A stretch of DNA of 64,000 bases from Pseudodesulfovibrio portus. Its GTDB lineage: Bacteria > Desulfobacterota > Desulfovibrionia > Desulfovibrionales > Desulfovibrionaceae. Every line of letters begins with the position of its first letter. The first letter of the stretch is position 1. The stretch lies in contig NZ_AP026708.1 in the NCBI RefSeq assembly GCF_026000375.1, forward strand, positions 2,454,001 through 2,518,000, written 5' to 3'. The notes below the pieces were generated by a model. That model was not told the DNA's origin, searched no databases, and saw only the letters and a list, made by a program, of their open reading frames with translations. This document shows, piece after piece, positions 1-64,000 of the stretch. A program made the translations under genes and the position numbers.

Positions 1-1332
1 GGCTGGAAGAGCAGCTTCGGCTCGGGCAAGGGCGGCGATACCATCGGCTCGGGCATCGAGGGCGCCTGGAAGCCCAACCCGACCAAGTGGGACATGGGCT
101 ACCTGAAGGTCCTGTTCAAATACGATTGGGAGCTCGTGAAGAGCCCTGCCGGGGCCAACCAGTGGCTGGCCAAGGACGTGGATGAAGAGGACATGGTCGT
201 CGATGCCCACAATCCGTCCAGGAAAGTCCGGCCCATGATGACCACCGCCGACTTGTCCCTGCGTTATGATCCCGTATACGAGCCCATTGCCCGCCATTAC
301 ATGGAGAATCCGGAGGAATTCGCGGACGCCTTCGCCCGCGCCTGGTTCAAGCTGACCCATCGCGACATGGGTCCCCGCGCCCGGTATCTGGGCAAGATGG
401 TCCCGGCCGAGGAGTTGATCTGGCAGGACCCGGTCCCTGCTGTGGACCATGACCTGGTGAGCGACAAAGACGTGGCCGGTCTCAAGGCCAAGCTCCTGGC
501 CTCCGGCCTGACCGTCCCGCAGCTGGTGACCACGGCCTGGGCGTCGGCGTCCACCTTCCGCGGCTCGGACAAGCGCGGCGGTGCCAACGGCGCGCGCATC
601 CGTCTTGCGCCGCAAAAGGACTGGAAGGCCAACGAGCCTGCGAAGCTGGCCGAGGTCCTCGAAAAGCTGGGGCAGATTCAGGCCGAATTCAATGCGGCCC
701 AGTCCGGCAGCAAGAAGATATCCCTGGCCGACCTGATCGTGCTCGGCGGGTGCGCGGCGGTGGAAAAGGCGGCCAAGGACGCTGGCGTGGACGTGACCGT
801 TCCCTTCACCCCCGGGCGCACGGATGCCACGGACGCACAGACCGACGCGGAGTCCTTCTCCGTGCTCGAACCGGTTGCGGACGGGTTCCGCAACTTCCTC
901 AAGGACCGGTTCTCGGTCTCGGCGGAAGAATTGCTGGTGGACAAGGCGCAACTGCTGACCCTGACCGCGCCCGAGATGACGGTCCTGGTCGGCGGCCTGC
1001 GCGTCCTGGGGGCCAATCACGGCCAGTCCGGGCACGGCGTCTTCACCAGGCGGCCTGGCGTCCTGACCAACGACTTCTTCGTCAACCTGCTCGACATGTC
1101 CACGGCCTGGGCGGAGACCTCCGGAGAGGAGGGGTTGTTCGAGGGGCGCGACCGGAAAACCGGCGAACCCCGGTGGACCGGCACCCGCGTGGACCTCATC
1201 TTCGGCTCGGACTCCCGACTCAGGGCCGTGGCCGAAGTCTACGCCTGCGGGGATTCCAAGCGGAAGTTCGTCACCGACTTCGTGGCCGCCTGGGACAAGG
1301 TCATGAACCTCGACCGGTTCGACCTCGACTGA
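1..1332 (+). CDS. katG: Catalase-peroxidase KatG, C-terminal part (5' end outside window)
   Basis: The open frame enters from the left edge and ends at 1332, giving about 443 residues of a family usually near 730 long. The text matches the end of the KatG N-terminal domain (a [11 protein letters not shown] stretch) followed by the complete C-terminal, non-haem peroxidase-like domain. KatG destroys hydrogen peroxide by catalase and peroxidase activity. The distal haem pocket and the Trp-Tyr-Met adduct cannot be checked because they would lie upstream. The gene converges on a cytochrome bd-like operon and the two share a terminator hairpin, so this looks like an oxygen-defence neighbourhood. 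Identification is secure; the start is not visible. Confidence 0.95.
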
Positions 1333-1367
1333 TCCGGGACGCCCCGGTCGCGTACGAATGCACAATG

Positions 1368-1404
1368 AAGGCCCCCCTTCCCGGATGTCGGGGAGGGGGG
1401 CCTT
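1368..1404. terminator. Hairpin terminator between katG and the bd-like operon
   Basis: A 15-bp near-perfect inverted repeat (AAGGCCCCCCTTCCC with its complement) closes a short loop between two convergent genes. There is no long T run on either side, so it may act in both directions with modest efficiency. Confidence 0.75.
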
Positions 1405-1429
1405 GTGGTTTCTCGGGCGGATGCGCCGG

Positions 1430-4069
1430 TTACTGCATGGGCCTGCCCAGATGGTGGGCGTTCATCGGATCGACCTTGCCGGTGTGGCACACCGTGCAGT
1501 TGTTGTCGGCACCGATGGCCCGGGTGTTGCCCTGGTATTGCAGGGGGGCGATGTTGTCGCGATTCTTTCCGTGCTTGTTCACGGCGGGGTAGTTGGCGTG
1601 CGGGCTGTTGTGGCAGGCGATGCACATGATCGACCCCGTCTTGCTCGGGCTGTTGCGGTACAGGACGTTGCCGCCCTCGGTCCAGGTGTTGTAGCCGTTG
1701 GACTTGACCTTGTCGGGCAGGGTGCCCCACTTGGTGTGGCAGGTGGAGCAATCCGGCTCCTGCATCCAGGGCAGGCGCGGGTTGACCGCGTCCACGGAGG
1801 CCACGGTGCGCGGCTTCAGATGGGCCATGAGCCTGTCGGCCCCGGGCTTGCCGTTCGCCTTCTCCAGCTTGAGCAGGGACAGGGCGTGATCCTCAAGGTA
1901 GCCGTGGCAGCGGACACACCCTATGTCGGCCTGGCCGTGCGTGCCTCGCAGACACTGGGTCGGGCCGTCCGGACGGTTGGGATGGCAGTACGCGCAGGCC
2001 TCGGAACCCCGGTCGGTCAGGAAGTTGGCGTGCAGGCCGTGGACGGCGGCGGGCAGGTTGAGCAGTCCGGGCTTGCCCTTGGCGCCCAGCACCGGGTCGG
2101 GGTGGCAGCCCTGGCAGAGCATGGGCTTGCCCGCGTCGGCAGCCGCAGCCAGTTCGGTGTTGCTCAGCCGGTCGTGCGACATGAGCACGTCATGGCCTGT
2201 GACCTTGGAGATACCGGCCAGGTTGTCCACCTTCCAGGGGCCGCCGTGACAGTTCTTGCAGCCCATTTCCGTGGCCGTGGGGGCCACGGTTTTGGTCTCG
2301 GCCAGCAGCTTGCCGGTGGCGATGTCGTGGGCCTGGACCGTGAACACCGGGAACGGGTTGTAGCCTTCGCCCGCAGGGTACGGCTCCACCGGGATCAGGC
2401 TGGCCTCAAAGGCCTTCAGTCCTTCCTTGTGGTGCATCTCGCCCGTCATGCCGTTGCCGGACAGGCCGACATTGTCCGGCGGACGTGCGCCGAAGATGGA
2501 CTCCACGTTCTGCCAGAACTCGGATGTGGCGGCCGGGTTCTCGAAGCCCTTTTCCACGAAGTAGGAGAGCTTCACGCCTTCGGTGATCACCTCGGGTTTG
2601 TCGCCGCGTTTGACGAGCTGCGCCCAGATGTCGTTGGCCGGGGGCAGGAGCACCCACTCCGAATAGCTGTCGGAGATGCAGTGCATGCCCAGGTTGTTCC
2701 AGGACAGGAGGACGTATTCGTCCTTGTTCGCGTCAAAGGGCGGAATATCCAGGGGGAGTTCCCTGGCGGCGTACGGAATGTTCTCCGGCTTGCCGCCGTG
2801 AAGGCCGTCCACGATGTATGTGGCCAGGGCCATCCTTTCCTCGCGGGAGCCCGCAAAGAGCGGCATCATGGGCTGGATTTTCCCCAGTCCGTCCAATTTG
2901 GCGTCCATGCCGGTGATCGGATACTTGTCGGTCAGGGGGATGATGTCGTTCATCGGTCCCCCGATGGAGTGGCAGGGCGAGCACTGCACCTGGAACAGCG
3001 TCTTGCCGGCAGCCATCCGGTTCGTGGCGTCTTTCTCCTTGGACCACTTCATGGAGGGGAGTATTCCGGCTTCGGTGTAGCTGTTCATCTGGGAGGGCAG
3101 GAGCTGGTTGGAGTACATGTAGTCGTGGATGACGTAGGGTTTTCTGGCTGCTTCGCGGGTGAATTCAAAGGAGCCGATGAAGCCGAACCCCAGGGCCAGC
3201 AGCACGATGGACATGGCGATCCGGGCTTCGCGCGGCAGCCGGACCATCATGGCCACGCCGATGACGAACAACCCTCCCGCGATGACCGGGATGTATGAGA
3301 AGAACTGGCCGATACGGGCCGCCTTCACGGCGAGCCGGGCAAGGGCTTCGGGGGGGAGCACGGAGAGGTACCACCAGCCCGAGAGCATGGCCAGGACCAC
3401 GGGGATGACCGTCCATCTGGCGCAGCAGCGGTAGACCAGCTCGCGGGCCGTTTCATCCTTGATGCGGTGGGCGGTCACGAAACCGAACAGCCCGGCGATC
3501 ATCAGCGCCATGAAGGTGCGGAAGAAGAGCGAGGGCCAGAAGGACGGGTTGAAGAAGCCGTCCCAGAAGCTGCCGGTTTCAAGCCAGGCGCCGGGCGTGA
3601 GCATGAAGCCGATGATGCCGTTGATGAGCAGAAGCGACAGCCAGGCGAACACGAAGTAGAGCCACCCGACGATCAGGTGGTTTTTCCGGCTCATCTTGTC
3701 GAAGCGGTAATGATAGATGAGCAGGGCCGCGATCTCGGCCAGGAAGCATACCCACTCCGTTGCCCAGCCGAACACGAAGGTGTGGATGAGCGTGGACGTG
3801 GATTGCGGCGCGATGACCGAGATGGTGAACCAGATGCCCACGCCGGTCATGCCGCCGAAGACCATGGTCACCAGCAGGAAGAACTTGGTGTGCTTGCGCA
3901 CGTAGTCGAGCAGCGGTTCGGACTGCTTGACGTAGGCGATTTTCTCGAAGACGGGCAGGAAAAGCCCGCCTCCCACGGCGAAGTGGGCCACGAACACGTG
4001 GACGACGGCTATCAGGGCGATGAAGAATCCGCCCCCGAACGTCGTCAGTTCCCAGATAGGATATTCCAT
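1430..4069 (-). CDS. Cytochrome bd-like oxidase subunit I fused to an octahaem cytochrome c domain
   Basis: An 879-residue protein. Residues 1 to about 305 form eight or so membrane helices resembling CydA: H24 and H29 in helix 1, a GGMTGVGIW segment near 72-80, and an acidic pair E105/E112 like the E99/E107 pair of CydA. The rest is a soluble cytochrome with eight CxxCH motifs starting at C363, C604, C652, C692, C718, C774, C816 and C858. No typical Q-loop is apparent, so the electron donor may be a c-type carrier rather than quinol (inference). It follows its partner gene by 3 bp behind a GAGGAGG ribosome site. A quinol:cytochrome c redox module without oxidase activity is an alternative. 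Confidence 0.85.
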   Translation of the reverse strand: MEYPIWELTTFGGGFFIALIAVVHVFVAHFAVGGGLFLPVFEKIAYVKQSEPLLDYVRKHTKFFLLVTMVFGGMTGVGIWFTISVIAPQSTSTLIHTFVFGWATEWVCFLAEIAALLIYHYRFDKMSRKNHLIVGWLYFVFAWLSLLLINGIIGFMLTPGAWLETGSFWDGFFNPSFWPSLFFRTFMALMIAGLFGFVTAHRIKDETARELVYRCCARWTVIPVVLAMLSGWWYLSVLPPEALARLAVKAARIGQFFSYIPVIAGGLFVIGVAMMVRLPREARIAMSIVLLALGFGFIGSFEFTREAARKPYVIHDYMYSNQLLPSQMNSYTEAGILPSMKWSKEKDATNRMAAGKTLFQVQCSPCHSIGGPMNDIIPLTDKYPITGMDAKLDGLGKIQPMMPLFAGSREERMALATYIVDGLHGGKPENIPYAARELPLDIPPFDANKDEYVLLSWNNLGMHCISDSYSEWVLLPPANDIWAQLVKRGDKPEVITEGVKLSYFVEKGFENPAATSEFWQNVESIFGARPPDNVGLSGNGMTGEMHHKEGLKAFEASLIPVEPYPAGEGYNPFPVFTVQAHDIATGKLLAETKTVAPTATEMGCKNCHGGPWKVDNLAGISKVTGHDVLMSHDRLSNTELAAAADAGKPMLCQGCHPDPVLGAKGKPGLLNLPAAVHGLHANFLTDRGSEACAYCHPNRPDGPTQCLRGTHGQADIGCVRCHGYLEDHALSLLKLEKANGKPGADRLMAHLKPRTVASVDAVNPRLPWMQEPDCSTCHTKWGTLPDKVKSNGYNTWTEGGNVLYRNSPSKTGSIMCIACHNSPHANYPAVNKHGKNRDNIAPLQYQGNTRAIGADNNCTVCHTGKVDPMNAHHLGRPMQ

Positions 4070-4072
4070 GGA

Positions 4073-5119
4073 TTATCCCTCCTCTTGGGTGTTGAATCCG
4101 ATCCGCACCATATAGGCGACAACGGCCAGTCCGATGGCCAGGGTGACCAGGAACAGGATCAAGGGTGACATCTCGCCGGTCACGGTCAGGCTGCCGGGCG
4201 AGAAGAACGGTTCCAGGGTGGCGCTGCGGACCACGGCCCGGACGCCCGACATGGCCAGGATGGCGGCCATGAGCCAGCCTGCGGCGGCCAGCGGCTTCTG
4301 GCGGAACCCGGCCGACAGGGCCGGGAAGGTCAGGACCACGGCGATCACCAACAGGGCCGTTGCCGGCCCGCTGTCGCCCATGAAGCGGAGCATCACCGGG
4401 CGGTCCAGGACGAAAAGCCACCACACGCCGGTGGCCATCTGGAGCATGGTCGCGGTGGTGAACATCTTCATGCCTTTGGTCAGTCCTTCGGGAGTTCCCT
4501 TGCCGAAATGGGCCAGCAGGGCCGCAAACAGCCCGCCCACGGCCAGGGATGCGAACACGAAATGCAGGAACCGGGGAACCAAGGTCGGCTCGAGCAGGTT
4601 GAGCATGGTGCCGCCCGGGTTGTTGAAGTATTCGGTCCAGGCCTCGGGGCGGGCCATCATGGTCAGTACGTTGGTCAGGACCAATGCGATGAACAGGGTC
4701 ATGATCGTCCCGGCTCCGAGAAAGAGCCCGCCGCCCGGTCTGGCCGCCTTCACCTTGAACTGATTGATGTACATGGCGTAATAGCCGAGGATGAGCAGGA
4801 CGACGATGGACAGCCACCATACTGCGGACAGGGTGGCGCTGACATAGAAGAAGTGGCCGTAGATCACCTGCAGGAAGAGCAGGGGAGCCACCCCGAGGTT
4901 GACTGTCAGGGCGAACACGGTGGGCAGGCGGACGGAAACGGCTTCGGCCGTCCCGTCGCTCCCCCCGCGCAGCTTCAGATAGAGCGCCAGCATGCCTCCT
5001 CCCACAAGAACGTTCGCCAGCGCAATGTGCAGCGCGAATGTCAGGATGCCGAGACCCTCAAACCACCCCCAGGCTACGGGGATGGGGTCCGGAATCGGGA
5101 TGAGATTCATAGCGTTCAT
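4073..5119 (-). CDS. Cytochrome bd-like membrane subunit, partner of the octahaem protein
   Basis: A 348-residue polytopic membrane protein with about nine hydrophobic helices. Its first helix (FALHIALANVLVGGG, H31) matches the first helix of the downstream protein in spacing from histidine to the GGG turn, so the two look like diverged homologues that may pair as a heterodimer. I chose the start at 5119 because GGAGGGG lies 3 bases upstream; the ATG at 5131 would place that sequence inside the gene. It is first in a two-gene operon. It may replace CydB. Activity and haem content are not established from sequence. Confidence 0.75.
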   Translation of the reverse strand: MNAMNLIPIPDPIPVAWGWFEGLGILTFALHIALANVLVGGGMLALYLKLRGGSDGTAEAVSVRLPTVFALTVNLGVAPLLFLQVIYGHFFYVSATLSAVWWLSIVVLLILGYYAMYINQFKVKAARPGGGLFLGAGTIMTLFIALVLTNVLTMMARPEAWTEYFNNPGGTMLNLLEPTLVPRFLHFVFASLAVGGLFAALLAHFGKGTPEGLTKGMKMFTTATMLQMATGVWWLFVLDRPVMLRFMGDSGPATALLVIAVVLTFPALSAGFRQKPLAAAGWLMAAILAMSGVRAVVRSATLEPFFSPGSLTVTGEMSPLILFLVTLAIGLAVVAYMVRIGFNTQEEG

Positions 5120-5180
5120 AAGCCCCTCCATGATAAGGTGAAAGACGTGGAAAATTTTGCTGACATCATACATGAATACG

Positions 5181-5198
5181 ATATGTTGCCAAGCATAT
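5181..5198. promoter_or_regulatory. Imperfect palindrome, candidate operator for the bd-like operon
   Basis: ATATGTTGCCAAGCATAT is symmetric at six of nine base pairs and sits about 60 bp upstream of the bd-like operon and about 110 bp from the divergent DUF2569 gene. It does not match the FNR consensus. Binding by a redox or oxygen regulator is inference. Confidence 0.35.
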
Positions 5199-5306
5199 TT
5201 TCGTGCATTGTGTTGTTTTGTGCACCATGGTGGGAGCCGACGGGGCCGTTGTTGACCGTTTTTGTTTTTTTGACCGAATCGGTATGGTTTTGGGGAGGAG
5301 AAGGGT

Positions 5307-5789
5307 GTGAAAGACGTTGAAACCGTGGAAGAAGAGCTGGTCGAGCTCGATCGGAACGGGGTGCCGCGCATCGGCGGATGGCTGCGGCTGCTGATGCTGA
5401 GTCTTGCGCTGACCGTTCTCGGCGGGCTCGGTGACCTGTTCGCGGCGCTGGATGCCCTGCGCGGACTGGAGCCCGAAGCCCTGGAGATTGCCGGACCGTT
5501 GCTGCGGTTCGAGGCGGCCGGGGCCGGGGTGGCCGTCTGCCTTGGCGCGTGGTTGCTCTATCTGCTGTATAAAAGGAACGGCCTGTTCGTGAAGGCGTAC
5601 ATCGGCGGGATGGTGGCGATCCACGTCCTGGGCGTGGTCAATCTGGTCTGGTTCCGGTCCCTCGTCACGCTGGTGCCCGGAGAGATGGCCGCCCTTGGCG
5701 GCAGGGTCGCGCTGGGAATCTTCGTTACCGGTCTCTGGATGTGGTACCTGCTCGTGTCCAGGAGGGTGAAGCAGACCTGCGTCCGCTGA
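5307..5789 (+). CDS. DUF2569-type small membrane protein
   Basis: A 160-residue protein with a short charged N-terminus, then GIGGWLRLL-like text at the first helix and four hydrophobic helices. This fits the DUF2569 (YdgK-like) family, whose function is unknown. The GTG start at 5307 follows a strong GGGGAGGAGAAGG ribosome site. It is divergent from the bd-like operon and may share its control region. No catalytic motif is seen. Confidence 0.65.
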   Translation: MKDVETVEEELVELDRNGVPRIGGWLRLLMLSLALTVLGGLGDLFAALDALRGLEPEALEIAGPLLRFEAAGAGVAVCLGAWLLYLLYKRNGLFVKAYIGGMVAIHVLGVVNLVWFRSLVTLVPGEMAALGGRVALGIFVTGLWMWYLLVSRRVKQTCVR

Positions 5790-5883
5790 CGTCCGCCCGT
5801 GTCCGGGGCGGGAGCGCCCGCATCCCGGATGCAGCCGGTATGCGGCACGGGGTGCCGGTGAATTGCGATCGACTACTGTGACT

Positions 5884-5916
5884 AAAAAAAGGGCCCCGGT
5901 CTTTCAACCGGGGCCC
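5884..5916 (-). terminator. Rho-independent terminator of the PEP-CTERM-like gene
   Basis: A perfect 10-bp GGGCCCCGGT stem with a 6-base loop; on the minus strand it is followed by a run of seven T. It lies 26 bp beyond the stop of the gene at 5942-6580. Confidence 0.9.
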
Positions 5917-5941
5917 TTGTCGCATCCTGTAAAGTATTCCG

Positions 5942-6580
5942 TTATGCGGAAAAGCGCCTTCTCAGGCCGACCAGGCCGACCAGGCCGGAGCCGAGCAGCC
6001 AGACGGCGCCGGGAACGGGCGTGGGGTTGACCTTGACGGCATCGATGTCGAAGCCGTCTGCCAGGACGCCGCCGTTGAGGGCCGTGGTGTCCACGACCTT
6101 CAGGAACTTGTAGATGCCGCTGAAGGTGACGGTGTACCCGCCGTCGGCGTCCACGTTCTGGTTGTTGATGTCGCCCAGGAAGGTCCAGGTCAGGCCGTCC
6201 AGGCTGCCGAGCACGGAGGCGAACTCGTTGTAGCCGCTACGGCTGTAAGTGGTCTCGTAGATGGTCGCCCAGCCGGTGAAGTTCGAGGCAAAGGAAAAAT
6301 AGACGGACCCGCCGTAGCCGTTCCCGGTGTAGTCGGTGCCGGCCGGGAGGCTGGAGTCGTAGCTGCCGATGCCCAGGCTGAGGAAGCGGATGTCGTTGTC
6401 GTCCGCCCGGAGGCTGGCGTCCGGAGCGTCCAGGGCGTTGCCGGTGATCGAACGGGCGGTGCCGACGTTCAGTCCCGGAGTATAATCGTAGGCCGTGTCG
6501 GCATACATGGGCGCGGCAAAGGCGCTCGTGCCGAAAATGAGCAGGGACAGGACGGTCAGAATCATGATGCGCGAAGACAT
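5942..6580 (-). CDS. Exported protein with a PEP-CTERM/VPLPA-CTERM-like sorting tail
   Basis: A 212-residue protein. Residues 1-22 form a signal peptide ending at AFA. The middle (about 25-185) is a beta-rich, Asp/Gly/Ser/Thr-rich domain without recognised motifs. The C-terminus has VPGAVWLLGSGLVGLVGLRR: a proline-containing sorting motif, one membrane helix and an Arg cluster. Such tails are processed by exosortase systems in bacteria with extracellular polysaccharide; no exosortase gene is in this window. A GAGGTTGAT ribosome site supports the start. It is single-gene, with its own terminator. Confidence 0.8.
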   Translation of the reverse strand: MSSRIMILTVLSLLIFGTSAFAAPMYADTAYDYTPGLNVGTARSITGNALDAPDASLRADDNDIRFLSLGIGSYDSSLPAGTDYTGNGYGGSVYFSFASNFTGWATIYETTYSRSGYNEFASVLGSLDGLTWTFLGDINNQNVDADGGYTVTFSGIYKFLKVVDTTALNGGVLADGFDIDAVKVNPTPVPGAVWLLGSGLVGLVGLRRRFSA

Positions 6581-6742
6581 ATCAACCTCGAAATTAGTTT
6601 GTTAGGTCAGGGACAATAAATAAAGCAAAAATCGTGCCCCGGCATGATTTGTCTTTGAAAGCAAGTTGTTGAACGGGAGAGGGATTCGGGGAAGAATGGT
6701 TGTCCGGTTTTTCCGGACAGCCGTGCCGGGCAGGACGCCGGT

Positions 6743-7147
6743 TTATGTCGATTGGCCGAATATCCTGCGGTTGTGCATCTTGCGCAGGGCATCGGTGAAG
6801 TCGAGAAGGGAGAAGGGTTTGGCCAGAAAGCCGTTCATGCCCGCCTTGAGGCACCGGCTGCCGACCTGCGGGTCGGACGTGCCGCTCAGGGCGATGATGG
6901 GGATGCCGGCAATGACCTCGTCCATTTGACGAATGGCCCGCGCGGTCCGGAAATCCCTGGTCCCTTCCGTATCGACGTCCATGAGAACCAGATCGAAGTA
7001 GACGCTGTTGAGGATGTTGATCACTTCCGGGCCGTTGCCGACCATCCTGGCTGCGTATCCGGCCTGCTCGAGGAGCGTGCGCGTGCTCAGGGCGGATGCG
7101 CCGTCTCCATCGACTATGAGGATTTTCAGGGGTGCGTCGGGTGTCAT
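6743..7147 (-). CDS. Stand-alone response-regulator receiver protein
   Basis: A 134-residue single REC domain (CheY-like). Visible are the acidic site VDGD (D13), phospho-acceptor D57 in LVLMDVDT, the Ser of ALSG and the conserved Lys in LAKPF. The usual second acidic residue of the VDD motif is replaced by Gly, so metal binding may be altered. No output domain is present. The start at 7147 (MTPDAPLK) was chosen because it begins the domain; no good ribosome site precedes it and the frame stays open upstream to 7570, so the N-terminus is uncertain. No partner kinase is adjacent. Confidence 0.75.
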   Translation of the reverse strand: MTPDAPLKILIVDGDGASALSTRTLLEQAGYAARMVGNGPEVINILNSVYFDLVLMDVDTEGTRDFRTARAIRQMDEVIAGIPIIALSGTSDPQVGSRCLKAGMNGFLAKPFSLLDFTDALRKMHNRRIFGQST

Positions 7148-7449
7148 TGGCAAAGGGGGTGGTTGTCGTTGTTTAAACCTATACGTTGACCGGGGGCGGA
7201 TGGTCACAAAAAAAGTACCGGTCAGGTCGCCGGGCCGCCGGTCCTCCGTGTCCGGGAAAAGAAGAAAGGCTCCATGGCGGTGAGTGGAGCCTTTCGGGGG
7301 AGTTCCCGACATAACTGCCGGGGAACAAGTGATGCTGTTTGATGACATCATACACTCATAACTCCCCGGACATGGCAATAGGGAAACGTCCTCTTGTTGA
7401 GGAAACGGTTCGGGAAAATGTCCCGCAAATGGGATGGTGTCGGGGGAAT
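7148..7449. other. Intergenic stretch with minus-strand hairpin
   Basis: About 300 bases with no convincing gene. It holds a perfect small palindrome TGATGACATCA at 7340-7350 and the hairpin listed separately at 7265-7294. Any promoter of the receiver gene should also be here but is not clear. Confidence 0.5.
7265..7294 (-). terminator. Probable terminator of the 7450-8405 gene pair
   Basis: A perfect 10-bp stem (AAAGGCTCCA) with a 10-base loop; on the minus strand it is followed by CTTCTTTTC. It lies about 155 bp after the stop of the upstream pair. Confidence 0.6.
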
Positions 7450-7707
7450 TTAGCCCTCTTCCAGGAGTTTTTTGGCGATGTTCAGGTCGTACAGGGCCAT
7501 GGGATTGCGGTCCGTGCCGCCTTGGCGGAACATGGCTGCGGCCTGTACGATGGCGGTGTAGGGCACCCACTGGTGCTTTTCCCAGATGATGGGTTCCGTG
7601 GGATTGTAGAGCCGGAATTCGATCTCGTCGTCGCCCTGGCGCACGTACATGCGCACCTCGGGATTCTGGAGAGATGGGGTATAGTAATGGCCGCGTTCGT
7701 CCTTCAT
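7450..7707 (-). CDS. Conserved hypothetical protein, 85 residues
   Basis: A small soluble protein rich in aromatic and charged residues, with no signal peptide, helix span or known motif that I recognise. AAGGAGA lies 8 bases upstream of the ATG, and the gene follows the YkgJ-like gene by 14 bp, so the two are almost certainly cotranscribed. The function is unknown. Confidence 0.7.
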   Translation of the reverse strand: MKDERGHYYTPSLQNPEVRMYVRQGDDEIEFRLYNPTEPIIWEKHQWVPYTAIVQAAAMFRQGGTDRNPMALYDLNIAKKLLEEG

Positions 7708-7721
7708 GACGAAATCTCCTT

Positions 7722-8405
7722 CTAGTTGAAGCCGAACCGGACGGTGCCGCCCGCTTCGTATACTTTGATGTTCATGGCTGCCAGCAGTATGCGCAGGGGA
7801 CGGCCGAAGAGGAATTCGTTCATCTCCCGGTCCATGCCCGTCCGTTCCGGGACCAGTCGGCGGACTTCCATGTCGAAGACGACCATCTCCTTGAGGTCCT
7901 GCCCGGCCTCGACGTCGCCTTCACGGGCCGCCTTGCCCAGCTCTTCCATGCGAACGGGGTCGCACTTGGCGTCGTGCTCGCTGATCAGTTCGAGCAGGGG
8001 GTGGCCTTCGGGCAGCAGACTGGCGCGGGTCAACCGGTCCTTTTGATACATGGCCTTCAGCGGTTCGACGTCTCCGCAGAACAGAATCCGGCATTCGGCG
8101 GGGCGTGTCGCGTATACCCCGCAGGTGTTGCCGGCGGGGCTGAAATAGGTGCACGTCCAGGTGGAGTCGCGCCCCTTGATCTTGAGAATTTCTTCGCTAA
8201 GTTGGGTCACGGCCTGGGTGGGCTGGTCAAAGGCCCGTTCACCCTTGCGCAGGGTGACGATGTCGGACAGCGGAATGGTCCCTTCCCGGATCAGGGGAAT
8301 ATCCTCGGAATGCAGCGCCGGGCCGCCGTTTCGGCAGCAGTCGCCACACCGTTTGCAGGCCGTGTTTTTCTCGTTTGATATTTGCAAGTTTGTGTTGCTC
8401 CTCAT
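7722..8405 (-). CDS. YkgJ-family cysteine-cluster protein
   Basis: A 227-residue protein with CKRCGDCC near residues 17-24 and a second group (C85, C95, RP..CR and FC near 102-110). This is the zinc/iron-chelating YkgJ (UPF0153) pattern. Biochemical roles in the family are poorly defined; metal or Fe-S binding is expected. The C-terminal half carries no recognised domain. It is the first gene of a pair with the 85-residue protein and is divergent from the dsr operon. Confidence 0.85.
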   Translation of the reverse strand: MRSNTNLQISNEKNTACKRCGDCCRNGGPALHSEDIPLIREGTIPLSDIVTLRKGERAFDQPTQAVTQLSEEILKIKGRDSTWTCTYFSPAGNTCGVYATRPAECRILFCGDVEPLKAMYQKDRLTRASLLPEGHPLLELISEHDAKCDPVRMEELGKAAREGDVEAGQDLKEMVVFDMEVRRLVPERTGMDREMNEFLFGRPLRILLAAMNIKVYEAGGTVRFGFN

Positions 8406-8765
8406 ATCCTTTTGCGGTATCGATTATGGCGGTCCATAACCTGTGCCATGGGACCGATACTCCGGCTCGGCTGCGATGGCAAGCCCGGGGCGGGGAAATC
8501 AAGGAAGGCACAGACGTTTATTTGGGTCCGTAATACTGAGGATTGCCAATGGTTTCTCTGGATATTTCGGTTGACAGAAAACTGAAATGTCCAGTACATT
8601 GTCAGCCCTGCATACCTTGTGAATAATGGCGCAAATGCCGTGATTCCGGGTGTTTGCGTTACGTAGGAAAGGCGTCTCGGCTTAAGGTGTACACACCTGA
8701 TTGCCGGCCGAGCGCAAAAAAATGGTTGATGGCAACATCTTAATCAAACAATGGAGGTTAAGGGA
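8406..8765 (+). promoter_or_regulatory. Control region of the dsr operon
   Basis: About 360 bases without a gene. TTGACA at 8571-8576 and TACATT at 8595-8600, 18 bp apart, make a plausible sigma-70 promoter with a leader near 160 nt. An inverted repeat AATGT/ACATT (8586-8600) overlaps the -10 box, and a perfect AGGTGT/ACACCT repeat lies at 8685-8698 in the leader. Both are candidate regulator or RNA-structure sites. Confidence 0.5.
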
Positions 8766-10082
8766 ATGGCGAAACACAAAACTCCTCTGTTGGATCAGCT
8801 GGAAAGCGGCCCGTGGCCCAGCTTCGTATCCGACGTCAAACAGGAGGCTGACGCTCGAGCCAAGAACGAGAAAGGTATCGACTATCAGATTCCTGTCGAC
8901 TGTCCCGATGATTTGCTGGGCGTTCTGGAAATGTCCTACACCGATGGTGAGACTCACTGGAAGCACGGCGGCATCGTCGGCGTTTTCGGTTACGGCGGCG
9001 GCGTTATCGGTCGTTACTGCGACCAGCCCGAAATGTTCCCCGGCGTGGCTCACTTCCACACTGTCCGCGTGGCTCAGCCCAACGGTAAATGGTACAACAC
9101 CCAGCTGCTTCGCTCCCTGATGGACATCTGGGAACTCCGCGGTTCCGGTCTGACCAACATGCACGGCGCCACCGGCGACATCGTGTTCCTCGGCACCACC
9201 ACCCCGCAGCTCGAAGAGATCTTCTGGGAACTGACCCACGATCTGGACATCGACCTCGGCGGTTCCGGCTCCAACCTGCGTACCCCGGCCACCTGCCTCG
9301 GCATGTCCCGCTGTGAATACGCCTGCTACGACTCCCAGGAGCTGTGCTACAACCTGACCATGGAATACCAGGATGAGCTTCACCGTCCGGCATTCCCCTA
9401 CAAGTTCAAGTTCAAGTTCGACGCTTGCCCCAACGGCTGCGTGGCTGCTATCGCCCGTTCCGACCTTTCCTTCATCGGTACCTGGAAAGACGAAATCCGT
9501 ATCGATCAGGAAGCCGTTGCTGCCTACGTTGGTGGCGAGATCGCTCCCAACGCCGGTGCCCACGCCGGTCGCGACTGGGGCAAGTTCGACATCCAGAAGG
9601 AAGTCGTGGACCTGTGCCCGTCCAAGTGCATCTCCTACGATGGCAAGCTGACCATCGACAACAAGGAATGCGTCCGTTGCATGCACTGCATCAACACCAT
9701 GCCCAAGGCTCTGCGTATCGGCCAGGAAACCGGTTGTTCCATCCTTTGCGGCGCCAAGGCTCCGATCCTCGACGGTCCCCAGATGGGTTCCCTGCTGGTG
9801 CCCTTCATCGAAGTGAACAAGGACGACGACTACCAGGCCATCAAGGACATTGTTGAAAACGTCTGGGATTGGTGGATGGAAGAAGGCAAGAACCGTGAGC
9901 GCATCGGTGAGACCATGAAGCGTCTCGGCATGGCTGCTCTGGTCAACGCCGCCGGCGTGCCCGTTGACGCCCGTCAGGTCCAGGAACCTCGCCACAACCC
10001 CTACATCTTCTGGAAGGCAGAAGACGTCGATGGTGGTTGGGAACGCGATATCAACGATTTCCGCACGCGTCACCAGCGCTAA
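8766..10082 (+). CDS. dsrA: Dissimilatory sulfite reductase alpha subunit
   Basis: A 438-residue protein, the usual DsrA length. With DsrB it reduces sulfite in the cytoplasm, the final step of sulfate respiration. Cysteines C177/C183 and C221/C225 match the sirohaem-[4Fe-4S] ligand pattern. The inserted ferredoxin domain has C284, then CVRCMHC (C302, C305, C308) for a second cluster. The start at 8766 (MAKHKTPLL) is chosen because GGAGG lies 9 bases upstream; the earlier ATG at 8751 would place that GGAGG inside the gene. Codon use is strongly biased, as expected for a highly expressed gene. dsrB follows after 18 bp. Confidence 0.98.
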   Translation: MAKHKTPLLDQLESGPWPSFVSDVKQEADARAKNEKGIDYQIPVDCPDDLLGVLEMSYTDGETHWKHGGIVGVFGYGGGVIGRYCDQPEMFPGVAHFHTVRVAQPNGKWYNTQLLRSLMDIWELRGSGLTNMHGATGDIVFLGTTTPQLEEIFWELTHDLDIDLGGSGSNLRTPATCLGMSRCEYACYDSQELCYNLTMEYQDELHRPAFPYKFKFKFDACPNGCVAAIARSDLSFIGTWKDEIRIDQEAVAAYVGGEIAPNAGAHAGRDWGKFDIQKEVVDLCPSKCISYDGKLTIDNKECVRCMHCINTMPKALRIGQETGCSILCGAKAPILDGPQMGSLLVPFIEVNKDDDYQAIKDIVENVWDWWMEEGKNRERIGETMKRLGMAALVNAAGVPVDARQVQEPRHNPYIFWKAEDVDGGWERDINDFRTRHQR

Positions 10083-10100
10083 AAAGAGGAGTGAAAGAAT

Positions 10101-11246
10101 ATGGCTTTTATTTCTTCTGGGTACGATCCCAGCAAACCGATGGAAGGTCGGATTTCCGACATTGGCCCTCGTCACTTCGGCGAGTACCTGCCCCCGGTTA
10201 TCAAAGACAACTTTGGTAAATGGGCATACCACGAGATCATCGAGCCCGGCGTCCTGCTGCACGTCGCTGATTCCGGCGACAAGACCTACACCGTCCGCGC
10301 CGGTACCGCCCGTCTGATGACCGTGACGCACATCCGTGAAATCTGCGACATCGCCGACAAGTTCTCCGGCGGTTACGTCCGTTTCACCACCCGCAACAAC
10401 CTCGAATTCCAGGTTGAGACCGAAGAGAAGGCCAAAGAACTGAAGGCTTTCCTCAACGACCAGAAATTCGACGGCGGTTCCTACAAGTTCCCCGTCGGCG
10501 GCACCGGTGCCGGTGTCACCAACATCGTCCACACCCAGGGTTGGGTCCACTGCCACACCCCGGCTACCGACGCCTCCGGTACCGTCAAGGCCACCATGGA
10601 CGTCGTCTTCGATGACTTCCAGGACATGAAGCTACCCGCTCCGGTGCGCATCTCCATGGCTTGCTGCCTGAACATGTGCGGCGCAGTTCACTGCTCCGAC
10701 ATCGCCATCCTCGGCATTCACCGCAAGCCCCCCATCCTGGACCACGAATACCTGGACAACCTGTGCGAAATCCCGCTGGCCGTGGCTGCTTGCCCCACCG
10801 GCGCCGTGCGTCCGTCCAAGGTTGAAATCAACGGTGAGACCTACAAGACCGTTGCCGTCAAGGAAGAGCGCTGCATGTTCTGCGGCAACTGCTACACCAT
10901 GTGCCCCTCCATGCCTCTGGCAGACAAGGAAGGCGACGGTATCGCACTGATGGTCGGTGGTAAGATCTCCAACCGCATCACCAAGCCCGCCTTCTCCAAG
11001 GTCGTGGTTCCGTTCATCCCCAACGAGCCGCCCCGCTGGCCCACGATGACCAAGGTGATCAAGAAGATCCTCGACACCTACGCTGCCGACGCCAACAAGT
11101 ACGAGCGTCTGGGCGACTGGGCCAACCGTATCGGTTGGGAGCGCTTCTTCGAGAAATGCGATCTGCCGTTCTCCGAGCATCTGATCGATGACTTCCGTGA
11201 TCCGGCATACTACACCTGGCGTCAGACGACCCAGTTCAAGTGGTAA
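10101..11246 (+). CDS. dsrB: Dissimilatory sulfite reductase beta subunit
   Basis: A 381-residue protein of normal DsrB length. The sirohaem-cluster cysteines C151, C188/C189 and C193 are present, as is a ferredoxin domain with C231 and [11 protein letters not shown] (258-268). In the known alpha2-beta2 enzyme the beta subunit holds the catalytic sirohaem. AAGAGGAGTG precedes the ATG. It is cotranscribed with dsrA; a hairpin between dsrB and dsrD may limit read-through or protect the mRNA end. Confidence 0.98.
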
Positions 11247-11259
11247 GATAAAAAGCTCC

Positions 11260-11284
11260 GGGGTACGGCTTCGTGCCGTACCCC
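11260..11284 (+). terminator. Hairpin between dsrB and dsrD
   Basis: A perfect 10-bp GGGGTACGGC stem with a 5-base loop, followed by GCCTTTTG. The T run is short, so it is more likely an attenuator or a stabilising 3' structure than a full stop. Confidence 0.6.
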
Positions 11285-11312
11285 GCCTTTTGAAAACAAT
11301 AAGGAGTCCATC

Positions 11313-11561
11313 ATGGCACTCGATCTTGAAGCCGCAAAAGCTGAGATTATTAAGTTTTGCGAGGAGAAGTCCAAGAACAAATCCAAGTTCTACTTCAACG
11401 ACTTCACCAAGCTCTTTCCCGAGGAAAAGGCTCGTGCAGTCAAGAAAGTCCTGACCGCTCTGGTGCAGGAAGAAAAGATGGTGTTCTGGTCCTCCGGTTC
11501 CACCACCATGTACGGCTTGGCCGGTGCCGGCAAGCAGGCCGCTTCCGAGGGCGAAGATTAG
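11313..11561 (+). CDS. dsrD: DsrD, dissimilatory sulfite reductase activator
   Basis: An 82-residue winged-helix-like protein, close to the 78-residue Desulfovibrio DsrD. It is a marker of reductive (sulfate-reducing) DsrAB and has been reported to stimulate sulfite reductase. The text (KFYFNDFTKLFPEEKAR, MVFWSSGSTTMYG) is typical of the family. AAGGAGT precedes the ATG. It lies 66 bp after dsrB and is followed by a strong terminator. Confidence 0.95.
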   Translation: MALDLEAAKAEIIKFCEEKSKNKSKFYFNDFTKLFPEEKARAVKKVLTALVQEEKMVFWSSGSTTMYGLAGAGKQAASEGED

Positions 11562-11586
11562 ACTTCAGCCTTATTCGGTATCCGAG

Positions 11587-11625
11587 GCCTTGCCCCCCAT
11601 CGTTTGATGTCGGGCAAGGCTTTTC
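11587..11625 (+). terminator. Terminator after dsrD
   Basis: A GCCTTGCCC/GGGCAAGGC stem followed by TTTTCTT. It separates dsrABD from the dsrN gene, whose expression would depend on read-through or its own promoter. Confidence 0.85.
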
Positions 11626-11649
11626 TTGGTTTTGAGAAGACCTCGTATC

Positions 11650-13032
11650 GTGAAAAATAGTATCCCCCGAATCATCCTGGCCGGTCTGTCCGGCGGCACA
11701 GGGAAGACCATCGTCTCCCTGGCCCTTGCCCGTTCCTTCAGCCGGGCCGGGAAGCGCGTGGCCCCGTTCAAGAAGGGGCCCGACTATATCGACGCCCAGT
11801 GGCTCGGGCTGGCCGCCGGGAATCCGTGCTCCAACCTCGATCCGTTTTTCCACTCCGCAGAAACCATCCGGTCGCTTTTCTTTCACCGGTCCCGTGGCGC
11901 CGACCTGAGCGTCATCGAAGGCAACCGGGGATTGTTCGACGGCATGGACGAGCACGGCTCCTGCTCCACCTCCGAATTGGCCCGCATGCTTGATGCGCCG
12001 GTCCTCCTGGCAATCGATTGCACCAAGATGACCCGTACAACGGCAGCCATCATCAAGGGGTGCGCCGAGTTCGAGCCGGGCCTGAACCTGGCCGGCGTCA
12101 TCCTCAACCGCACCGCCGGGGAACGCCACCGCTCGGTCTTGAGGAAATCCATCGAGACCCACACCGGGGTGCCCGTGCTCGGCATGCTGCCCAAGATCGC
12201 TTCCAACCCGATCCCGGAACGGCATATGGGGCTGATGTCCGACCAGGAATACGACGGGTCTTCCCATCTCGACGCCTTGGCCGACATGGCCGAGGAGTGG
12301 CTGGACATGGACGGCATCCTGGCCGCCGCCGCCGCGGCCCCGGATTTCGGGCCCGCCCCGGCACCCATATTTCCCGGCGAGCCCGCCGAAAAAAAGGTCC
12401 GCATCGGCTATGTGCACGACGCGGCCCTCTGGTTCTATTATCCGGAAAACCTGGAAGCCCTGGAACACGCAGGGGCCGAGTTGGTACGCCTGTCCCTGTT
12501 GTCAGGCGACCCCTGGCCCGAGATAGACGGGCTGTATCTGGGCGGCGGCTTTCCCGAAGTCTTCGCCTCGGAGATCGCTGCCAACCGCGCCGTCCTCGAT
12601 CATCTCAAGGCGCTGTCCGCGTCGGGGCTGCCCATCTATGCCGAGTGCGGCGGGTTCATGGTCCTGTGCGACGCCCTTGAAATTCACGGGGGTTCTTACG
12701 CCATGGCCGGCGTTTTTCCGGTGTCCACCTCTTTCTGCCCGCGACCGCAGGGACTCGGCTACACCGAGGCGGAAACGGTGCGCGAAAATCCGTTTTTCGA
12801 GTTCGGCTCCCGCATCCGGGGTCACGAATTCCACTATTCCCTGTGCGTGTCCGACGGTGCGCCGGTGGTCCCCACCGCGCTGGCCATGCATCGGGGCAAG
12901 GGGAGCGCCATCGGCTTTGACGGCTTCCTCAAGGACAATACCCTGGCGGGTTACAACCACATCCACGCCCTTGCCGTGCCCGGCTGGTCGCAGCGATTCG
13001 TGGCCGCAGCAGCTCGCTTCAAAAATTCCTGA
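11650..13032 (+). CDS. dsrN: DsrN/CbiA-type glutamine-dependent amidase
   Basis: A protein of about 460 residues of the cobyrinate a,c-diamide synthase family. The N-terminus has a Walker A-like AGLSGGTGKT (11-20), and the C-terminal class I amidotransferase domain has the nucleophile in YAECGGFM and a late GHEFHYS histidine. Beside dsr genes this protein is called DsrN and is proposed to amidate sirohaem to sirohaem amide for DsrAB; a role in cobalamin synthesis is the alternative. The start is uncertain: GTG 11650 is preferred over TTG 11626 because the earlier one overlaps the terminator's T run. Confidence 0.88.
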   Translation: MKNSIPRIILAGLSGGTGKTIVSLALARSFSRAGKRVAPFKKGPDYIDAQWLGLAAGNPCSNLDPFFHSAETIRSLFFHRSRGADLSVIEGNRGLFDGMDEHGSCSTSELARMLDAPVLLAIDCTKMTRTTAAIIKGCAEFEPGLNLAGVILNRTAGERHRSVLRKSIETHTGVPVLGMLPKIASNPIPERHMGLMSDQEYDGSSHLDALADMAEEWLDMDGILAAAAAAPDFGPAPAPIFPGEPAEKKVRIGYVHDAALWFYYPENLEALEHAGAELVRLSLLSGDPWPEIDGLYLGGGFPEVFASEIAANRAVLDHLKALSASGLPIYAECGGFMVLCDALEIHGGSYAMAGVFPVSTSFCPRPQGLGYTEAETVRENPFFEFGSRIRGHEFHYSLCVSDGAPVVPTALAMHRGKGSAIGFDGFLKDNTLAGYNHIHALAVPGWSQRFVAAAARFKNS

Positions 13033-13107
13033 CCCGCAATTTTCTTGTCTCGGCACACCCTTTCATGAGAAAGTGTGCCGAATCATTTCTACCAAGCGAG
13101 ATATATA

Positions 13108-14238
13108 ATGAGCATACCTTTTATTGATTTGAAAACACAGTACAGGCAGGTTGAAGAGGCCGTGAAAAAGGGGATCGACGGGGTCCTCGAGCACGGGGCA
13201 TACATCATGGGTCCCGAGATCCCGGAGCTTGAAGCCAAGCTGGCCGAGTTCTCCCAGACCGATTTCGGCGTCGGCTGCGCATCCGGCACCGACGCACTGC
13301 TCATGGCCCTCATGGCCCAGGGCGTGGGCCGGGGCGACGCCATCTTCACCACGCCGTTCACCTTCATCGCCACGGCCGAGGTCGTGTCCCTGCTCGGGGC
13401 CACCCCCGTGTTCGTGGACATCGACCCCGTGACCTACAACATCGATCCCGACGACCTGCGCCGCAAGATCAGTTACGTCAGGAACAACCGTGCAGACCTG
13501 AAGGCCAAGGGCGTCATCTCGGTCGATATTTTCGGCCAGCCCGCCGACTACGACGCCATCGAACCCATGGTCCACAATTCCGGCCTGTTCCTCATCGTGG
13601 ACGCGGCCCAATCCTTCGGCGCCGTGTACAAGGGAAGGCCCGTCTGCTCCATCGGCGACATGGCCTGCACCTCGTTCTTCCCGGCCAAGCCGCTGGGCTG
13701 CTACGGCGACGGCGGCATGGTCTTCTGCCACAGCGAGGAGGCGCGTACGCTGCTGCACTCCATCCGCGTGCACGGCATGGGACTGGACAAGTACGACAAC
13801 GACCGCATCGGCATCAACGGCCGTATCGACTCCATCCAGGCCGCCGTTCTCCTGGCCAAGTTCGCCATCTTCCCGGGTGAGCTGACCAAGCGCCAGGAAG
13901 TGGCCGACAGGTATGCCGCGCTCCTTTCCTCCATCGACGGGCTGACCCCGCCGGTCATTGCCGAGGGCAGCGCGTCCGCCTGGGCGCAGTACTGCGTTCT
14001 GGCGCGCGATACCGAGCATCGCACCGAGTGCATGGAAAAGCTCAAGGAAGCGGGCGTGCCGTCCGTCATCTACTACCCCAAGCCCCTGCATCTGCAGAAG
14101 GCCTTCAAGAGCCTGGGGTACGCAGAGGGCGACTTCCCGATCGCCGAGAACGTGGCCGGACGCATTTTTGCCCTGCCCATGCACCCCTACCTCGCCGCAG
14201 AGGATCAGGAAGCCGTGGTTTCGCCCCTTGCGGGCTAG
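13108..14238 (+). CDS. DegT/DnrJ/EryC1-family PLP sugar aminotransferase
   Basis: A 376-residue PLP enzyme. GCASGTDALLMAL begins the cofactor-binding part, IVDAAQSFGA carries the PLP-facing Asp, and SFFPAKPLGCYGDGG carries the Schiff-base Lys. The family transfers amino groups to keto-sugar nucleotides for surface polysaccharide synthesis; similarity is closest to WbpE/WlbC-like enzymes (from memory). The start MSIPFIDL at 13108 is the conserved family start; upstream in-frame codons are not. No other sugar gene is beside it, although a NeuB-type gene lies 10 kb away. Confidence 0.88.
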   Translation: MSIPFIDLKTQYRQVEEAVKKGIDGVLEHGAYIMGPEIPELEAKLAEFSQTDFGVGCASGTDALLMALMAQGVGRGDAIFTTPFTFIATAEVVSLLGATPVFVDIDPVTYNIDPDDLRRKISYVRNNRADLKAKGVISVDIFGQPADYDAIEPMVHNSGLFLIVDAAQSFGAVYKGRPVCSIGDMACTSFFPAKPLGCYGDGGMVFCHSEEARTLLHSIRVHGMGLDKYDNDRIGINGRIDSIQAAVLLAKFAIFPGELTKRQEVADRYAALLSSIDGLTPPVIAEGSASAWAQYCVLARDTEHRTECMEKLKEAGVPSVIYYPKPLHLQKAFKSLGYAEGDFPIAENVAGRIFALPMHPYLAAEDQEAVVSPLAG

Positions 14239-14247
14239 GAGAACGGG

Positions 14248-14586
14248 ATGATCCCGGCAGCCGTAATGAAGTTTCTCAAACCGATCGGGGCGGGGTTGGC
14301 GCTGGCCTACCTCGCCACCGGTCTGGTGGACGGCCCCGCGCCCGTGAACTTCCGGCCCGAGAACCCGTATTCGGCAAAGCAGACCGAGATCGTGGAGCCG
14401 CATGCGGCCGTGGTCATCGAGAAGAACATCATGAAGCTCGGGTCCCTGCTGTCCGTGTCCGAGGGCGACATCGTGTTGCCCGAGGCCATCGTCCGGAGCG
14501 ACGATGAGATCGAGGTGCTGCCCCTCCCGGACAGCGGCTTCGGGCCGGCGGTCAAGGGCGAGGTGGTCGAAAACCCCGACCTTTGA
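14248..14586 (+). CDS. Hypothetical protein with N-terminal membrane or signal segment
   Basis: A 112-residue protein. A short hydrophobic segment ([14 protein letters not shown], about 14-27) suggests export or anchoring; the rest is acidic and contains no recognised domain. GGAG lies 7 bases upstream of the ATG. It begins 9 bp after the aminotransferase stop, so the two are probably cotranscribed. The function is unknown. Confidence 0.6.
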
Positions 14587-14674
14587 GCCGATTTGCCAGG
14601 GGGCCTTCCCTCTGCTAAACGAAAACCCCCAACGACATTTCACCGGTCCCCGTGACCGGAACAAGGAGCAACGC

Positions 14675-15172
14675 ATGATCAAAATGGAAACCAGCATGGG
14701 CGACATCGTCATCGAACTCGACTTCGAGAAAGCCCCCAAGTCCGCCGAGAACTTCCAGCAGTACGTGGAAGACGGCTTCTACGACGGCCTCATCTTCCAC
14801 CGCGTCATCAACGGATTCATGGTCCAGGGCGGCGGCATGGACGAGAACATGAAGGAAAAGGCCACCCGCGAGTCCATTGAAAACGAGGCCAACAACGGTC
14901 TGAAGAACGATTGCTACACCCTGGCCATGGCCCGGACCATGGACCCGCACTCCGCGTCCTCCCAATTCTTCATCAACGTCAAGGACAACGCATTCCTCAA
15001 CTTCTCCTCCGAGACCCCCCAGGGCTGGGGCTATGCCGTGTTCGGCAAGGTCGTCCAGGGCCAGGACGTGGTCGACGAGATCAAGAACGTGGACACCGGC
15101 CGTCACGGCTTCCACGACGACGTTCCCCTGGAGCCGGTCTTCATCAACAAGGCCTATGTCGTCGAAGACTAG
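14675..15172 (+). CDS. Cyclophilin-type peptidyl-prolyl isomerase
   Basis: A 165-residue single-domain cyclophilin (PpiB type) without a signal peptide, so cytoplasmic. The family core is seen in [13 protein letters not shown] (about 43-55), [10 protein letters not shown] and the [12 protein letters not shown] strand. It speeds cis-trans isomerisation of prolyl bonds. The start at 14675 follows AAGGAGCAACGC. A strong terminator follows. Confidence 0.95.
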
Positions 15173-15199
15173 TTCTCGACAGCCGTACCGGGCAACAAG

Positions 15200-15236
15200 A
15201 GAGGCGCACCGCATGGAGCGGTGCGCCTCTTTTTCT
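15200..15236 (+). terminator. Terminator after the cyclophilin gene
   Basis: A perfect 13-bp AGAGGCGCACCGC stem, 5-base loop, then TTTTCTTC. Confidence 0.95.
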
Positions 15237-15313
15237 TCGTTGGACTTCAACTATCGGAAATTGTTCAAGCTTGATTCCATATCCGAATTGGGTCTGAACG
15301 CCGGGCACCCGGT

Positions 15314-15925
15314 CTAGACCGTCATGTTCAGGCCCAGATAGCTCGACATGCCGCTCATGGCCAACATGCCGCCGCCCTCGAACCAGCTGGTGGGGTCGGT
15401 GTTGTCCTGATACCACCAGGCCAGGGATTCCAGCTGGAGGTTGGTGTTCAGCATGTCCATTGAGAGCTTGTCTTCGGCGGTAGTCGTCAGCTTGCCGAGT
15501 TGGACGATGGTCTTGAACTCCGCGACCTTGTCAGGGTTGTCCACGAAATACTGGTCGATGATTTCCTTGTCCTCGTGGTCGCCGGACACGGTGACCTTGC
15601 CGGTGTTGGTATCGTAGGTCAGGGGGAACTGCTTGGTGATGTCCACGCCCAGCTCCTCGAGGTCGGCCATGACCTCGGCGTCCCAAAAGGTCTCCAGTTC
15701 CTCCCGGTAGTCGTCAACGTCCTGGAAGGACAGCTTGCCGTCCTCGCCCTTGGGAATCTTGGACAGATAGCTCAGGATGTCCTGCCCCATGGAGGATGTC
15801 CCGGAGGTCGCCTGTTCCTTGTCGGCTTTGACGGCTTCTTCCATAAGCTGCTGCTCTTCCCTGGCGGCCTTGAGCAGGGAGTAGGTATCCAGATACCCGC
15901 TTGATCCGATGGATTGTGTGCTCAT
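15314..15925 (-). CDS. Hypothetical soluble protein with one EF-hand-like segment
   Basis: A 203-residue acidic protein without a signal peptide. GEDGKLSFQDVDDY near residues 60-73 resembles a calcium-binding EF-hand loop, but only one is seen and the first ligand is weak. No family is recognised. A GGGGGA ribosome site precedes the ATG. It stands alone, divergent from nothing and convergent with the cyclophilin gene. Confidence 0.65.
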   Translation of the reverse strand: MSTQSIGSSGYLDTYSLLKAAREEQQLMEEAVKADKEQATSGTSSMGQDILSYLSKIPKGEDGKLSFQDVDDYREELETFWDAEVMADLEELGVDITKQFPLTYDTNTGKVTVSGDHEDKEIIDQYFVDNPDKVAEFKTIVQLGKLTTTAEDKLSMDMLNTNLQLESLAWWYQDNTDPTSWFEGGGMLAMSGMSSYLGLNMTV

Positions 15926-16076
15926 GACAAGATTTCCCCCTTATCATTAAGAAAAATTTTCCCTCCCTTAACAAAATGCATATCCGGTGCCATCGGGACT
16001 ACGAACCGGCCCTCCGCCTAAGGCGAGCCGGAAAAAGCTTTGGAAGGGGAGTCTTTGACATGGGGCCGCATAAGAA

Positions 16077-16111
16077 AAAGCCCCCGCCCGTTGAGATCGG
16101 GCGGGGGCTTT
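16077..16111 (-). terminator. Terminator of the liv operon
   Basis: A perfect 14-bp stem (AAAGCCCCCGCCCG) followed on the minus strand by TTCTTATG after a T-rich stem end. It lies 21 bp after the livF stop. Confidence 0.9.
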
Positions 16112-16131
16112 AATTCGTCTGCTATCCGGCC

Positions 16132-16869
16132 TTAGCCGCCGAGGTAGGCCTTCTTGACTTCAGGGTCTTCCATGAGTTTGTCGGACGGTCCTTCGGCCAC
16201 GATCTCGCCGGTGTCGATGACGTAGCCCCGGTGGGCGAACTTGAGGGCGAGGTTGGCGTTCTGCTCGACGAGCAGGATGGTCATGCCTTCCTCGTTGAGC
16301 TCCTTGAGGGTGCGGAACATGTCGTACATGAGCAGCGGGGCCAGTCCCATGGACGGCTCGTCGAGCATGATGAACTTTGTCCCGGACATGAGGGCGCGGC
16401 CCACGGCGAGCATCTGCTGTTCACCGCCGGACAGGGACTCGGAGCGCTGTTTCTTGCGCTCGTCGAGGCGCGGGAAGAGCGTGTACACGCGCTTGTAGTC
16501 GCGATCGATGTCCGTCTGCTGGCCCTTGCGGGAGTAAGTAGCCAGCTTGAGGTTTTCCTCGACGGTCAGGTTGCCGAAGATGTGCCGTCCTTCGGGCACC
16601 AGGGCCATGTGCAGGTCCGAGACGATCTTGTCCGGAGCCATGCCCAGGATGGAGTCGCCCTTGAACTTGATGTCGCCCTTGATGATCTTGGGCGCTTCGG
16701 GCGGCGGCAGCTGGGCGATGGACATGAGCGTGGTGGACTTGCCCGCGCCGTTGGCGCCGATAAGGGTGACGATCTCGCCCTGGTCGACGGTGAAGGATAT
16801 GCCGTGCAGGGCCTCGATGTTGCCGTATTTGACGTACAGGTTGTCGATCTGGAGAAGCGGGGTACTCAT
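16132..16869 (-). CDS. livF: Branched-chain amino acid ABC transporter ATPase LivF
   Basis: A 245-residue ABC ATPase: Walker A GANGAGKST (38-46), signature LSGGE (146-150) and Walker B FIMLDEP (166-172). It pairs with LivG to power uptake of Leu/Ile/Val or related substrates through LivH-LivM. It overlaps livG by 4 bp (ATGA), indicating translational coupling. It is last in the operon. Confidence 0.95.
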   Translation of the reverse strand: MSTPLLQIDNLYVKYGNIEALHGISFTVDQGEIVTLIGANGAGKSTTLMSIAQLPPPEAPKIIKGDIKFKGDSILGMAPDKIVSDLHMALVPEGRHIFGNLTVEENLKLATYSRKGQQTDIDRDYKRVYTLFPRLDERKKQRSESLSGGEQQMLAVGRALMSGTKFIMLDEPSMGLAPLLMYDMFRTLKELNEEGMTILLVEQNANLALKFAHRGYVIDTGEIVAEGPSDKLMEDPEVKKAYLGG

Positions 16870-17633
16870 ATGTTGTCGTCTCCCAGGTAGGCCTTGATGA
16901 CGGCCGGGTTGGACTGGATGTCTTCAGCGGTGCCCTCGGCGATGGTTGCGCCGAAGTCGATGACCTTGATCCACTGGCACAGGGAGGTGACGACCTTCAT
17001 CTGGTGCTCGATCATGAAGATGGTGATGTCGAAGTTCTCATGAATCCAGCGCACCAGCTTGATGAGGCCTTCCACGTCGGCGGAGTTCAGGCCGGCAGCG
17101 GGCTCGTCGAGGAGCAGCAGCTTGGGCTGGACCGACATGGCCCGGGCGATCTCCACCCGGCGCTGGAGCCCGTAGGGGAGGTTCTTGGGGAACTCGTTGG
17201 CCACGTCGGTCAGGGACATGGCTTCGAGCAGTTCCTCGGCGATCTCCAGGATGCGGGCTTCGCGGGCGCGGAATTTTTTGCCGCGGATGACGGCATCCCA
17301 GACGCCGTAACCCATGCGGTAGTGCTGGGCGATGCGGATGTTGTCCAGCACGGTCATGTCGTGCCACAGGCGGATGTTCTGGAAGGTTCGGGCCACGCCC
17401 AGGGAGGTGACCTGGTGGGGCTTGAGCCCTGCGGTCGCCTTGCCGTCCAGGGTGATGGACCCTTCAGTGGGCTGGTAGAAGCCGGAGATCAGGTTGAAGA
17501 TGGTGGTCTTGCCTGCGCCGTTGGGGCCGATGAGACCCATGAGCTCTCCGCCCTTCATGTCCACGGAGAATTCGCTCACGGCCTGGAGGCCGCCGAAGCG
17601 CTGGGTCAGGGAGTCGATTTTAAGCAAAGACAT
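16866..17633 (-). CDS. livG: Branched-chain amino acid ABC transporter ATPase LivG
   Basis: A 255-residue ABC ATPase with Walker A GPNGAGKTT (36-44), Walker B LLLLDEPAAGLN and the LivG-specific long region between them (GVWDAVIRGKKFRAREA). It is the second ATPase of the importer. It starts 10 bp after livM and overlaps livF. Confidence 0.95.
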   Translation of the reverse strand: MSLLKIDSLTQRFGGLQAVSEFSVDMKGGELMGLIGPNGAGKTTIFNLISGFYQPTEGSITLDGKATAGLKPHQVTSLGVARTFQNIRLWHDMTVLDNIRIAQHYRMGYGVWDAVIRGKKFRAREARILEIAEELLEAMSLTDVANEFPKNLPYGLQRRVEIARAMSVQPKLLLLDEPAAGLNSADVEGLIKLVRWIHENFDITIFMIEHQMKVVTSLCQWIKVIDFGATIAEGTAEDIQSNPAVIKAYLGDDNI

Positions 17634-17642
17634 GTCGGCCCC

Positions 17643-18713
17643 CTATTTGAATGTGTAGTATTTTTTGAGTTTCGGGAACACGTCCGACAGCTCCTTGTTT
17701 CCGAGAATGCCCTCGGACCGGAACTGCATGATCAGGACGAGCATGAGCGGAATCATGACCCACTTGATGACGCCGGCGGACGGTTCCCAGTCCGGGAACA
17801 CGAAGGTGGCCGGGGCCAGCAGGAAATCCATGATCGCCTGGGAGCGCAGCACTTCCATCAGCCCGGTGAAGACCACGGCGGAGATGATCGCGCCCGAGAG
17901 CGAGCCCATGCCGCCGAGGTAGACCATGACCATGGCCTCGGTGGACTTCAGGATGTTGAAGGACTGCGGGTTCACGTAGCCGACGATATGGGCGAACAGG
18001 CCGCCCGCGCATCCGGCCAGCCCGGCGGAGATCATGAAGTTCACGATTTTGATCTTGTTGGTGTTCACGGACATGATCTCGGCGGCGACCTCGTCCTGGC
18101 AGATGGCGTTGACGCCCTTGCCGTAGGTGGAGGTGATGAAGCGGCGGATGACCCAGATGGTGAACGCGGTGAACAGGATGACCCACAGGAGCATCCAGGG
18201 ACCGTCAAAGGTGTCCCGCATGGCCCAGACCGTGTCCTTCATTCCCTGGAAGCCGCGGGAGCCGCCGATGAAGTCCATGTTCTCGATGGCCGAGATGACC
18301 ATGTAGTTGACCGCGATGGTGATGATCGCAAGGTAGTCGTCACGGGTCTTGAAGGAGGGCAGGGCCACGAGGATGGAGGACAGGGCCGCCACCATGCCGC
18401 CGATGAGCACGATGACCGGGAAGAGGATGAAGGCCATGGAGGCCGGGAACATCGGGTCGCCGAGCTTGGTGCCGAAGAACATGACGGACAGGATGGACGA
18501 GACGTAGGCGCCCACGCACATGTAGGCGGCGTGGCCGCAGGTGAATTCGCCCATGTTGCCGTTCACCAAGTTGAGCGAGGTGGACATCATGATGTTGATG
18601 CCCACGTACATGATGACGGCCTGGATGTAGTTGTCGATGATGTGGAACTGGGCCAGCACCAGCAGGACCACGGCCAGGGCCGCCATGAGGACGTTCAGGG
18701 AGTATTTTTGCAT
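17643..18713 (-). CDS. livM: Branched-chain amino acid ABC transporter permease LivM
   Basis: A 356-residue membrane permease with about nine helices and the family text MMSTSLNLVNGNMGEFTCGHAAY. It forms the channel with LivH. GGGGAGCAC precedes the ATG, and livH ends 9 bp upstream. Confidence 0.95.
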   Translation of the reverse strand: MQKYSLNVLMAALAVVLLVLAQFHIIDNYIQAVIMYVGINIMMSTSLNLVNGNMGEFTCGHAAYMCVGAYVSSILSVMFFGTKLGDPMFPASMAFILFPVIVLIGGMVAALSSILVALPSFKTRDDYLAIITIAVNYMVISAIENMDFIGGSRGFQGMKDTVWAMRDTFDGPWMLLWVILFTAFTIWVIRRFITSTYGKGVNAICQDEVAAEIMSVNTNKIKIVNFMISAGLAGCAGGLFAHIVGYVNPQSFNILKSTEAMVMVYLGGMGSLSGAIISAVVFTGLMEVLRSQAIMDFLLAPATFVFPDWEPSAGVIKWVMIPLMLVLIMQFRSEGILGNKELSDVFPKLKKYYTFK

Positions 18714-18722
18714 TGTGCTCCC

Positions 18723-19640
18723 CTAGATCTTGGTGGATTGCGGCATGCCGAACAAGCCCGTGGGTTTGATCCACAGGATGACGAGCAGGATGGTGAAGGC
18801 GAACAGGTCCCGGTAGGTGGATTCCAGGAAGGGCATGGCCACAACCCCGACCTCGATGAAGCCGAGCAGGAAGCCGCCCACGAACGCGCCCTTGATGTCG
18901 CCGATGCCGCCCACGACCGCCGCGATGAACGCCTTCCAGCCGATGAGCATGCCCATGAACGGCTCCAGGATCGGGTAGGACATGGCGAACAGCAGTCCGG
19001 CCAGCCCGGCGAAACCGGAACCGAGAACAAAGGTGAAGACGATGATGTTGTCGATGGGAATGCCCATGAGCGGAATGGGGAACTTGTCGTAGGAGATGCC
19101 GCGCATGGCCATGCCGATCTTGGTCTTGGTGACGATGAAATTCAGGAACAGGAAGACCACGACGGCGGCCACGATGACGATCACCTTGAGGTTGGTGATG
19201 GTCACGCCGCCGATGTTCCAGACGGCCTTTTCGACCAGCTCCGGGAACTTGAGTCGGCTGGCGCCGAGCACGGCCAGGTTGGAGTACTCCAGGATCAGGC
19301 CGCACATGAGCGCGGTGATGACCACGTAGAGCCTGTGCGCGCCCTTGCGTCGCAGCGGCCGGTAGGCGATGCGTTCCAGGGTCACGCCCACGCAGGCCGT
19401 CAGGACCATGGTCAGCGGCACGGCGCACATGAAGGTGACCAGCGGGGAGAGCCCCAGGGTGTCCCCGAGCAGGAACCCGGACACGAAGAACGCGATGTAT
19501 GCGCCGACCATGAATATGTCGCCGTGGGCGAAGTTGATCAGCCGCAGGACACCGTAGACCAGCGTGTAGCCCAAGGCGATCAGTGCGTAGAAGCTACCCC
19601 ACTGAAGCGCGTTGAGTATGTTCTGAATTATGAAGTCCAC
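18723..19640 (-). CDS. livH: Branched-chain amino acid ABC transporter permease LivH
   Basis: A 305-residue permease with eight or so helices and the LivH signature LGYTLVYGVLRLINFAHGD near residues 22-40. The start codon is GTG at 19640. It is separated from livK by about 125 bp containing a minus-strand hairpin, which probably lowers expression of the membrane and ATPase genes relative to the binding protein. Confidence 0.95.
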   Translation of the reverse strand: MDFIIQNILNALQWGSFYALIALGYTLVYGVLRLINFAHGDIFMVGAYIAFFVSGFLLGDTLGLSPLVTFMCAVPLTMVLTACVGVTLERIAYRPLRRKGAHRLYVVITALMCGLILEYSNLAVLGASRLKFPELVEKAVWNIGGVTITNLKVIVIVAAVVVFLFLNFIVTKTKIGMAMRGISYDKFPIPLMGIPIDNIIVFTFVLGSGFAGLAGLLFAMSYPILEPFMGMLIGWKAFIAAVVGGIGDIKGAFVGGFLLGFIEVGVVAMPFLESTYRDLFAFTILLVILWIKPTGLFGMPQSTKI

Positions 19641-19710
19641 TTTATTTATTCCCGAGAAAAAAGTTTGGGCCTTGGGGAGAGATGCCGAACGAACCGGCCC
19701 GGTTGGTTAG

Positions 19711-19739
19711 CAAAAGAGCGGGGACCGTCCGGCCCCCGC
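19711..19739 (-). terminator. Attenuating hairpin between livK and livH
   Basis: GCGGGG-CC/GG-CCCCGC stem followed on the minus strand by TCTTTTG. A leaky terminator here would give more binding protein than permease. Confidence 0.65.
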
Positions 19740-19765
19740 CCTGTATTTCAGGCTGCGTCGGTCGC

Positions 19766-20947
19766 TTACGGGCAGACGGACTCTTCAAAGACGAATTCGC
19801 CCTTGTCGCTGATCTTGACGACCACGGCGCACTTGATCGGGTCGCCCTGTTCGTCGAACTTGGAGGAACCGGTGATGCCGTCAAAGGAAGTGATGGCGGC
19901 CAGGCCCTCGCGGACACCCTTGCGCATGGCCACGGGGTCGGAGTCGACCTTGCCGTAGTTCTGAATGGCCTGGACCATGATGCCGATGGAATCCCAGGTC
20001 AGGGCGGCGTAGTCGGCCGGGGTGGAGCCGTAGGCGGCTTCGTAACGGTCGATGAAGACCTTGGTCGCACCCTTGGCGCCGGCGGCGGCGTAGTGGGTGG
20101 AGAAGTAGTTGCCGTAGCACTGCTCGCCGCAGAGCTTGATCAGGTCGGGGGTGCCCCAGGCGTCGGAGCCCATGAAGGGACCCTGGTAGCCGAGGTCACG
20201 CGCCTGCTGCACGATCAGGGCGACCTGGTTGTAGTTGTCGGGGACAAAGATGAAGTCCGGGTTGGCGGCGATGATGGTGGTCAGCTGCGCGGAGAAATCC
20301 TGGTCCTTGGTGCCGTGGGACTCGAAGGCCACGACCGGGCCGAGACCCTTGGCTTCCCAGGAGGACTTGAAGATTTCGGCCAGACCCTTGGAGTAGTCGT
20401 TGGACACGTCGAAGATGACGGCGGAAGTCTTGGCACCGAATTTCTTGGCGGCGAAGTCGGCGACGACGGGGCCCTGGAACGGGTCCAGGAAGGCGGCGCG
20501 GAAGACCCAGGGGCGGTCCAGGGTGGTGTTGGGGTTGGTGGACCAGGGGGAGATCATGGGGGTGCGGTTGTCGTTGGCGGTGCCGCCGGCGGGCACGGCC
20601 TGCTTGGAGGAGTTGGGGCCGATGATGGCGACCACGTTTTCCTGCTCGATGAGCTTCAGGGCGACGTTGGTGGCGGACTCGGCCTTGGACTCGTTGTCCA
20701 TGTAAACGAATTCGAGCATGTACTTCTGGCCGCCCACTTCCAGGCCGCCGGCATCGTTGATGTCCTTGAGGTACATTTCAGCGGCGTTCTTGGAACCTTC
20801 GCCCACTTCCGGGATGTCGCCGGTCAGGGGCAGGTTGAAGCCGATTTTGATGGTCTTGGCTTTGTCCTCGCCGCAACCGGACAACAGGAAGGCGGAGCAG
20901 ACCAGCAGGATGGTCAGCAGGCCAATGCTTTTCAGAAAACCTTTCAT
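19766..20947 (-). CDS. livK: Branched-chain amino acid binding lipoprotein LivK
   Basis: A 393-residue periplasmic binding protein of the Leu/Ile/Val family. A lipobox LLSGC near residues 21-25 marks it as a lipoprotein. The body has the two-lobe type I pattern (IKIGFNLPLTGDIPEVG, VVAIIGPNSSKQAVPAG). I preferred the second of two adjacent ATGs (20947) because it is better spaced from AGGAGG; 20950 is possible. The actual ligand is not determined by sequence. It is first in the operon. Confidence 0.93.
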   Translation of the reverse strand: MKGFLKSIGLLTILLVCSAFLLSGCGEDKAKTIKIGFNLPLTGDIPEVGEGSKNAAEMYLKDINDAGGLEVGGQKYMLEFVYMDNESKAESATNVALKLIEQENVVAIIGPNSSKQAVPAGGTANDNRTPMISPWSTNPNTTLDRPWVFRAAFLDPFQGPVVADFAAKKFGAKTSAVIFDVSNDYSKGLAEIFKSSWEAKGLGPVVAFESHGTKDQDFSAQLTTIIAANPDFIFVPDNYNQVALIVQQARDLGYQGPFMGSDAWGTPDLIKLCGEQCYGNYFSTHYAAAGAKGATKVFIDRYEAAYGSTPADYAALTWDSIGIMVQAIQNYGKVDSDPVAMRKGVREGLAAITSFDGITGSSKFDEQGDPIKCAVVVKISDKGEFVFEESVCP

Positions 20948-21158
20948 CATTTCCTCCTCTCATAGGAATTTGAATTACTAAGTGTGAACGATACTGATGC
21001 ATACACGAAATGATCTCCGAGTGGAAGGGTTTTTCGGCGATACAATTTTGGAAATACGCCGGTATGGTTGGATAAATCGGCTGTTTTATTCCCTTCCTCG
21101 CGCAATAAGTTCTTTCAATTTTATTGAGCGCAAAATTTTATTTTTCATAAATGTCAAA

Positions 21159-21191
21159 ACGCCCCCTGTTCCGAAGGGGAGCAGGGGGCGT
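21159..21191 (-). terminator. Terminator of the acyl-CoA ligase gene
   Basis: A perfect 10-bp ACGCCCCCTG stem followed on the minus strand by TTTGAC. It lies 30 bp after the stop. Confidence 0.8.
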
Positions 21192-21220
21192 CGTTGACTT
21201 GCAGGGGGCGCTAAACGGCT

Positions 21221-22960
<1,740 letters not shown>

Positions 22961-23472
22961 GGGAACGTTCCTTTGGTGTGTTGAAATCCAATGTGTCCGA
23001 AGTACGTATAATAGGCCGCTCACGGGGTCAATCATGCGTGTTTGAAACACGGGTAGTCGGTCTTTTGACGCAGCCGGGCCCGCAGCCGTGCGCGTCAACG
23101 GGACGGAGCAGGAGGCCCCGGATGATGTCGCAGGCATAATTACTTGTATTTCATATTGTTGCGGACGGAACCCGTGAGCCTTTTCGGCGACAGGTCCTGC
23201 TTGGCAGAATCCTTGCAATTGATATTCACGCTCCAGAAAGGGGAAATGGTTGCCCGGCGGCTAAAGTCCGGGTCTGAAAAAGCCGATTATTCAATATGTC
23301 AACGATCGATCGGTTTGCGGCTTGCCGGAGCCCCCGTCGGGGAGCAGAGGCAAAACCTTGTGGAGCCGGTATGTTGACAGGGCGGCGGCCCCTGCCTAGA
23401 GTGATACTCTCGGCATGAATTGTCGCCACTCTCCGGATGAATCATTGACCGAGCGAACGACCGAGAGGATTC
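22961..23472. other. Long intergenic region between fadD and the winged-helix gene
   Basis: About 510 bases with no gene I can support. The right end holds the promoter listed at 23374-23402. The left part must contain the fadD promoter, but no clear boxes stand out. No strong hairpin or repeat was seen. Confidence 0.4.
23374..23402 (+). promoter_or_regulatory. Sigma-70-type promoter of the regulator-neuB pair
   Basis: TTGACA (23374-23379) and TAGAGT (23397-23402) with the ideal 17-bp spacing, about 70 bp upstream of the start codon. Confidence 0.65.
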
Positions 23473-24120
23473 ATGGCAGATCAAGTTGAAAATGTGGTGA
23501 CCGGCATGTTGATCACCGACGGATGCTATCTCAAACCGAGCAAATCCACCCGCGTGCTGGCCATTCTGGATGCCCTTTCCCGGGATTCCGCACTGTCCCA
23601 GTTCGAACTGGGCAGGCAACTCAATTTGTCCGGAGCCATGGTCAATCAATACCTCAAGCAATTGCAGAATGACGGGCTGGTGGAGTTTCTCCCCGTGAAC
23701 GGGAAGAGCTACCGCTATGCCCTGACGGACCAGGGCCATCAATCCCGTCAGCGCATGTTTTCCGACTACTCCTCGGAAACGGTCCGTCTGTACTCCGACA
23801 TCAAGGAATATGTCCTGCACAAGCTCGACGGCCTGAAGTCCGAGGGCAAACGGAAGCTGGCGCTGTTCGGGGCTTCGGAAACGTGCGAGGTGGTTTTGTC
23901 CGCATTGCGCGGTACCGGGTTCCAGGTCCTGGCGCTGCTCGACAACGATACCAAGAAACAGGGGCAGGTTTTCAACGGCCATGTGGTTTCCGCGCCGCAT
24001 GTCCTGGATCAGGTAGACTGCGATGCCGTGGTCATCACCTCCTTTGGCAAGCAGGGCGAGATATTCGAACAGATAGAGCCCTACTCGAAAAAGCGCGGGT
24101 TCCAAATCGTGAGATTCTGA
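23473..24120 (+). CDS. Winged-helix regulator with C-terminal nucleotide-binding-like domain
   Basis: A 215-residue two-part protein. Residues 25-90 form a winged helix (STRVLAILDALSRDSALSQFELGRQL, then a recognition helix SGAMVNQYLKQL). Residues 125-215 resemble a Rossmann-like sugar or CoA-binding fold (KLALFGASETCEVVLSAL, LALLDNDTKKQG, AVVITSFGKQGEI), as in proteins that set the charge of sugar-biosynthesis clusters. It lies 2 bp before the NeuB-type gene, so it probably controls or assists that pathway. AGAGGATTC precedes the ATG. The ligand is unknown. Confidence 0.7.
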   Translation: MADQVENVVTGMLITDGCYLKPSKSTRVLAILDALSRDSALSQFELGRQLNLSGAMVNQYLKQLQNDGLVEFLPVNGKSYRYALTDQGHQSRQRMFSDYSSETVRLYSDIKEYVLHKLDGLKSEGKRKLALFGASETCEVVLSALRGTGFQVLALLDNDTKKQGQVFNGHVVSAPHVLDQVDCDAVVITSFGKQGEIFEQIEPYSKKRGFQIVRF

Positions 24121-24122
24121 TT

Positions 24123-25214
24123 ATGAAACAGATCCAGTCCATCACCCTTCGTTCCGGCGTCACCATCGGCAAGGACCATCCCTGCTTCATCGTGGCCGAA
24201 ATAGGCAACAATCATCAGGGCGAATTTCCCATTGCCAAGCAGATGGTCGACGAGGCCCTGGCTGCGGGGGTCCAGGCGGTCAAGTTTCAGAAGCGGAACA
24301 ACGAGGCGCTCCTGACCCGTGAAGGCCGCGCCGCGCCGTACACCGGCCCCAATTCCTTCGGCCCCACCTACGGGGAGCACCGGGACGCCCTGGAGCTGTC
24401 CATCGAGCAGATGGCCGAGCTCAAGGAATACAGCGAGTCCAAGGGACTGGTCTTCTTTGCCTCGGCCTGGGACGAGCCGAGCCTGGAACAGATTCTCGAA
24501 CTGGACGTGGAGCTGCTCAAGATCAGTTCCGCCGAGCTGGTCAACGTGCCCCTGGTCCGCAAATACGCCGCAGCGAACGTCCCGATCATTCTTTCCACGG
24601 GCATGAGCGGCCTGGAAGACATCGACGTGGCCATGGCCGAGATCCGTTCCTGCCACGACCAGGTGGTGCTGCTGCACTGCAACTCCACCTATCCCTGCCC
24701 CGAGGACCAGATCGGCCTGCCGGTCATGGAGGGCCTCGTGGAGCGCTACAACGTCCCGGTCGGCTACTCCGGGCATGAAAAGGGCCTGGGCCCGAGCGTG
24801 GCCGCAGTGTCCCTGGGGGCCTGCGTGGTGGAACGCCATTTCACCCTGGACAAGACGCTCAAGGGCACGGACCATCAGGCGTCCCTGGAACCCCGCGAGC
24901 TGGAGGCCATGGTGGCCATGATCCGCGAGGTGGAGCAGGCCATGAAGATTCGCGGCAAGGTTGTTTTCCCCAAGGAGCAGGCCGCTGCCAAGAAGCTCCG
25001 CAAGTGCATAGTCTTCTCCCGCGACCTGCCCGCAGGCCATGTCCTGACCGAGGCGGACCTGACCACCCGCTGCCCCCGCGTGGGCGTGTCCCCGGTTCAT
25101 TGGGACGAGGTGGTCGGTGCGGTCGTCAACCGCCCGGTCAAGCACGAGGAGCCTGTCCAGTGGGACGCCCTCGACCTGGCCTCCTCCGAGATCGTCGGGG
25201 TCGTTTCCTCCTAG
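24123..25214 (+). CDS. NeuB-family sialic/pseudaminic acid-type synthase
   Basis: A 363-residue protein. The N-terminal TIM-barrel (FIVAEIGNNHQGEFPIAKQM, VKFQKRN, LHCNSTYPCP, GYSGHE, VVERHFTLDKT) condenses phosphoenolpyruvate with an N-acetyl amino sugar to make a nine-carbon sugar acid. The C-terminal SAF (antifreeze-like) domain begins near residue 290 (KCIVFSRDLPAGHVLTEADL). Whether the product is neuraminate, legionaminate or pseudaminate cannot be told. The ATG at 24123 is 2 bp after the regulator's stop, with no strong ribosome site, so translation is probably coupled. No neuA or neuC gene is nearby. Confidence 0.88.
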   Translation: MKQIQSITLRSGVTIGKDHPCFIVAEIGNNHQGEFPIAKQMVDEALAAGVQAVKFQKRNNEALLTREGRAAPYTGPNSFGPTYGEHRDALELSIEQMAELKEYSESKGLVFFASAWDEPSLEQILELDVELLKISSAELVNVPLVRKYAAANVPIILSTGMSGLEDIDVAMAEIRSCHDQVVLLHCNSTYPCPEDQIGLPVMEGLVERYNVPVGYSGHEKGLGPSVAAVSLGACVVERHFTLDKTLKGTDHQASLEPRELEAMVAMIREVEQAMKIRGKVVFPKEQAAAKKLRKCIVFSRDLPAGHVLTEADLTTRCPRVGVSPVHWDEVVGAVVNRPVKHEEPVQWDALDLASSEIVGVVSS

Positions 25215-25234
25215 CATCACGACATATCGCCCTT

Positions 25235-25269
25235 GAAAAAAGCGCTGCGGAATCCGCAGCGCTTTTTTT
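25235..25269 (+). terminator. Terminator after the NeuB-type gene
   Basis: A near-perfect stem AGCGCTGCGGA flanked by A6 and T7 runs, so it can act on both strands. Confidence 0.95.
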
Positions 25270-25359
25270 GTCGTGCCCGGATGTCACAAAAATCATTCAT
25301 CTAAAGCATTCTCTCGTGGTATGCGGGAAGGGAAAGCCCACAACTGTCCGGGAGGGACA

Positions 25360-26319
25360 ATGAGCCAGACAGATATTCTTTTGGAATCGGGTACGAATGA
25401 GCTCGAGATAATTGAGTTTTTCATCAACGAGCAGACGGACTCCGGAGTGGAGACTCATTATTACGGCGTCAACGTGGCCAAGGTCCTTGAGGTGGTGGAG
25501 GCCCCCGAGGGACTGGAAGCCTCCGAGGCGGCCGTGCACCCGAGCTTTCTCGGCACCATCCCCCTGCGCGACCTGATCCTGCCCGTGGTGGACTTGAGCG
25601 TCTGGCTTGACATCGATCGCGCCCAGGACGTGAACGAACCGATCATCGTCACGGAGTTCAACGCCATGATCACCGGGTTCCTGGTGTCCGGCGTGACCCA
25701 GATCCACCGCGTGAACTGGGCCGATGTGGAGCCGCCGAGCAAGTATGTTTCCGCCATGGACACCAACTGCATCACCGGCACCGTCAAGATCGGCGACCGG
25801 TTCGTGATCATGCTCGACCTGGAGATGGTCCTGGCCGACCTGGACGAGTCGGGCCAGACCCAGGCGAACCTGAGCAGCGTGGTCTCGGATGAGCGGTACC
25901 GCGCCCTGATCGCGGACGATTCCACGTCGGTGCGCACCCTGCTGCAGAAAAATTTCACCGACGCCAATTTCGAGGCCATCATGGTCAGCGACGGCGCAGA
26001 GGCCTGGAGCCGCCTCGAGCGCGTCAAGAAGCTGTGCGAGGAGGAGGGGAAGCATCCCCTTGATTTCCTGGATGTGGTGGTCTCGGACGTGGAGATGCCC
26101 CAGATGGACGGGTACACACTGACCCGGCGCGTCAAGGAGGACCCGGTCCTCAAGGCGTTGCCCGTGGTCCTGTTTTCCTCCCTCATTTCCAAGTCCGTCC
26201 TGCACAAGGGCAAGGCGGTCATGGCCGACGAGCAGGTCACCAAGCCCGAGTTCCACGGCCTGACCGAGAAGGTCATCAACCTGGTCCGGAGCTGGGACCG
26301 GAGCGGGAAGACCGCCTGA
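25360..26319 (+). CDS. cheV: CheV-type chemotaxis coupling protein
   Basis: A 319-residue protein with an N-terminal CheW domain (about 15-165) and a C-terminal receiver domain (about 183-310). The receiver has ALIADDST, phospho-acceptor D243 in VVSDVEMPQMDGY, FSS and the late Lys of TKPEF. CheV links chemoreceptors to CheA and is thought to tune adaptation. GGAGGGAC lies just upstream of the ATG. A double-Cache receptor lies 2 kb downstream. Confidence 0.93.
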   Translation: MSQTDILLESGTNELEIIEFFINEQTDSGVETHYYGVNVAKVLEVVEAPEGLEASEAAVHPSFLGTIPLRDLILPVVDLSVWLDIDRAQDVNEPIIVTEFNAMITGFLVSGVTQIHRVNWADVEPPSKYVSAMDTNCITGTVKIGDRFVIMLDLEMVLADLDESGQTQANLSSVVSDERYRALIADDSTSVRTLLQKNFTDANFEAIMVSDGAEAWSRLERVKKLCEEEGKHPLDFLDVVVSDVEMPQMDGYTLTRRVKEDPVLKALPVVLFSSLISKSVLHKGKAVMADEQVTKPEFHGLTEKVINLVRSWDRSGKTA

Positions 26320-26379
26320 CGACGGCCCGGGCCTCAACGCGGGAGACGTCCTTTCCCGGTCCGGGGAAGAGCGTTCGTT

Positions 26380-26661
26380 CTAGGCCCCGGCCTCGTCCAG
26401 GCATTTGCGCAGGGTGGAGATGCCGCAGGAGTGTTCCATGTACACGGGCACGTTGGTGCCCCGGACTGCGTCGAGCACGTCCTTGCGCGCCTTGTGCGAC
26501 ACCTTGTTGGTGAACAGGACCACGAAATCCACGTTTCCCAGGGACTTTGAAATCTTGCGTTCCTTGCCGGTGAAGTGCTTGAGCTTCACGCCGCTTCGCT
26601 TGGCCTCGGTCATGTATTCCCGTTTCAGCCGATCCATTCCGCCCACTAATGCTGCGCACAT
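26380..26661 (-). CDS. DUF2325 protein
   Basis: A 93-residue protein of the DUF2325 family: MCAALVGGMDRLKREY at the start, VDFVVLFTNKVSHKA in the middle, and MEHSCGISTLRKCL at the end with a conserved Cys. The function is unknown. GAGGAGC precedes the ATG. A near-perfect Fur box lies 25 bp upstream, pointing to a role in iron response. It stands alone. Confidence 0.85.
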   Translation of the reverse strand: MCAALVGGMDRLKREYMTEAKRSGVKLKHFTGKERKISKSLGNVDFVVLFTNKVSHKARKDVLDAVRGTNVPVYMEHSCGISTLRKCLDEAGA

Positions 26662-26685
26662 GATTTGCTCCTCAATTGTTGAAAT

Positions 26686-26700
26686 TGAAAATCGTTATCA
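26686..26700. promoter_or_regulatory. Probable Fur box upstream of the DUF2325 gene
   Basis: TGAAAATCGTTATCA matches the 7-1-7 Fur consensus TGATAATNATTATCA at all but two positions and keeps its dyad symmetry. It lies 25 bp upstream of the start codon, a normal place for repression by Fe-Fur. Confidence 0.65.
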
Positions 26701-26914
26701 ATCAATACAGAAGGAGCATCATGCTGTCAACAAGGAGTTGCCGATTTTTCTTGTTTGCCGTGATTTCCGGTAAATGTCTGCAAAATCGGTCGAGTGCGGC
26801 GGCGGTGCGGCGTGGCGGGAGGCACGCCCATGCGCGAAGACGCCGGAAGAGCTGCCGGATATGACCTTCATGGCCCAAACCGTCCTCACGGTCCGGGAAG
26901 GAAGAAGGGGGAGC

Positions 26915-28309
26915 TTATTCCACCGGCTCCCAGGCGTCGCCTTCGGGGTCCACTTCGGGCAGGGAGCAGGGCGGGATATCCACATGGCGGTTGCCCTTGC
27001 CCTTGTCGATGAACGACGGGGCAGGGCCCACCAGCACGTTGAGGGTCCCGGCCAGGTAGACCTGGCCCTTGATGCCGGTGAAGTCGTTCAGGTCGGTCCA
27101 GGCGAAGGTGTTGGCCGTGGCTTCCAGCTTCTCGAAGGAATGGCAATAGAGGGCGTAGCGCGACTGGCCGCGCACCCGGTTGTTGGCGAAGAAGCCGCGT
27201 GAGCCGGTCTGGACGATGCCGCGCGCCCCGGTCCCGCCGCCCATGACGATGTCGTTGCAGGTGACCACCATGTCGTTGGCATAGAGCAGCATGCCGGTGG
27301 AGTTGTCGCCGCGCCCCTCGATGCGGTTCCCGGTGACGGCGATGCGGTTGTTTCGGGAAAAGTCCGCGCCGCCGGAAGTGTCGAAATACCAGCCCGCCAC
27401 GATGCCGTTGGGGCCAAACTTGTGGGGCCAGGCGATGCCCTCCTCGTCCGTGGTGATGCGGTTGCCGGAAATGTCGATGGACCCCTTGCCCTTGTCCGAC
27501 CGGACGTTGTCCAGGACCTCGATGCCGTTGCGCGAGGTGCGGTGGATGGTGTTCTGGGCGATGGTGATCTCCGCGCCCCAGGTCCAGTCCGCCAGCACGC
27601 CGTATCCGGCCACGGCGTCGGGCCGGTTGTTCTCCATGAGGAAACGGTTGTCCTCGATGCGGATCGTGCCCGTGACCGCCCTTTTCAGGGGGCCTTTGGG
27701 GTAGTCGATGCGGTTGCCGACCACGATCCCGGCCTGGAAGGGCAGGGTGTCGCCGCCGGACCAGGGGATGTCCACAGGCTGGGGGATGACGTCCGTGACC
27801 GTACAGCCGCGCACATCCAAGCCTCCCACGTGCGGGAAATGCAGGGGCGTTGATTTGGCCCCGTCGAAGCGGATGGTGCGCACGGAGATGATGGGCCCCT
27901 TGTCGGCGGGCGGCGCGCCCTTGACCGGCAGGGGGGCATGGAAGGTCCAGAACCCGCCCGTGATGGTGGTTTTGGCTTCGCCCACCGAGTCGGCCTCGCC
28001 CTGAATGCGCACGTTCTTGGTGATCCTGACCCGCCCGTCGGGACCGAAATTGAAGTTCCCCCGGAGCTGCACCAGGCCTCCCTTGTCCACGGCGGCCTGG
28101 ACGTTGGGCACGTCCTGGGCGGGCATGCCCGTGCCGGTGACCATGATCCCGTCGGCCCGGGCCGGGCAGGCCAGGCAGAGCAGAACGGCCAGAAGGGAAA
28201 ACAGGGGCGCGAGCCGTGTCGGCGTCAGAAAATCAGCGCCGGTGCCGGAACGCTTTCGGAAAAGTTCGGAGTTTAAAGTCATAGTTATTATAGTCGGTTG
28301 TGTGTCCAT
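26915..28309 (-). CDS. Secreted right-handed parallel beta-helix protein
   Basis: A 464-residue protein. A hydrophobic segment (about 33-50, LAPLFSLLAVLLCLACPARA) is a signal peptide with a long n-region. The rest is a series of short beta-strand coils with repeated V/I-x-x-N-x-I turns (GIVVGNRIDY, TIRIEDNRFL, ITIAQNTIHR, SIDISGNRIT, IAVTGNRIEG, MVVTCNDIVM), the pattern of pectate-lyase-like parallel beta-helices. No active-site residues are recognised, so it may bind or cut polysaccharide or be structural. The start is uncertain; ATG 28282 would give a more usual signal peptide. Confidence 0.75.
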   Translation of the reverse strand: MDTQPTIITMTLNSELFRKRSGTGADFLTPTRLAPLFSLLAVLLCLACPARADGIMVTGTGMPAQDVPNVQAAVDKGGLVQLRGNFNFGPDGRVRITKNVRIQGEADSVGEAKTTITGGFWTFHAPLPVKGAPPADKGPIISVRTIRFDGAKSTPLHFPHVGGLDVRGCTVTDVIPQPVDIPWSGGDTLPFQAGIVVGNRIDYPKGPLKRAVTGTIRIEDNRFLMENNRPDAVAGYGVLADWTWGAEITIAQNTIHRTSRNGIEVLDNVRSDKGKGSIDISGNRITTDEEGIAWPHKFGPNGIVAGWYFDTSGGADFSRNNRIAVTGNRIEGRGDNSTGMLLYANDMVVTCNDIVMGGGTGARGIVQTGSRGFFANNRVRGQSRYALYCHSFEKLEATANTFAWTDLNDFTGIKGQVYLAGTLNVLVGPAPSFIDKGKGNRHVDIPPCSLPEVDPEGDAWEPVE

Positions 28310-28475
28310 GGTTTTGCCGTTTCGGACATATTGATTGAATTGACGGTGAGTTGCATGTCCCTTTTATATCTTTTGCAAAAAACTTGCCCAAGATTCTCCG
28401 GTTCGGATAAATATGGGGTAATTGCGGAAACTTCGTGGTTTCAGTTGCGGACAATTCGGGCTGGAGGAGGCAGGT

Positions 28476-30533
28476 ATGCGACTCAGGATGAAGATGACGC
28501 TGATGCAGGTGGCTACGGTGGTGCTGGCCATCGGGGCCCTGTGCTGGGTTTTCATACAGCAGGTGTCCGGCTATGCGGAGACCGAAATGGAGGCGTACCG
28601 CCAGGAGAAGTTGAGCGAGGAAAAGCTCCAGCTCAAGGATTTCGTCCAGATGGCGGTGGGGACCATCGAGAACTATTCCGACCGGGCCAGGGATATCGAG
28701 GGGTTGAAAAAAGCCAAGCAGGAGGATCTCAAGCGCGTCGTGGACGCCGTGTCCGGCCAGGTCGAGGCATTTTACGAACGGAACAGGAACGTCATGAGCC
28801 GGGCCGAACTGGTTGCCGGACTGGCCGAGATCGTGCTGCCCGCACGGTTCGACGGCGACAATTACGTCTGGCTGCAGAATCTGGACAGCGTCATTCTGGT
28901 GCATCCCAGCGACAAGCTCATGGGCAAGGACATGAGTCGGCTTACGGACGTCAAGGGCAACCGAGTTATCGCCGAAATGTCCCGCATCGCGGCGGAGCAG
29001 GGAACGGGCATGTCCACCTACTGGTGGCCGAAGCCGGGCGAGGATGAGCCGAAGCTCAAGATTTCCTATGTCCGGCTGCTCCCCGAGTCCGGGATCGTGG
29101 TCGGCTCCGGGGCGTGGATCGAGGACATCACCGCCGAGATGAAGGCCGAGGCCCTCAAGCAGTTGTCCGGAATGCGCCTGACCGACGGGAATTATTTCTG
29201 GATCAACGACCTCACGCCGAAGATGGTCATGCATCCCATCAAGCCCGCCCTGGACGGCCGGGACGTGGGGGCCATGACCGACACCAAGGGCAAGCACCTG
29301 TTCCGTGAGATGGCCTCGGTGGCCAAGGCGGAGGGCGAGGGATACGTGGACTACCATTGGGGCAAGCCCGGCAAGGAAGGGGATTTCCCCAAGCTTTCCT
29401 TCGTCAAGCTTTTCAAGGAGTGGGGCTGGGTCGTGGGCATGGGCGTCTACATCGACGACATCGACGCCGCCGTGGCCGCCCGACAGGCCGCCCTGGACAA
29501 GACCATCTCCTCCATCGTGCTCATTATCCTGTTCATCTCCGCCGGTCTCGCGCTGCTGGGCGCGGTTGCGGGCGTATTCGGCTCGAAGTCGGTGACCAAC
29601 ACCATCGGCGGCGAGCCCGTGGACATCGCGTCCATCGCCGCCCGTGTGTCCGGGGGCGACCTGACCATCGCCTCGGACAACGGGCAGGCGGAGCGGGGCA
29701 TTCTCAAATCCATGAAGGAGATGGCCGGGAACCTGCGGGGCGTGGTCGGCGAGGTGCAGAGCGCCACGGACAACGTGGCCGCAGGCAGCGAGGAGCTGTC
29801 CGCCTCGTCGGAGTCATTGTCCCAGTCCACCGTGGAGCAGGCCGCATCCATACAGGAGGTCACCGCGTCCCTGGTGGAGATCGTCAGTTCCATCCGCAAG
29901 AACGCGGACAATGCCGAGGAGACGAGCCGCATCGCCGATTTCAGCAACAAGGAAATCCTGTCCGGCGAGGAATCGGTGCGCAAGACCGTGGAAGCCATGC
30001 GCGAGATCGCGGACAAGGTCTCCTTCATCGAGGAGATCGCCCGGCAGACCAATCTGCTCGCCCTCAACGCGGCCATCGAGGCTGCCCGGGCTGGTGAGCA
30101 GGGCAAGGGGTTTGCGGTGGTGGCCGCCGAGGTGCGCAAGCTGGCCGAACGCAGCGGGCAGACGGCCCAGGAGATCAGCGAGCTGTCCGAGTCCAGTGTC
30201 CGGGTCGCCGAGGAAACGGGCCAACTGTTCAACCGGTTGACCCCGGAGATCGCCAAGACCGCAGACCTGATCAAGGACGTGGCCAAAGTCTGTTCCGAGC
30301 AGAGCCACGGCGTCAACCAGATCGAAAAGGCCATGGAACAGCTCGACGCCGTCATCCAGCAGAACGCCATGGCGTCCGAGGAGATGGCCTCAACCTCCTC
30401 GGAACTGGCCAGCCAGGCCGCCACGCTCCAGGATGCCATGCGCTACTTCCAGGTGGGCGTCGAGCCGGACATGGCCTTCGGCGCGGCGGGGCAACTGGAA
30501 TTGCCGACCGGCCGGACCGGAATCGAGCAATAG
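28476..30533 (+). CDS. Methyl-accepting chemotaxis protein with two Cache domains
   Basis: A 685-residue chemoreceptor. Helix 1 spans about 5-25; two periplasmic Cache_2-like repeats follow ([20 protein letters not shown] near 125 and [20 protein letters not shown] near 235); helix 2 is near 345-370. The HAMP region (about 375-425) is degenerate. The signalling tip [20 protein letters not shown] lies near residue 520. There is no C-terminal receptor-tethering pentapeptide. The ATG at 28476 follows GGAGGAGGCAGG. Cache ligands are often organic acids or amino acids; the ligand here is unknown. Confidence 0.93.
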
Positions 30534-30540
30534 GCTTATA

Positions 30541-30581
30541 CGCAAAAGCCCCCTCCGGACATGCCGGAGGGGGCTTTTGCG
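30541..30581. terminator. Bidirectional terminator
   Basis: A perfect 18-bp stem (CGCAAAAGCCCCCTCCGG) with a 4- to 5-base loop between the convergent chemoreceptor and TPR genes; A4/T4 tracts lie in the stem ends. Confidence 0.85.
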
Positions 30582-30597
30582 CGCCAAGCGGGGCACC

Positions 30598-31152
30598 TCA
30601 GTACCATTGGCGGAATTCCGCGCCGCGTTCCTCGCCCCGGCGGAAGTTCCGGTCCTTGCGGTTGTACTGGTCCTGCTCGTAGACGCCGGAGATGATGGCG
30701 TCGCAGACCGCGTCGATATTCGGGCTGTCCGCTCCCAGCGCAGCGATCTGCTCCTTGAGCACGTTTGCCAGGATGCGCTGGTCCGCCCAGGTGGGATAGG
30801 CCTTCCAGTAGCCCACGGCCTTGTCGAGCCGGTCGAGCCTGGCGGCGGCGAATCCCGCGTACAGGAAGGCGTCGGGGATTTCCTTGCGCCCGAGGCACTC
30901 TTCCAGGGTGGCGAGGGCGTCCTCGTACCGGCCCAGGCGGGTGTAGCACAATCCGGCCATGGCCAGGTGCGACGGGCGGATTTCCTCGCCCTTGGCACGC
31001 TTGTCGGCCAAATGTTCGTCAAAGCCCACGGCGGCTTCCTGATAGTATGTCCGGGCCTTGTCGAAGTCCCTGCGGAATTCGGCGGCCCTGGCCCGGTCGA
31101 AGTTCTTTTCGCCCTTGCGGTAGGGCTTCACGAGTTTGGAGAAGAATGACAT
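30598..31152 (-). CDS. TPR-repeat protein
   Basis: A 184-residue cytoplasmic protein with helical tetratricopeptide-like pairs (FDKARTYYQEAAVGFDE, LAMAGLCYTRLGRYEDALATLEECL, FLYAGFAAARLDRLDKAVGYW). Such repeats mediate protein contacts; no specific role can be assigned. The start MSFFSKLVKPY at 31152 was chosen because it begins the coherent sequence; it lacks a good ribosome site. It is divergent from the NAT gene. Confidence 0.75.
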   Translation of the reverse strand: MSFFSKLVKPYRKGEKNFDRARAAEFRRDFDKARTYYQEAAVGFDEHLADKRAKGEEIRPSHLAMAGLCYTRLGRYEDALATLEECLGRKEIPDAFLYAGFAAARLDRLDKAVGYWKAYPTWADQRILANVLKEQIAALGADSPNIDAVCDAIISGVYEQDQYNRKDRNFRRGEERGAEFRQWY

Positions 31153-31270
31153 GGGAATCACTGTAGCCGCTTGCGGCGGCGAGGACAACCGGGGATACGC
31201 GGCATCTTGATTCCGTCGGCATGAATCGATACCATTTAGGGAATCCTCCACCCTGAAACAAGGTGTCTGC

Positions 31271-32077
31271 ATGGAAGTCTTCGAATTCGATTCACCTTCC
31301 TATCTTCGACGGCTGGGGCTCTTTGAAGGCGTGTCGCCGACAACGGAAGGGCTGCGCACGTTGCAGCGGGCGCACCTCTCCTCCATCCCCTTCGAGAATT
31401 TCGACATCCAGCTCGGCCGGACCGTCAACCTCGATCCGGCGCATCTCTTCGACAAACTCGTGCGCCGCCCCCGGGGCGGCTACTGCTTCGAGTTGAACGG
31501 CTTGTTCCTCATGGCCCTTCACGCCTTCGGGTTCAAGGCCCGTCCGCTCCTGGCACGGGTTCAGCTGACCGGCGTGCCGTCGGGACGCGGCCACCAACTC
31601 TCCCTCGTGGAAGCGGGCGGGCGCGAATGGCTTGCCGACGTGGGATTCGGCAAGGACAACCCGCGCGGCCCTCTCCTGTTCGAGCTGGATGCGGTCCAGG
31701 ATATCGGCGGGCAGCCGTTCCGCCTTGTGGACGGGGGCGTCTTCGGGACGATGTTCCAGAAGCGTGTCAACGGCGAGTGGCGCAATATGTACAGCTTCGA
31801 CCTGGAACACGTCTGCCGGGCCGACATCAACTACGGCAATCACTATACCTCGACGAACCCGCATTCGTTTTTCTCCTTTACCCGCATGGCCGTCAGACCA
31901 ATGGATGACGGTTGGGCCGCGCTGTGCAACGACAGGCTCACCGTGACCAGAGACGGGCGGGAGGAGTGCAGGGAACTCCCCGAGGGGCAGGGCTATCTGG
32001 ACGCCCTGAAACAGTATTTCGGCATCGAGCTCGATGCGCCCTACGAGGCCTTGAAACCGGTGGGGCAGGGGGCGTGA
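31271..32077 (+). CDS. nat: Arylamine N-acetyltransferase
   Basis: A 268-residue enzyme transferring acetyl from acetyl-CoA to arylamines or hydrazines. The full catalytic triad is visible: C72 in RGGYCFE, H108 in SGRGHQL and D123 in LADVGFG. Length is normal. The natural substrate is unknown; related enzymes can act in secondary metabolism. There is no strong ribosome site at the ATG. It is a single gene convergent with groEL. Confidence 0.93.
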   Translation: MEVFEFDSPSYLRRLGLFEGVSPTTEGLRTLQRAHLSSIPFENFDIQLGRTVNLDPAHLFDKLVRRPRGGYCFELNGLFLMALHAFGFKARPLLARVQLTGVPSGRGHQLSLVEAGGREWLADVGFGKDNPRGPLLFELDAVQDIGGQPFRLVDGGVFGTMFQKRVNGEWRNMYSFDLEHVCRADINYGNHYTSTNPHSFFSFTRMAVRPMDDGWAALCNDRLTVTRDGREECRELPEGQGYLDALKQYFGIELDAPYEALKPVGQGA

Positions 32078-32119
32078 ACGCCCACGGGACGCGGCCCGAT
32101 CCGACCGCATGAAAAGGAA

Positions 32120-32147
32120 AAGGCCGGACGCTTGCGCGCCCGGCCTT
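32120..32147 (-). terminator. Terminator of groEL
   Basis: AAGGCCGG/CCGGCCTT stem; on the minus strand it runs into TTCCTTTT. It lies 24 bp after the groEL stop. Confidence 0.75.
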
Positions 32148-32170
32148 GCATTCAAAGAGGGTAAGAGCCG

Positions 32171-34053
<1,883 letters not shown>

Positions 34054-34100
34054 GAAAAATCTCCTTATGATAACTTCACCGCCCGGTGGCGGCGTGTGGT

Positions 34101-34143
34101 GTTGACTGCGGCAAGAGATAAACACGGCAAACTCCTTGTCAAC
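34101..34143 (-). promoter_or_regulatory. groESL promoter with inverted repeat
   Basis: On the minus strand TTGACA (34137-34142) and TATCTC (34115-34120) are 16 bp apart, giving a sigma-70-like promoter about 50 bp before groES. GTTGAC (34101) and GTCAAC (34138) form distant inverted arms around it. No CIRCE element or sigma-32 consensus was found. Confidence 0.5.
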
Positions 34144-34260
34144 AGGCGAGCCAACAATTTTTCATTCCCGTTTCAGGAGCGTAGTTGAAATAGTTAACAA
34201 AGCGCGGTAACACCATGTAATGGGAAAAAATAATATTTTGGAGCCCCGGGGGGGATATCC

Positions 34261-35736
34261 GTGGTTGAATCCGGCATGAAACGACTGGTGGTGGTCTCCA
34301 ACAGGCTGCCTGCGGCATTGAAGCATGAAGACGGGCGGTGGACGGTCAAACAGGGGGCGGGCGGCCTGGTCACGGCCATGGCCCCCGTGCTCAGGAACCG
34401 CGGCGGCGTCTGGATCGGCTGGTCCGGCGCGGCCGAACCGGACGTGGACGTGGAAGGGCTGCTGTCCGACTTCTCCGCCGAGGCCGGGTACGAGCTGTGC
34501 ACCGTGCCGCTGACCCGGCAGGAGGTGGACGACTATTACTACGGCTTCTCCAACGAGATCATCTGGCCCCTGTTTCACGACCTCCAGTCCCGGTGCCGGT
34601 TCCATCCCAGGTACTGGCGCGCCTACCTGGACGTGAATTTCAAGTTCGCCGAGGTGGTCGCCCGCAGGACGACCTCGGACGACTACCTCTGGATCCAGGA
34701 CTACCACCTGATGCACCAGGCGTTCTTCCTGAAATCCATGGGCGTGAAGCGCAACACGGGCTTCTTCCTGCATATCCCCTTCCCCACGCCGGACATCTTC
34801 ATGAAGCTGCCCTGGCGGTGGAAGGTCATCCAGGCCCTGACCGAGTATGACCTGCTCGGATTCCAGACCATGCAGGACCGGCGCAATTTCGTGCGCTGCC
34901 TGCGCCGCCTCATGCCCGAGACCCGGGTCGAGGGCCGCGGGGCCGCGGTCACCGTCAGGCTCGGCAACCGATCGTTCAGGCTGGGCGCGTTCCCCATTTC
35001 CATCGACTACAACCAGTTTTCGGAATTGGCCGGGCGCGAGGACGTGGCCCGCAAGGCGTTCGAGCTGAAGGAGGCGCTCAGGCACCGCAAGATCATCCTC
35101 GGCGTGGACCGGCTGGACTACACCAAGGGCATCCCGGAGCGCATCCGGTCCATCCAGACCCTGCTCAAGCGGTATCCGGACCTCAAGGGCAGGGTGAACT
35201 TCGTCCAGATCGCGGTCCCCAGCCGTGAGGAAGTGGGCGAGTACAAGGACCTGCGCCAGGAGATCGAACAGCTTGTCGGCCGGGTCAACGGGGAGTTCTC
35301 GATTCCCGGCTGGGTGCCGGTGCACTACCATTACCGCAACCTGCCCGTCGACGAGCTGGTGGCCTATTACGCCGCCGCCGACATCGCCCTGGTCACGCCG
35401 CTGAGGGACGGCATGAACCTGGTGGCCAAGGAATACTGCGCCTGCAACAACTCCGAAGACGGCGTCCTGGTCCTGAGCGAGTTCGCCGGGGCCGCGGCCC
35501 AGCTCCAGAGAAACGCCTACCTGGTCAACCCCTACGACATGGACGGCATTGCCAAGGCCCTGCACCGCGCCCTCCATTGGGACCGTGACGAGCGGCACAG
35601 TTCAATGTCCAAGCTGCGCGATCAGGTGCGCAGGAACAACATCTTCTGGTGGGTCGATTCCTTTCTCCAGGCGGGCATCGCCAAAACGCTGGGCGACTTC
35701 CCGGAAGTCGAGACGGTGCGCTTCGAGCGGGCATAG
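34261..35736 (+). CDS. otsA: Trehalose-6-phosphate synthase-like glycosyltransferase (GT20)
   Basis: A 491-residue GT20 enzyme. [13 protein letters not shown], the donor loop [49 protein letters not shown] and [14 protein letters not shown] match trehalose-6-phosphate synthases. It would make trehalose-6-phosphate from UDP-glucose and glucose-6-phosphate for osmoprotection. No otsB phosphatase is adjacent, and glucosylglycerol-phosphate synthase (GgpS) is a close alternative. The GTG at 34261 follows GGGGGGAT; ATG 34276 is possible. Confidence 0.85.
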
Positions 35737-35755
35737 GCGCGCCGCGCCTCCCGGC

Positions 35756-35929
35756 CTAGTAGGAGAAGGGGTACTTCCTGCCGTCCTTTTCGTATTTTTT
35801 CTGCTTGTCGAAGTTGAAGCGGTTCAGGCTGCTTCTCGTCGAGCGGTTCGTTCTGTCCCGTTGCAGGAACATGACGGTCAGGGCTCCCGCCGCGAAAGAG
35901 ATCAAACCCACTATGATGTTCGTGACCAT
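35756..35929 (-). CDS. Small membrane-anchored protein, 57 residues
   Basis: Found by reading the minus strand. Residues 2-22 (VTNIIVGLISFAAGALTVMF) form one membrane helix, followed by a basic tail rich in Arg, Lys, Asn and Tyr. GAGG lies 5 bases upstream of the ATG. The coherent helix and ribosome site make it a likely gene; no family is recognised. Confidence 0.55.
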   Translation of the reverse strand: MVTNIIVGLISFAAGALTVMFLQRDRTNRSTRSSLNRFNFDKQKKYEKDGRKYPFSY

Positions 35930-36123
35930 GACAACCTCGGGGAATGCGTCTTGTTGATCATATGTGAAGCTCTCGCGTGTAATGCGTCAAAGAAGTCCAA
36001 TATACCCGCGGCAAAAGTCCGTTTCAATGAAAATCGGATTTTTCCTTTCGGGGACCGCGCCGGGCCAAAAGGGCGCGCTTCCCGCCCCTGGCGGCCCGGG
36101 CCGAACTCGGGTAGGTTCTGTGC

Positions 36124-36357
36124 ATGCTGGTACTCAAATGCGCGGACTGCCGCCGCAAGCTGTGGAAGTATTACAAGATCGGCCAGGGCGAGGTGCACCG
36201 CTGCCACAAGGACCGGATTCGGAAGGTCTGGAACATGGAGGAGCGGGACGGCAAGGTCTACTGCCCCTGCGGGCGGGCCGTGGGCATCGACCGGGGCACC
36301 TACTACACCATGGACAAGAAGGCTTTTACCTATAAAGGCACCAAGACCAACAACTGA
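36124..36357 (+). CDS. Small zinc-ribbon-like protein
   Basis: A 77-residue basic protein with CADC (6-9), C27 next to a His, and CPC (47-49) spaced like a zinc ribbon. Nothing else is recognised. A weak GGTAGG lies upstream of the ATG. The following DUF697 gene starts about 50 bp later and may be cotranscribed. Confidence 0.6.
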   Translation: MLVLKCADCRRKLWKYYKIGQGEVHRCHKDRIRKVWNMEERDGKVYCPCGRAVGIDRGTYYTMDKKAFTYKGTKTNN

Positions 36358-36410
36358 CGACCGGCTTTCTTGATCTGGACTCGTCGCCGGATAGTGGCTA
36401 CTTGAGAGTC

Positions 36411-37664
36411 ATGTCCAAATCCATGAAGAACTTTCTGACCCTGGTCGGGGTCATCGTCATCGGGGCGTTTCTCGTCTTCGTTTACGACTGCATCGCCGGG
36501 CTGGCCGATTTCGCCGGGCGCATCCGGCCCGAGTTCACGCCCTTTGTCTTCTGGGGGCTGGCCCTGCCCACGGCGGCCACGCTTCTCTGGTGGGTGGTCA
36601 TGGCCCTGATGCGGCCCAAGCCGATCATGGTTCACGCCAACCCCACGGAGGAGGAACTGGCCGGATTCAGGCAACAGCTGGTGAAGCGGCTGACGCGGAA
36701 CAAAATCCTCAAGGACAACGGCGTTGCCGTGCGGGACGAGTCCGGCCTGGACATGGGGCTGATGGTCCTTCGGGACCGGGCGGACGAGGAAATCCGGTCC
36801 ACTGCCAAGCGGGTCTTCATCGGCACGGCGGTCTCCCAGAACGGGCGGCTGGACGCGCTGGTGGTCCTGTACCTGATAACCCGGCTGGTCTGGCGCATCT
36901 CCAAGCTCTACGACCAACGCCCCCACCACCGGGAGCTGATCAACCTGTATGCCAACATCGCGGCCACCGCGTTCCTGGCGGGCTCCCTCGACGAGTTCGG
37001 CATCGAGGACACCATCCACGAACTGATCGGTCCGCTCATGGCCGGGTCCGCCCTGGGTGCGGTGCCCGGGGCCGAGGCCGTGGCCGGGACCATCACCGCC
37101 TCCATCCTGACCGGGTCCACCAACGCGCTGCTGGCCATGCGGTGCGGCATCGTGGCCCGCAACTACATGAGCCTCGACCTGAACACCAAGGGCCAGATGC
37201 GGCGCAGCGCCACCCTGGAAGCGGCCCGGATGTTCATGACCATTTCCGGCGAGACCGTGAGCAAGGTCACCCGGCTGCTGGTCAGGAGTTCGTCCAGCGC
37301 GGCCAAAAAGAACGCCCGGCGGGTGGCCAGGTCCGTGGTCGACTCCGTGGCGGGTGCCGCCGGGTCCGTGGGCAAGGGGGCCAAGAAGGCCACCGGCGGC
37401 GTGACCGGTTCCGCCAAGACCGTGGGCCGGGGCGTCACCGATAAGGCCAAATCCGTGGTCTCCGGCGTGGACCGGGCCGCAGACAGGCTGGCGGTCAAGA
37501 TCAAGGATTCGGCCCGCAAGGTGGAAAAAGCGGCCAAGGACCTCAGCCCGGCCCTGAAAAAGGCCGAGGCCCGAGTGGACAAGGTCACCGGAAAGGTCGC
37601 CTCCCTCCTCCGCACCGTGCGTAAGTCCAAGTCACAAAAAAAAGACCCTGACCGGCCCGAATAA
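36411..37664 (+). CDS. DUF697-type membrane protein with Lys/Ala-rich tail
   Basis: A 417-residue protein. Two membrane helices lie near residues 8-30 and 45-68; a central domain (about 125-260) with further hydrophobic segments resembles DUF697 (YcjF-like) proteins. The C-terminal 130 residues are low-complexity, rich in Lys, Ala, Ser and Val, with repeated VxxxAKxxxxGV units, and may bind nucleic acid or the envelope (inference). The start at 36411 is preferred over TTG 36402. The function is unknown. Confidence 0.65.
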   Translation: MSKSMKNFLTLVGVIVIGAFLVFVYDCIAGLADFAGRIRPEFTPFVFWGLALPTAATLLWWVVMALMRPKPIMVHANPTEEELAGFRQQLVKRLTRNKILKDNGVAVRDESGLDMGLMVLRDRADEEIRSTAKRVFIGTAVSQNGRLDALVVLYLITRLVWRISKLYDQRPHHRELINLYANIAATAFLAGSLDEFGIEDTIHELIGPLMAGSALGAVPGAEAVAGTITASILTGSTNALLAMRCGIVARNYMSLDLNTKGQMRRSATLEAARMFMTISGETVSKVTRLLVRSSSSAAKKNARRVARSVVDSVAGAAGSVGKGAKKATGGVTGSAKTVGRGVTDKAKSVVSGVDRAADRLAVKIKDSARKVEKAAKDLSPALKKAEARVDKVTGKVASLLRTVRKSKSQKKDPDRPE

Positions 37665-37697
37665 AAGACTTCCCCGTCTTCACCCCACCCAGCCAAA

Positions 37698-37819
37698 GGC
37701 TTGTGAGAGTGGTGCAGCCGTGCATTTTCTCCGGCGCAGACGGCCCGCAGTCGTAGCCTGGCTACGGCGAGGACCCGGCAAGCCGGAAAAATGCGCGGAT
37801 GCGCCGCTATCGCAAGCCG
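37698..37819 (-). repeat. 122-bp structured dispersed repeat, copy A
   Basis: A 122-bp element that recurs at 43264-43385 with about three quarters identity by eye. It starts 4 bp after the stop of the NlpC/P60 gene, read on the minus strand. It can fold with GCATTTTTCC pairing to GGAGAAAATGC and an inner perfect CGTAGCC/GGCTACG hairpin, inside outer CGGCTTG/CAAGCC arms. See the finding for the comparison of the two copies. Confidence 0.8.
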
Positions 37820-37822
37820 AGA

Positions 37823-38350
37823 CTACAAAACGCGGCGGGCGCCGAGATAATGCTCGTACCAGTACGGTGAATTCAGGCTGGATTCCATGACCTGCTTGCC
37901 GGAGCTGGGGGCGTGCACGAACGTGCCCCGGTCGGTGACCACGCCGCCGTGCAGGGATTTGCCCTTCTTGTCGATCCTGAAGAAGATCAGGTCGCCGGGG
38001 AGGATGTCCTTGCGTTTGACGGGAGAGCCCGCCCCGAACTGCTGCCAGGAGACGCGCGGCAGATTGACGCCGCTTTGATGGTACACGAACCAGATGAACC
38101 CGGAGCAGTCGAAGCCGGTGTCGGGCCGGTAGCCGCCCCATTTGTATGGGTAGCCGACCAGGGCGCGGGCCGTGCGGATGACCTTGGCGGCCTTTGGCGA
38201 GGCGGGACGGGCCCGGACCTGTTCGGCGGGCGGCGGGGCGGATGGGGTCTTGGCGGCGCACCCGGCCAGAACGCCCACGGCGAGCGCCAGACAGAGGGCG
38301 AGCAGGAACGGGCGGCAAGCAGTCAGTCTTTCAACCGTCGAGCCGCCCAT
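37823..38350 (-). CDS. NlpC/P60 cell-wall peptidase lipoprotein
   Basis: A 175-residue lipoprotein: signal helix, then lipobox LAGC (C31). The NlpC/P60 domain (about 55-170) has catalytic C82 in FDCSGF, H134 in LHGGV and H146. Such enzymes cut peptide bonds in peptidoglycan stems. It starts 6 bp after the BON-domain lipoprotein gene, so both are cotranscribed. The dispersed repeat begins just after its stop. Confidence 0.9.
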   Translation of the reverse strand: MGGSTVERLTACRPFLLALCLALAVGVLAGCAAKTPSAPPPAEQVRARPASPKAAKVIRTARALVGYPYKWGGYRPDTGFDCSGFIWFVYHQSGVNLPRVSWQQFGAGSPVKRKDILPGDLIFFRIDKKGKSLHGGVVTDRGTFVHAPSSGKQVMESSLNSPYWYEHYLGARRVL

Positions 38351-38356
38351 GCCTGA

Positions 38357-38914
38357 TTACCGCTTGATCTTGAGGTAGGACTTGACGCTGCGCACGCCCT
38401 TGGTCTTGTTGGCGTAGTCGATGATCTTCTCGCGCTCGTTCATGGAGCCGACAATGCCCAACAGGATGACGTTGCACTGGACGGTCTTGATTTCGATGTT
38501 GGTGGACCAGACGTCGCCGTCGGCCACCAGGTCCTTCTTGAGGCGTCCGTAAATCTCCAGGTTGTCCGTGGTGCCGCAGTGGTCGTTGGGATTCTTGGGC
38601 AGCAGGTAGGTGGTCACCGTGCGCACGCCCTTGACCTTCTTGGCGATGGCCACGGCCCGGTCCACCTGGGCGCGGCTCTCGTATTCGCCGACGATGTAGA
38701 CGTGGCCCTCGTAGCTGGACGCGTCATAGTCCAGGTACTTGACCGTGTCGTCGGCCAGGAAGTCCTTTTCGATCTGGAAGGTGATCGCCTCGTCGTCCAC
38801 GTAGGAGCTGACGGACCGCTCCTCCACCGCAACGTTGTACACCGTGCAGCCCGAAACCTGGAGCATCAGCCCCAGGAGGGCCAGAAGCAACAGAAAAGAA
38901 TGTAAATGGCGCAT
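38357..38914 (-). CDS. BON-domain lipoprotein
   Basis: A 185-residue lipoprotein with lipobox VSGC (C23) and two BON-like repeats (about 40-105 and 115-185; conserved VYIVGEYESRAQVDRAVAIAK and VILLGIVGSMNEREKIIDYA). The family (OsmY, YraP/DolP) binds phospholipid and supports outer membrane integrity. The start at 38914 follows AAGGAGG. First gene of a pair with the NlpC/P60 lipoprotein. Confidence 0.9.
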   Translation of the reverse strand: MRHLHSFLLLLALLGLMLQVSGCTVYNVAVEERSVSSYVDDEAITFQIEKDFLADDTVKYLDYDASSYEGHVYIVGEYESRAQVDRAVAIAKKVKGVRTVTTYLLPKNPNDHCGTTDNLEIYGRLKKDLVADGDVWSTNIEIKTVQCNVILLGIVGSMNEREKIIDYANKTKGVRSVKSYLKIKR

Positions 38915-39041
38915 TGCAGCCTCCTTGGGTTCTCTAGACAAAGTCTACATACAGAGTTTCCGCATTCCCTGCAAGACGGGCCATTGTTAAGAAACGTGAA
39001 TGATTGCCAAAACAGGATTCCCCCGGCCGTCGGAACCGTCT

Positions 39042-39950
39042 TTATTCGTACAACAACCCCAGCGCCTGTTTCAGGGCGTCGGGCGGAATTTCCCATTTGT
39101 TGGTCCATGGCGGGGGCAGGGACAAGGCCTTTTCCCGGACGAGCATGGCGTAGCAGTGCAGGCGCATGGGGCCGCGCGCCTGGTCCCTGCCGTATTTCCC
39201 GTCTCCGATGACGGGATGGTTGCGCGAGGCGAGCTGCACCCGGATCTGGTGCGTGCGGCCGGTGATGAGGCGCACGGCCAGCAGGGAGTTCTGCCGGTCG
39301 GACACGAGGCAGGTGACACGGGCCAGGGCGGTTTTGCCGGACCCGGGCCGCACCCTTTCCGCGCCGGGCGCGCCGCTCTTTTCGAGTCGGTCCTCAAGCA
39401 GGGTCTCATCGGGGTCGGACCACCGGCCCTTGACCCAGGCGAGGTAGAGCTTGCCGACGGAGCCCGACGCGAACAGGTCGTTCAGCCCGCGCAGGGTCTC
39501 GTAGTTCTTGGCGGCCAGGAGCAGGCCCGAGGTGTCGCGGTCCAGCCGGTGGGCCAGGGTGGGCATGAAGTCGGCGTCAGCAAAGATCGCCTTCAGCCGG
39601 GCGGCCACCGAGTCCGTGACCTTGTCCCCGCCGTGCACGGCCAGACCGGCGGGCTTGGCAATGGCCAGGATGTCGTCGTCCTCGTACACGGTCACCAGAC
39701 TGCCGGTGGTCCCGGTGATGGCGACCGCATCGGCCTCGCCGGGCGTGTAGGGCGGGATGCGCACCTCCTGCCCGGCGGTGATGCGGTCGAACGGCTTCTT
39801 GCGGCCCTTGTCCACGCGCACCTGGCCCTTGCGAATCCATTTCTGGATGGCCGAACGCGGCACGTCGCCGGTCAGCCGCCGTTCCAGGAACTGGAGCAGC
39901 TTCTGGCCGGACTCGGCAGGGGTGACGATGACGAATTGTGCTTTGGGCAT
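39042..39950 (-). CDS. RluA-family pseudouridine synthase
   Basis: A 302-residue enzyme with an N-terminal S4 RNA-binding domain (about 15-75) and the catalytic domain carrying HRLDRDTSG with D137. This RluC/RluD-like layout points to modification of 23S rRNA uridines, but the exact site is not predictable. The C-terminal RLITGRTHQIRVQLA motif is intact. Confidence 0.93.
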   Translation of the reverse strand: MPKAQFVIVTPAESGQKLLQFLERRLTGDVPRSAIQKWIRKGQVRVDKGRKKPFDRITAGQEVRIPPYTPGEADAVAITGTTGSLVTVYEDDDILAIAKPAGLAVHGGDKVTDSVAARLKAIFADADFMPTLAHRLDRDTSGLLLAAKNYETLRGLNDLFASGSVGKLYLAWVKGRWSDPDETLLEDRLEKSGAPGAERVRPGSGKTALARVTCLVSDRQNSLLAVRLITGRTHQIRVQLASRNHPVIGDGKYGRDQARGPMRLHCYAMLVREKALSLPPPWTNKWEIPPDALKQALGLLYE

Positions 39951-39961
39951 GGGCGCAAACA

Positions 39962-39993
39962 GGGCGGCACCGCAAGGGTTCGCGGTGCCGCCC
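39962..39993. terminator. Hairpin after the ydbL-like gene
   Basis: A perfect 12-bp GGGCGGCACCGC stem with an 8-base loop, 20 bp after the ydbL-like stop. The following T run on the minus strand is short (CTGTTTG). Confidence 0.7.
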
Positions 39994-40012
39994 GGTTATG
40001 GTTGTCGGTAAG

Positions 40013-40369
40013 TTACTTCTGGTACCAGCTGCCGTCGGGGGCCTGGAGCCAGTTGCCGGGGTGGGCCATCTCGGCGAGCTTGCCCGCCCGGCGCTGTCCG
40101 ACCAGATCGGGCGTGGTGCCGATCTTCTTGGCGATGGCCTGGTACACGGCTGCCCGGTCCTTGTTCTCGGCGGCCACCAGGTCGGATTGGGCCTGCGGGC
40201 TGCGGATTTCCAGGAAGCCCTGGTTGTTTTCGCCCACCAGCCCCTGGTCCTTGAGGGCGACGATGGCCGGGGCGCGATCGGCCATGCGGTCCTTGATGGA
40301 GTCGGCAAAGGCTGCGGTGGCCAGCAGGCAGGCCGCAACGGTTACGAGAATGAGAATCTTATTGCGCAT
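40013..40369 (-). CDS. ydbL: YdbL-like periplasmic protein (DUF1318)
   Basis: A 118-residue protein with a cleavable signal peptide (about 1-22, ending AFA) and the DUF1318 core (IKDRMADRAPAIVALKDQGLVGENNQGFLE). In enterics YdbL is encoded with YdbH and YnbE and influences their intermembrane complex. The start at 40369 follows GGAGGCACC and overlaps the ynbE-like gene end by 11 bp. Confidence 0.85.
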   Translation of the reverse strand: MRNKILILVTVAACLLATAAFADSIKDRMADRAPAIVALKDQGLVGENNQGFLEIRSPQAQSDLVAAENKDRAAVYQAIAKKIGTTPDLVGQRRAGKLAEMAHPGNWLQAPDGSWYQK

Positions 40370-40565
40370 CGGGTGCCTCCTGTTCCGCGGCTTCGTCGAT
40401 GTCCGAGAAGAAATTGTCCAGTTCCTTGTCGACCTTGACGTTGACGTCGATGGTGATGTGGATGGGCTTGACCTCCACGGGGGCCACTTCGACACGGTGA
40501 CTGGTGGAGCATCCCCAGACGGCGAAGAGCAGTAGGCACGTCGCCAGTGTGATTGCCTGTTTCAT
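40359..40565 (-). CDS. ynbE: YnbE-like small lipoprotein
   Basis: A 68-residue lipoprotein: signal helix, lipobox VWGC (C18), then VKPIHITIDVNVKVDKELDNFF typical of YnbE. In E. coli YnbE is the outer-membrane partner that stacks onto YdbH to complete a lipid bridge. The start at 40565 follows GGGGAAAGGAA. Its position between ydbH- and ydbL-like genes confirms the assignment. Confidence 0.85.
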   Translation of the reverse strand: MKQAITLATCLLLFAVWGCSTSHRVEVAPVEVKPIHITIDVNVKVDKELDNFFSDIDEAAEQEAPDAQ

Positions 40566-40664
40566 TTCCTTTCCCCTTCCAGGTTGTCCAAAAAGGATCG
40601 AGTGCGGGGCGGCAGCCGGAAAGCGACGGCAACGACGCAATCGGGCCTTTTACAACAACCTGCC

Positions 40665-43034
40665 TTACTCGATCATGTTCATTATGTCCTTATACAGCAA
40701 AATGCGGTCCAACGGTACGCTGAAATTCACGTCCAACCGCAACCCCTGGAAGTTGGACCCCTTGACGTCGCCGGTGACGCGCATGAACCCTCCGAACTCC
40801 CTGCGGTAGATGAACGGCAGGGTGGACTTGGGCTTGCCGTCCACGGAAAGCCGCACCAGCAGGTCTTCTCCCACGGTGTCCGCCTTGATGCGTACCCATT
40901 TGTACTCGAAGTCGCGGACCGCCTCGCGGGCCAGTTCCAGCTGCCCGCGCTGGGGCGTTCCCTCGGGAATGGACGACACCAGATCCTCCATGGCTTCCAC
41001 CTGGATGACCCCGCCCTCGCCCGGCGTGGAGTGCAAAAATCCGCTGTTGAACGAAATTTTCCCTTTCTTCCAGGCCACGGGCAGCTCGCCGGACAGGGCG
41101 GCCTCGCCCTGGGCTTGGGCCAATCCGAGCTGGGACAGGATGGCCGACAGCTTCAGGTTGGAGCAGAACAGGGTCAGGTTGTACTCGTCGGCCCCGGCCT
41201 TGATCCGGAAGGCGCGGCTGGCTACATGGCCCCCGGCCCATTTGAACCCGGCCTCTTCCACCAGGACCACCGGCCCCGGTTCGAGCTGGAAGGCGATTTC
41301 GCCGTCAGTGAGCTGGATGTTCCCGGCGGACAGGGCGGCAAAGGTCAGCTTCTGGGCGGGCGCGGTGCGCATGGACAGCAGGTCGGGTGACTCCACGGCC
41401 AGCCGGATGCCGGTCATGGAGGTCCCGCCTTCGGACATGGCCAGCGCGCCGTCGGTGAAGGTCGCTCCCGCGCGGCTCTCGACGCCGTCCGCGTCCACCC
41501 GGACCGCCCCGTCCACTCCGAGCGTGCCGGACAGGGTGAGCCCCTTGAGGCTTTTGTCCAGGGTGGCCGGGTCGAACCCGGCGGGCAGGACGTATTTGTC
41601 CACGGAAAATTTGAGCGTGGCGTCCCGGCTGGTCATGGAGGCCAGGCCGGAGAAGAGGACTCGGAGCTTGGGCAGGATGTCGGTGTACAGGGTGCCGCCG
41701 TATGCCAGGTCCGTTCCCTGTTGGCGCACCGTGGCCGCCACCGCGCCGAGCCTGCGGTCCTTGAAGCGCAGGCCGGACAGCTTGAGGGTGCCGGGCGTGT
41801 GGTGTTTGGGGGCGGGCCACTTGAGGGGCAGGGTGAGCCGCAATCCGCGCGACTTGAAGCCGGTGTCGCCGAGGGCCGCGCCCCGGGTCGAGCAGTCCAG
41901 CACCATGTCCGCGCGGTCCGGCCCGGCCAGCCCGGACAGGGAAAAGGTGAACCCCGACAGGTGGATGATGCGGCCGCTGGCGTTGACGGTCATGTTGTCC
42001 GTGTTCACGGCGGTCAGGGCAACGTCCCAGTCGTCGCCCGCCCTGTCCGCCTCCAGCCGTCCGCCGACCTCGGCACCGGCCCCTTCGACGTCGAATTGGG
42101 CGAAGAGGGAGTCCTCGGACGCCCGACCGGCGGCCACGGATACCGTGACCGGGAACGGCGCGGCCACGGACACCGGGTCCAGGGAGAAGGCGATTGCCTT
42201 TTCCGCCACCCGGCCCCTGGCGCTGACAACCGCGTCGTGGGCCAGGTCGATGCCCAGGGCGGACAGGTCCGCGTCGCGGGCGGCCAGGGTGAAGTCGGCG
42301 GTCAGGCCGTCGGGTTGCGACAGGTCGAGCACGGCACTCAGGGACAGGTCCAGGCGGCCCGTGACCGGCAGGGGCAGGACGTCGTTCACGGCCCCCAGCC
42401 GGAAGCCCGTGGTGGAGAGCTCAAGGGAGAGGTCGTTGGCCGTGGGCCCGAGGGTGCCGGTCACCGAGATGTCCTGGTCGCGCGGCCTGAGCGTGCCTTC
42501 GAAGCCGTAGGATTCGCCCGGCTTGAGACGCGCCGAGAAGGGTATGGAGAGCCTGGTCCCCTCAATGTCGCAAAGGAGCACGGAGTCGCGGACGATGATT
42601 TCGCTAAGGGGCAGTTCGGGGAGTTCGGCGGGCCCGGCGTTTTCTTCGGACCGGGGAAGCAGGCCGAGGACCGGCAGGTCGAACCGTTCGCCGTCCCAGG
42701 AGCAGGAAAGGGATATGCCCTCCAGTTCCACGGAATTCACCCGCCCCGCCTTGAGCGAGGCCGGTGTATAGGTGACGTGCACGTTGGACAGCCGCATCCC
42801 GTCCTCGCCGCCGAGCCGCACCGGCCCGATGTCCGCCGAGAACAGCCCCGCGTCCCGGATGCGGAACTCGGTCAGCGGCAACCCCATGTCCGCCGCCAGC
42901 TGCGGCACCAGCCTCTCCAGGTACCGGGGCGTCCACACGGACAGCCCCCATCCTGCGGCCAGCAGCAGGGCCAGCACCCAGGGTGTGATCAGCGCGGTCC
43001 ATCTCAGGACTTTTTTGCCAAGGGAAGCGGACAT
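40665..43034 (-). CDS. ydbH: YdbH-like intermembrane lipid-transport protein (AsmA-like)
   Basis: A 789-residue protein: inner-membrane helix near residues 10-32, then a long periplasmic beta-rich region of AsmA/TamB type (repeated LSGLRFKDRRL, ITLSGTLGVDGAVRV strands) and a C-terminal segment ending FSVPLDRILLYKDIMNMIE. Such proteins form a hydrophobic groove carrying phospholipids to the outer membrane. The order ydbH-ynbE-ydbL is as in enterics. The ribosome site is weak. Confidence 0.85.
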   Translation of the reverse strand: MSASLGKKVLRWTALITPWVLALLLAAGWGLSVWTPRYLERLVPQLAADMGLPLTEFRIRDAGLFSADIGPVRLGGEDGMRLSNVHVTYTPASLKAGRVNSVELEGISLSCSWDGERFDLPVLGLLPRSEENAGPAELPELPLSEIIVRDSVLLCDIEGTRLSIPFSARLKPGESYGFEGTLRPRDQDISVTGTLGPTANDLSLELSTTGFRLGAVNDVLPLPVTGRLDLSLSAVLDLSQPDGLTADFTLAARDADLSALGIDLAHDAVVSARGRVAEKAIAFSLDPVSVAAPFPVTVSVAAGRASEDSLFAQFDVEGAGAEVGGRLEADRAGDDWDVALTAVNTDNMTVNASGRIIHLSGFTFSLSGLAGPDRADMVLDCSTRGAALGDTGFKSRGLRLTLPLKWPAPKHHTPGTLKLSGLRFKDRRLGAVAATVRQQGTDLAYGGTLYTDILPKLRVLFSGLASMTSRDATLKFSVDKYVLPAGFDPATLDKSLKGLTLSGTLGVDGAVRVDADGVESRAGATFTDGALAMSEGGTSMTGIRLAVESPDLLSMRTAPAQKLTFAALSAGNIQLTDGEIAFQLEPGPVVLVEEAGFKWAGGHVASRAFRIKAGADEYNLTLFCSNLKLSAILSQLGLAQAQGEAALSGELPVAWKKGKISFNSGFLHSTPGEGGVIQVEAMEDLVSSIPEGTPQRGQLELAREAVRDFEYKWVRIKADTVGEDLLVRLSVDGKPKSTLPFIYRREFGGFMRVTGDVKGSNFQGLRLDVNFSVPLDRILLYKDIMNMIE

Positions 43035-43263
43035 TTAATATCCATACAGCTTCCGCAACCCCGTTGGCAAGCACCAGCCGCAAGGGTGAGCATTCACGAG
43101 CCCGGAAATACTCTTCAAAAACAGAGCATGAGCGATTCGGGTGGCAAGGCCACCCGACAGCGGGTTGCCCCACGTGGTCTCGAGCAGATATATTTGGATA
43201 ACGAAAAGCGCCGTCAGCGCAGCGACACGGCGCGCGCTCTCGCAAAGGAAGACAACACGGTGA
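43035..43263. other. Gene-free region upstream of ydbH
   Basis: With the adjacent repeat copy this is about 358 bases without a supported gene. It includes a perfect GGGTGGC/GCCACCC hairpin at 43139-43155. It should hold the ydbH promoter, which is not obvious. A plus-strand frame from 43128 runs through the repeat and is not convincing. Confidence 0.4.
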
Positions 43264-43385
43264 GGCTTGGGAGAGTGGGTCAGATGTGCATTTTCTCCGG
43301 CGCAGCCGTACCACAGCCGTACACCCGTACGGCGAGGACAGCGGCAAGCCGGAAAAATGTGCAGATGGCCCGCTATCGCAAGCCG
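43264..43385 (-). repeat. 122-bp structured dispersed repeat, copy B
   Basis: The same length as copy A at 37698-37819. It begins 8 bp after the stop of the TRAP large permease gene on the minus strand. The outer arms, the GGAGAAAATGC/GCACATTTTTCC region and the GTCCTCGCCGTA block are shared; the inner hairpin is CCGTAC/GTACGG here. Confidence 0.8.
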
Positions 43386-43392
43386 GGTCCCT

Positions 43393-44697
43393 CTACTGCA
43401 TCAGGCCGGGGAGAAATGTAACGATCCCCGGAAACAGCATCAGGATGGCCACGCAGACCACGTAGGCGGCCACGAAGTAGGTGACGCCCTTGAACACGTC
43501 GGTCATGGGCACGTCCTTGGCCATGGAGGCCACGATGAAGGTGTTGACCCCCACCGGTGGGGTGATGGCCCCGAGGGTGGTGACCACGGTGATGAGCACG
43601 CCGAACCAGAGCGGGTCGTAGCCCATGGCCGTGACCACGGGGAAGAAGATGGGGATGGTCACCAGGAGCAGGGCCAGGGCGTCCATGACCATGCCGCCGA
43701 TGACGTAGATCAGGCAGATGACCATGATGATGACCATGGGCGGGATGGGCAGCCCGGCCACCCATCCGGCGGCCTCGAAAGGCAGCCGGGTCACGGCCAG
43801 GAAGCGCCCGAAGATGACCGCGCCGAGCATGATGACCATGATCATGCAGGAAATCTTGAGCGAGTCGTTCACGGCCAGGTGGAATTTCTTCCAGCTCATC
43901 TTGCCGGAGATGATGGAGATGAGCAGGGCAAGGGCCGCACCGGCCGCGCCCGCCTCGGTGGGTGTGAAGAATCCCAGGAACAGGCCGCCCATGACCAGGA
44001 TGAACAGGATGACCATCTCGATGGAGCCGGGCAGGGAGCGCAGCTTTTCGGCAAAGGTGGTCTTCGGGCCTGCCGGACCCCATTCGGGGTTCTTTTTGCA
44101 CAGGTACCAGATGGTGCCCAGGAAGAGCAGGGTCAGGAGTATGCCGGGCACCATGCCGCCCACGAAGAGCTGGGCGATGGACTGACTGGTCTGCAACCCG
44201 ATGATGATCAGGACCACCGAGGGCGGGATGACCACGCCGAGCGTCGCGCCCGCAGCCACCGCGCCGGTGGACAGGATCGGTGAGTAGCGGAATTTCTTCA
44301 TCTCGGGCAGGGCCACGGTGGACATGGTGGCGGCGGTGGCCGAGTTGGAGCCGCAGATGGCCGCGAACCCGGCACAGGCCAGGACCGTGGTCATGGCGAT
44401 GCCGCCCCGGATCTGGCCCATCCAGGCGTAGGCGGATTTGTACAGCCGCTCGTTGACTCCGGAGTAGAAGCAGATCTGCCCCATGAGGATGAAGAGCGGG
44501 ATCACGGTCAGCCCGTACTTGGAAAAGACGTTCCACAACTCGGTGCCGAGCATGCCCGTGGCCGCGTTCCAGTTGAGCACGTAGGCGAACCCGCCGAAGC
44601 CGATGAGGGCCATGGCAAAGGCCACGGGGATGCGCAGGAGAAAGATGGCAACCAACAGCAGGAAGGTGCCGACGATGCCGGCGGTGATCGGGTCCAT
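43393..44697 (-). CDS. dctM: TRAP transporter large permease DctM
   Basis: A 434-residue membrane protein with about twelve helices and the DctM signatures ICGSNSATAATMSTVALPEM and GVVIPPSVVLIIIG. It drives sodium- or proton-coupled import of an organic acid delivered by DctP. The start MDPITAGIVG at 44697 overlaps the dctQ stop (TAATG). Confidence 0.95.
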   Translation of the reverse strand: MDPITAGIVGTFLLLVAIFLLRIPVAFAMALIGFGGFAYVLNWNAATGMLGTELWNVFSKYGLTVIPLFILMGQICFYSGVNERLYKSAYAWMGQIRGGIAMTTVLACAGFAAICGSNSATAATMSTVALPEMKKFRYSPILSTGAVAAGATLGVVIPPSVVLIIIGLQTSQSIAQLFVGGMVPGILLTLLFLGTIWYLCKKNPEWGPAGPKTTFAEKLRSLPGSIEMVILFILVMGGLFLGFFTPTEAGAAGAALALLISIISGKMSWKKFHLAVNDSLKISCMIMVIMLGAVIFGRFLAVTRLPFEAAGWVAGLPIPPMVIIMVICLIYVIGGMVMDALALLLVTIPIFFPVVTAMGYDPLWFGVLITVVTTLGAITPPVGVNTFIVASMAKDVPMTDVFKGVTYFVAAYVVCVAILMLFPGIVTFLPGLMQ

Positions 44698-45185
44698 TAC
44701 GCCACCTTTTCCGCGGTCAGGGTTTTGAGCGTGTCCACTGCCAGGACGAAGGCAAGGGCGAAGCATCCGGCTGCGGAGGCGAACACGAACGGGTGGTAGA
44801 TGATCTGGAGGGTCTCGGACACCTCGTTCGTCTGCACCAGGAAGGCGGCCCATTTGCCGGTTTCGATCCCGGCCAGGATGAAGAAGGCGCAGGATACCGC
44901 ATTGGTCAGCGCGTCGGCCCCACGCCTGACGGGAGCCGGGAACCGGGCCAGCAGGATGCCCACGGCGATGTGCGCCTTGTTGCGCTGGGCAAAGGCCAGG
45001 GAAAAGGAGGCCACCACCGCGCCCAGGAAGCCCATCATCTCATAGGTGCCCTGCACCGGCACCCAGACCGCGCGCAGGACCATGTTGGCGCAGGCAAGGA
45101 CCATCATGGATACGAGAAAAAATCCGGCCAGGCCGGTCAGGATCTTGGCGAGCACGCCGGAAATCTTGTCCAGAAAATTGATCAT
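44697..45185 (-). CDS. dctQ: TRAP transporter small permease DctQ
   Basis: A 162-residue protein with four membrane helices and the DctQ pattern (FFLVSMMVLACANMVLRAV, GTYEMMGFLGAVVASFSLAFAQRNKAHIAV). It bridges DctP and DctM. The start at 45185 has only GAGTATCCC upstream. A strong hairpin separates it from dctP. Confidence 0.93.
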   Translation of the reverse strand: MINFLDKISGVLAKILTGLAGFFLVSMMVLACANMVLRAVWVPVQGTYEMMGFLGAVVASFSLAFAQRNKAHIAVGILLARFPAPVRRGADALTNAVSCAFFILAGIETGKWAAFLVQTNEVSETLQIIYHPFVFASAAGCFALAFVLAVDTLKTLTAEKVA

Positions 45186-45198
45186 GGGATACTCGAAA

Positions 45199-45227
45199 AA
45201 ACGCCCCCGCATGGCGCGGGGGCGTTT
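45199..45227 (-). terminator. Terminator between dctP and dctQ
   Basis: AAACGCCCCCGC stem followed on the minus strand by TTTCGAG after the T-rich arm. Partial read-through would give excess binding protein. Confidence 0.85.
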
Positions 45228-45238
45228 GATGTGATCGG

Positions 45239-46246
45239 TTACATGGCTTCGTACTTGGCCTTGAGGGCGAGCATGTCGGCCAGGATGGCGTCGGCGTCCA
45301 GGCCGGCCTTGACGGCCTCGGCCTTCCACTGGTCAACCAGGGGCGTGCCGAGTTCCTTGATCGTGGCGTGCTCGGCAGCGGTCAGTTCGTGGACCTCGAC
45401 CTGGTACTTTTCCTTGGACCAGTTAAGGGAGTCGTCGATGTGCTTGTCCAGGTACTTGCCGGTCCAGACGGCCTGTTCGAGCGCCAGGTCGTCGATGACC
45501 TTTTTGGACTCGGGGGACAGGGCTTCCCAGCGCGCCTTGTTCATGATGATGGCGAACGGGTAGACGGGCAGGTTGGTGATGGTTTCATGGCGGCAGGATT
45601 CCGCGAAGTTGAAGTCCATGAGCACGTCAAAGGAGGAGACAAGGCCCTTGACCACGCCCTTCTGCAGGGCTTCGGGGGTCTGGGACATGGGCATGCCCAC
45701 GCCCTGTGCGCCCAGGCCGGACAGGATCTGGAGAATGGAACCCGAGGCGCGCAGTTCCATGCCGTTCAGGTCGCCGAGCTGCTTGACGGGAGTCTTGCTC
45801 ATGATCTGGGACGGGGCCGAGGTGAACATGGTGATCACCTTGACGTCGGCGAATTCCTTGGGCTGGTACTTCTGGAACAGGTCCCACATGACGCGGCTGG
45901 CCACTTCGGTGGAGGTGAAGGCCACGGGCAGGTTGACCACGGAAATGAGCGGGAACACGCCGGGGTAGTAGGCCGTGGAGATACAGCCGATGTCGGCCTG
46001 GCCGGTCTGCACGCCGCGGAACATGTTCTTGGGGTTGAGCAGCGTGGAACCGGGGAAGGTCTGGACCGCGATGTCGCCGTTCGTGCGCTTCTCCACCTCG
46101 GCTTTCCACTGTTCCATCTGGACGCAGGGGAAGGTCTTGGCGGGCGGGAAGTTGGCATAGGTCAGGGTGGTCCCGGCCAGGGCCGAGGCCGCCATCAGGC
46201 AGGTCAAGGCCAGACTCGCAGCCAGCAGGGTAGTCAGTTTTCTCAT
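45239..46246 (-). CDS. dctP: TRAP transporter substrate-binding protein DctP
   Basis: A 335-residue periplasmic protein with a signal peptide (about 1-23, ending ALA). TLTYANFPPAKTFPCVQMEQW and GMELRASGSILQILSGLGAQGVGMPMSQTPEALQKGVV are typical of the DctP family; the Arg in ELRA binds a substrate carboxylate. The substrate is not predictable. The start at 46246 follows AGAAGGAG in a purine-rich leader. Confidence 0.95.
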   Translation of the reverse strand: MRKLTTLLAASLALTCLMAASALAGTTLTYANFPPAKTFPCVQMEQWKAEVEKRTNGDIAVQTFPGSTLLNPKNMFRGVQTGQADIGCISTAYYPGVFPLISVVNLPVAFTSTEVASRVMWDLFQKYQPKEFADVKVITMFTSAPSQIMSKTPVKQLGDLNGMELRASGSILQILSGLGAQGVGMPMSQTPEALQKGVVKGLVSSFDVLMDFNFAESCRHETITNLPVYPFAIIMNKARWEALSPESKKVIDDLALEQAVWTGKYLDKHIDDSLNWSKEKYQVEVHELTAAEHATIKELGTPLVDQWKAEAVKAGLDADAILADMLALKAKYEAM

Positions 46247-46305
46247 CTCTCTCTCCTTCTCTCTCACTCTCTTTGGGGAATTATGTCGTCGGCGGTGTAT
46301 CGCCG

Positions 46306-47955
46306 TTACAGGTTGAGGTCGTAGGCCAGCACCATGGTCTTGCGGTTGGTGTAGCCCAGCCCGGCAAAGGTGTTGACCAGCACGCACAGCTGTTTCTTGC
46401 CGTCGTTGTTCAGGTCGGCCAGGGCGATGTCGCTGACCTGTCCCTTGATGCGGCGGGTCTTCCAGGCCAGGTTCAACCCCACTTCATCCCAGACCAGGGA
46501 GTGGATTTCGCCCTGGCTGTAGTAGTGGTAGTTGGAGACCAACTGGGCCACGGCGGACAGGTCGCGGTTGAGCAGCAGTTCGTAGCGCTTGCCCGTCAGC
46601 GGAGCCGTGACCATCCTGAACGGGATGTTGTACATGTCGACCATGGTGTCGAGGTTGCTGTTGCCCAGACCGACCATGGTGTTCTGCATGGGGATGGCGA
46701 TGCCGGAGCTGTTGTATGTCTCGTCGGTTTCGTTGAGCCGCTCGAAGGACTGGCTGTAGGTCACCAGCTTGTGCTTGTTGCCCAGGACGATGATCTGGTA
46801 GCCCAGCTCCTTGGGCATGTAGATCATGTTGTAGACGTTGCCGAAGGGCGGCACGGCCAGCTTCTGGCCCAGCTCGATGTCGTCGCCCTTGATGAAGGCC
46901 TCGCGCACGACCTTGTCGAACAGGTGGCTGTGGCCCTTTTTCTGGGCGCAGAGGATGGGCAGATAGGTCGGGGGAAGCCTCAGCACGCCGAGGAACTTGT
47001 TGTATTTCTTGACGACATACTTGAATTTGCCGCCTTCAAAGCGGAGAATGCTGGAGCGCGGGTTGCCCTCGGGGGCCGTGTCGCTGTACTGCGTATCGTA
47101 CTGGTAGGCGCCCACGACGAATTCGGGCGTGCCGTCCCTGTTCAGGTCCGCCACTTCCAACCGGATGGAGATCAGGTTCTTGGGCAGGTCGAAGGTGGTC
47201 AGGTGCTCCAGCTTGCCCTCCCGGAAGCGGTAGGCGGAGATGGCGTCCGACTGCAGGATGAAGACTTCGTTCTGCCCGTCCGCGTCGCCGTCGGTCACCA
47301 CCATGCTGTAGGAGGAGTACCTGAGCGTCTGGCTGCGCCACCGGCCGATGGACTCGGTGCCGCCCTCATACTTGAACTGCGGGTTCAGGGTCGCTTCCTG
47401 GTATCCGTCGTTGCCGCCCACGATGAACGGGGAGTCGGCGGGGCTTGCGGTCTGCATGGTCTTTTCCGCTTCCTTGGACTCTTCGACGGTGCCGTAACCG
47501 GGGCGGTTGAAGATGTCGCCCTGGATGATGTTGCCCTGTTCCTCGAGCCAGGAGGTGATCTCGTCGATGGTCATCTTGCCCTTGGTTTCCCAGGACTTGC
47601 CGTCCTCGCCGACCACGCCAAGGTTGATGTGGGCGTCCTTGTTCAGGATGGCGATGTCGCCGTAGACGAGGTAGTCCACACCCATGCTGCGCAACTGGTT
47701 CAGCGCGTCGCCCGAGTTGCCGGGGGTGGTCATGGCGCTGACGTCCTTGGTGGAGGGCTCCACGTGGCCGATCCATTCCAGGTCGTTTTCCAGGCTGGCC
47801 TGGAAGGCCTTGGAGAAGTAGGAGTATTTTTGCGGGCCGGTGTATTTGAAGGGGAGAACCGCAAAGCTTTTCGCGCCCTGGGCCATGGCCATGGTGGTCA
47901 TGAGCAGCATCGCCGTCAGTGCGATCAAGGCGGTGAAGAAGCGTTGTTTCGTCAT
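46306..47955 (-). CDS. Secreted VCBS/FG-GAP-repeat protein
   Basis: A 549-residue protein: signal peptide (about 1-26, ending AMA), an N-terminal domain like periplasmic LpoB/TolB-type proteins (KSFAVLPFKYTGPQKYSYFSKAF), then a beta-propeller with calcium-loop repeats DGDADGQNE, DLNRDGTPE and DLNNDGKKQ. The repeats resemble FG-GAP/VCBS propellers, probably for ligand or surface binding. The start at 47955 follows CGGAGGG. It precedes the TRAP operon by about 60 bp but a role there is unproven. Confidence 0.8.
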   Translation of the reverse strand: MTKQRFFTALIALTAMLLMTTMAMAQGAKSFAVLPFKYTGPQKYSYFSKAFQASLENDLEWIGHVEPSTKDVSAMTTPGNSGDALNQLRSMGVDYLVYGDIAILNKDAHINLGVVGEDGKSWETKGKMTIDEITSWLEEQGNIIQGDIFNRPGYGTVEESKEAEKTMQTASPADSPFIVGGNDGYQEATLNPQFKYEGGTESIGRWRSQTLRYSSYSMVVTDGDADGQNEVFILQSDAISAYRFREGKLEHLTTFDLPKNLISIRLEVADLNRDGTPEFVVGAYQYDTQYSDTAPEGNPRSSILRFEGGKFKYVVKKYNKFLGVLRLPPTYLPILCAQKKGHSHLFDKVVREAFIKGDDIELGQKLAVPPFGNVYNMIYMPKELGYQIIVLGNKHKLVTYSQSFERLNETDETYNSSGIAIPMQNTMVGLGNSNLDTMVDMYNIPFRMVTAPLTGKRYELLLNRDLSAVAQLVSNYHYYSQGEIHSLVWDEVGLNLAWKTRRIKGQVSDIALADLNNDGKKQLCVLVNTFAGLGYTNRKTMVLAYDLNL

Positions 47956-48163
47956 GGAACCCTCCGATAAGGTATATGGTGTTGTCGTTGATGTTGCGTT
48001 GAGCGCCGCACCCTTTGGTACGGCAGGCCCTTGTACCAGTTTCCGCCACGGGTTGCAAAGTCCTAAAGTGTTGCTCAGGCGGTGACAAGCCGGTATGGCA
48101 CGGATGCGGGCCGAGCTTCGGCCCGGACATGTCACAGAGCCGGATGACCGGCGGGAGAAGAAC

Positions 48164-49447
48164 ATGGCCAACACCGGAAGAACGTTCCGATTCACCTGCG
48201 CGGAGCAGGACGTCCCCATCGTTGAGGACCTGCTTGCGTCGCAGGGTTTTTCCTTTGAGGACGAGCCGTTTTACCCTCTTGCCCGCAAGGTGGTGGACGA
48301 GCCGTTCCCCCTGGGCGAGAGCCTGGCCGCCCGGTTCGGCCTGGTCTACATCCAGGACCGGTCGTCCATGCTGCCGCCCCTCACCCTCGATCCGCCCGAG
48401 GGGGCGTGCGTCCTGGACATGTGCTCCGCGCCCGGCAGCAAGACCAGTCTCCTTTCGAGGCTGGTCGGACGCGAGGGATTCGTGTTCGCGTCCGAGCCCT
48501 CGGCGGACCGGCTGTCCACCCTGCGCGCCAACCTGCGCCGCACCGGCTCGGCCAACGCGGCCACGGCCAAGGCCATGGCCCAGGACCTGCCGTTCCCGGA
48601 TTGCAGCTGGGATCACATCCAGCTCGACCCGCCGTGCAGCGGCTGGGGGACCATAGACAAGAATCCCAAGGTCATGGAGCTGTGGAGCGAGTCCAAGACC
48701 GCGCCGCTGGTTTCCCTGCAAAAGACGCTCCTGGAAAAGGCGGCGGCCCTGCTCAAGCCCGGCGGGGTGGTCCTGTACTCCACCTGCACCACCAATATCG
48801 AGGAAAACGAACGCCAGGTTGCATGGGCGCTCGAAACGCTCGACCTCGAGCTGGAGCCGCTTGCCGAGCCCGAGGGGTTTGTCTTCGGCCGACCGCTCGT
48901 GGACGGCATGGGCGGCGTCCTGCGCGTGGCCGAGGATTCGGACGGCCAGGGGTTTTTCCTGGCTCGCTTCCGAAAGAGGGCGGCCGGTTGCGCACCCACG
49001 GGCCAAGGTGTGCAAAAAAGGGAACTGCCCGGCGTCCGCCTGGACCTCGCGGCCATGCCCGGCGGCAAGGGGCTGGACCTGACCAAACTGCCTCCCGGCG
49101 AGGTATACGCCTTCAACGGCAAGCCGTTTTTCCTGCACCGGCGCGCCCTGTCCATGATCCCCGGCTCGATCCGGTGGCAGGGGTTCCCCCTGGGCAAGGT
49201 GGCGGGCAAGGGGGCCGGGATGAAGTTCACCCCCGGCCCGCTGGCCCGGGTGCTGCTGCCCGACGATCCGGCCCGTGCCGGGGTGGATGTCCTGGACGTG
49301 GACGACACGGCGGTCCTGGAGCAGTTGTTCACCGGCCGGAGCGTGCGTTTCGCCAGGGGCGGCGGGTCGGTGGGCCTCTATTATCGCGGCCTGCCCGTGG
49401 GTTGGCTGTCGAGGAAGGGTGAGCGGCTATTGTGGGCCGGGAAATAG
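48164..49447 (+). CDS. RsmB/RsmF-type RNA (cytosine-5) methyltransferase
   Basis: A 427-residue enzyme. The SAM motif is DMCSAPGSKTS (85-95), and the two conserved cysteines of the m5C mechanism are C158 in DPPCSGWG and C208 in STCTT. The C-terminal part (about 300-427) resembles a PUA-like RNA-binding domain, as in RsmF. The target rRNA or tRNA base is unknown. The start at 48164 follows GGGAGAAG. Confidence 0.93.
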   Translation: MANTGRTFRFTCAEQDVPIVEDLLASQGFSFEDEPFYPLARKVVDEPFPLGESLAARFGLVYIQDRSSMLPPLTLDPPEGACVLDMCSAPGSKTSLLSRLVGREGFVFASEPSADRLSTLRANLRRTGSANAATAKAMAQDLPFPDCSWDHIQLDPPCSGWGTIDKNPKVMELWSESKTAPLVSLQKTLLEKAAALLKPGGVVLYSTCTTNIEENERQVAWALETLDLELEPLAEPEGFVFGRPLVDGMGGVLRVAEDSDGQGFFLARFRKRAAGCAPTGQGVQKRELPGVRLDLAAMPGGKGLDLTKLPPGEVYAFNGKPFFLHRRALSMIPGSIRWQGFPLGKVAGKGAGMKFTPGPLARVLLPDDPARAGVDVLDVDDTAVLEQLFTGRSVRFARGGGSVGLYYRGLPVGWLSRKGERLLWAGK

Positions 49448-49495
49448 TCTTTTATCCCGGATGGTTGGAGAGATGCAAATTTATTTCAAAAAGCG

Positions 49496-49524
49496 TTGAC
49501 AAACGGGCTGTGTGTGGGCAGTAT
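49496..49524 (+). promoter_or_regulatory. Upstream candidate promoter of the tRNA genes
   Basis: TTGACA (49496-49501) and CAGTAT (49519-49524) with 17-bp spacing. Confidence 0.4.
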
Positions 49525-49587
49525 GCCCTTCGCTGAATGCGTGAGAGCGCCCGGCTAACCGCTTGGAACACGAGATGAAAAATCTGG

Positions 49588-49616
49588 TTGACAAGCAAAC
49601 CGGGTCAAGCTAAAAG
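49588..49616 (+). promoter_or_regulatory. Proximal promoter of the tRNA-Val/tRNA-Asp pair
   Basis: TTGACA (49588-49593) and TAAAAG (49611-49616) with 17-bp spacing place the transcript start only a few bases before tRNA-Val, as is usual for tRNA operons. Confidence 0.6.
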
Positions 49617-49628
49617 CTCTCTTCCTGC

Positions 49629-49704
49629 GGGCGCGTAGCTCAGCTGGAAGAGCATCGCCCTTACAAGGCGAGGGTCACAGGTTCGAGCCCTGTCGCGCCC
49701 ACCA
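49629..49704 (+). tRNA. tRNA-Val (anticodon TAC)
   Basis: A full cloverleaf of 76 nt: acceptor GGGCGCG/CGCGCCC, anticodon loop CTTACAA on a TCGCC/GGCGA stem, T loop TTCGAGC, and an encoded CCA end. It reads GUA and GUG valine codons. Confidence 0.97.
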
Positions 49705-49749
49705 TCTTTGACATAGAGGGATAGCTTAACGCCCTTTATTATATAGTGC

Positions 49750-49831
<82 letters not shown>

Positions 49832-49893
49832 GATCAAGGATTCTAAGGAATTATCCCTAGAATCCTTTTTCTTTTGCCATTGTCAAAATAGCC

Positions 49894-49913
49894 GGGACGT
49901 AAAAGGGACGTAA
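49894..49913. promoter_or_regulatory. Left pair of GGGACGTAA sites (probable integrase arm sites)
   Basis: Two direct copies of GGGACGTAA at 49894 and 49905, 63 bp inside attL and just after the integrase stop. A matching pair lies at the right end. Confidence 0.6.
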
Positions 49914-49928
49914 GCGTCCTGTTTGGTC

Positions 49929-50933
49929 TCATGCTGTTTTTACCTCCAATACCTTAAGGTGATCTCTCACCGAATCCAGGCCGCGCACGTATCGCTCGGT
50001 GATTCTCAGATTCTTATGTCTGAGCGTGTCCCGAATTGCGACCATTGGAACGTTGTGCTTGGCGAGTATTGAGGCTGTGAGTCCTCGAATGCCATGACAG
50101 CCAAACCGCTTTACCTCTGCTTTGTCGCATAAGGCTTGGGGGAATCCCCGGTTTTCTGTGTATGGCTTTCCTTGGTGCTGACCTTTGGGCTGGATGAACA
50201 CCCATTCATTAACCGCTGTTTTGCGGTGGGCTTTCAGGGTGTCGGTCAATTCCTCGGTCATTGGTATCCAATCGGATTCCAGCGAACCGCCTTTCCTTTT
50301 CCTTGTCTTGAGGCGGATTCGTTCGTTGATGAAATCCACGTCCTCCCATTGGAGTCTGTATATTTCACCGCGTCTGCCTGCTGTGTGTAGGAAGGTCAGT
50401 AGCATGACTTTGTCTTGGCCCTCGGCAACTCCGAGAACCTTTCTAAAGTCTGCTTCTGGCGGTACGTAATGGCCTTTCTCATCGGCAGGGAACTTGTCCA
50501 CCATTTCAAAAGGGTTTGGCTTTGGCATTTCAAGGTAACGGATTCCCCAGTTCCACGCGGCCACGAGGTTCTTGCGGTCTCGGTTGGCGGCGTTGCCCGT
50601 CCTTTTGTTGAATTCCTTTTGCAGGAACTCAAGGGCAAGGCGGGGTGTCATCTTGTCTGCCGTGGCTGATGGTTTGATGAATTGAAAAAAGCGCCGGAAG
50701 GCCCCGCGCTTTTCGCTGTATACTTTTGGTGAGAATCTTGTTGAGTAGTCTAGGTATTGTTCGGCCCACTTAAGCAAGGATGGAGTGGCGGTCAGGTCTC
50801 CCGCACTGTGCATCCCTGCTTCCCATGCCTTCGCATCCTTCTTGGAGTCGAATATCTTTTCCTTGCGTCGTCCGTTGATCATTACCGAACCGACCCAACG
50901 CTTCTTCCCGTTCTTTGTCTTTCTGTAGGGCAT
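49929..50933 (-). CDS. int: Tyrosine recombinase / integrase
   Basis: A 334-residue phage-type integrase. The N-terminal arm-binding domain (MPYRKTKNGKKRWVGSVMING, about 1-50) is followed by a SAM-like core-binding domain (50-150) and the catalytic domain with R187, H280, R283, H306 and nucleophile Y315 (ITERYVRG). It catalyses integration and excision at tRNA-Asp. It reads toward the tRNA, the usual arrangement. It overlaps the upstream HTH gene in another frame. Confidence 0.95.
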   Translation of the reverse strand: MPYRKTKNGKKRWVGSVMINGRRKEKIFDSKKDAKAWEAGMHSAGDLTATPSLLKWAEQYLDYSTRFSPKVYSEKRGAFRRFFQFIKPSATADKMTPRLALEFLQKEFNKRTGNAANRDRKNLVAAWNWGIRYLEMPKPNPFEMVDKFPADEKGHYVPPEADFRKVLGVAEGQDKVMLLTFLHTAGRRGEIYRLQWEDVDFINERIRLKTRKRKGGSLESDWIPMTEELTDTLKAHRKTAVNEWVFIQPKGQHQGKPYTENRGFPQALCDKAEVKRFGCHGIRGLTASILAKHNVPMVAIRDTLRHKNLRITERYVRGLDSVRDHLKVLEVKTA

Positions 50934-51105
50934 ATGCTTCCCTCACTGCTTCGCTAATCAGTTTGTCAAAGAACAGGATACGGCGGCCAATGCGCACTCC
51001 ACCGTACCGATGGGGATACCGCGTCACCGTGCTTTCCTCAACCTCGAAGAGGGTTGAAACTGTCTTTGCACTCATTTTGATTCCTAGGTCGTTGATCTGT
51101 TTCAT
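50770..51105 (-). CDS. Small HTH protein, possible excisionase or regulator
   Basis: An open frame of 111 residues. Residues 10-50 look like a winged-helix DNA-binding domain of excisionase type (KTVSTLFEVEESTVTRYPHRYGGVRIGRRILFF), with an acidic helix after it. The last third overlaps the start of int by 164 bp and is probably not functionally constrained, so the true protein may be short or the overlap may be real. Its place beside int fits a recombination directionality factor or regulator. Confidence 0.55.
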   Translation of the reverse strand: MKQINDLGIKMSAKTVSTLFEVEESTVTRYPHRYGGVRIGRRILFFDKLISEAVREAYALQKDKEREEALGRFGNDQRTTQGKDIRLQEGCEGMGSRDAQCGRPDRHSILA

Positions 51106-51175
51106 GTGTTCTCCAATAGAAAAGACCGCCCCTCAGTATTGAGAAGCGGCCTTTGTATTCGCGGTTGAGTGTGGT

Positions 51176-51658
51176 TTAGAGCGTTACTGCTGTGAGCGTG
51201 GTAGTCCCGATGTCTTTGAGCAGAGGCCCGTTGTCTGCCGCCATGCACGCCAGTTCGTCGGCGCGTTCATTGTCAGGGTGTCCGTTGTGGCCCCGTACCC
51301 ATGTCCATGTGACCTTATGTTTTTCAGTCAGAGGGATTAACTCTTCCCACAGATCGCGGTTCTTTACGGGCTTGCCGCTGGCGTTCTTCCACCCACGCTT
51401 AAGCCACCCTGCTATCCAGTTGTCCGTGAACGCTTTGCTCACGTATTGGGAGTCGGTGACAAGTTCAACTTGTGTGGGGGTAGTCAGGGCTTTAAGGCCA
51501 GCGATAGCAGCCCTAAGCTCCATCCTGTTGTTGGTCGTGTCCGCATAGCCTTGGGCATATTCGGCACGGGCTGAGCCGGAATCAATGATGACTCCATATC
51601 CTCCGGTTGCGTTGCCGTACTGATTCCCACGACATGCGCCGTCAGTATATATTTTCAT
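51176..51658 (-). CDS. rnhA: Ribonuclease HI
   Basis: A 160-residue RNase H. The catalytic carboxylates D6 (YTDGAC), E47 (NRMEL), D69 (TDS) and D134 are present, with H124 in GHNGHPDNERAD. It cuts RNA in RNA-DNA hybrids. Being on the element rather than the core, it may act in the element's own replication or be an acquired copy. A second, core rnhA is expected elsewhere. Confidence 0.95.
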   Translation of the reverse strand: MKIYTDGACRGNQYGNATGGYGVIIDSGSARAEYAQGYADTTNNRMELRAAIAGLKALTTPTQVELVTDSQYVSKAFTDNWIAGWLKRGWKNASGKPVKNRDLWEELIPLTEKHKVTWTWVRGHNGHPDNERADELACMAADNGPLLKDIGTTTLTAVTL

Positions 51659-51882
51659 GGTAGCCTCCTGTTGGTTGTGTAGCTCATCAAACCGATGGTG
51701 GTCCTATATGTTCTACGGGTGAATGAAAAGACCTCCTTGAGAGAACTCAAAGAGGTAATAGCCTTTGGGGGGGTATGGGGGAGAATCCAAGAGGGGTGAT
51801 ACTCAAATGCCCCCTCACGATTCTACATTTTTTTGGGGCTAGAGATTGGGGCGGTAGATTCGGTTAAAGACAAATATCTGTC

Positions 51883-53166
51883 TCACGCAGCGTGGGATAG
51901 GCTCGACTCTGATTTCAAATCATCACCGTTCAACCAGTCTTCCAGAAGCCCTCGCATCCTGGGGCTAGGGGCGAAGAGCTTGATAGGCTCCCCGTTCCTA
52001 ATGCGGCTCCTGAAAATCCACTGCAACATTTCGTTGAGGGCGAACCGGTCCCGGTCAAGGGGGAGGCCCCTTGATTTGAAGTATTGTTCCAACTCCAAGT
52101 TTGGGAACCGATTGGCCAGATAGAAAAGGACGCTCCTCTCCCCATGTCGATTTGTCGCTCTGGAATTACACGGCACAAAGTTGCAACGTCGCTTTCGTGC
52201 CTCGCTTGCTTCCGGCGGCACTGGTTTGCTTAGCACCATTTTTGAAGTCGCAATTTCTTTTGCGGGCTCCTTGAAAGAAGTCCACATGGCCTCTTTGGAC
52301 GTTACTTTGTGCTTGTTGCACAGCGTCTTAAGTGTCGCACTGACTTGCTTTATTCGTTTTTCTTTGTCTCGCATAAACCACGACCGTGAGAGTGCGTAGT
52401 CGTCAAGATCGGTTACCCATGGGGATTGTGAATCCATGAAGTTGATAAGGGCCTTGAACCTTGTTCGGCTCTCTGTGTCTAAGTCTGAGAAACGATTGTC
52501 TATGCGGTACTCAAGGGCTTGGAGACGCATATACGCATCCATTGGCGAGCCTTCAAACTGATATGTCAGGATGTAGACTTTGCTAAAGCAGGCAAAGGCT
52601 TTCGCCGGGAAGTGCCACGCGATGAAGCCGTCGCCCTTCTCCCTGTTGCGGGGGAGCCAGTACAAAGCCTCACAATCGCATTGCTTGCGGATACGATCAA
52701 ACTCCTCGTTACCCTCGGTGGAGGGGAAAGCGAAGGAGTCCCATGTTGCTTTCGCGGTTTCGGGACAGATGGAAACGCATTGAGTTTGCGCTATCAGTTG
52801 ACGGGCGATCGGAGAAACATACTCGATGCTTGAGCTTTCAAGCGTTTCATCAATCACCAGCGTATAGTCTTTCGAGTGTAAAAGGGTGATTAGTTCGTTG
52901 TCCATGAGCGAGAGCAGGGCGTGTGTGGTTGCAATGTTTGCATTACTATCCACCAGTTCCTTCAAGCCTTTTAGCTTTCTTCCGTCGAGGCTTTTGGGTT
53001 CTTTGAAGTCGTGCATTGGGCAGGCCAGCTTGATTCGCTCAACCTCATCAAGAAAGGGAGTGACGTAGATGTATCTCTGCATGACTCCCTTGTTTATCTC
53101 GTTGATTATGTGGGTAGTTTTACCTGCCCCCATGACTCCGTCGATGACTATTATGTCCGGTGGCAT
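51883..53166 (-). CDS. Helicase-like P-loop ATPase of phage type
   Basis: A 427-residue protein. Walker A is GVMGAGKTT (10-18), a YVTPFLDEVERI motif (34-45) resembles helicase motif Ia, and Walker B is VIDE (104-107) with a THALL motif between. These are the first motifs of a superfamily 2-like helicase or origin-melting protein; later helicase motifs are not clear. The last 180 residues are basic, with RKRRCNF and a long helix. It probably acts in replication of the element. Alternatives are a primase-associated or packaging-like ATPase. Confidence 0.65.
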   Translation of the reverse strand: MPPDIIVIDGVMGAGKTTHIINEINKGVMQRYIYVTPFLDEVERIKLACPMHDFKEPKSLDGRKLKGLKELVDSNANIATTHALLSLMDNELITLLHSKDYTLVIDETLESSSIEYVSPIARQLIAQTQCVSICPETAKATWDSFAFPSTEGNEEFDRIRKQCDCEALYWLPRNREKGDGFIAWHFPAKAFACFSKVYILTYQFEGSPMDAYMRLQALEYRIDNRFSDLDTESRTRFKALINFMDSQSPWVTDLDDYALSRSWFMRDKEKRIKQVSATLKTLCNKHKVTSKEAMWTSFKEPAKEIATSKMVLSKPVPPEASEARKRRCNFVPCNSRATNRHGERSVLFYLANRFPNLELEQYFKSRGLPLDRDRFALNEMLQWIFRSRIRNGEPIKLFAPSPRMRGLLEDWLNGDDLKSESSLSHAA

Positions 53167-53489
53167 CGTTTACCTCCTTATCCACTAAGTTGAAAATGTG
53201 TGGTTTATGCTGGTGAGATGGGTAGGGTGGGGATGTCTTCTCAGCATCACCAGCAACCGGTGATACCTTTCTCTATCATCGGCAACCTAATTCAACGGGT
53301 TGGAATTAAGGGGTAATTCTTACTGCGTGGGGATTCTTGCGGTGTGGGGATTTTGGTTGAACACTCCCCCGAATAAGATAAAAAAGTAAATAAAAATGTG
53401 AGTTAGTGGGCCGCTCTCTAAAAAGGATTACGGAAGAGTGTAGACTGATAGGGGTAGCCGAAGCAGCTCCCCTAAAGCTGCAAAGGCGG
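53167..53489. other. Non-coding region with repeats inside the element
   Basis: About 320 bases without a supported gene. It contains two near copies of TGCGGTGTGGGGATT (near 53318 and 53336), an ATCACC/GGTGAT inverted repeat (53245-53263), an AT-rich run AAAAAAGTAAATAAAAATG near 53380 and an AGGGG/CCCCT hairpin near 53452-53475. It may hold an origin, control sites or both. Confidence 0.45.
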
Positions 53490-54164
53490 TTACTCGCCGA
53501 GACGTTTCAAGAGGCGAGCCACACTTGTTGGGTGCCATTTGCCACCCCTCGGAGTTCTGATTCCTCTGGCTGTAAGTTCGGAAGCAATCCCTCTGACTGA
53601 GGTTATTCCGTTCTGTTGAATGTCTTCGATTATTTCTCGTAGGTCCTCTGCTCTTTCATGTGCTTCTTTTTTTATTTGCGTCACCGCTTCGGAGTTGCCC
53701 AACCCCTGCAAATATTTTGCGCCATGGGGATTTCCTAGCTTTACTCCCCGCGCCTTGGCTGCTGCTAGCGCCGCTTTAGTACGCTGAGATATCATCTTTC
53801 GTTCGTGTTGAGCCATTACCGCCATGATCTGAATGGTCATCTCGTTTGCTTCCGGCATGTCGGCACAAATGAAACTCACTCTGCTTTCTTGAAGCTCCAG
53901 TAGGAAGCGTGCATTTCGGCTAAGTCGATCAAGCTTGGCGATCACAAGGATTGCTCCTGTCACCTTGCAATGCTTGAGGGCTTTGCGAAGTTCTGGGCGA
54001 TTATCTTTCTTCCCGCTCTCCACCTCTACATATTCGTGGATTAGCTCATGCTGACCGCCATTAAGGTATTCGATGACGGCTGTCCTCTGCGCTTCCAAGC
54101 CCAATCCGCTTTTACCCTGCTTGGCAGTGCTCACTCTGAGATATGAAATAAACTTGTTGACCAT
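53490..54164 (-). CDS. Serine recombinase (resolvase/invertase family)
   Basis: A 224-residue small serine recombinase. The catalytic S12 and R10 are in SYLRVSTAKQ; the core has DRLSRNARFLLEL and MAQHERKMISQRTKAALAAAKARG. The C-terminal HTH (about 185-222, ITSVRGIASELTARGIRTPRGG) binds the site. It could resolve dimers or invert a segment. It lies upstream of the plus-strand cargo genes and is divergent from them. Together with the tyrosine integrase it gives the element two recombination systems. Confidence 0.93.
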   Translation of the reverse strand: MVNKFISYLRVSTAKQGKSGLGLEAQRTAVIEYLNGGQHELIHEYVEVESGKKDNRPELRKALKHCKVTGAILVIAKLDRLSRNARFLLELQESRVSFICADMPEANEMTIQIMAVMAQHERKMISQRTKAALAAAKARGVKLGNPHGAKYLQGLGNSEAVTQIKKEAHERAEDLREIIEDIQQNGITSVRGIASELTARGIRTPRGGKWHPTSVARLLKRLGE

Positions 54165-54381
54165 GCCTCACCCTAGCAGTATCAAATTCTTAAATCAAGG
54201 TTTAACTATTTGTGTACATCTCGGGAAGTCGGCATGCAAGCTCGTTTTTAGATTTTGAAGTTCGGCGGTAGGATATTAATTCATTGTTTGTAGTTGGTTG
54301 GTTGTGTTAATGATTGTAAACAAATGTTTAGATAGTTTGGTTAATACAAGAGCGCGTCGTTTGAACCCAAAGGAGGGGGCA

Positions 54382-54660
54382 ATGGCAGGTATCGTTTATA
54401 TTGCATATTTTGTGTTGGGTATTTTCCAACTAGCAGCGGTTTATGCGGGGTTAGATCAATGGCTGGGGTGGCATTTTATTATCCAGGGGCCATTGGCCCT
54501 TTTCCTGGCATACACTCCGGTCGTAGGAACTATTGTCGGATTCTTCGGGGCAATGAAGGGGTGGGGGTGGTCCTTTATTCAGGCAGGGCTTCTCTTTTTT
54601 GGGAGCTTCGGTTTGATGATTCTTTTCGCTTTCTTCATGCGTGAGAAAAACTACGGCTAG
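54382..54660 (+). CDS. Small membrane protein with three helices
   Basis: A 92-residue protein composed almost wholly of three membrane helices (about 3-25, 35-55, 65-88). The ATG at 54382 follows AAAGGAGGGGGC; the frame is open from 54298 but without a ribosome site. The next gene starts 6 bp after the stop, so these genes form an operon. The function is unknown. Confidence 0.7.
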   Translation: MAGIVYIAYFVLGIFQLAAVYAGLDQWLGWHFIIQGPLALFLAYTPVVGTIVGFFGAMKGWGWSFIQAGLLFFGSFGLMILFAFFMREKNYG

Positions 54661-54666
54661 TCTCAT

Positions 54667-54993
54667 ATGTCTAAATTGATTTGGCTCGTGCCAGCAGGGG
54701 CGCTTTTGTTGGCGTTGCTTCCTATGCCTTACGGTTATTATACCCTATTGCGCTTCATGGTTTGTTCCGCTGCCGGGTACCTGGCCTTGCGGCATCATCG
54801 CATAAGAGGCTTGGATTATTGGGTGGTTTGTTTTGGAGTAATGGCTGTTCTGTTCAATCCATTCGTGAAAGTAAATCTGGGCCGAGAGATTTGGGTCATT
54901 GTGGATTTGTTATGTGCCGTCTTGTTGGTGCTCAATATGAAGACTATGCGCAATGTTCTGTCTGGGTGGTCCCATGAAAGTGAGGAGGATTAG
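54667..54993 (+). CDS. DUF6804-like small membrane protein
   Basis: A 108-residue protein with four short hydrophobic helices and the text LPMPYGYYTLLRFMVCSAAGYLA and VLFNPFVKVNLGREIWVIVDL, which I recall from the DUF6804 family (from memory, not checked). It is second of four small genes. The function is unknown. Confidence 0.65.
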   Translation: MSKLIWLVPAGALLLALLPMPYGYYTLLRFMVCSAAGYLALRHHRIRGLDYWVVCFGVMAVLFNPFVKVNLGREIWVIVDLLCAVLLVLNMKTMRNVLSGWSHESEED

Positions 54994-55557
54994 TTGTTTA
55001 GGCTAGTCGCTAATATGCTGTTATCGTTTGTAGTTATGGCCGGGATGTCGGTTGGTTGTTTTGCGAGTGAGCAGATTGATAACGGTGTTGATTCAGGAGA
55101 GAGGGCTTCAAGCATTATCGAGGCTTTTGACGGGCTTTGTGTCCAATGCTCTGAACACTATGAAAATATTGACCATTTTATGGATTCTTTTGGTGGCAAA
55201 GAGGTCCCTCAAAACTTAACGAATTGGGACCCTGTGATGCGGGAGAATAACGGTAAGGCATTTCATTTCAAAAGTGACGAGGTGGAGTACATTGTAGCGT
55301 ATGTTAAAGGGGGCGGTTGTTCAGTCCTCGTTAAAGACCTTCCCCAAAAAGAAGTCTTGGAGATGATAAGGCAGCTTTACAAAGCCAAGCAAGCGGGAGT
55401 CTTGGAGTCTGGGATTCAGAAGCAAATAGCGTACAATGTTGGTTTGAAGGGGTATGAAGGGGCTGTCATCATTGTAACGGTAAAGAAGGCTGGCACTGGC
55501 AACGAAGGTGGAATTGGATTTGTCTCAAGTTCGGCGATGGCGAAGATTCAACAGTAG
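54994..55557 (+). CDS. Secreted protein, 187 residues, TTG start
   Basis: A signal peptide (about 1-24, ending CFA) is followed by a domain with four Cys (C48, C51, C105 and others) and text ALL-x-KGGGCSVLVKD seen in the NMCC_0638-like family (tentative). TTG at 54994 directly follows the upstream stop, with GAGGAGG placed 5 bases before it, so it is the likely start. It is third in the operon. The role is unknown. Confidence 0.65.
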   Translation: MFRLVANMLLSFVVMAGMSVGCFASEQIDNGVDSGERASSIIEAFDGLCVQCSEHYENIDHFMDSFGGKEVPQNLTNWDPVMRENNGKAFHFKSDEVEYIVAYVKGGGCSVLVKDLPQKEVLEMIRQLYKAKQAGVLESGIQKQIAYNVGLKGYEGAVIIVTVKKAGTGNEGGIGFVSSSAMAKIQQ

Positions 55558-55608
55558 TCGCGTACGTTTATGTTTTAAATCTGTTTGAGGACTAAAGGCC
55601 GTCTAGCT

Positions 55609-55992
55609 ATGAAAAATATTTTGTTTGTTATTGTTATTATTTTTTGTGGAGCCACTTCCACATATGCGGGGTGCAATGAGTATTCTCTAAAGGGTGAGTC
55701 TGCGATGCCCGTTTATGAAATATGTACCCCATTAGGGCACTGTGAAAAGGCTAAGTTAGAAATCGAGTGCGGCAACATCTATTCAAGCTTTTTGGTCTTC
55801 ACCAATGGAATGAGATGGAATTATACCAGTGATCTAAGCGATTCTGGAGAGTCTGTAACTGTTGAGAAATTGGTATTTGATACCAATTCAGGAACGAATA
55901 GTTACATGACGCTATGCACTGGCAGTACTAACGAGTGCTCTGAGTGGACTTACAAAGAGATTGAATCTAGTGCTGTTGAGAAGAGCCAGTAG
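55609..55992 (+). CDS. Small secreted cysteine-rich protein
   Basis: A 127-residue protein: signal peptide (about 1-21, ending YAG) then about eight cysteines in a compact domain, likely disulfide-bonded in the periplasm. No family is recognised. The ribosome site is weak; the ATG at 55609 is chosen because it begins the signal peptide. It lies 51 bp after the previous gene and 90 bp before the large STAND gene. Confidence 0.6.
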   Translation: MKNILFVIVIIFCGATSTYAGCNEYSLKGESAMPVYEICTPLGHCEKAKLEIECGNIYSSFLVFTNGMRWNYTSDLSDSGESVTVEKLVFDTNSGTNSYMTLCTGSTNECSEWTYKEIESSAVEKSQ

Positions 55993-56081
55993 TCTTCGTA
56001 TAATAATATCAAGGTTTTTGGCGAGGTGTTTGCCTTAGCTCGCCATAATTATGCCCACTATATATTGCATGGGAGTCAGTA

Positions 56082-59000
56082 ATGCCAATGCCATTTGAAG
56101 TTGATTCTGAGATGATTAAGTCTCTTGATGCCGTAGAGCTTGTAGAGTTGGTGAGGCGTTTGCTTCACGCGGAGGCACGTTCTAACGGTATATTACTAGG
56201 AGGAATTCATGTTCCTTGCGAAATCAACATTCCGGATGGTGGTGAGGATGCGCGGATAAAATGGGGGGATGGCCCAGAGAAAACAGACTATTTGCCCCAC
56301 CGCAACTGCGTTATCCAAATAAAGGCCACGATCATGCAGCCGTCAGATTGTAAGAAAGAGGTCAAAGTTAAAGGCGGCGATGATATATTAAATGAAGCCA
56401 TGGCAGAGGTTTTGAATGAAGGCCATGCCTACATAATAATATGTAACGAAACCGCCGTTGGGCAAAAGTTGGCGAGAAGGCAAAAGGCGATACGAGACGG
56501 TATTACTGAATGTGATGAAGATTGGCGCAAAGCAGCAGCACTTGATTTTTATGATGCAACAAAGCTTGCAGATTGGAGCAACTTGTACCCCACAGTCGCG
56601 TTGTGGCTGTTTGAATTAAAGAAGAGAATTTCTCTTGGCGGATATCAGACTTGGGCAGAGTGGGCAGATGATTCGGGTGCTGAGAATTATTCATTTGAAG
56701 GGGACGACAGCCCCCGTGTTGTGAGGACGCTTAAAGATCAGAATGAAGCTTTGGCCATTGGCGAGGCTTTTCAAGAGTTGCGAGATCATTTGGCTTCACC
56801 TAGGCAGTGCTCTCGTCTTGTGGGATTGTCCGGTCTTGGCAAGACACGTTTGATTTTGGAAGCGTTCAAGGCAGATGATAGTCTGGATGGAAGAGCTCGG
56901 TCAGAACAAGCCTTGTATGTAAACTACCAAGTCGTAAGAGATGAGGTTGTTCGAACGGCTATGTCCTTGCGAGATATAGGGGCTGACTGTGTGTACATTG
57001 TTGATGAGTGTCCACTACCTGTCCATAACGCTCTATATGATCTGATTTCTGCAAACAAGAGTCGGATGCGGTTGGTGACGATAGACCACGATGCCGCCGA
57101 CACTGCTAATAAGACATTGTTTTATAAAGCTTTGCCAGCGAGTGATTCAGTGATTGAAGCGATACTTCAACAGAGATACCCCTATATGGGCGAGAAAGAT
57201 TTGAAGAGGGTGGTCAAGTTCGCTGAGGGCTATCCGGGCATGGCTGTTTTGTTTGGTGATTACTTGGTTGATGGCGGTGCAGGAATCTCAGAGCTACAAG
57301 ACGATGAGATGGTTTGGAAAATAGTCCGGCAGCGTAAAGGGGAAGACGCTGCTGCTGAGTGGACTTTGGGAGTGCTCTCTTTGTTTCAACATATTGGAGT
57401 TGACGGGGCAGGCCCTCGTAAACAGCTAGATGCTGTTGCTGAGGTTTTCAAAATTGATCCAGAGATTGCTTATCGCCATGCCGCTGAATGGACTGCCCGT
57501 GAAGTGCTGCAACGGCAAGGAGATTATGGGCAAGTTCGGCCACACCCCATTGCCAATAGGTTAGCGAGAGATGTTGTTGACCGTACCCCTACAGATACTT
57601 TTGCAAAGTTTTTTACGAAAGATTTTCCCCAATCTTTAACAACGGGGTTCTGTCGCCGACTTGCTGGCCTGGGGGAGCACGGGAAGTCTCTCGCGGTAGC
57701 TGAAAAGTTACTGTTTGATGCCTCAATCCTCGGCTCTTTTGAAGCCTTGAACTCAGAGGTCGGAGCAAAGTCTTTTTATTACCTAGTTGAAATTGTTCCC
57801 GAAGCGGCTTCAAGAATCCTTGAGCATGTCTTTGAAGGTCTGTCGATTGATGACTTGTTTTCGTTCAAGGACGGTCGGCGATACATGGTTTGGGCTTTAG
57901 AAAAACTGGCCTTTAGAAAAGATTATTTTGAGCCAGCAGCAACAATGATGATGAAGCTCGGCGCGGCTGAGGTCGAGACTGGTATCGGTAACAACGCCTT
58001 TAATCAATTTAAGAATTTTTATCAGTGTTATTTATCGGGAACAGAGGCCCCTCCGGAAGAGCGGCTGTTGGTTGCTGATAGTGGCTTAGGGATGGGCGAC
58101 GAACGTGTGAGGGACGTTTGTATCGAAGCCTTATGTCACGGATTAACGTCTTGGCATTTTAGTCGTATGGGCGGGGCAGAGGAACAGGCAGGACAAAAGG
58201 CGTTAGTAGATTGGCAGCCAAAAACCCATGTTGAGCTTGTGGGGCATTTTGTTGGGATATTGGACCGTCTTCAACCGTTGGCGGTACGAAAGGACAGCGT
58301 GGGAGAAAGTGTCAGGGGTAGAGTGGCAGGCCAGATACGGGGCTTGATTCGAAACGGTGTGTTTGACCCTGTGGAGCAGTTTGTCGTGGCTGTCTGCAAA
58401 GAGGTTGGGTTTTGGCCTGATTGTGTAAAAGCGATAGCGGACTGGCTGTATTACAATGCTGAGGATAGCGATGGAGACTTGGTTGAAAGGGTTAAAATCC
58501 TTCATGGGCAACTTGGGCCTGATTCGCTTGAAAGCAGACTTGAATACTTTGTCTTGCAAAAGCCTTGGGGGATTCATGACCCCAATGTCCCGTACGATAA
58601 AGATGGCGATGTGCTTGCTGGTGAAAAGTATGCTGAGGTTATGGCCCAATCCATCGCTGAAGAATGGAAGGCAAAGGAGTTAGGACTTGGGTGGATACTT
58701 GAGAGACTTTTATACTCTGATGCAGGGAATGTTGTTTCGTTTATGCGCAAGGTGGGCGAGCTAAGTGATTCACTTGAGAGCGACATTTTTGAAGTAATTA
58801 AAGCCGCAGAAAAAGGGGGGATTGAGCATTTAAATGATGGAGTATTGAAAGGTTTGATTTACGCAAACCAGGATATGGACCTGCATGCCCGAATTCTAGA
58901 CAGAGTTTTTGAGTCGGAAGTATTGATTGCTTTTTTGCCCTTGTTCAGCGTCATAAAAGATATGACAGACAGCGACATCGATCGGATAGTGGCGTCTTTA

Positions 59001-59930
59001 AAAAAAGACTACGACCCTTGGGCGTTCGCTTATCTCGGAATGGGAAGAAGTCTCGATACTGTTAGCAGGGGCAAGGTTGCAGAATTGCTAGTTGCTTTAT
59101 CGGAAAGGGGTAGCCGTGAAAAGTGGCAGGCTATAGATATTTTAAGTCTGTATCTACATGGTGAAAAATATATCCCAGATGAGTTGTTGGCTACGGCAAA
59201 GGCACTAACAATTAGCCCGGAATTATTTTCTGAAAAGGTCGACAGCCATGACCGGCACTATTCTTATGAGCGAGTTGCTATCAAAGCAGCTTTGACAGGG
59301 CGTGATGAAGGCTTTGTTGTTCAGTTGGTTGAAATAATTGTGAATACAGTTTCTGGCGATAGGATATTCCATCATGATGTCGATCACACCTTTAGAGAAA
59401 TTATTAAGTCTTTAATAGCCGACTACCCTGAGCAGGTGTGGGGACCAATCCAAAAATATGTACTAGATGATGGGCGGCGTTTTAGGATGGGACTTGAGAT
59501 GATGTTGTCTGACTATGGAAGCAGGGGGCCACTCTCAGCTAAGATATTGTTTGATCTTCCTCATGATATGCTTCTTAGGTGGGCAATGGAGTATCCTGAA
59601 GTCGGGCCAGAGTTCTTGCTAGATATAGCACCGATCTTACAGAAGGATGAAAATGAGAAATATGAGTGGAGTGATTTTGTCGCTAAAATGTTAGATGCCT
59701 TCCCGGATAATAATGGTTTCCTGAGCACGTTGGCGAACAAGTGTGTTCCTTCGTCATGGAGCGGTTCGATAGTGCCGCACATGGAACGGGCCCAAGGGGT
59801 TATTAGTACTTGCCTCGACCATCCTCACCCAAATGTTAGACGTTGGGCTGCACAAGAGGTTCGTTTGCTCAATCGGAGAATTAGTAGGTGGGCGAAAGAT
59901 GAGGCTGAAAGGAACATGTTATATAGCTAG
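56082..59930 (+). CDS. Large STAND/NACHT-like ATPase with N-terminal nuclease-like domain (candidate defence protein)
   Basis: A 1282-residue protein in three parts. Residues 1-180 resemble a restriction-endonuclease-like (PD-(D/E)xK, Mrr/Cap4 type) domain: GGEDARI with D56 and VIQIKAT with Q79-x-K81. Residues about 235-480 form a STAND-like ATPase with Walker A GLSGLGKT (248-255) and Walker B VYIVDE (304-309). The remaining 800 residues are helical and end in HEAT-like text (HPNVRRWAAQEV). This layout matches Avs/NLR-like anti-phage proteins, where the C-terminus senses a phage product and the nuclease destroys DNA. The ribosome site is GGGAGTC. It is cargo of the tRNA-Asp element. Confidence 0.75.
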   Translation: MPMPFEVDSEMIKSLDAVELVELVRRLLHAEARSNGILLGGIHVPCEINIPDGGEDARIKWGDGPEKTDYLPHRNCVIQIKATIMQPSDCKKEVKVKGGDDILNEAMAEVLNEGHAYIIICNETAVGQKLARRQKAIRDGITECDEDWRKAAALDFYDATKLADWSNLYPTVALWLFELKKRISLGGYQTWAEWADDSGAENYSFEGDDSPRVVRTLKDQNEALAIGEAFQELRDHLASPRQCSRLVGLSGLGKTRLILEAFKADDSLDGRARSEQALYVNYQVVRDEVVRTAMSLRDIGADCVYIVDECPLPVHNALYDLISANKSRMRLVTIDHDAADTANKTLFYKALPASDSVIEAILQQRYPYMGEKDLKRVVKFAEGYPGMAVLFGDYLVDGGAGISELQDDEMVWKIVRQRKGEDAAAEWTLGVLSLFQHIGVDGAGPRKQLDAVAEVFKIDPEIAYRHAAEWTAREVLQRQGDYGQVRPHPIANRLARDVVDRTPTDTFAKFFTKDFPQSLTTGFCRRLAGLGEHGKSLAVAEKLLFDASILGSFEALNSEVGAKSFYYLVEIVPEAASRILEHVFEGLSIDDLFSFKDGRRYMVWALEKLAFRKDYFEPAATMMMKLGAAEVETGIGNNAFNQFKNFYQCYLSGTEAPPEERLLVADSGLGMGDERVRDVCIEALCHGLTSWHFSRMGGAEEQAGQKALVDWQPKTHVELVGHFVGILDRLQPLAVRKDSVGESVRGRVAGQIRGLIRNGVFDPVEQFVVAVCKEVGFWPDCVKAIADWLYYNAEDSDGDLVERVKILHGQLGPDSLESRLEYFVLQKPWGIHDPNVPYDKDGDVLAGEKYAEVMAQSIAEEWKAKELGLGWILERLLYSDAGNVVSFMRKVGELSDSLESDIFEVIKAAEKGGIEHLNDGVLKGLIYANQDMDLHARILDRVFESEVLIAFLPLFSVIKDMTDSDIDRIVASLKKDYDPWAFAYLGMGRSLDTVSRGKVAELLVALSERGSREKWQAIDILSLYLHGEKYIPDELLATAKALTISPELFSEKVDSHDRHYSYERVAIKAALTGRDEGFVVQLVEIIVNTVSGDRIFHHDVDHTFREIIKSLIADYPEQVWGPIQKYVLDDGRRFRMGLEMMLSDYGSRGPLSAKILFDLPHDMLLRWAMEYPEVGPEFLLDIAPILQKDENEKYEWSDFVAKMLDAFPDNNGFLSTLANKCVPSSWSGSIVPHMERAQGVISTCLDHPHPNVRRWAAQEVRLLNRRISRWAKDEAERNMLYS

Positions 59931-59933
59931 TAA

Positions 59934-59955
59934 GGGACGTAAATCGGGACGTAAA
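59934..59955. promoter_or_regulatory. Right pair of GGGACGTAAA sites (probable integrase arm sites)
   Basis: GGGACGTAAA at 59934 and 59946, 12 bp apart, 83 bp inside attR and 3 bp after the STAND gene stop. They match the pair at 49894-49913. Confidence 0.6.
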
Positions 59956-60037
59956 TCTATCCGCAAACCGCCTCTTTGAGACACTGTAAACCACGGTGAA
60001 ATGCGGGTTAATGCGGGGAGTGCGCACGCTGCAATAT

Positions 60038-60088
60038 CCTGTCACGCCGGAGGCCGCGAGTTCGAGTCTCGTCGGCTCCGCCACTAAA
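60038..60088 (+). repeat. attR: 51-bp direct repeat of tRNA-Asp 3' end
   Basis: Identical to 49781-49831. It lacks the 5' half of tRNA-Asp, so it is only a remnant and not a second functional tRNA. Confidence 0.95.
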
Positions 60089-60193
60089 AGAATTAGGACA
60101 TTAATCTGATATGGGTTAATGTCCTTTTCTTTTTGTTGATCGGAACACGATAAAAAAGCCCTTTGATGTATAGTTCAAAGGGCTTTTATTGTT

Positions 60194-62527
60194 CTATGGT
60201 ACGATGTTTACACTAGTTAATAACGCTTCGTACTGGTCTGGGTCTTTACATTTAATTGTATCAAGTACATAAAGCGCAGACTTTTTCATTTCAGGTATGT
60301 CAATAGGGGTTGTGCTTCTGTCAAAGATTTCCTCTAGGTGTGAGTATTCATTAATGACCCTGTTGACCAGTTTTGTTGACTGGTGATCCCCGTCAAAGAA
60401 CCTATCGATCTTATTAATTACCTTTGTTTGATTCGGATACTTATAAAACAAGTAGGCTTCTAAGAACTTTCTTAGGTTGTTACCGAAGCTGTAATAGTAG
60501 TCAAAAGTGTCTTCCCCATTTGGTTTTGGGTGTGCACACTTGTAAATGACACTAAAGAGGTAGTTGAATTCTGTTATGTATTTTTTGAGATGGGATGGCA
60601 TTGGTCGAAGTCTAGCGCACTTACTGTCATTTTCAATAATAAAAAAGTTCGCTTTCTTCTCTTTGTTGGCCCATGTTAATCTCTTAAGATATTTAAGAAA
60701 CTCAAGGTTGTGGGTAGAGATAAACAATTGCTCATAGTTTTGGTTTTTTGCCAGAGCATTTTCGATAAGGCTAAAAGTAAAAAATACATGGTTGTTATCT
60801 AAGCTAGAGATTGGATCGTCTATCCATATGATAGAATTTTTACTTTCAAACCCTGCTTCTTGAAGTTTTGCGATGAAATAGCAAAAGGCCACTAGGCTGC
60901 ACTCGCCTTCACTGAGGTTGTGAGCTTTTTCTTCTCCTCGTTTAAGTACGAACCTAGAACCAGTTTCATCTTTTTCAGATGAGAGGGTTAGTGCGTCATG
61001 TCCAAAGAAATGCCGTAAATAGTTATTTACTTCCTCAGCTCCTTTCGTCTCGTCGCTTAGTTCACTTTTTAATGTCCTTATTTCTAATCGTTTTCTTTCG
61101 ATTAAGTTGATTAGTGTATCCCTCTCTTCTTTTAAGGAGTCTCGATTTTTGTTTTGGTCGAGTATGTTTTGCTTCTCTTTATCGTAATCTATTGTCGAGA
61201 GTAAGGTTTGAACGGTGTGTAGTCTCAAAGATTGCCTAGCTTGAACCTTCTCTTCATCAATTTTAGAGGTTAGCAGGTTGTTTTGTTCTATGCTTTTGTT
61301 AATATTTTCTATAGCAATGACGATCTTGTCTGCATTATCATAATTGTTGTCATAGGTCGTGGTTGCAAAGATGTTGTTGAGCCGTTTGTTTATAGCTTTT
61401 TTTAGTTTGTTTAGATTCTTTTTGTACTCGCTAATGAAGTTGTTAGCTTCATCTTGTTGAGAGTATATTTGCTTTCTTAATTGTGAGTATATCGATGCAT
61501 CGGGGACAACTACTTTTGATTTGAAAAGATCGATCTCGTTATCAACATGTTCGATTTCAGTTTGTAATTCTTTCCTGAGGGTTTCAGATTCCTTGTTGAA
61601 GTGAGCATCTATCTTTTCCCACAAACCACTCGGTATCTCATTGCCACAGAAAGCACATAGATTGCGTTTTCCCCTATGCAACTGCGATCCTTTCCTTACC
61701 CACTCTTGCAGGTTAGGGTCTTCGAGTAGTTCCTTAATTGTTTTTGAGGGAGAGATTTCTTTAGTAAGAAGGTTCGTCGCGGATTCTACTAGCTTCTCAT
61801 AGTTAGGAATTACGACCCTTCTTGGTTCAATGTTAGGTCTAACAGTTTCGTTGATGGTTTGCTGATGTTTGACCTGCTCTTCCTCCGTGAGAGTATATTT
61901 TTTGCCGTGAACCTTTCGAATATCGGTTTTGATCGAAGCAATGTTATATGTCGGTACATTATACCTAACAGAGTTGTTTTTGATTTCTCGAGCTTGATCT
62001 CTGAGCTTTCCTTCAAGGTTCTTCTCGGTTTTATCTGCTAGAGTTTTTTGGGATAGGTAGCGCTTGTGGGTCTCTTCACTTTCCTTTGTTAGACCAGACT
62101 TTTCATTTCCGATTTCATTTTCTAAAGTCTTAACCTTCTTCTCAATTTCAATGTTCTTAGAACCAACAATTGCAAACGGTTGGATGTTGCCATCTTTATC
62201 TTGCAGCCACTTAAGATTGTCTTTGACGAAGTCAGAGTTGTACACTCTAACGTCAACATCGATATCTTCTAAGTCGTCCTGACAAAAGGATCCGCAGGTC
62301 GAGTGCTCTATGTCGAATTTGGCATTCAGATAGTCCTCGTGAACTGATTTTTGTTTAATCGACCTGAGGATTCTAGATAGGGTGGTTTTCCCAGAGTAGT
62401 TCCGTCCGTAGATGATGTTCAGTTTGTTAAACTCGATGATGTTATCATCTTGATCTTTTACTGTCGTATCCCAATTGAACTTCGAAAATGGACCAAAGTC
62501 GCAAACATTAGATATCTTTGAAATCAT
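60194..62527 (-). CDS. RloC/PrrC-like ATPase with zinc hook and HEPN-type RNase motif
   Basis: A 777-residue AAA_13-type protein. Walker A is GRNYSGKT (41-48), the ABC-like signature is LSEGE (538-542) and Walker B is SIIWIDDPISSLD (565-577). Two coiled-coil arms (about 125-190 and 310-500) flank a zinc-hook CxxC (C291, C294). The C-terminus has R686..E690 and RVINEYSH (R723-x6-H730), like the anticodon-nuclease catalytic set of PrrC/RloC. It probably cleaves tRNA when phage DNA damage is sensed. It lies outside attR but is equally AT-rich. The ribosome site is weak. Confidence 0.8.
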   Translation of the reverse strand: MISKISNVCDFGPFSKFNWDTTVKDQDDNIIEFNKLNIIYGRNYSGKTTLSRILRSIKQKSVHEDYLNAKFDIEHSTCGSFCQDDLEDIDVDVRVYNSDFVKDNLKWLQDKDGNIQPFAIVGSKNIEIEKKVKTLENEIGNEKSGLTKESEETHKRYLSQKTLADKTEKNLEGKLRDQAREIKNNSVRYNVPTYNIASIKTDIRKVHGKKYTLTEEEQVKHQQTINETVRPNIEPRRVVIPNYEKLVESATNLLTKEISPSKTIKELLEDPNLQEWVRKGSQLHRGKRNLCAFCGNEIPSGLWEKIDAHFNKESETLRKELQTEIEHVDNEIDLFKSKVVVPDASIYSQLRKQIYSQQDEANNFISEYKKNLNKLKKAINKRLNNIFATTTYDNNYDNADKIVIAIENINKSIEQNNLLTSKIDEEKVQARQSLRLHTVQTLLSTIDYDKEKQNILDQNKNRDSLKEERDTLINLIERKRLEIRTLKSELSDETKGAEEVNNYLRHFFGHDALTLSSEKDETGSRFVLKRGEEKAHNLSEGECSLVAFCYFIAKLQEAGFESKNSIIWIDDPISSLDNNHVFFTFSLIENALAKNQNYEQLFISTHNLEFLKYLKRLTWANKEKKANFFIIENDSKCARLRPMPSHLKKYITEFNYLFSVIYKCAHPKPNGEDTFDYYYSFGNNLRKFLEAYLFYKYPNQTKVINKIDRFFDGDHQSTKLVNRVINEYSHLEEIFDRSTTPIDIPEMKKSALYVLDTIKCKDPDQYEALLTSVNIVP

Positions 62528-62809
62528 AAGAACCTCAACTGTGAATATGTGGCTACAGCTTCAAGTGTTCGAATAATCGATACTCCTGTTTGCATCATGC
62601 GTCTAGGAGAAGTGGTCCCACTTTGTTGGACCACCGAGCGGCGATTTTTTTAGGTAGGCAGATTAACGAGCCATCTCTTTCCAAATAACGACCGCGATGC
62701 GTTGACCTGTCTATGGGTTTATAGTTCAGGGTTCCTTTTGGCTTGAGGCTGCCGCAGCACCACTTGTTGCGGATATCCGGCTGTAATCAAAGTGCAAAAG
62801 GAGAATGAA
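62528..62809. other. AT- to GC-rich junction after the RloC-like gene
   Basis: Base composition returns to chromosomal GC over this stretch. It holds a GTGGTCC/GGACCAC inverted repeat near 62613-62635 and no gene. No copy of the 51-bp att repeat was found here, so the right boundary of this second AT-rich segment is not defined. Confidence 0.45.
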
Positions 62810-63340
62810 TTGAATATTCGCATGACTGACGGGGCGGACAGGGAAGCCGTGTTCCGGGTCGAGGCCGAGGCGTTCGGGTATGACAAGGAGGCAAGGCTGG
62901 TGGATTCCCTGTTGGATGATCCCACGGCGGAGCCCCGTGTGTCGCTCCTGGCCATGGACGGAGACCGGGCCGTGGGGCACATCCTGTTCACCGCGGGGCG
63001 GATCGAGGGCAGCGGGGTCAAGGTGTCGTTGCTGGCTCCACTCTCGGTTGTCCCGGATTCCCAGGGAAAGGGCGTCGGGGGCAAGCTCGTCGAAGCCGGG
63101 TTGGAACACCTGGCCGCAATGGGCGTTGAGTTGGTTTTCGTGCTGGGGCATCCGACGTATTATCCCCGGTTCGGCTTCGTTCCGGCCCACACCTACGGAC
63201 TGAAGGCTCCGTATTCGATCCCCGAGAAGCATGCCGGTGCCTGGATGGTCCGGGCCTTGAACGGCGCGGCGCTGGGGGACGTGCAGGGCACGTTCGCATG
63301 CGCCGACGCCCTGCACCGGCCCGAGCACTGGCGGGAGTGA
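62810..63340 (+). CDS. GNAT-family N-acetyltransferase
   Basis: A 176-residue acetyltransferase resembling YhbS. The acetyl-CoA loop is VVPDSQGKGVGGKLV, with AFGYDKEARLVDSLL at the start and HPTYYPRFGFVPA late. The TTG at 62810 is preferred because AAAGGAG lies 6 bases upstream; GTG 62792 is possible. The substrate is unknown. It marks the return to GC-rich chromosome. Confidence 0.85.
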   Translation: MNIRMTDGADREAVFRVEAEAFGYDKEARLVDSLLDDPTAEPRVSLLAMDGDRAVGHILFTAGRIEGSGVKVSLLAPLSVVPDSQGKGVGGKLVEAGLEHLAAMGVELVFVLGHPTYYPRFGFVPAHTYGLKAPYSIPEKHAGAWMVRALNGAALGDVQGTFACADALHRPEHWRE

Positions 63341-63666
63341 GCGCAACCGACCGCAGGAGCGAGGTGCTTTGGACCCGCATGCACACAACAGGGACGCCGA
63401 CGATGGACGGCGTCCTCTTTGTTCGGGCGGAGGGTGTTGGCGGGCCGCAACATGGTAAACGAAATGCGAAAATTGTGATCCCGGACGGGTTTTCGCTTTC
63501 GGATGCGCCTTTATCCTTCCGAAAAAGTTGCGTTTGTGCCTGAAGCGGACTATCAGGGATGATCAAAATACGGATTGGGGGAAATCCGGGCCGAAATGTG
63601 CGTGAATTGGTTCCGGCAGCGTGCGGCTTGTGTCGATTTCCCGTCCCGAATGCCCTGGAGGATACC
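63341..63666. other. Intergenic region before the binding-protein gene
   Basis: About 326 bases without a supported gene. It holds the terminator at 63392-63420. No clear promoter boxes for the downstream gene were found. Confidence 0.4.
63392..63420 (+). terminator. Terminator after the GNAT gene
   Basis: A perfect 8-bp GGACGCCG stem, 8-base loop, then TCTTT. Confidence 0.7.
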
Positions 63667-64000
63667 ATGAAACGCATCATTTTGCTGGCCTGCGCACTCG
63701 TTCTCTTTGCTTCCACCGCTTTTGCGGGCACTCCCGTCAAAGTGGCCCACGCCACCTGGGTCGGGTACGGCCCACTGTATATCGCCAAGGATCTCGGCTA
63801 CTTCGCCGAAGAAGGCCTTGACGTGGATATCGTGATCATCGAGGACGAGGCTCAGTACGCCGCGGCCCTGGCCTCCGGCAACATCGACGGCCTGGGCAAC
63901 GTGCTCGACCGCGAGGTCATCCACTTTGCCAAGGGCACCCCCGAGGTCGTGGTCTTCGCCATGGACGAGTCCTCGGGCGGCGACGGCGTGATCTCCTCCG
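63667..64000 (+). CDS. NMT1/SsuA-type ABC binding protein, N-terminal part
   Basis: The frame is open to the right edge. Residues 1-20 are a signal peptide ending AFA; VKVAHATWVGYGPLYIAKDLGYFAEEGLDV is typical of the NMT1/ThiY/SsuA family of periplasmic binding proteins for nitrate, sulfonate, thiamine precursor or similar ligands. GGAGGATACC lies just upstream of the ATG. Permease and ATPase genes would lie beyond the window. The ligand cannot be named. Confidence 0.9.
   Translation, partial: MKRIILLACALVLFASTAFAGTPVKVAHATWVGYGPLYIAKDLGYFAEEGLDVDIVIIEDEAQYAAALASGNIDGLGNVLDREVIHFAKGTPEVVVFAMDESSGGDGVISS

Follow-up and report, generated by a model that had tools for sequence, protein, structure and literature searches.

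We propose that the gene at 56082–59930 (forward strand) of the window, the whole 64,000-nucleotide stretch of DNA analyzed here, encodes a one-protein, NLR-like anti-phage nuclease defence, and we assign this reading a probability of roughly two in three. Judged by its sequence, the product is a distant, partner-less relative of PD-Lambda-4_A. The computed support comes from an intact gene, the order of its domains, active-site and P-loop residues that do not vary, and fold similarity to STAND and HEAT-like proteins, and further from homology to PD-Lambda-4_A, a B gene that was searched for and not found, and a location in a mobile element inserted at a tRNA hot spot.

Identity and domain layout of the 1282-residue protein

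The open reading frame is intact and comprises 1282 codons with an ATG start (all features below lie on the forward strand unless stated). Residues 5–1277 matched positions 4–1270 of the 1283 positions of the PADLOC PD-Lambda-4_A profile (PDLC03991, 396.7 bits, E 5.2e-119), a full-length match that places the protein in this family. The PD-Lambda-4_A protein from E. coli, which scored 2532 bits on the same model and adjoins an intact PD-Lambda-4_B, shares 24% identity with it over 1315 columns (BLASTP, E 2e-66) and is the closest compared member of a tested system. Since the product is a full-length homologue, the protein family is already known. The sequence-only reading had called the gene a candidate new Avs, a label that is half borne out. 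No Avs, NACHT, or DUF4297 model was matched at E 1 in Pfam, PADLOC, or NCBIfam, the Avs part of this search being without a positive control. PADLOC and NCBIfam are taken here to include Avs models, and Pfam presumably includes those for NACHT and DUF4297. A housekeeping family, named in advance as an outcome that would speak against a defence gene, was not found at cut-off in Pfam or NCBIfam. What appears to be new is a B-less branch of the PD-Lambda-4_A family; our literature search found no description of this branch, of the absence of a B partner, or of a trigger. Upstream, a candidate sigma-70-like promoter (TTGAGA-17-TATAAT, 55976–56004) agrees with the consensus at 11 of 12 positions, a consensus match only, and the region holds 12 promoter-like sites compared to a mean of 8.8 in shuffled sequences.

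The layout, a likely PD-(D/E)xK-type nuclease followed by a STAND ATPase and about 760 mostly helical residues, agrees with what had been proposed from the sequence. D56, Q79, K81, Walker A, and a Walker B region from residue 304 with D308 and E309 were all located where that reading had placed them.

The putative nuclease domain spans residues 1 to about 200 (56082–56681). Its motif DGGED (residues 52–56, 56235–56249) contains the putative metal ligands D52 and D56, and QIK (residues 79–81, 56316–56324) is a (D/E)xK motif of the Q-x-K type. D52, G54, D56, Q79, and K81 were identical in every one of the 65 aligned rows, a count that is partly selected for DGGxD, as DGG[EQ]D was contained in one of the two search patterns. 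The same residues and G53 were also invariant in the 15 rows found without this pattern. In the AlphaFold model of residues 1–216 (mean pLDDT 86.0), the order of helices and strands fits a PD-(D/E)xK core, residues 51–53 being poorly modeled (pLDDT <50). The Foldseek list is headed by two restriction endonucleases, MspJI and EcoO109I, with a chain from the Hachiman defence system in third place, and clearly unrelated proteins such as ORC and EF-Tu followed from rank 4 onward (E 0.1–0.2). These matches are weak, with a best E of 0.02 and none of 403 reaching 0.001, and the head profile had no sequence match in the PDB. The head is likely a PD-(D/E)xK-type nuclease, on the basis of the invariant residues more than of the structure matches; this is the part of the proposed layout that came out weaker.

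STAND NTPases are characterized by a P-loop, a Walker B aspartate, a GxP motif, a winged-helix region, and a repeat arm. All of these were recognized in the protein, the putative winged-helix region by position only. Walker A is GLSGLGKT (residues 248–255, 56823–56846), the Walker B region is VYIVDEC with D308-x-C310 (residues 304–310, 56991–57011), and the G-x-P motif, known from STAND ATPases, lies at residues 383–385 (57228–57236). G248, G251, G253, K254, R256, D308, and C310 were identical in all 65 rows, as was G383; P385 was found in 57 rows, and position 309 varies, with E in 24 of 65. Foldseek searches with the model of residues 196–1282 (mean pLDDT 87.7) returned a STAND-TPR protein (6mfv) and NOD2 (5irm) as the first two matches, followed by HEAT proteins, with the plant NLRs WRR4A and NRC1 at ranks 37 and 48. 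ORC, an AAA+ protein and not a STAND receptor, also matched this model (ranks 8 and 38).

The putative sensor, a helical superhelix in AlphaFold and Foldseek, extends from about residue 521 to 1282 (57642–59927). The HEAT-like, helical C-terminus suggested earlier was borne out in the predicted structure, as the C-terminus is almost wholly helical in the model and its HEAT-type fold matches comprise importins, CRM1, and CAND1; in sequence, the Pfam HEAT match (E 0.14) stayed under its cut-off. In the PDB, a phmmer search with the single protein gave no match, and the arm profile gave two, both at chance level. The models support an ATPase-arm half built of a STAND module and a HEAT-like superhelix. 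Head and ATPase-arm were folded separately, and the two models contain neither an oligomer nor head–arm contacts. The distal arm showed the lowest conservation (mean identity to the window protein 0.19–0.21 vs. 0.37 in the head) and was the least conserved part in four of four identity bins of pairs, a pattern expected from a diversifying sensor. Residues 597–656 of the arm are conserved to the same degree as the Walker A region, which a purely variable sensor would not predict.

Relatives, B partner, and mobile element

Scanning genome contigs with the single protein revealed no relative (28 stretches tested); an alignment of eight sequences did find relatives. From 84 listed open reading frames, 64 entered the alignment and 20 were left out, namely 13 fragments or cut frames, five copies or near-copies (L019, L052, L055, L060, and L062), and the full-length L018 and L036. 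Invariance was counted over 65 rows. The tree, also of 65 rows, omits L039 and L057 from the 64 and includes L036 and the E. coli protein, and for the fold models 52 of the 64 rows were used, restricted to loci from the genome-contig search (53 with the window protein). In the tree, the window protein groups with 56 others, separated by a fully supported branch from eight rows that include the E. coli protein. The rows come from eight named bacterial groups, among them Pseudomonadota, Cyanobacteriota, Bacteroidota, and Bacillota. Plasmid-borne relatives were present in 43 of 72,556 records; none turned up among 50,697 phage records or in a pattern scan of viral contigs.

PD-Lambda-4_B (303 amino acids) had no match in the protein's own genome, in a search that detects B in the control E. 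coli, or in the genomes or records of 57 relatives, ten of which are plasmid records only. The window locus does not show the two-gene arrangement of PD-Lambda-4, with B beside A. A conserved operon partner was not identified either: the four small upstream genes (54298–55992) have no match in PADLOC, and the one at 54994–55557 occurs in one of 348 genomes of the class, its own. The relatives' neighbourhoods were represented by 150 of 175 collected open reading frames, from 42 of the 52 full-length genome-contig loci. Among these 150, the most frequent of 343 matching PADLOC models (25 models listed) matched three, the largest similarity cluster covered two loci, and no conserved neighbour in place of B was seen. 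In keeping with a defence role, proteins of Septu (PtuA, PtuB) and Pycsar (PycC) occur among the neighbours; for other relatives, the annotation within 5 kb names AbiE, an Abi gene, a CBASS effector, and a gene associated with DNA phosphorothioation, both sets being listed without a background rate.

Perfect 51-bp repeats bound a 10.26-kb element, in which the gene comes last among the cargo. attL (49781–49831) lies at the 3' end of tRNA-Asp (49750–49826), and attR (60038–60088), 100% identical, lies 107 bp past the stop codon; the repeat core was found again in further searches. The element encodes a tyrosine integrase (49929–50933, reverse strand; Pfam Phage_integrase, E 3.9e-17). The AAA_13 gene at 60194–62527 was set aside because it is located outside attR. 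Relatives at tRNA-Asp have the same flanks with variable spacing, that is, inserts of other sizes, known by size. This spacing supports the hot spot at a tRNA that the sequence-only reading had postulated.

Proposed mode of action and alternatives

For the mode of action we infer nucleotide switching, oligomerization, a DNA substrate, a phage ligand, and cell death. At rest, ADP would occupy the STAND module, and the nuclease heads would be held apart and inactive. Upon infection, the HEAT-like arm, most likely its variable distal part, would bind a phage-derived ligand, the switch would exchange ADP for ATP, and the protein would oligomerize. The PD-(D/E)xK heads would thereby be brought together to cut DNA, which would stop the phage, probably at the cell's cost.

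The alternative that survives best, although unlikely, retains protein and output but would have the arm guard a host protein, or a host process, that the phage disturbs. The analogy is bNACHT25, which depends on DnaJ of the host and, in co-precipitation, did not bring down the phage coat protein (PMC12169576). The family-wide conservation of residues 597–656 in the proximal arm might reflect such a host-facing surface. However, variation is greatest in the distal arm, and with tree rows in eight bacterial groups a single shared host partner would need to be very strongly conserved.

It is improbable that the nuclease itself recognizes foreign or modified DNA, with the ATPase gating cleavage, to give direct immunity without cell death. 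MspJI as the best head match would fit, and in an E. coli selection direct immunity was reported for 7 of the 11 systems whose components bind or cleave DNA (PMC9519451). Against it, MspJI is matched only weakly, and STAND receptors and HEAT proteins rank first for the ATPase-arm half. We give similarly low credence to a role in which the element uses the protein against competing mobile elements or plasmids instead of lytic phages. Its position as last cargo at a site of size-varying inserts and its plasmid-borne relatives are compatible with this role, whereas the origin of PD-lambda systems in a phage selection (PMC9519451) and the searches of phage records and, by pattern, of viral contigs, which found no relative, argue against it. 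That the protein is a STAND regulator with no part in defence, as its top single fold match, a STAND-TPR protein, might suggest, is highly implausible given invariant nuclease-type residues and no housekeeping family at cut-off.

Returning to the one-protein defence, a phage target of a new type is possible. More tentatively, and at clearly less than even odds, the window's branch (57 of 65 tree rows) may be a widespread single-gene NLR-like nuclease family with a phage-ligand class of its own, unlike terminase or portal. On this view the receptor was solo in its ancestors, and E. coli PD-lambda-4, with its two genes, would be a special case that arose late, when B joined as an accessory protein. 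If so, PD-lambda-4, filed as a two-gene E. coli system, would be one tip of a broad one-gene family, search rules requiring B would miss its solo members, and these would offer a direct route to another conserved phage pattern that bacteria sense.

Comparison with known systems

The layout is one that published STAND defences have in common. Avs1–Avs4 (AVAST) likewise combine a nuclease effector, a central STAND ATPase, and a long C-terminal sensor in one protein, and their triggers are the terminase, the portal, or some other protein of the phage (PMC12931631). The window protein differs in that, at E 1, neither PADLOC nor NCBIfam gave an Avs match for it (without positive control), and no Avs-titled entry was among the 50 fold matches listed for its ATPase-arm. 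bNACHT nucleases such as bNACHT25 are built on the same three-part plan, with a DNase as the head (PMC12169576), but the window protein did not match Pfam NACHT at E 1.

PD-lambda-4 has been attributed to Vassallo et al. 2022 (PMC10952713). The systems of that study were found by phage selection, and each lowered plating of its selecting phage; PD-lambda-4 is not named in its text (PMC9519451). From this system (PD-lambda-4_A and PD-lambda-4_B; PADLOC PDLC03989–03992), the window protein differs by its 24% identity, its position across a fully supported tree branch, and a genome in which no B gene was found. The large proteins are nevertheless homologous over their full length (1282 vs. 1283 amino acids), and each locus has an integrase and an RNA gene close by, the latter being tmRNA in E. 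coli R32_14_1F and tRNA-Asp here.

Family assignment, relatives and the PD-Lambda-4_B partner

The PADLOC profile PD-Lambda-4_A, one component of the E. coli anti-phage system PD-lambda-4, matched the whole length of the protein encoded at 56082-59930 (+) with an E-value of 5.2e-119. Searches of Pfam and NCBIfam gave no match above cut-off, and the PDB contained no convincing sequence relative. The gene is intact and encodes 1282 amino acids. In the protein, D56, Q79, and K81, the Walker A motif (248-255), and Walker B starting at 304 were all located at the positions given in the sequence-only reading. Four small genes in a row (54298-55992, +), one with DUF6804 (Pfam), lie close upstream; the stretch 54994-55557 matched none of the 347 other genomes of the host's class. 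Despite these neighbors, the receptor gene may be expressed independently, given a predicted promoter at 55976-56004 (score 11/12, a match to consensus only).

The counterpart from E. coli strain R32_14_1F, which scored 2532 bits over 1283/1283 positions of the PADLOC model, is 24% identical to the Pseudodesulfovibrio portus protein across 1315 columns. In this strain, an intact PD-Lambda-4_B begins 45 bp after the PD-Lambda-4_A gene, and an integrase and ssrA are found on the same stretch, with one further gene between. Counted separately, near-identical PD-Lambda-4_A occurred in 151 and PD-Lambda-4_B in 149 of 5426 E. coli genomes (131 and 145, respectively, at a coverage of 80% or more). 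In some E. coli strains the annotation splits PD-Lambda-4_B in two (locus L092, 9898-10810); in others the gene is intact.

By tblastn, 43 of 72,556 plasmid records matched (30 at a query coverage of 80% or more), as did none of 50,697 phage records. A profile-guided scan returned 69 loci on genome contigs and none on viral contigs. Within the host's class, 9/348 genomes matched, including three weak matches and one that was fragmentary; the host itself was the single match among the 36 genomes of its genus. A quickly built tree of 65 rows, supported by SH-aLRT alone and rooted at its midpoint, which does not order its two sides by age, separated eight rows from the 57 others with full support. 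The group of eight comprises E. coli, an Enterobacter, a Burkholderia and a Sphingobium plasmid, and four genomes of the host's family. Our protein falls among the 57 as the sole member of a long branch and shares 31% identity with its nearest relative.

A search for PD-Lambda-4_B (PDLC03992) that was positive for the E. coli control gave no match in the host genome and none in 57 genomes or records with PD-Lambda-4_A relatives (ten being plasmid records rather than whole genomes, and many of the assemblies drafts). Both components together were seen in E. coli only. All seven rows other than E. coli on the E. coli side of the tree are covered by the 57, three of them solely through plasmid records, so PD-Lambda-4_B may be a late addition within a single lineage. 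Among the neighboring genes inspected in relatives, nothing was recurrent at its place.

Putative nuclease head, ATPase and helical arm

Seven head residues (D52, G54, D56, Q79, K81, Y117, and W165) were identical in all 65 aligned rows, while G53 and E93 were kept in 64/65 and E31 in 63/65. The count for DGGxD is partly biased because one genome-contig search pattern contained this motif; it was equally conserved in a 15-row alignment made without this pattern. The head model (pLDDT 86.0) runs in the order helices, strands, helices, strand, helix, strand, helices. Its two best Foldseek matches were the restriction endonucleases MspJI (E 0.02) and EcoO109I (E 0.03), both of the PD-(D/E)xK fold, followed by a chain of the Hachiman system (E 0.09; nuclease or helicase subunit not specified) and by unrelated proteins at E 0.1-0.2; none of the 403 matches reached E 0.001. 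The nuclease domain proposed from sequence is thus putative, a call that leans more on its conserved residues than on fold.

Further along, R245, G248, G251, G253, K254, R256, D308, C310, and G383 were identical in 65/65 rows, and W1167 was kept in 64/65. No conserved glutamate follows D308: the next position is E in 24, N in 22 and G in 11 of the 65. In the model of residues 196-1282 (pLDDT 87.7, pTM 0.72), helical repeats come after a P-loop module, and 168 of 1476 Foldseek matches reached E 0.001. Among the best 50 of the 1476, a STAND-TPR protein and NOD2 ranked at the top, then karyopherins and other HEAT proteins; two plant NLRs and the AAA+ protein ORC were also present. TM-scores over the query were low (0.10-0.30 among the matches listed), so the likeness to STAND and HEAT proteins, and with it the long HEAT-like C-terminus anticipated earlier, holds at class level only.

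Mean identity of our protein to the 64 other rows was 0.37 for the head (1-200), 0.26 for 210-345, 0.24 for 346-520, 0.30 for the proximal arm (521-760), and 0.19 and 0.21 for the distal arm, taken as two segments. The distal arm was again lowest in 76 pairs at 60-90% overall identity (0.65-0.66 vs. 0.77 for the head). Residues 597-656 (57870-58049) of the proximal arm were unexpectedly well conserved, on par with the Walker A region. Three loci of the host's family (L007-L009) hold frames of 1378-1401 amino acids with a different N-terminus; in L007 no obvious P-loop was visible by eye. What they have in common with our protein lies only within family-profile positions 532-921 (E 1e-13 to 1e-15, small-set search), a hint that more than one family uses the proximal arm as a module.

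The mobile element at tRNA-Asp

The receptor gene is the last cargo gene of a 10.26-kb element bounded by a perfect 51-bp repeat, attL at 49781-49831 (the 3' part of tRNA-Asp and five bases beyond) and attR at 60038-60088. A search for a third copy of the core found none. The element's G+C content is 0.43-0.52, vs. ~0.60 outside on the left side. Just inside the left end lies an integrase; an RNase HI-like gene (51176-51658, −) and a P-loop-like protein without Pfam family (51883-53166, −), both recognized by eye, and a serine resolvase (53490-54164, −, Pfam) are also carried.

The left flank was matched in 36/36 genus genomes, some over tRNA sequence only, and the right flank in 20/36, some over short stretches only. 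Six relatives carried both flanks on a single contig, oriented alike and at most 40 kb apart; in the remaining genomes the flanks were split between contigs, widely spaced or differently oriented, or one match was missing. Spacing was ~0.3 kb in G032, a nearly empty site, 13, 22, and 35 kb in G006, G030, and G022, and 38-39 kb in G005 and G007, compared to 13-14 kb in the host.

Just outside attR, 60194-62527 (−) encodes an AAA_13 ATPase matching the PADLOC candidate PDC-S06 (E 5e-274) and, more weakly, PrrC (E 9e-15, PADLOC). Its G+C content is ~0.38, and it is probably a second, separate defense insert.

Comparison with known defense systems

In full-text literature, the name PD-lambda-4 came up in two papers. 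A review credits the system to Vassallo et al. and, in its domain table, lists it under P-loop NTPases, not PD-(D/E)xK nucleases (PMC10952713); a genome survey names it in a table (PMC13268207). The term is absent from the text of its source paper (PMC9519451). Full-text literature, screened by title and start of abstract, yielded no description of the present branch, which is weak evidence of absence since subscription journals are mostly outside its coverage. PMC12724215 was set aside as such a description, as it concerns another ATPase.

STAND defenses are described in two papers as sensing through the C-terminus, switching in the central part, and acting through an effector at the N-terminus (PMC12931631, PMC12169576). 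By analogy of layout, the protein should behave like these. It may be triggered by a protein of the phage, like Avs1-4, or by disturbance of a process in the host, like bNACHT25.
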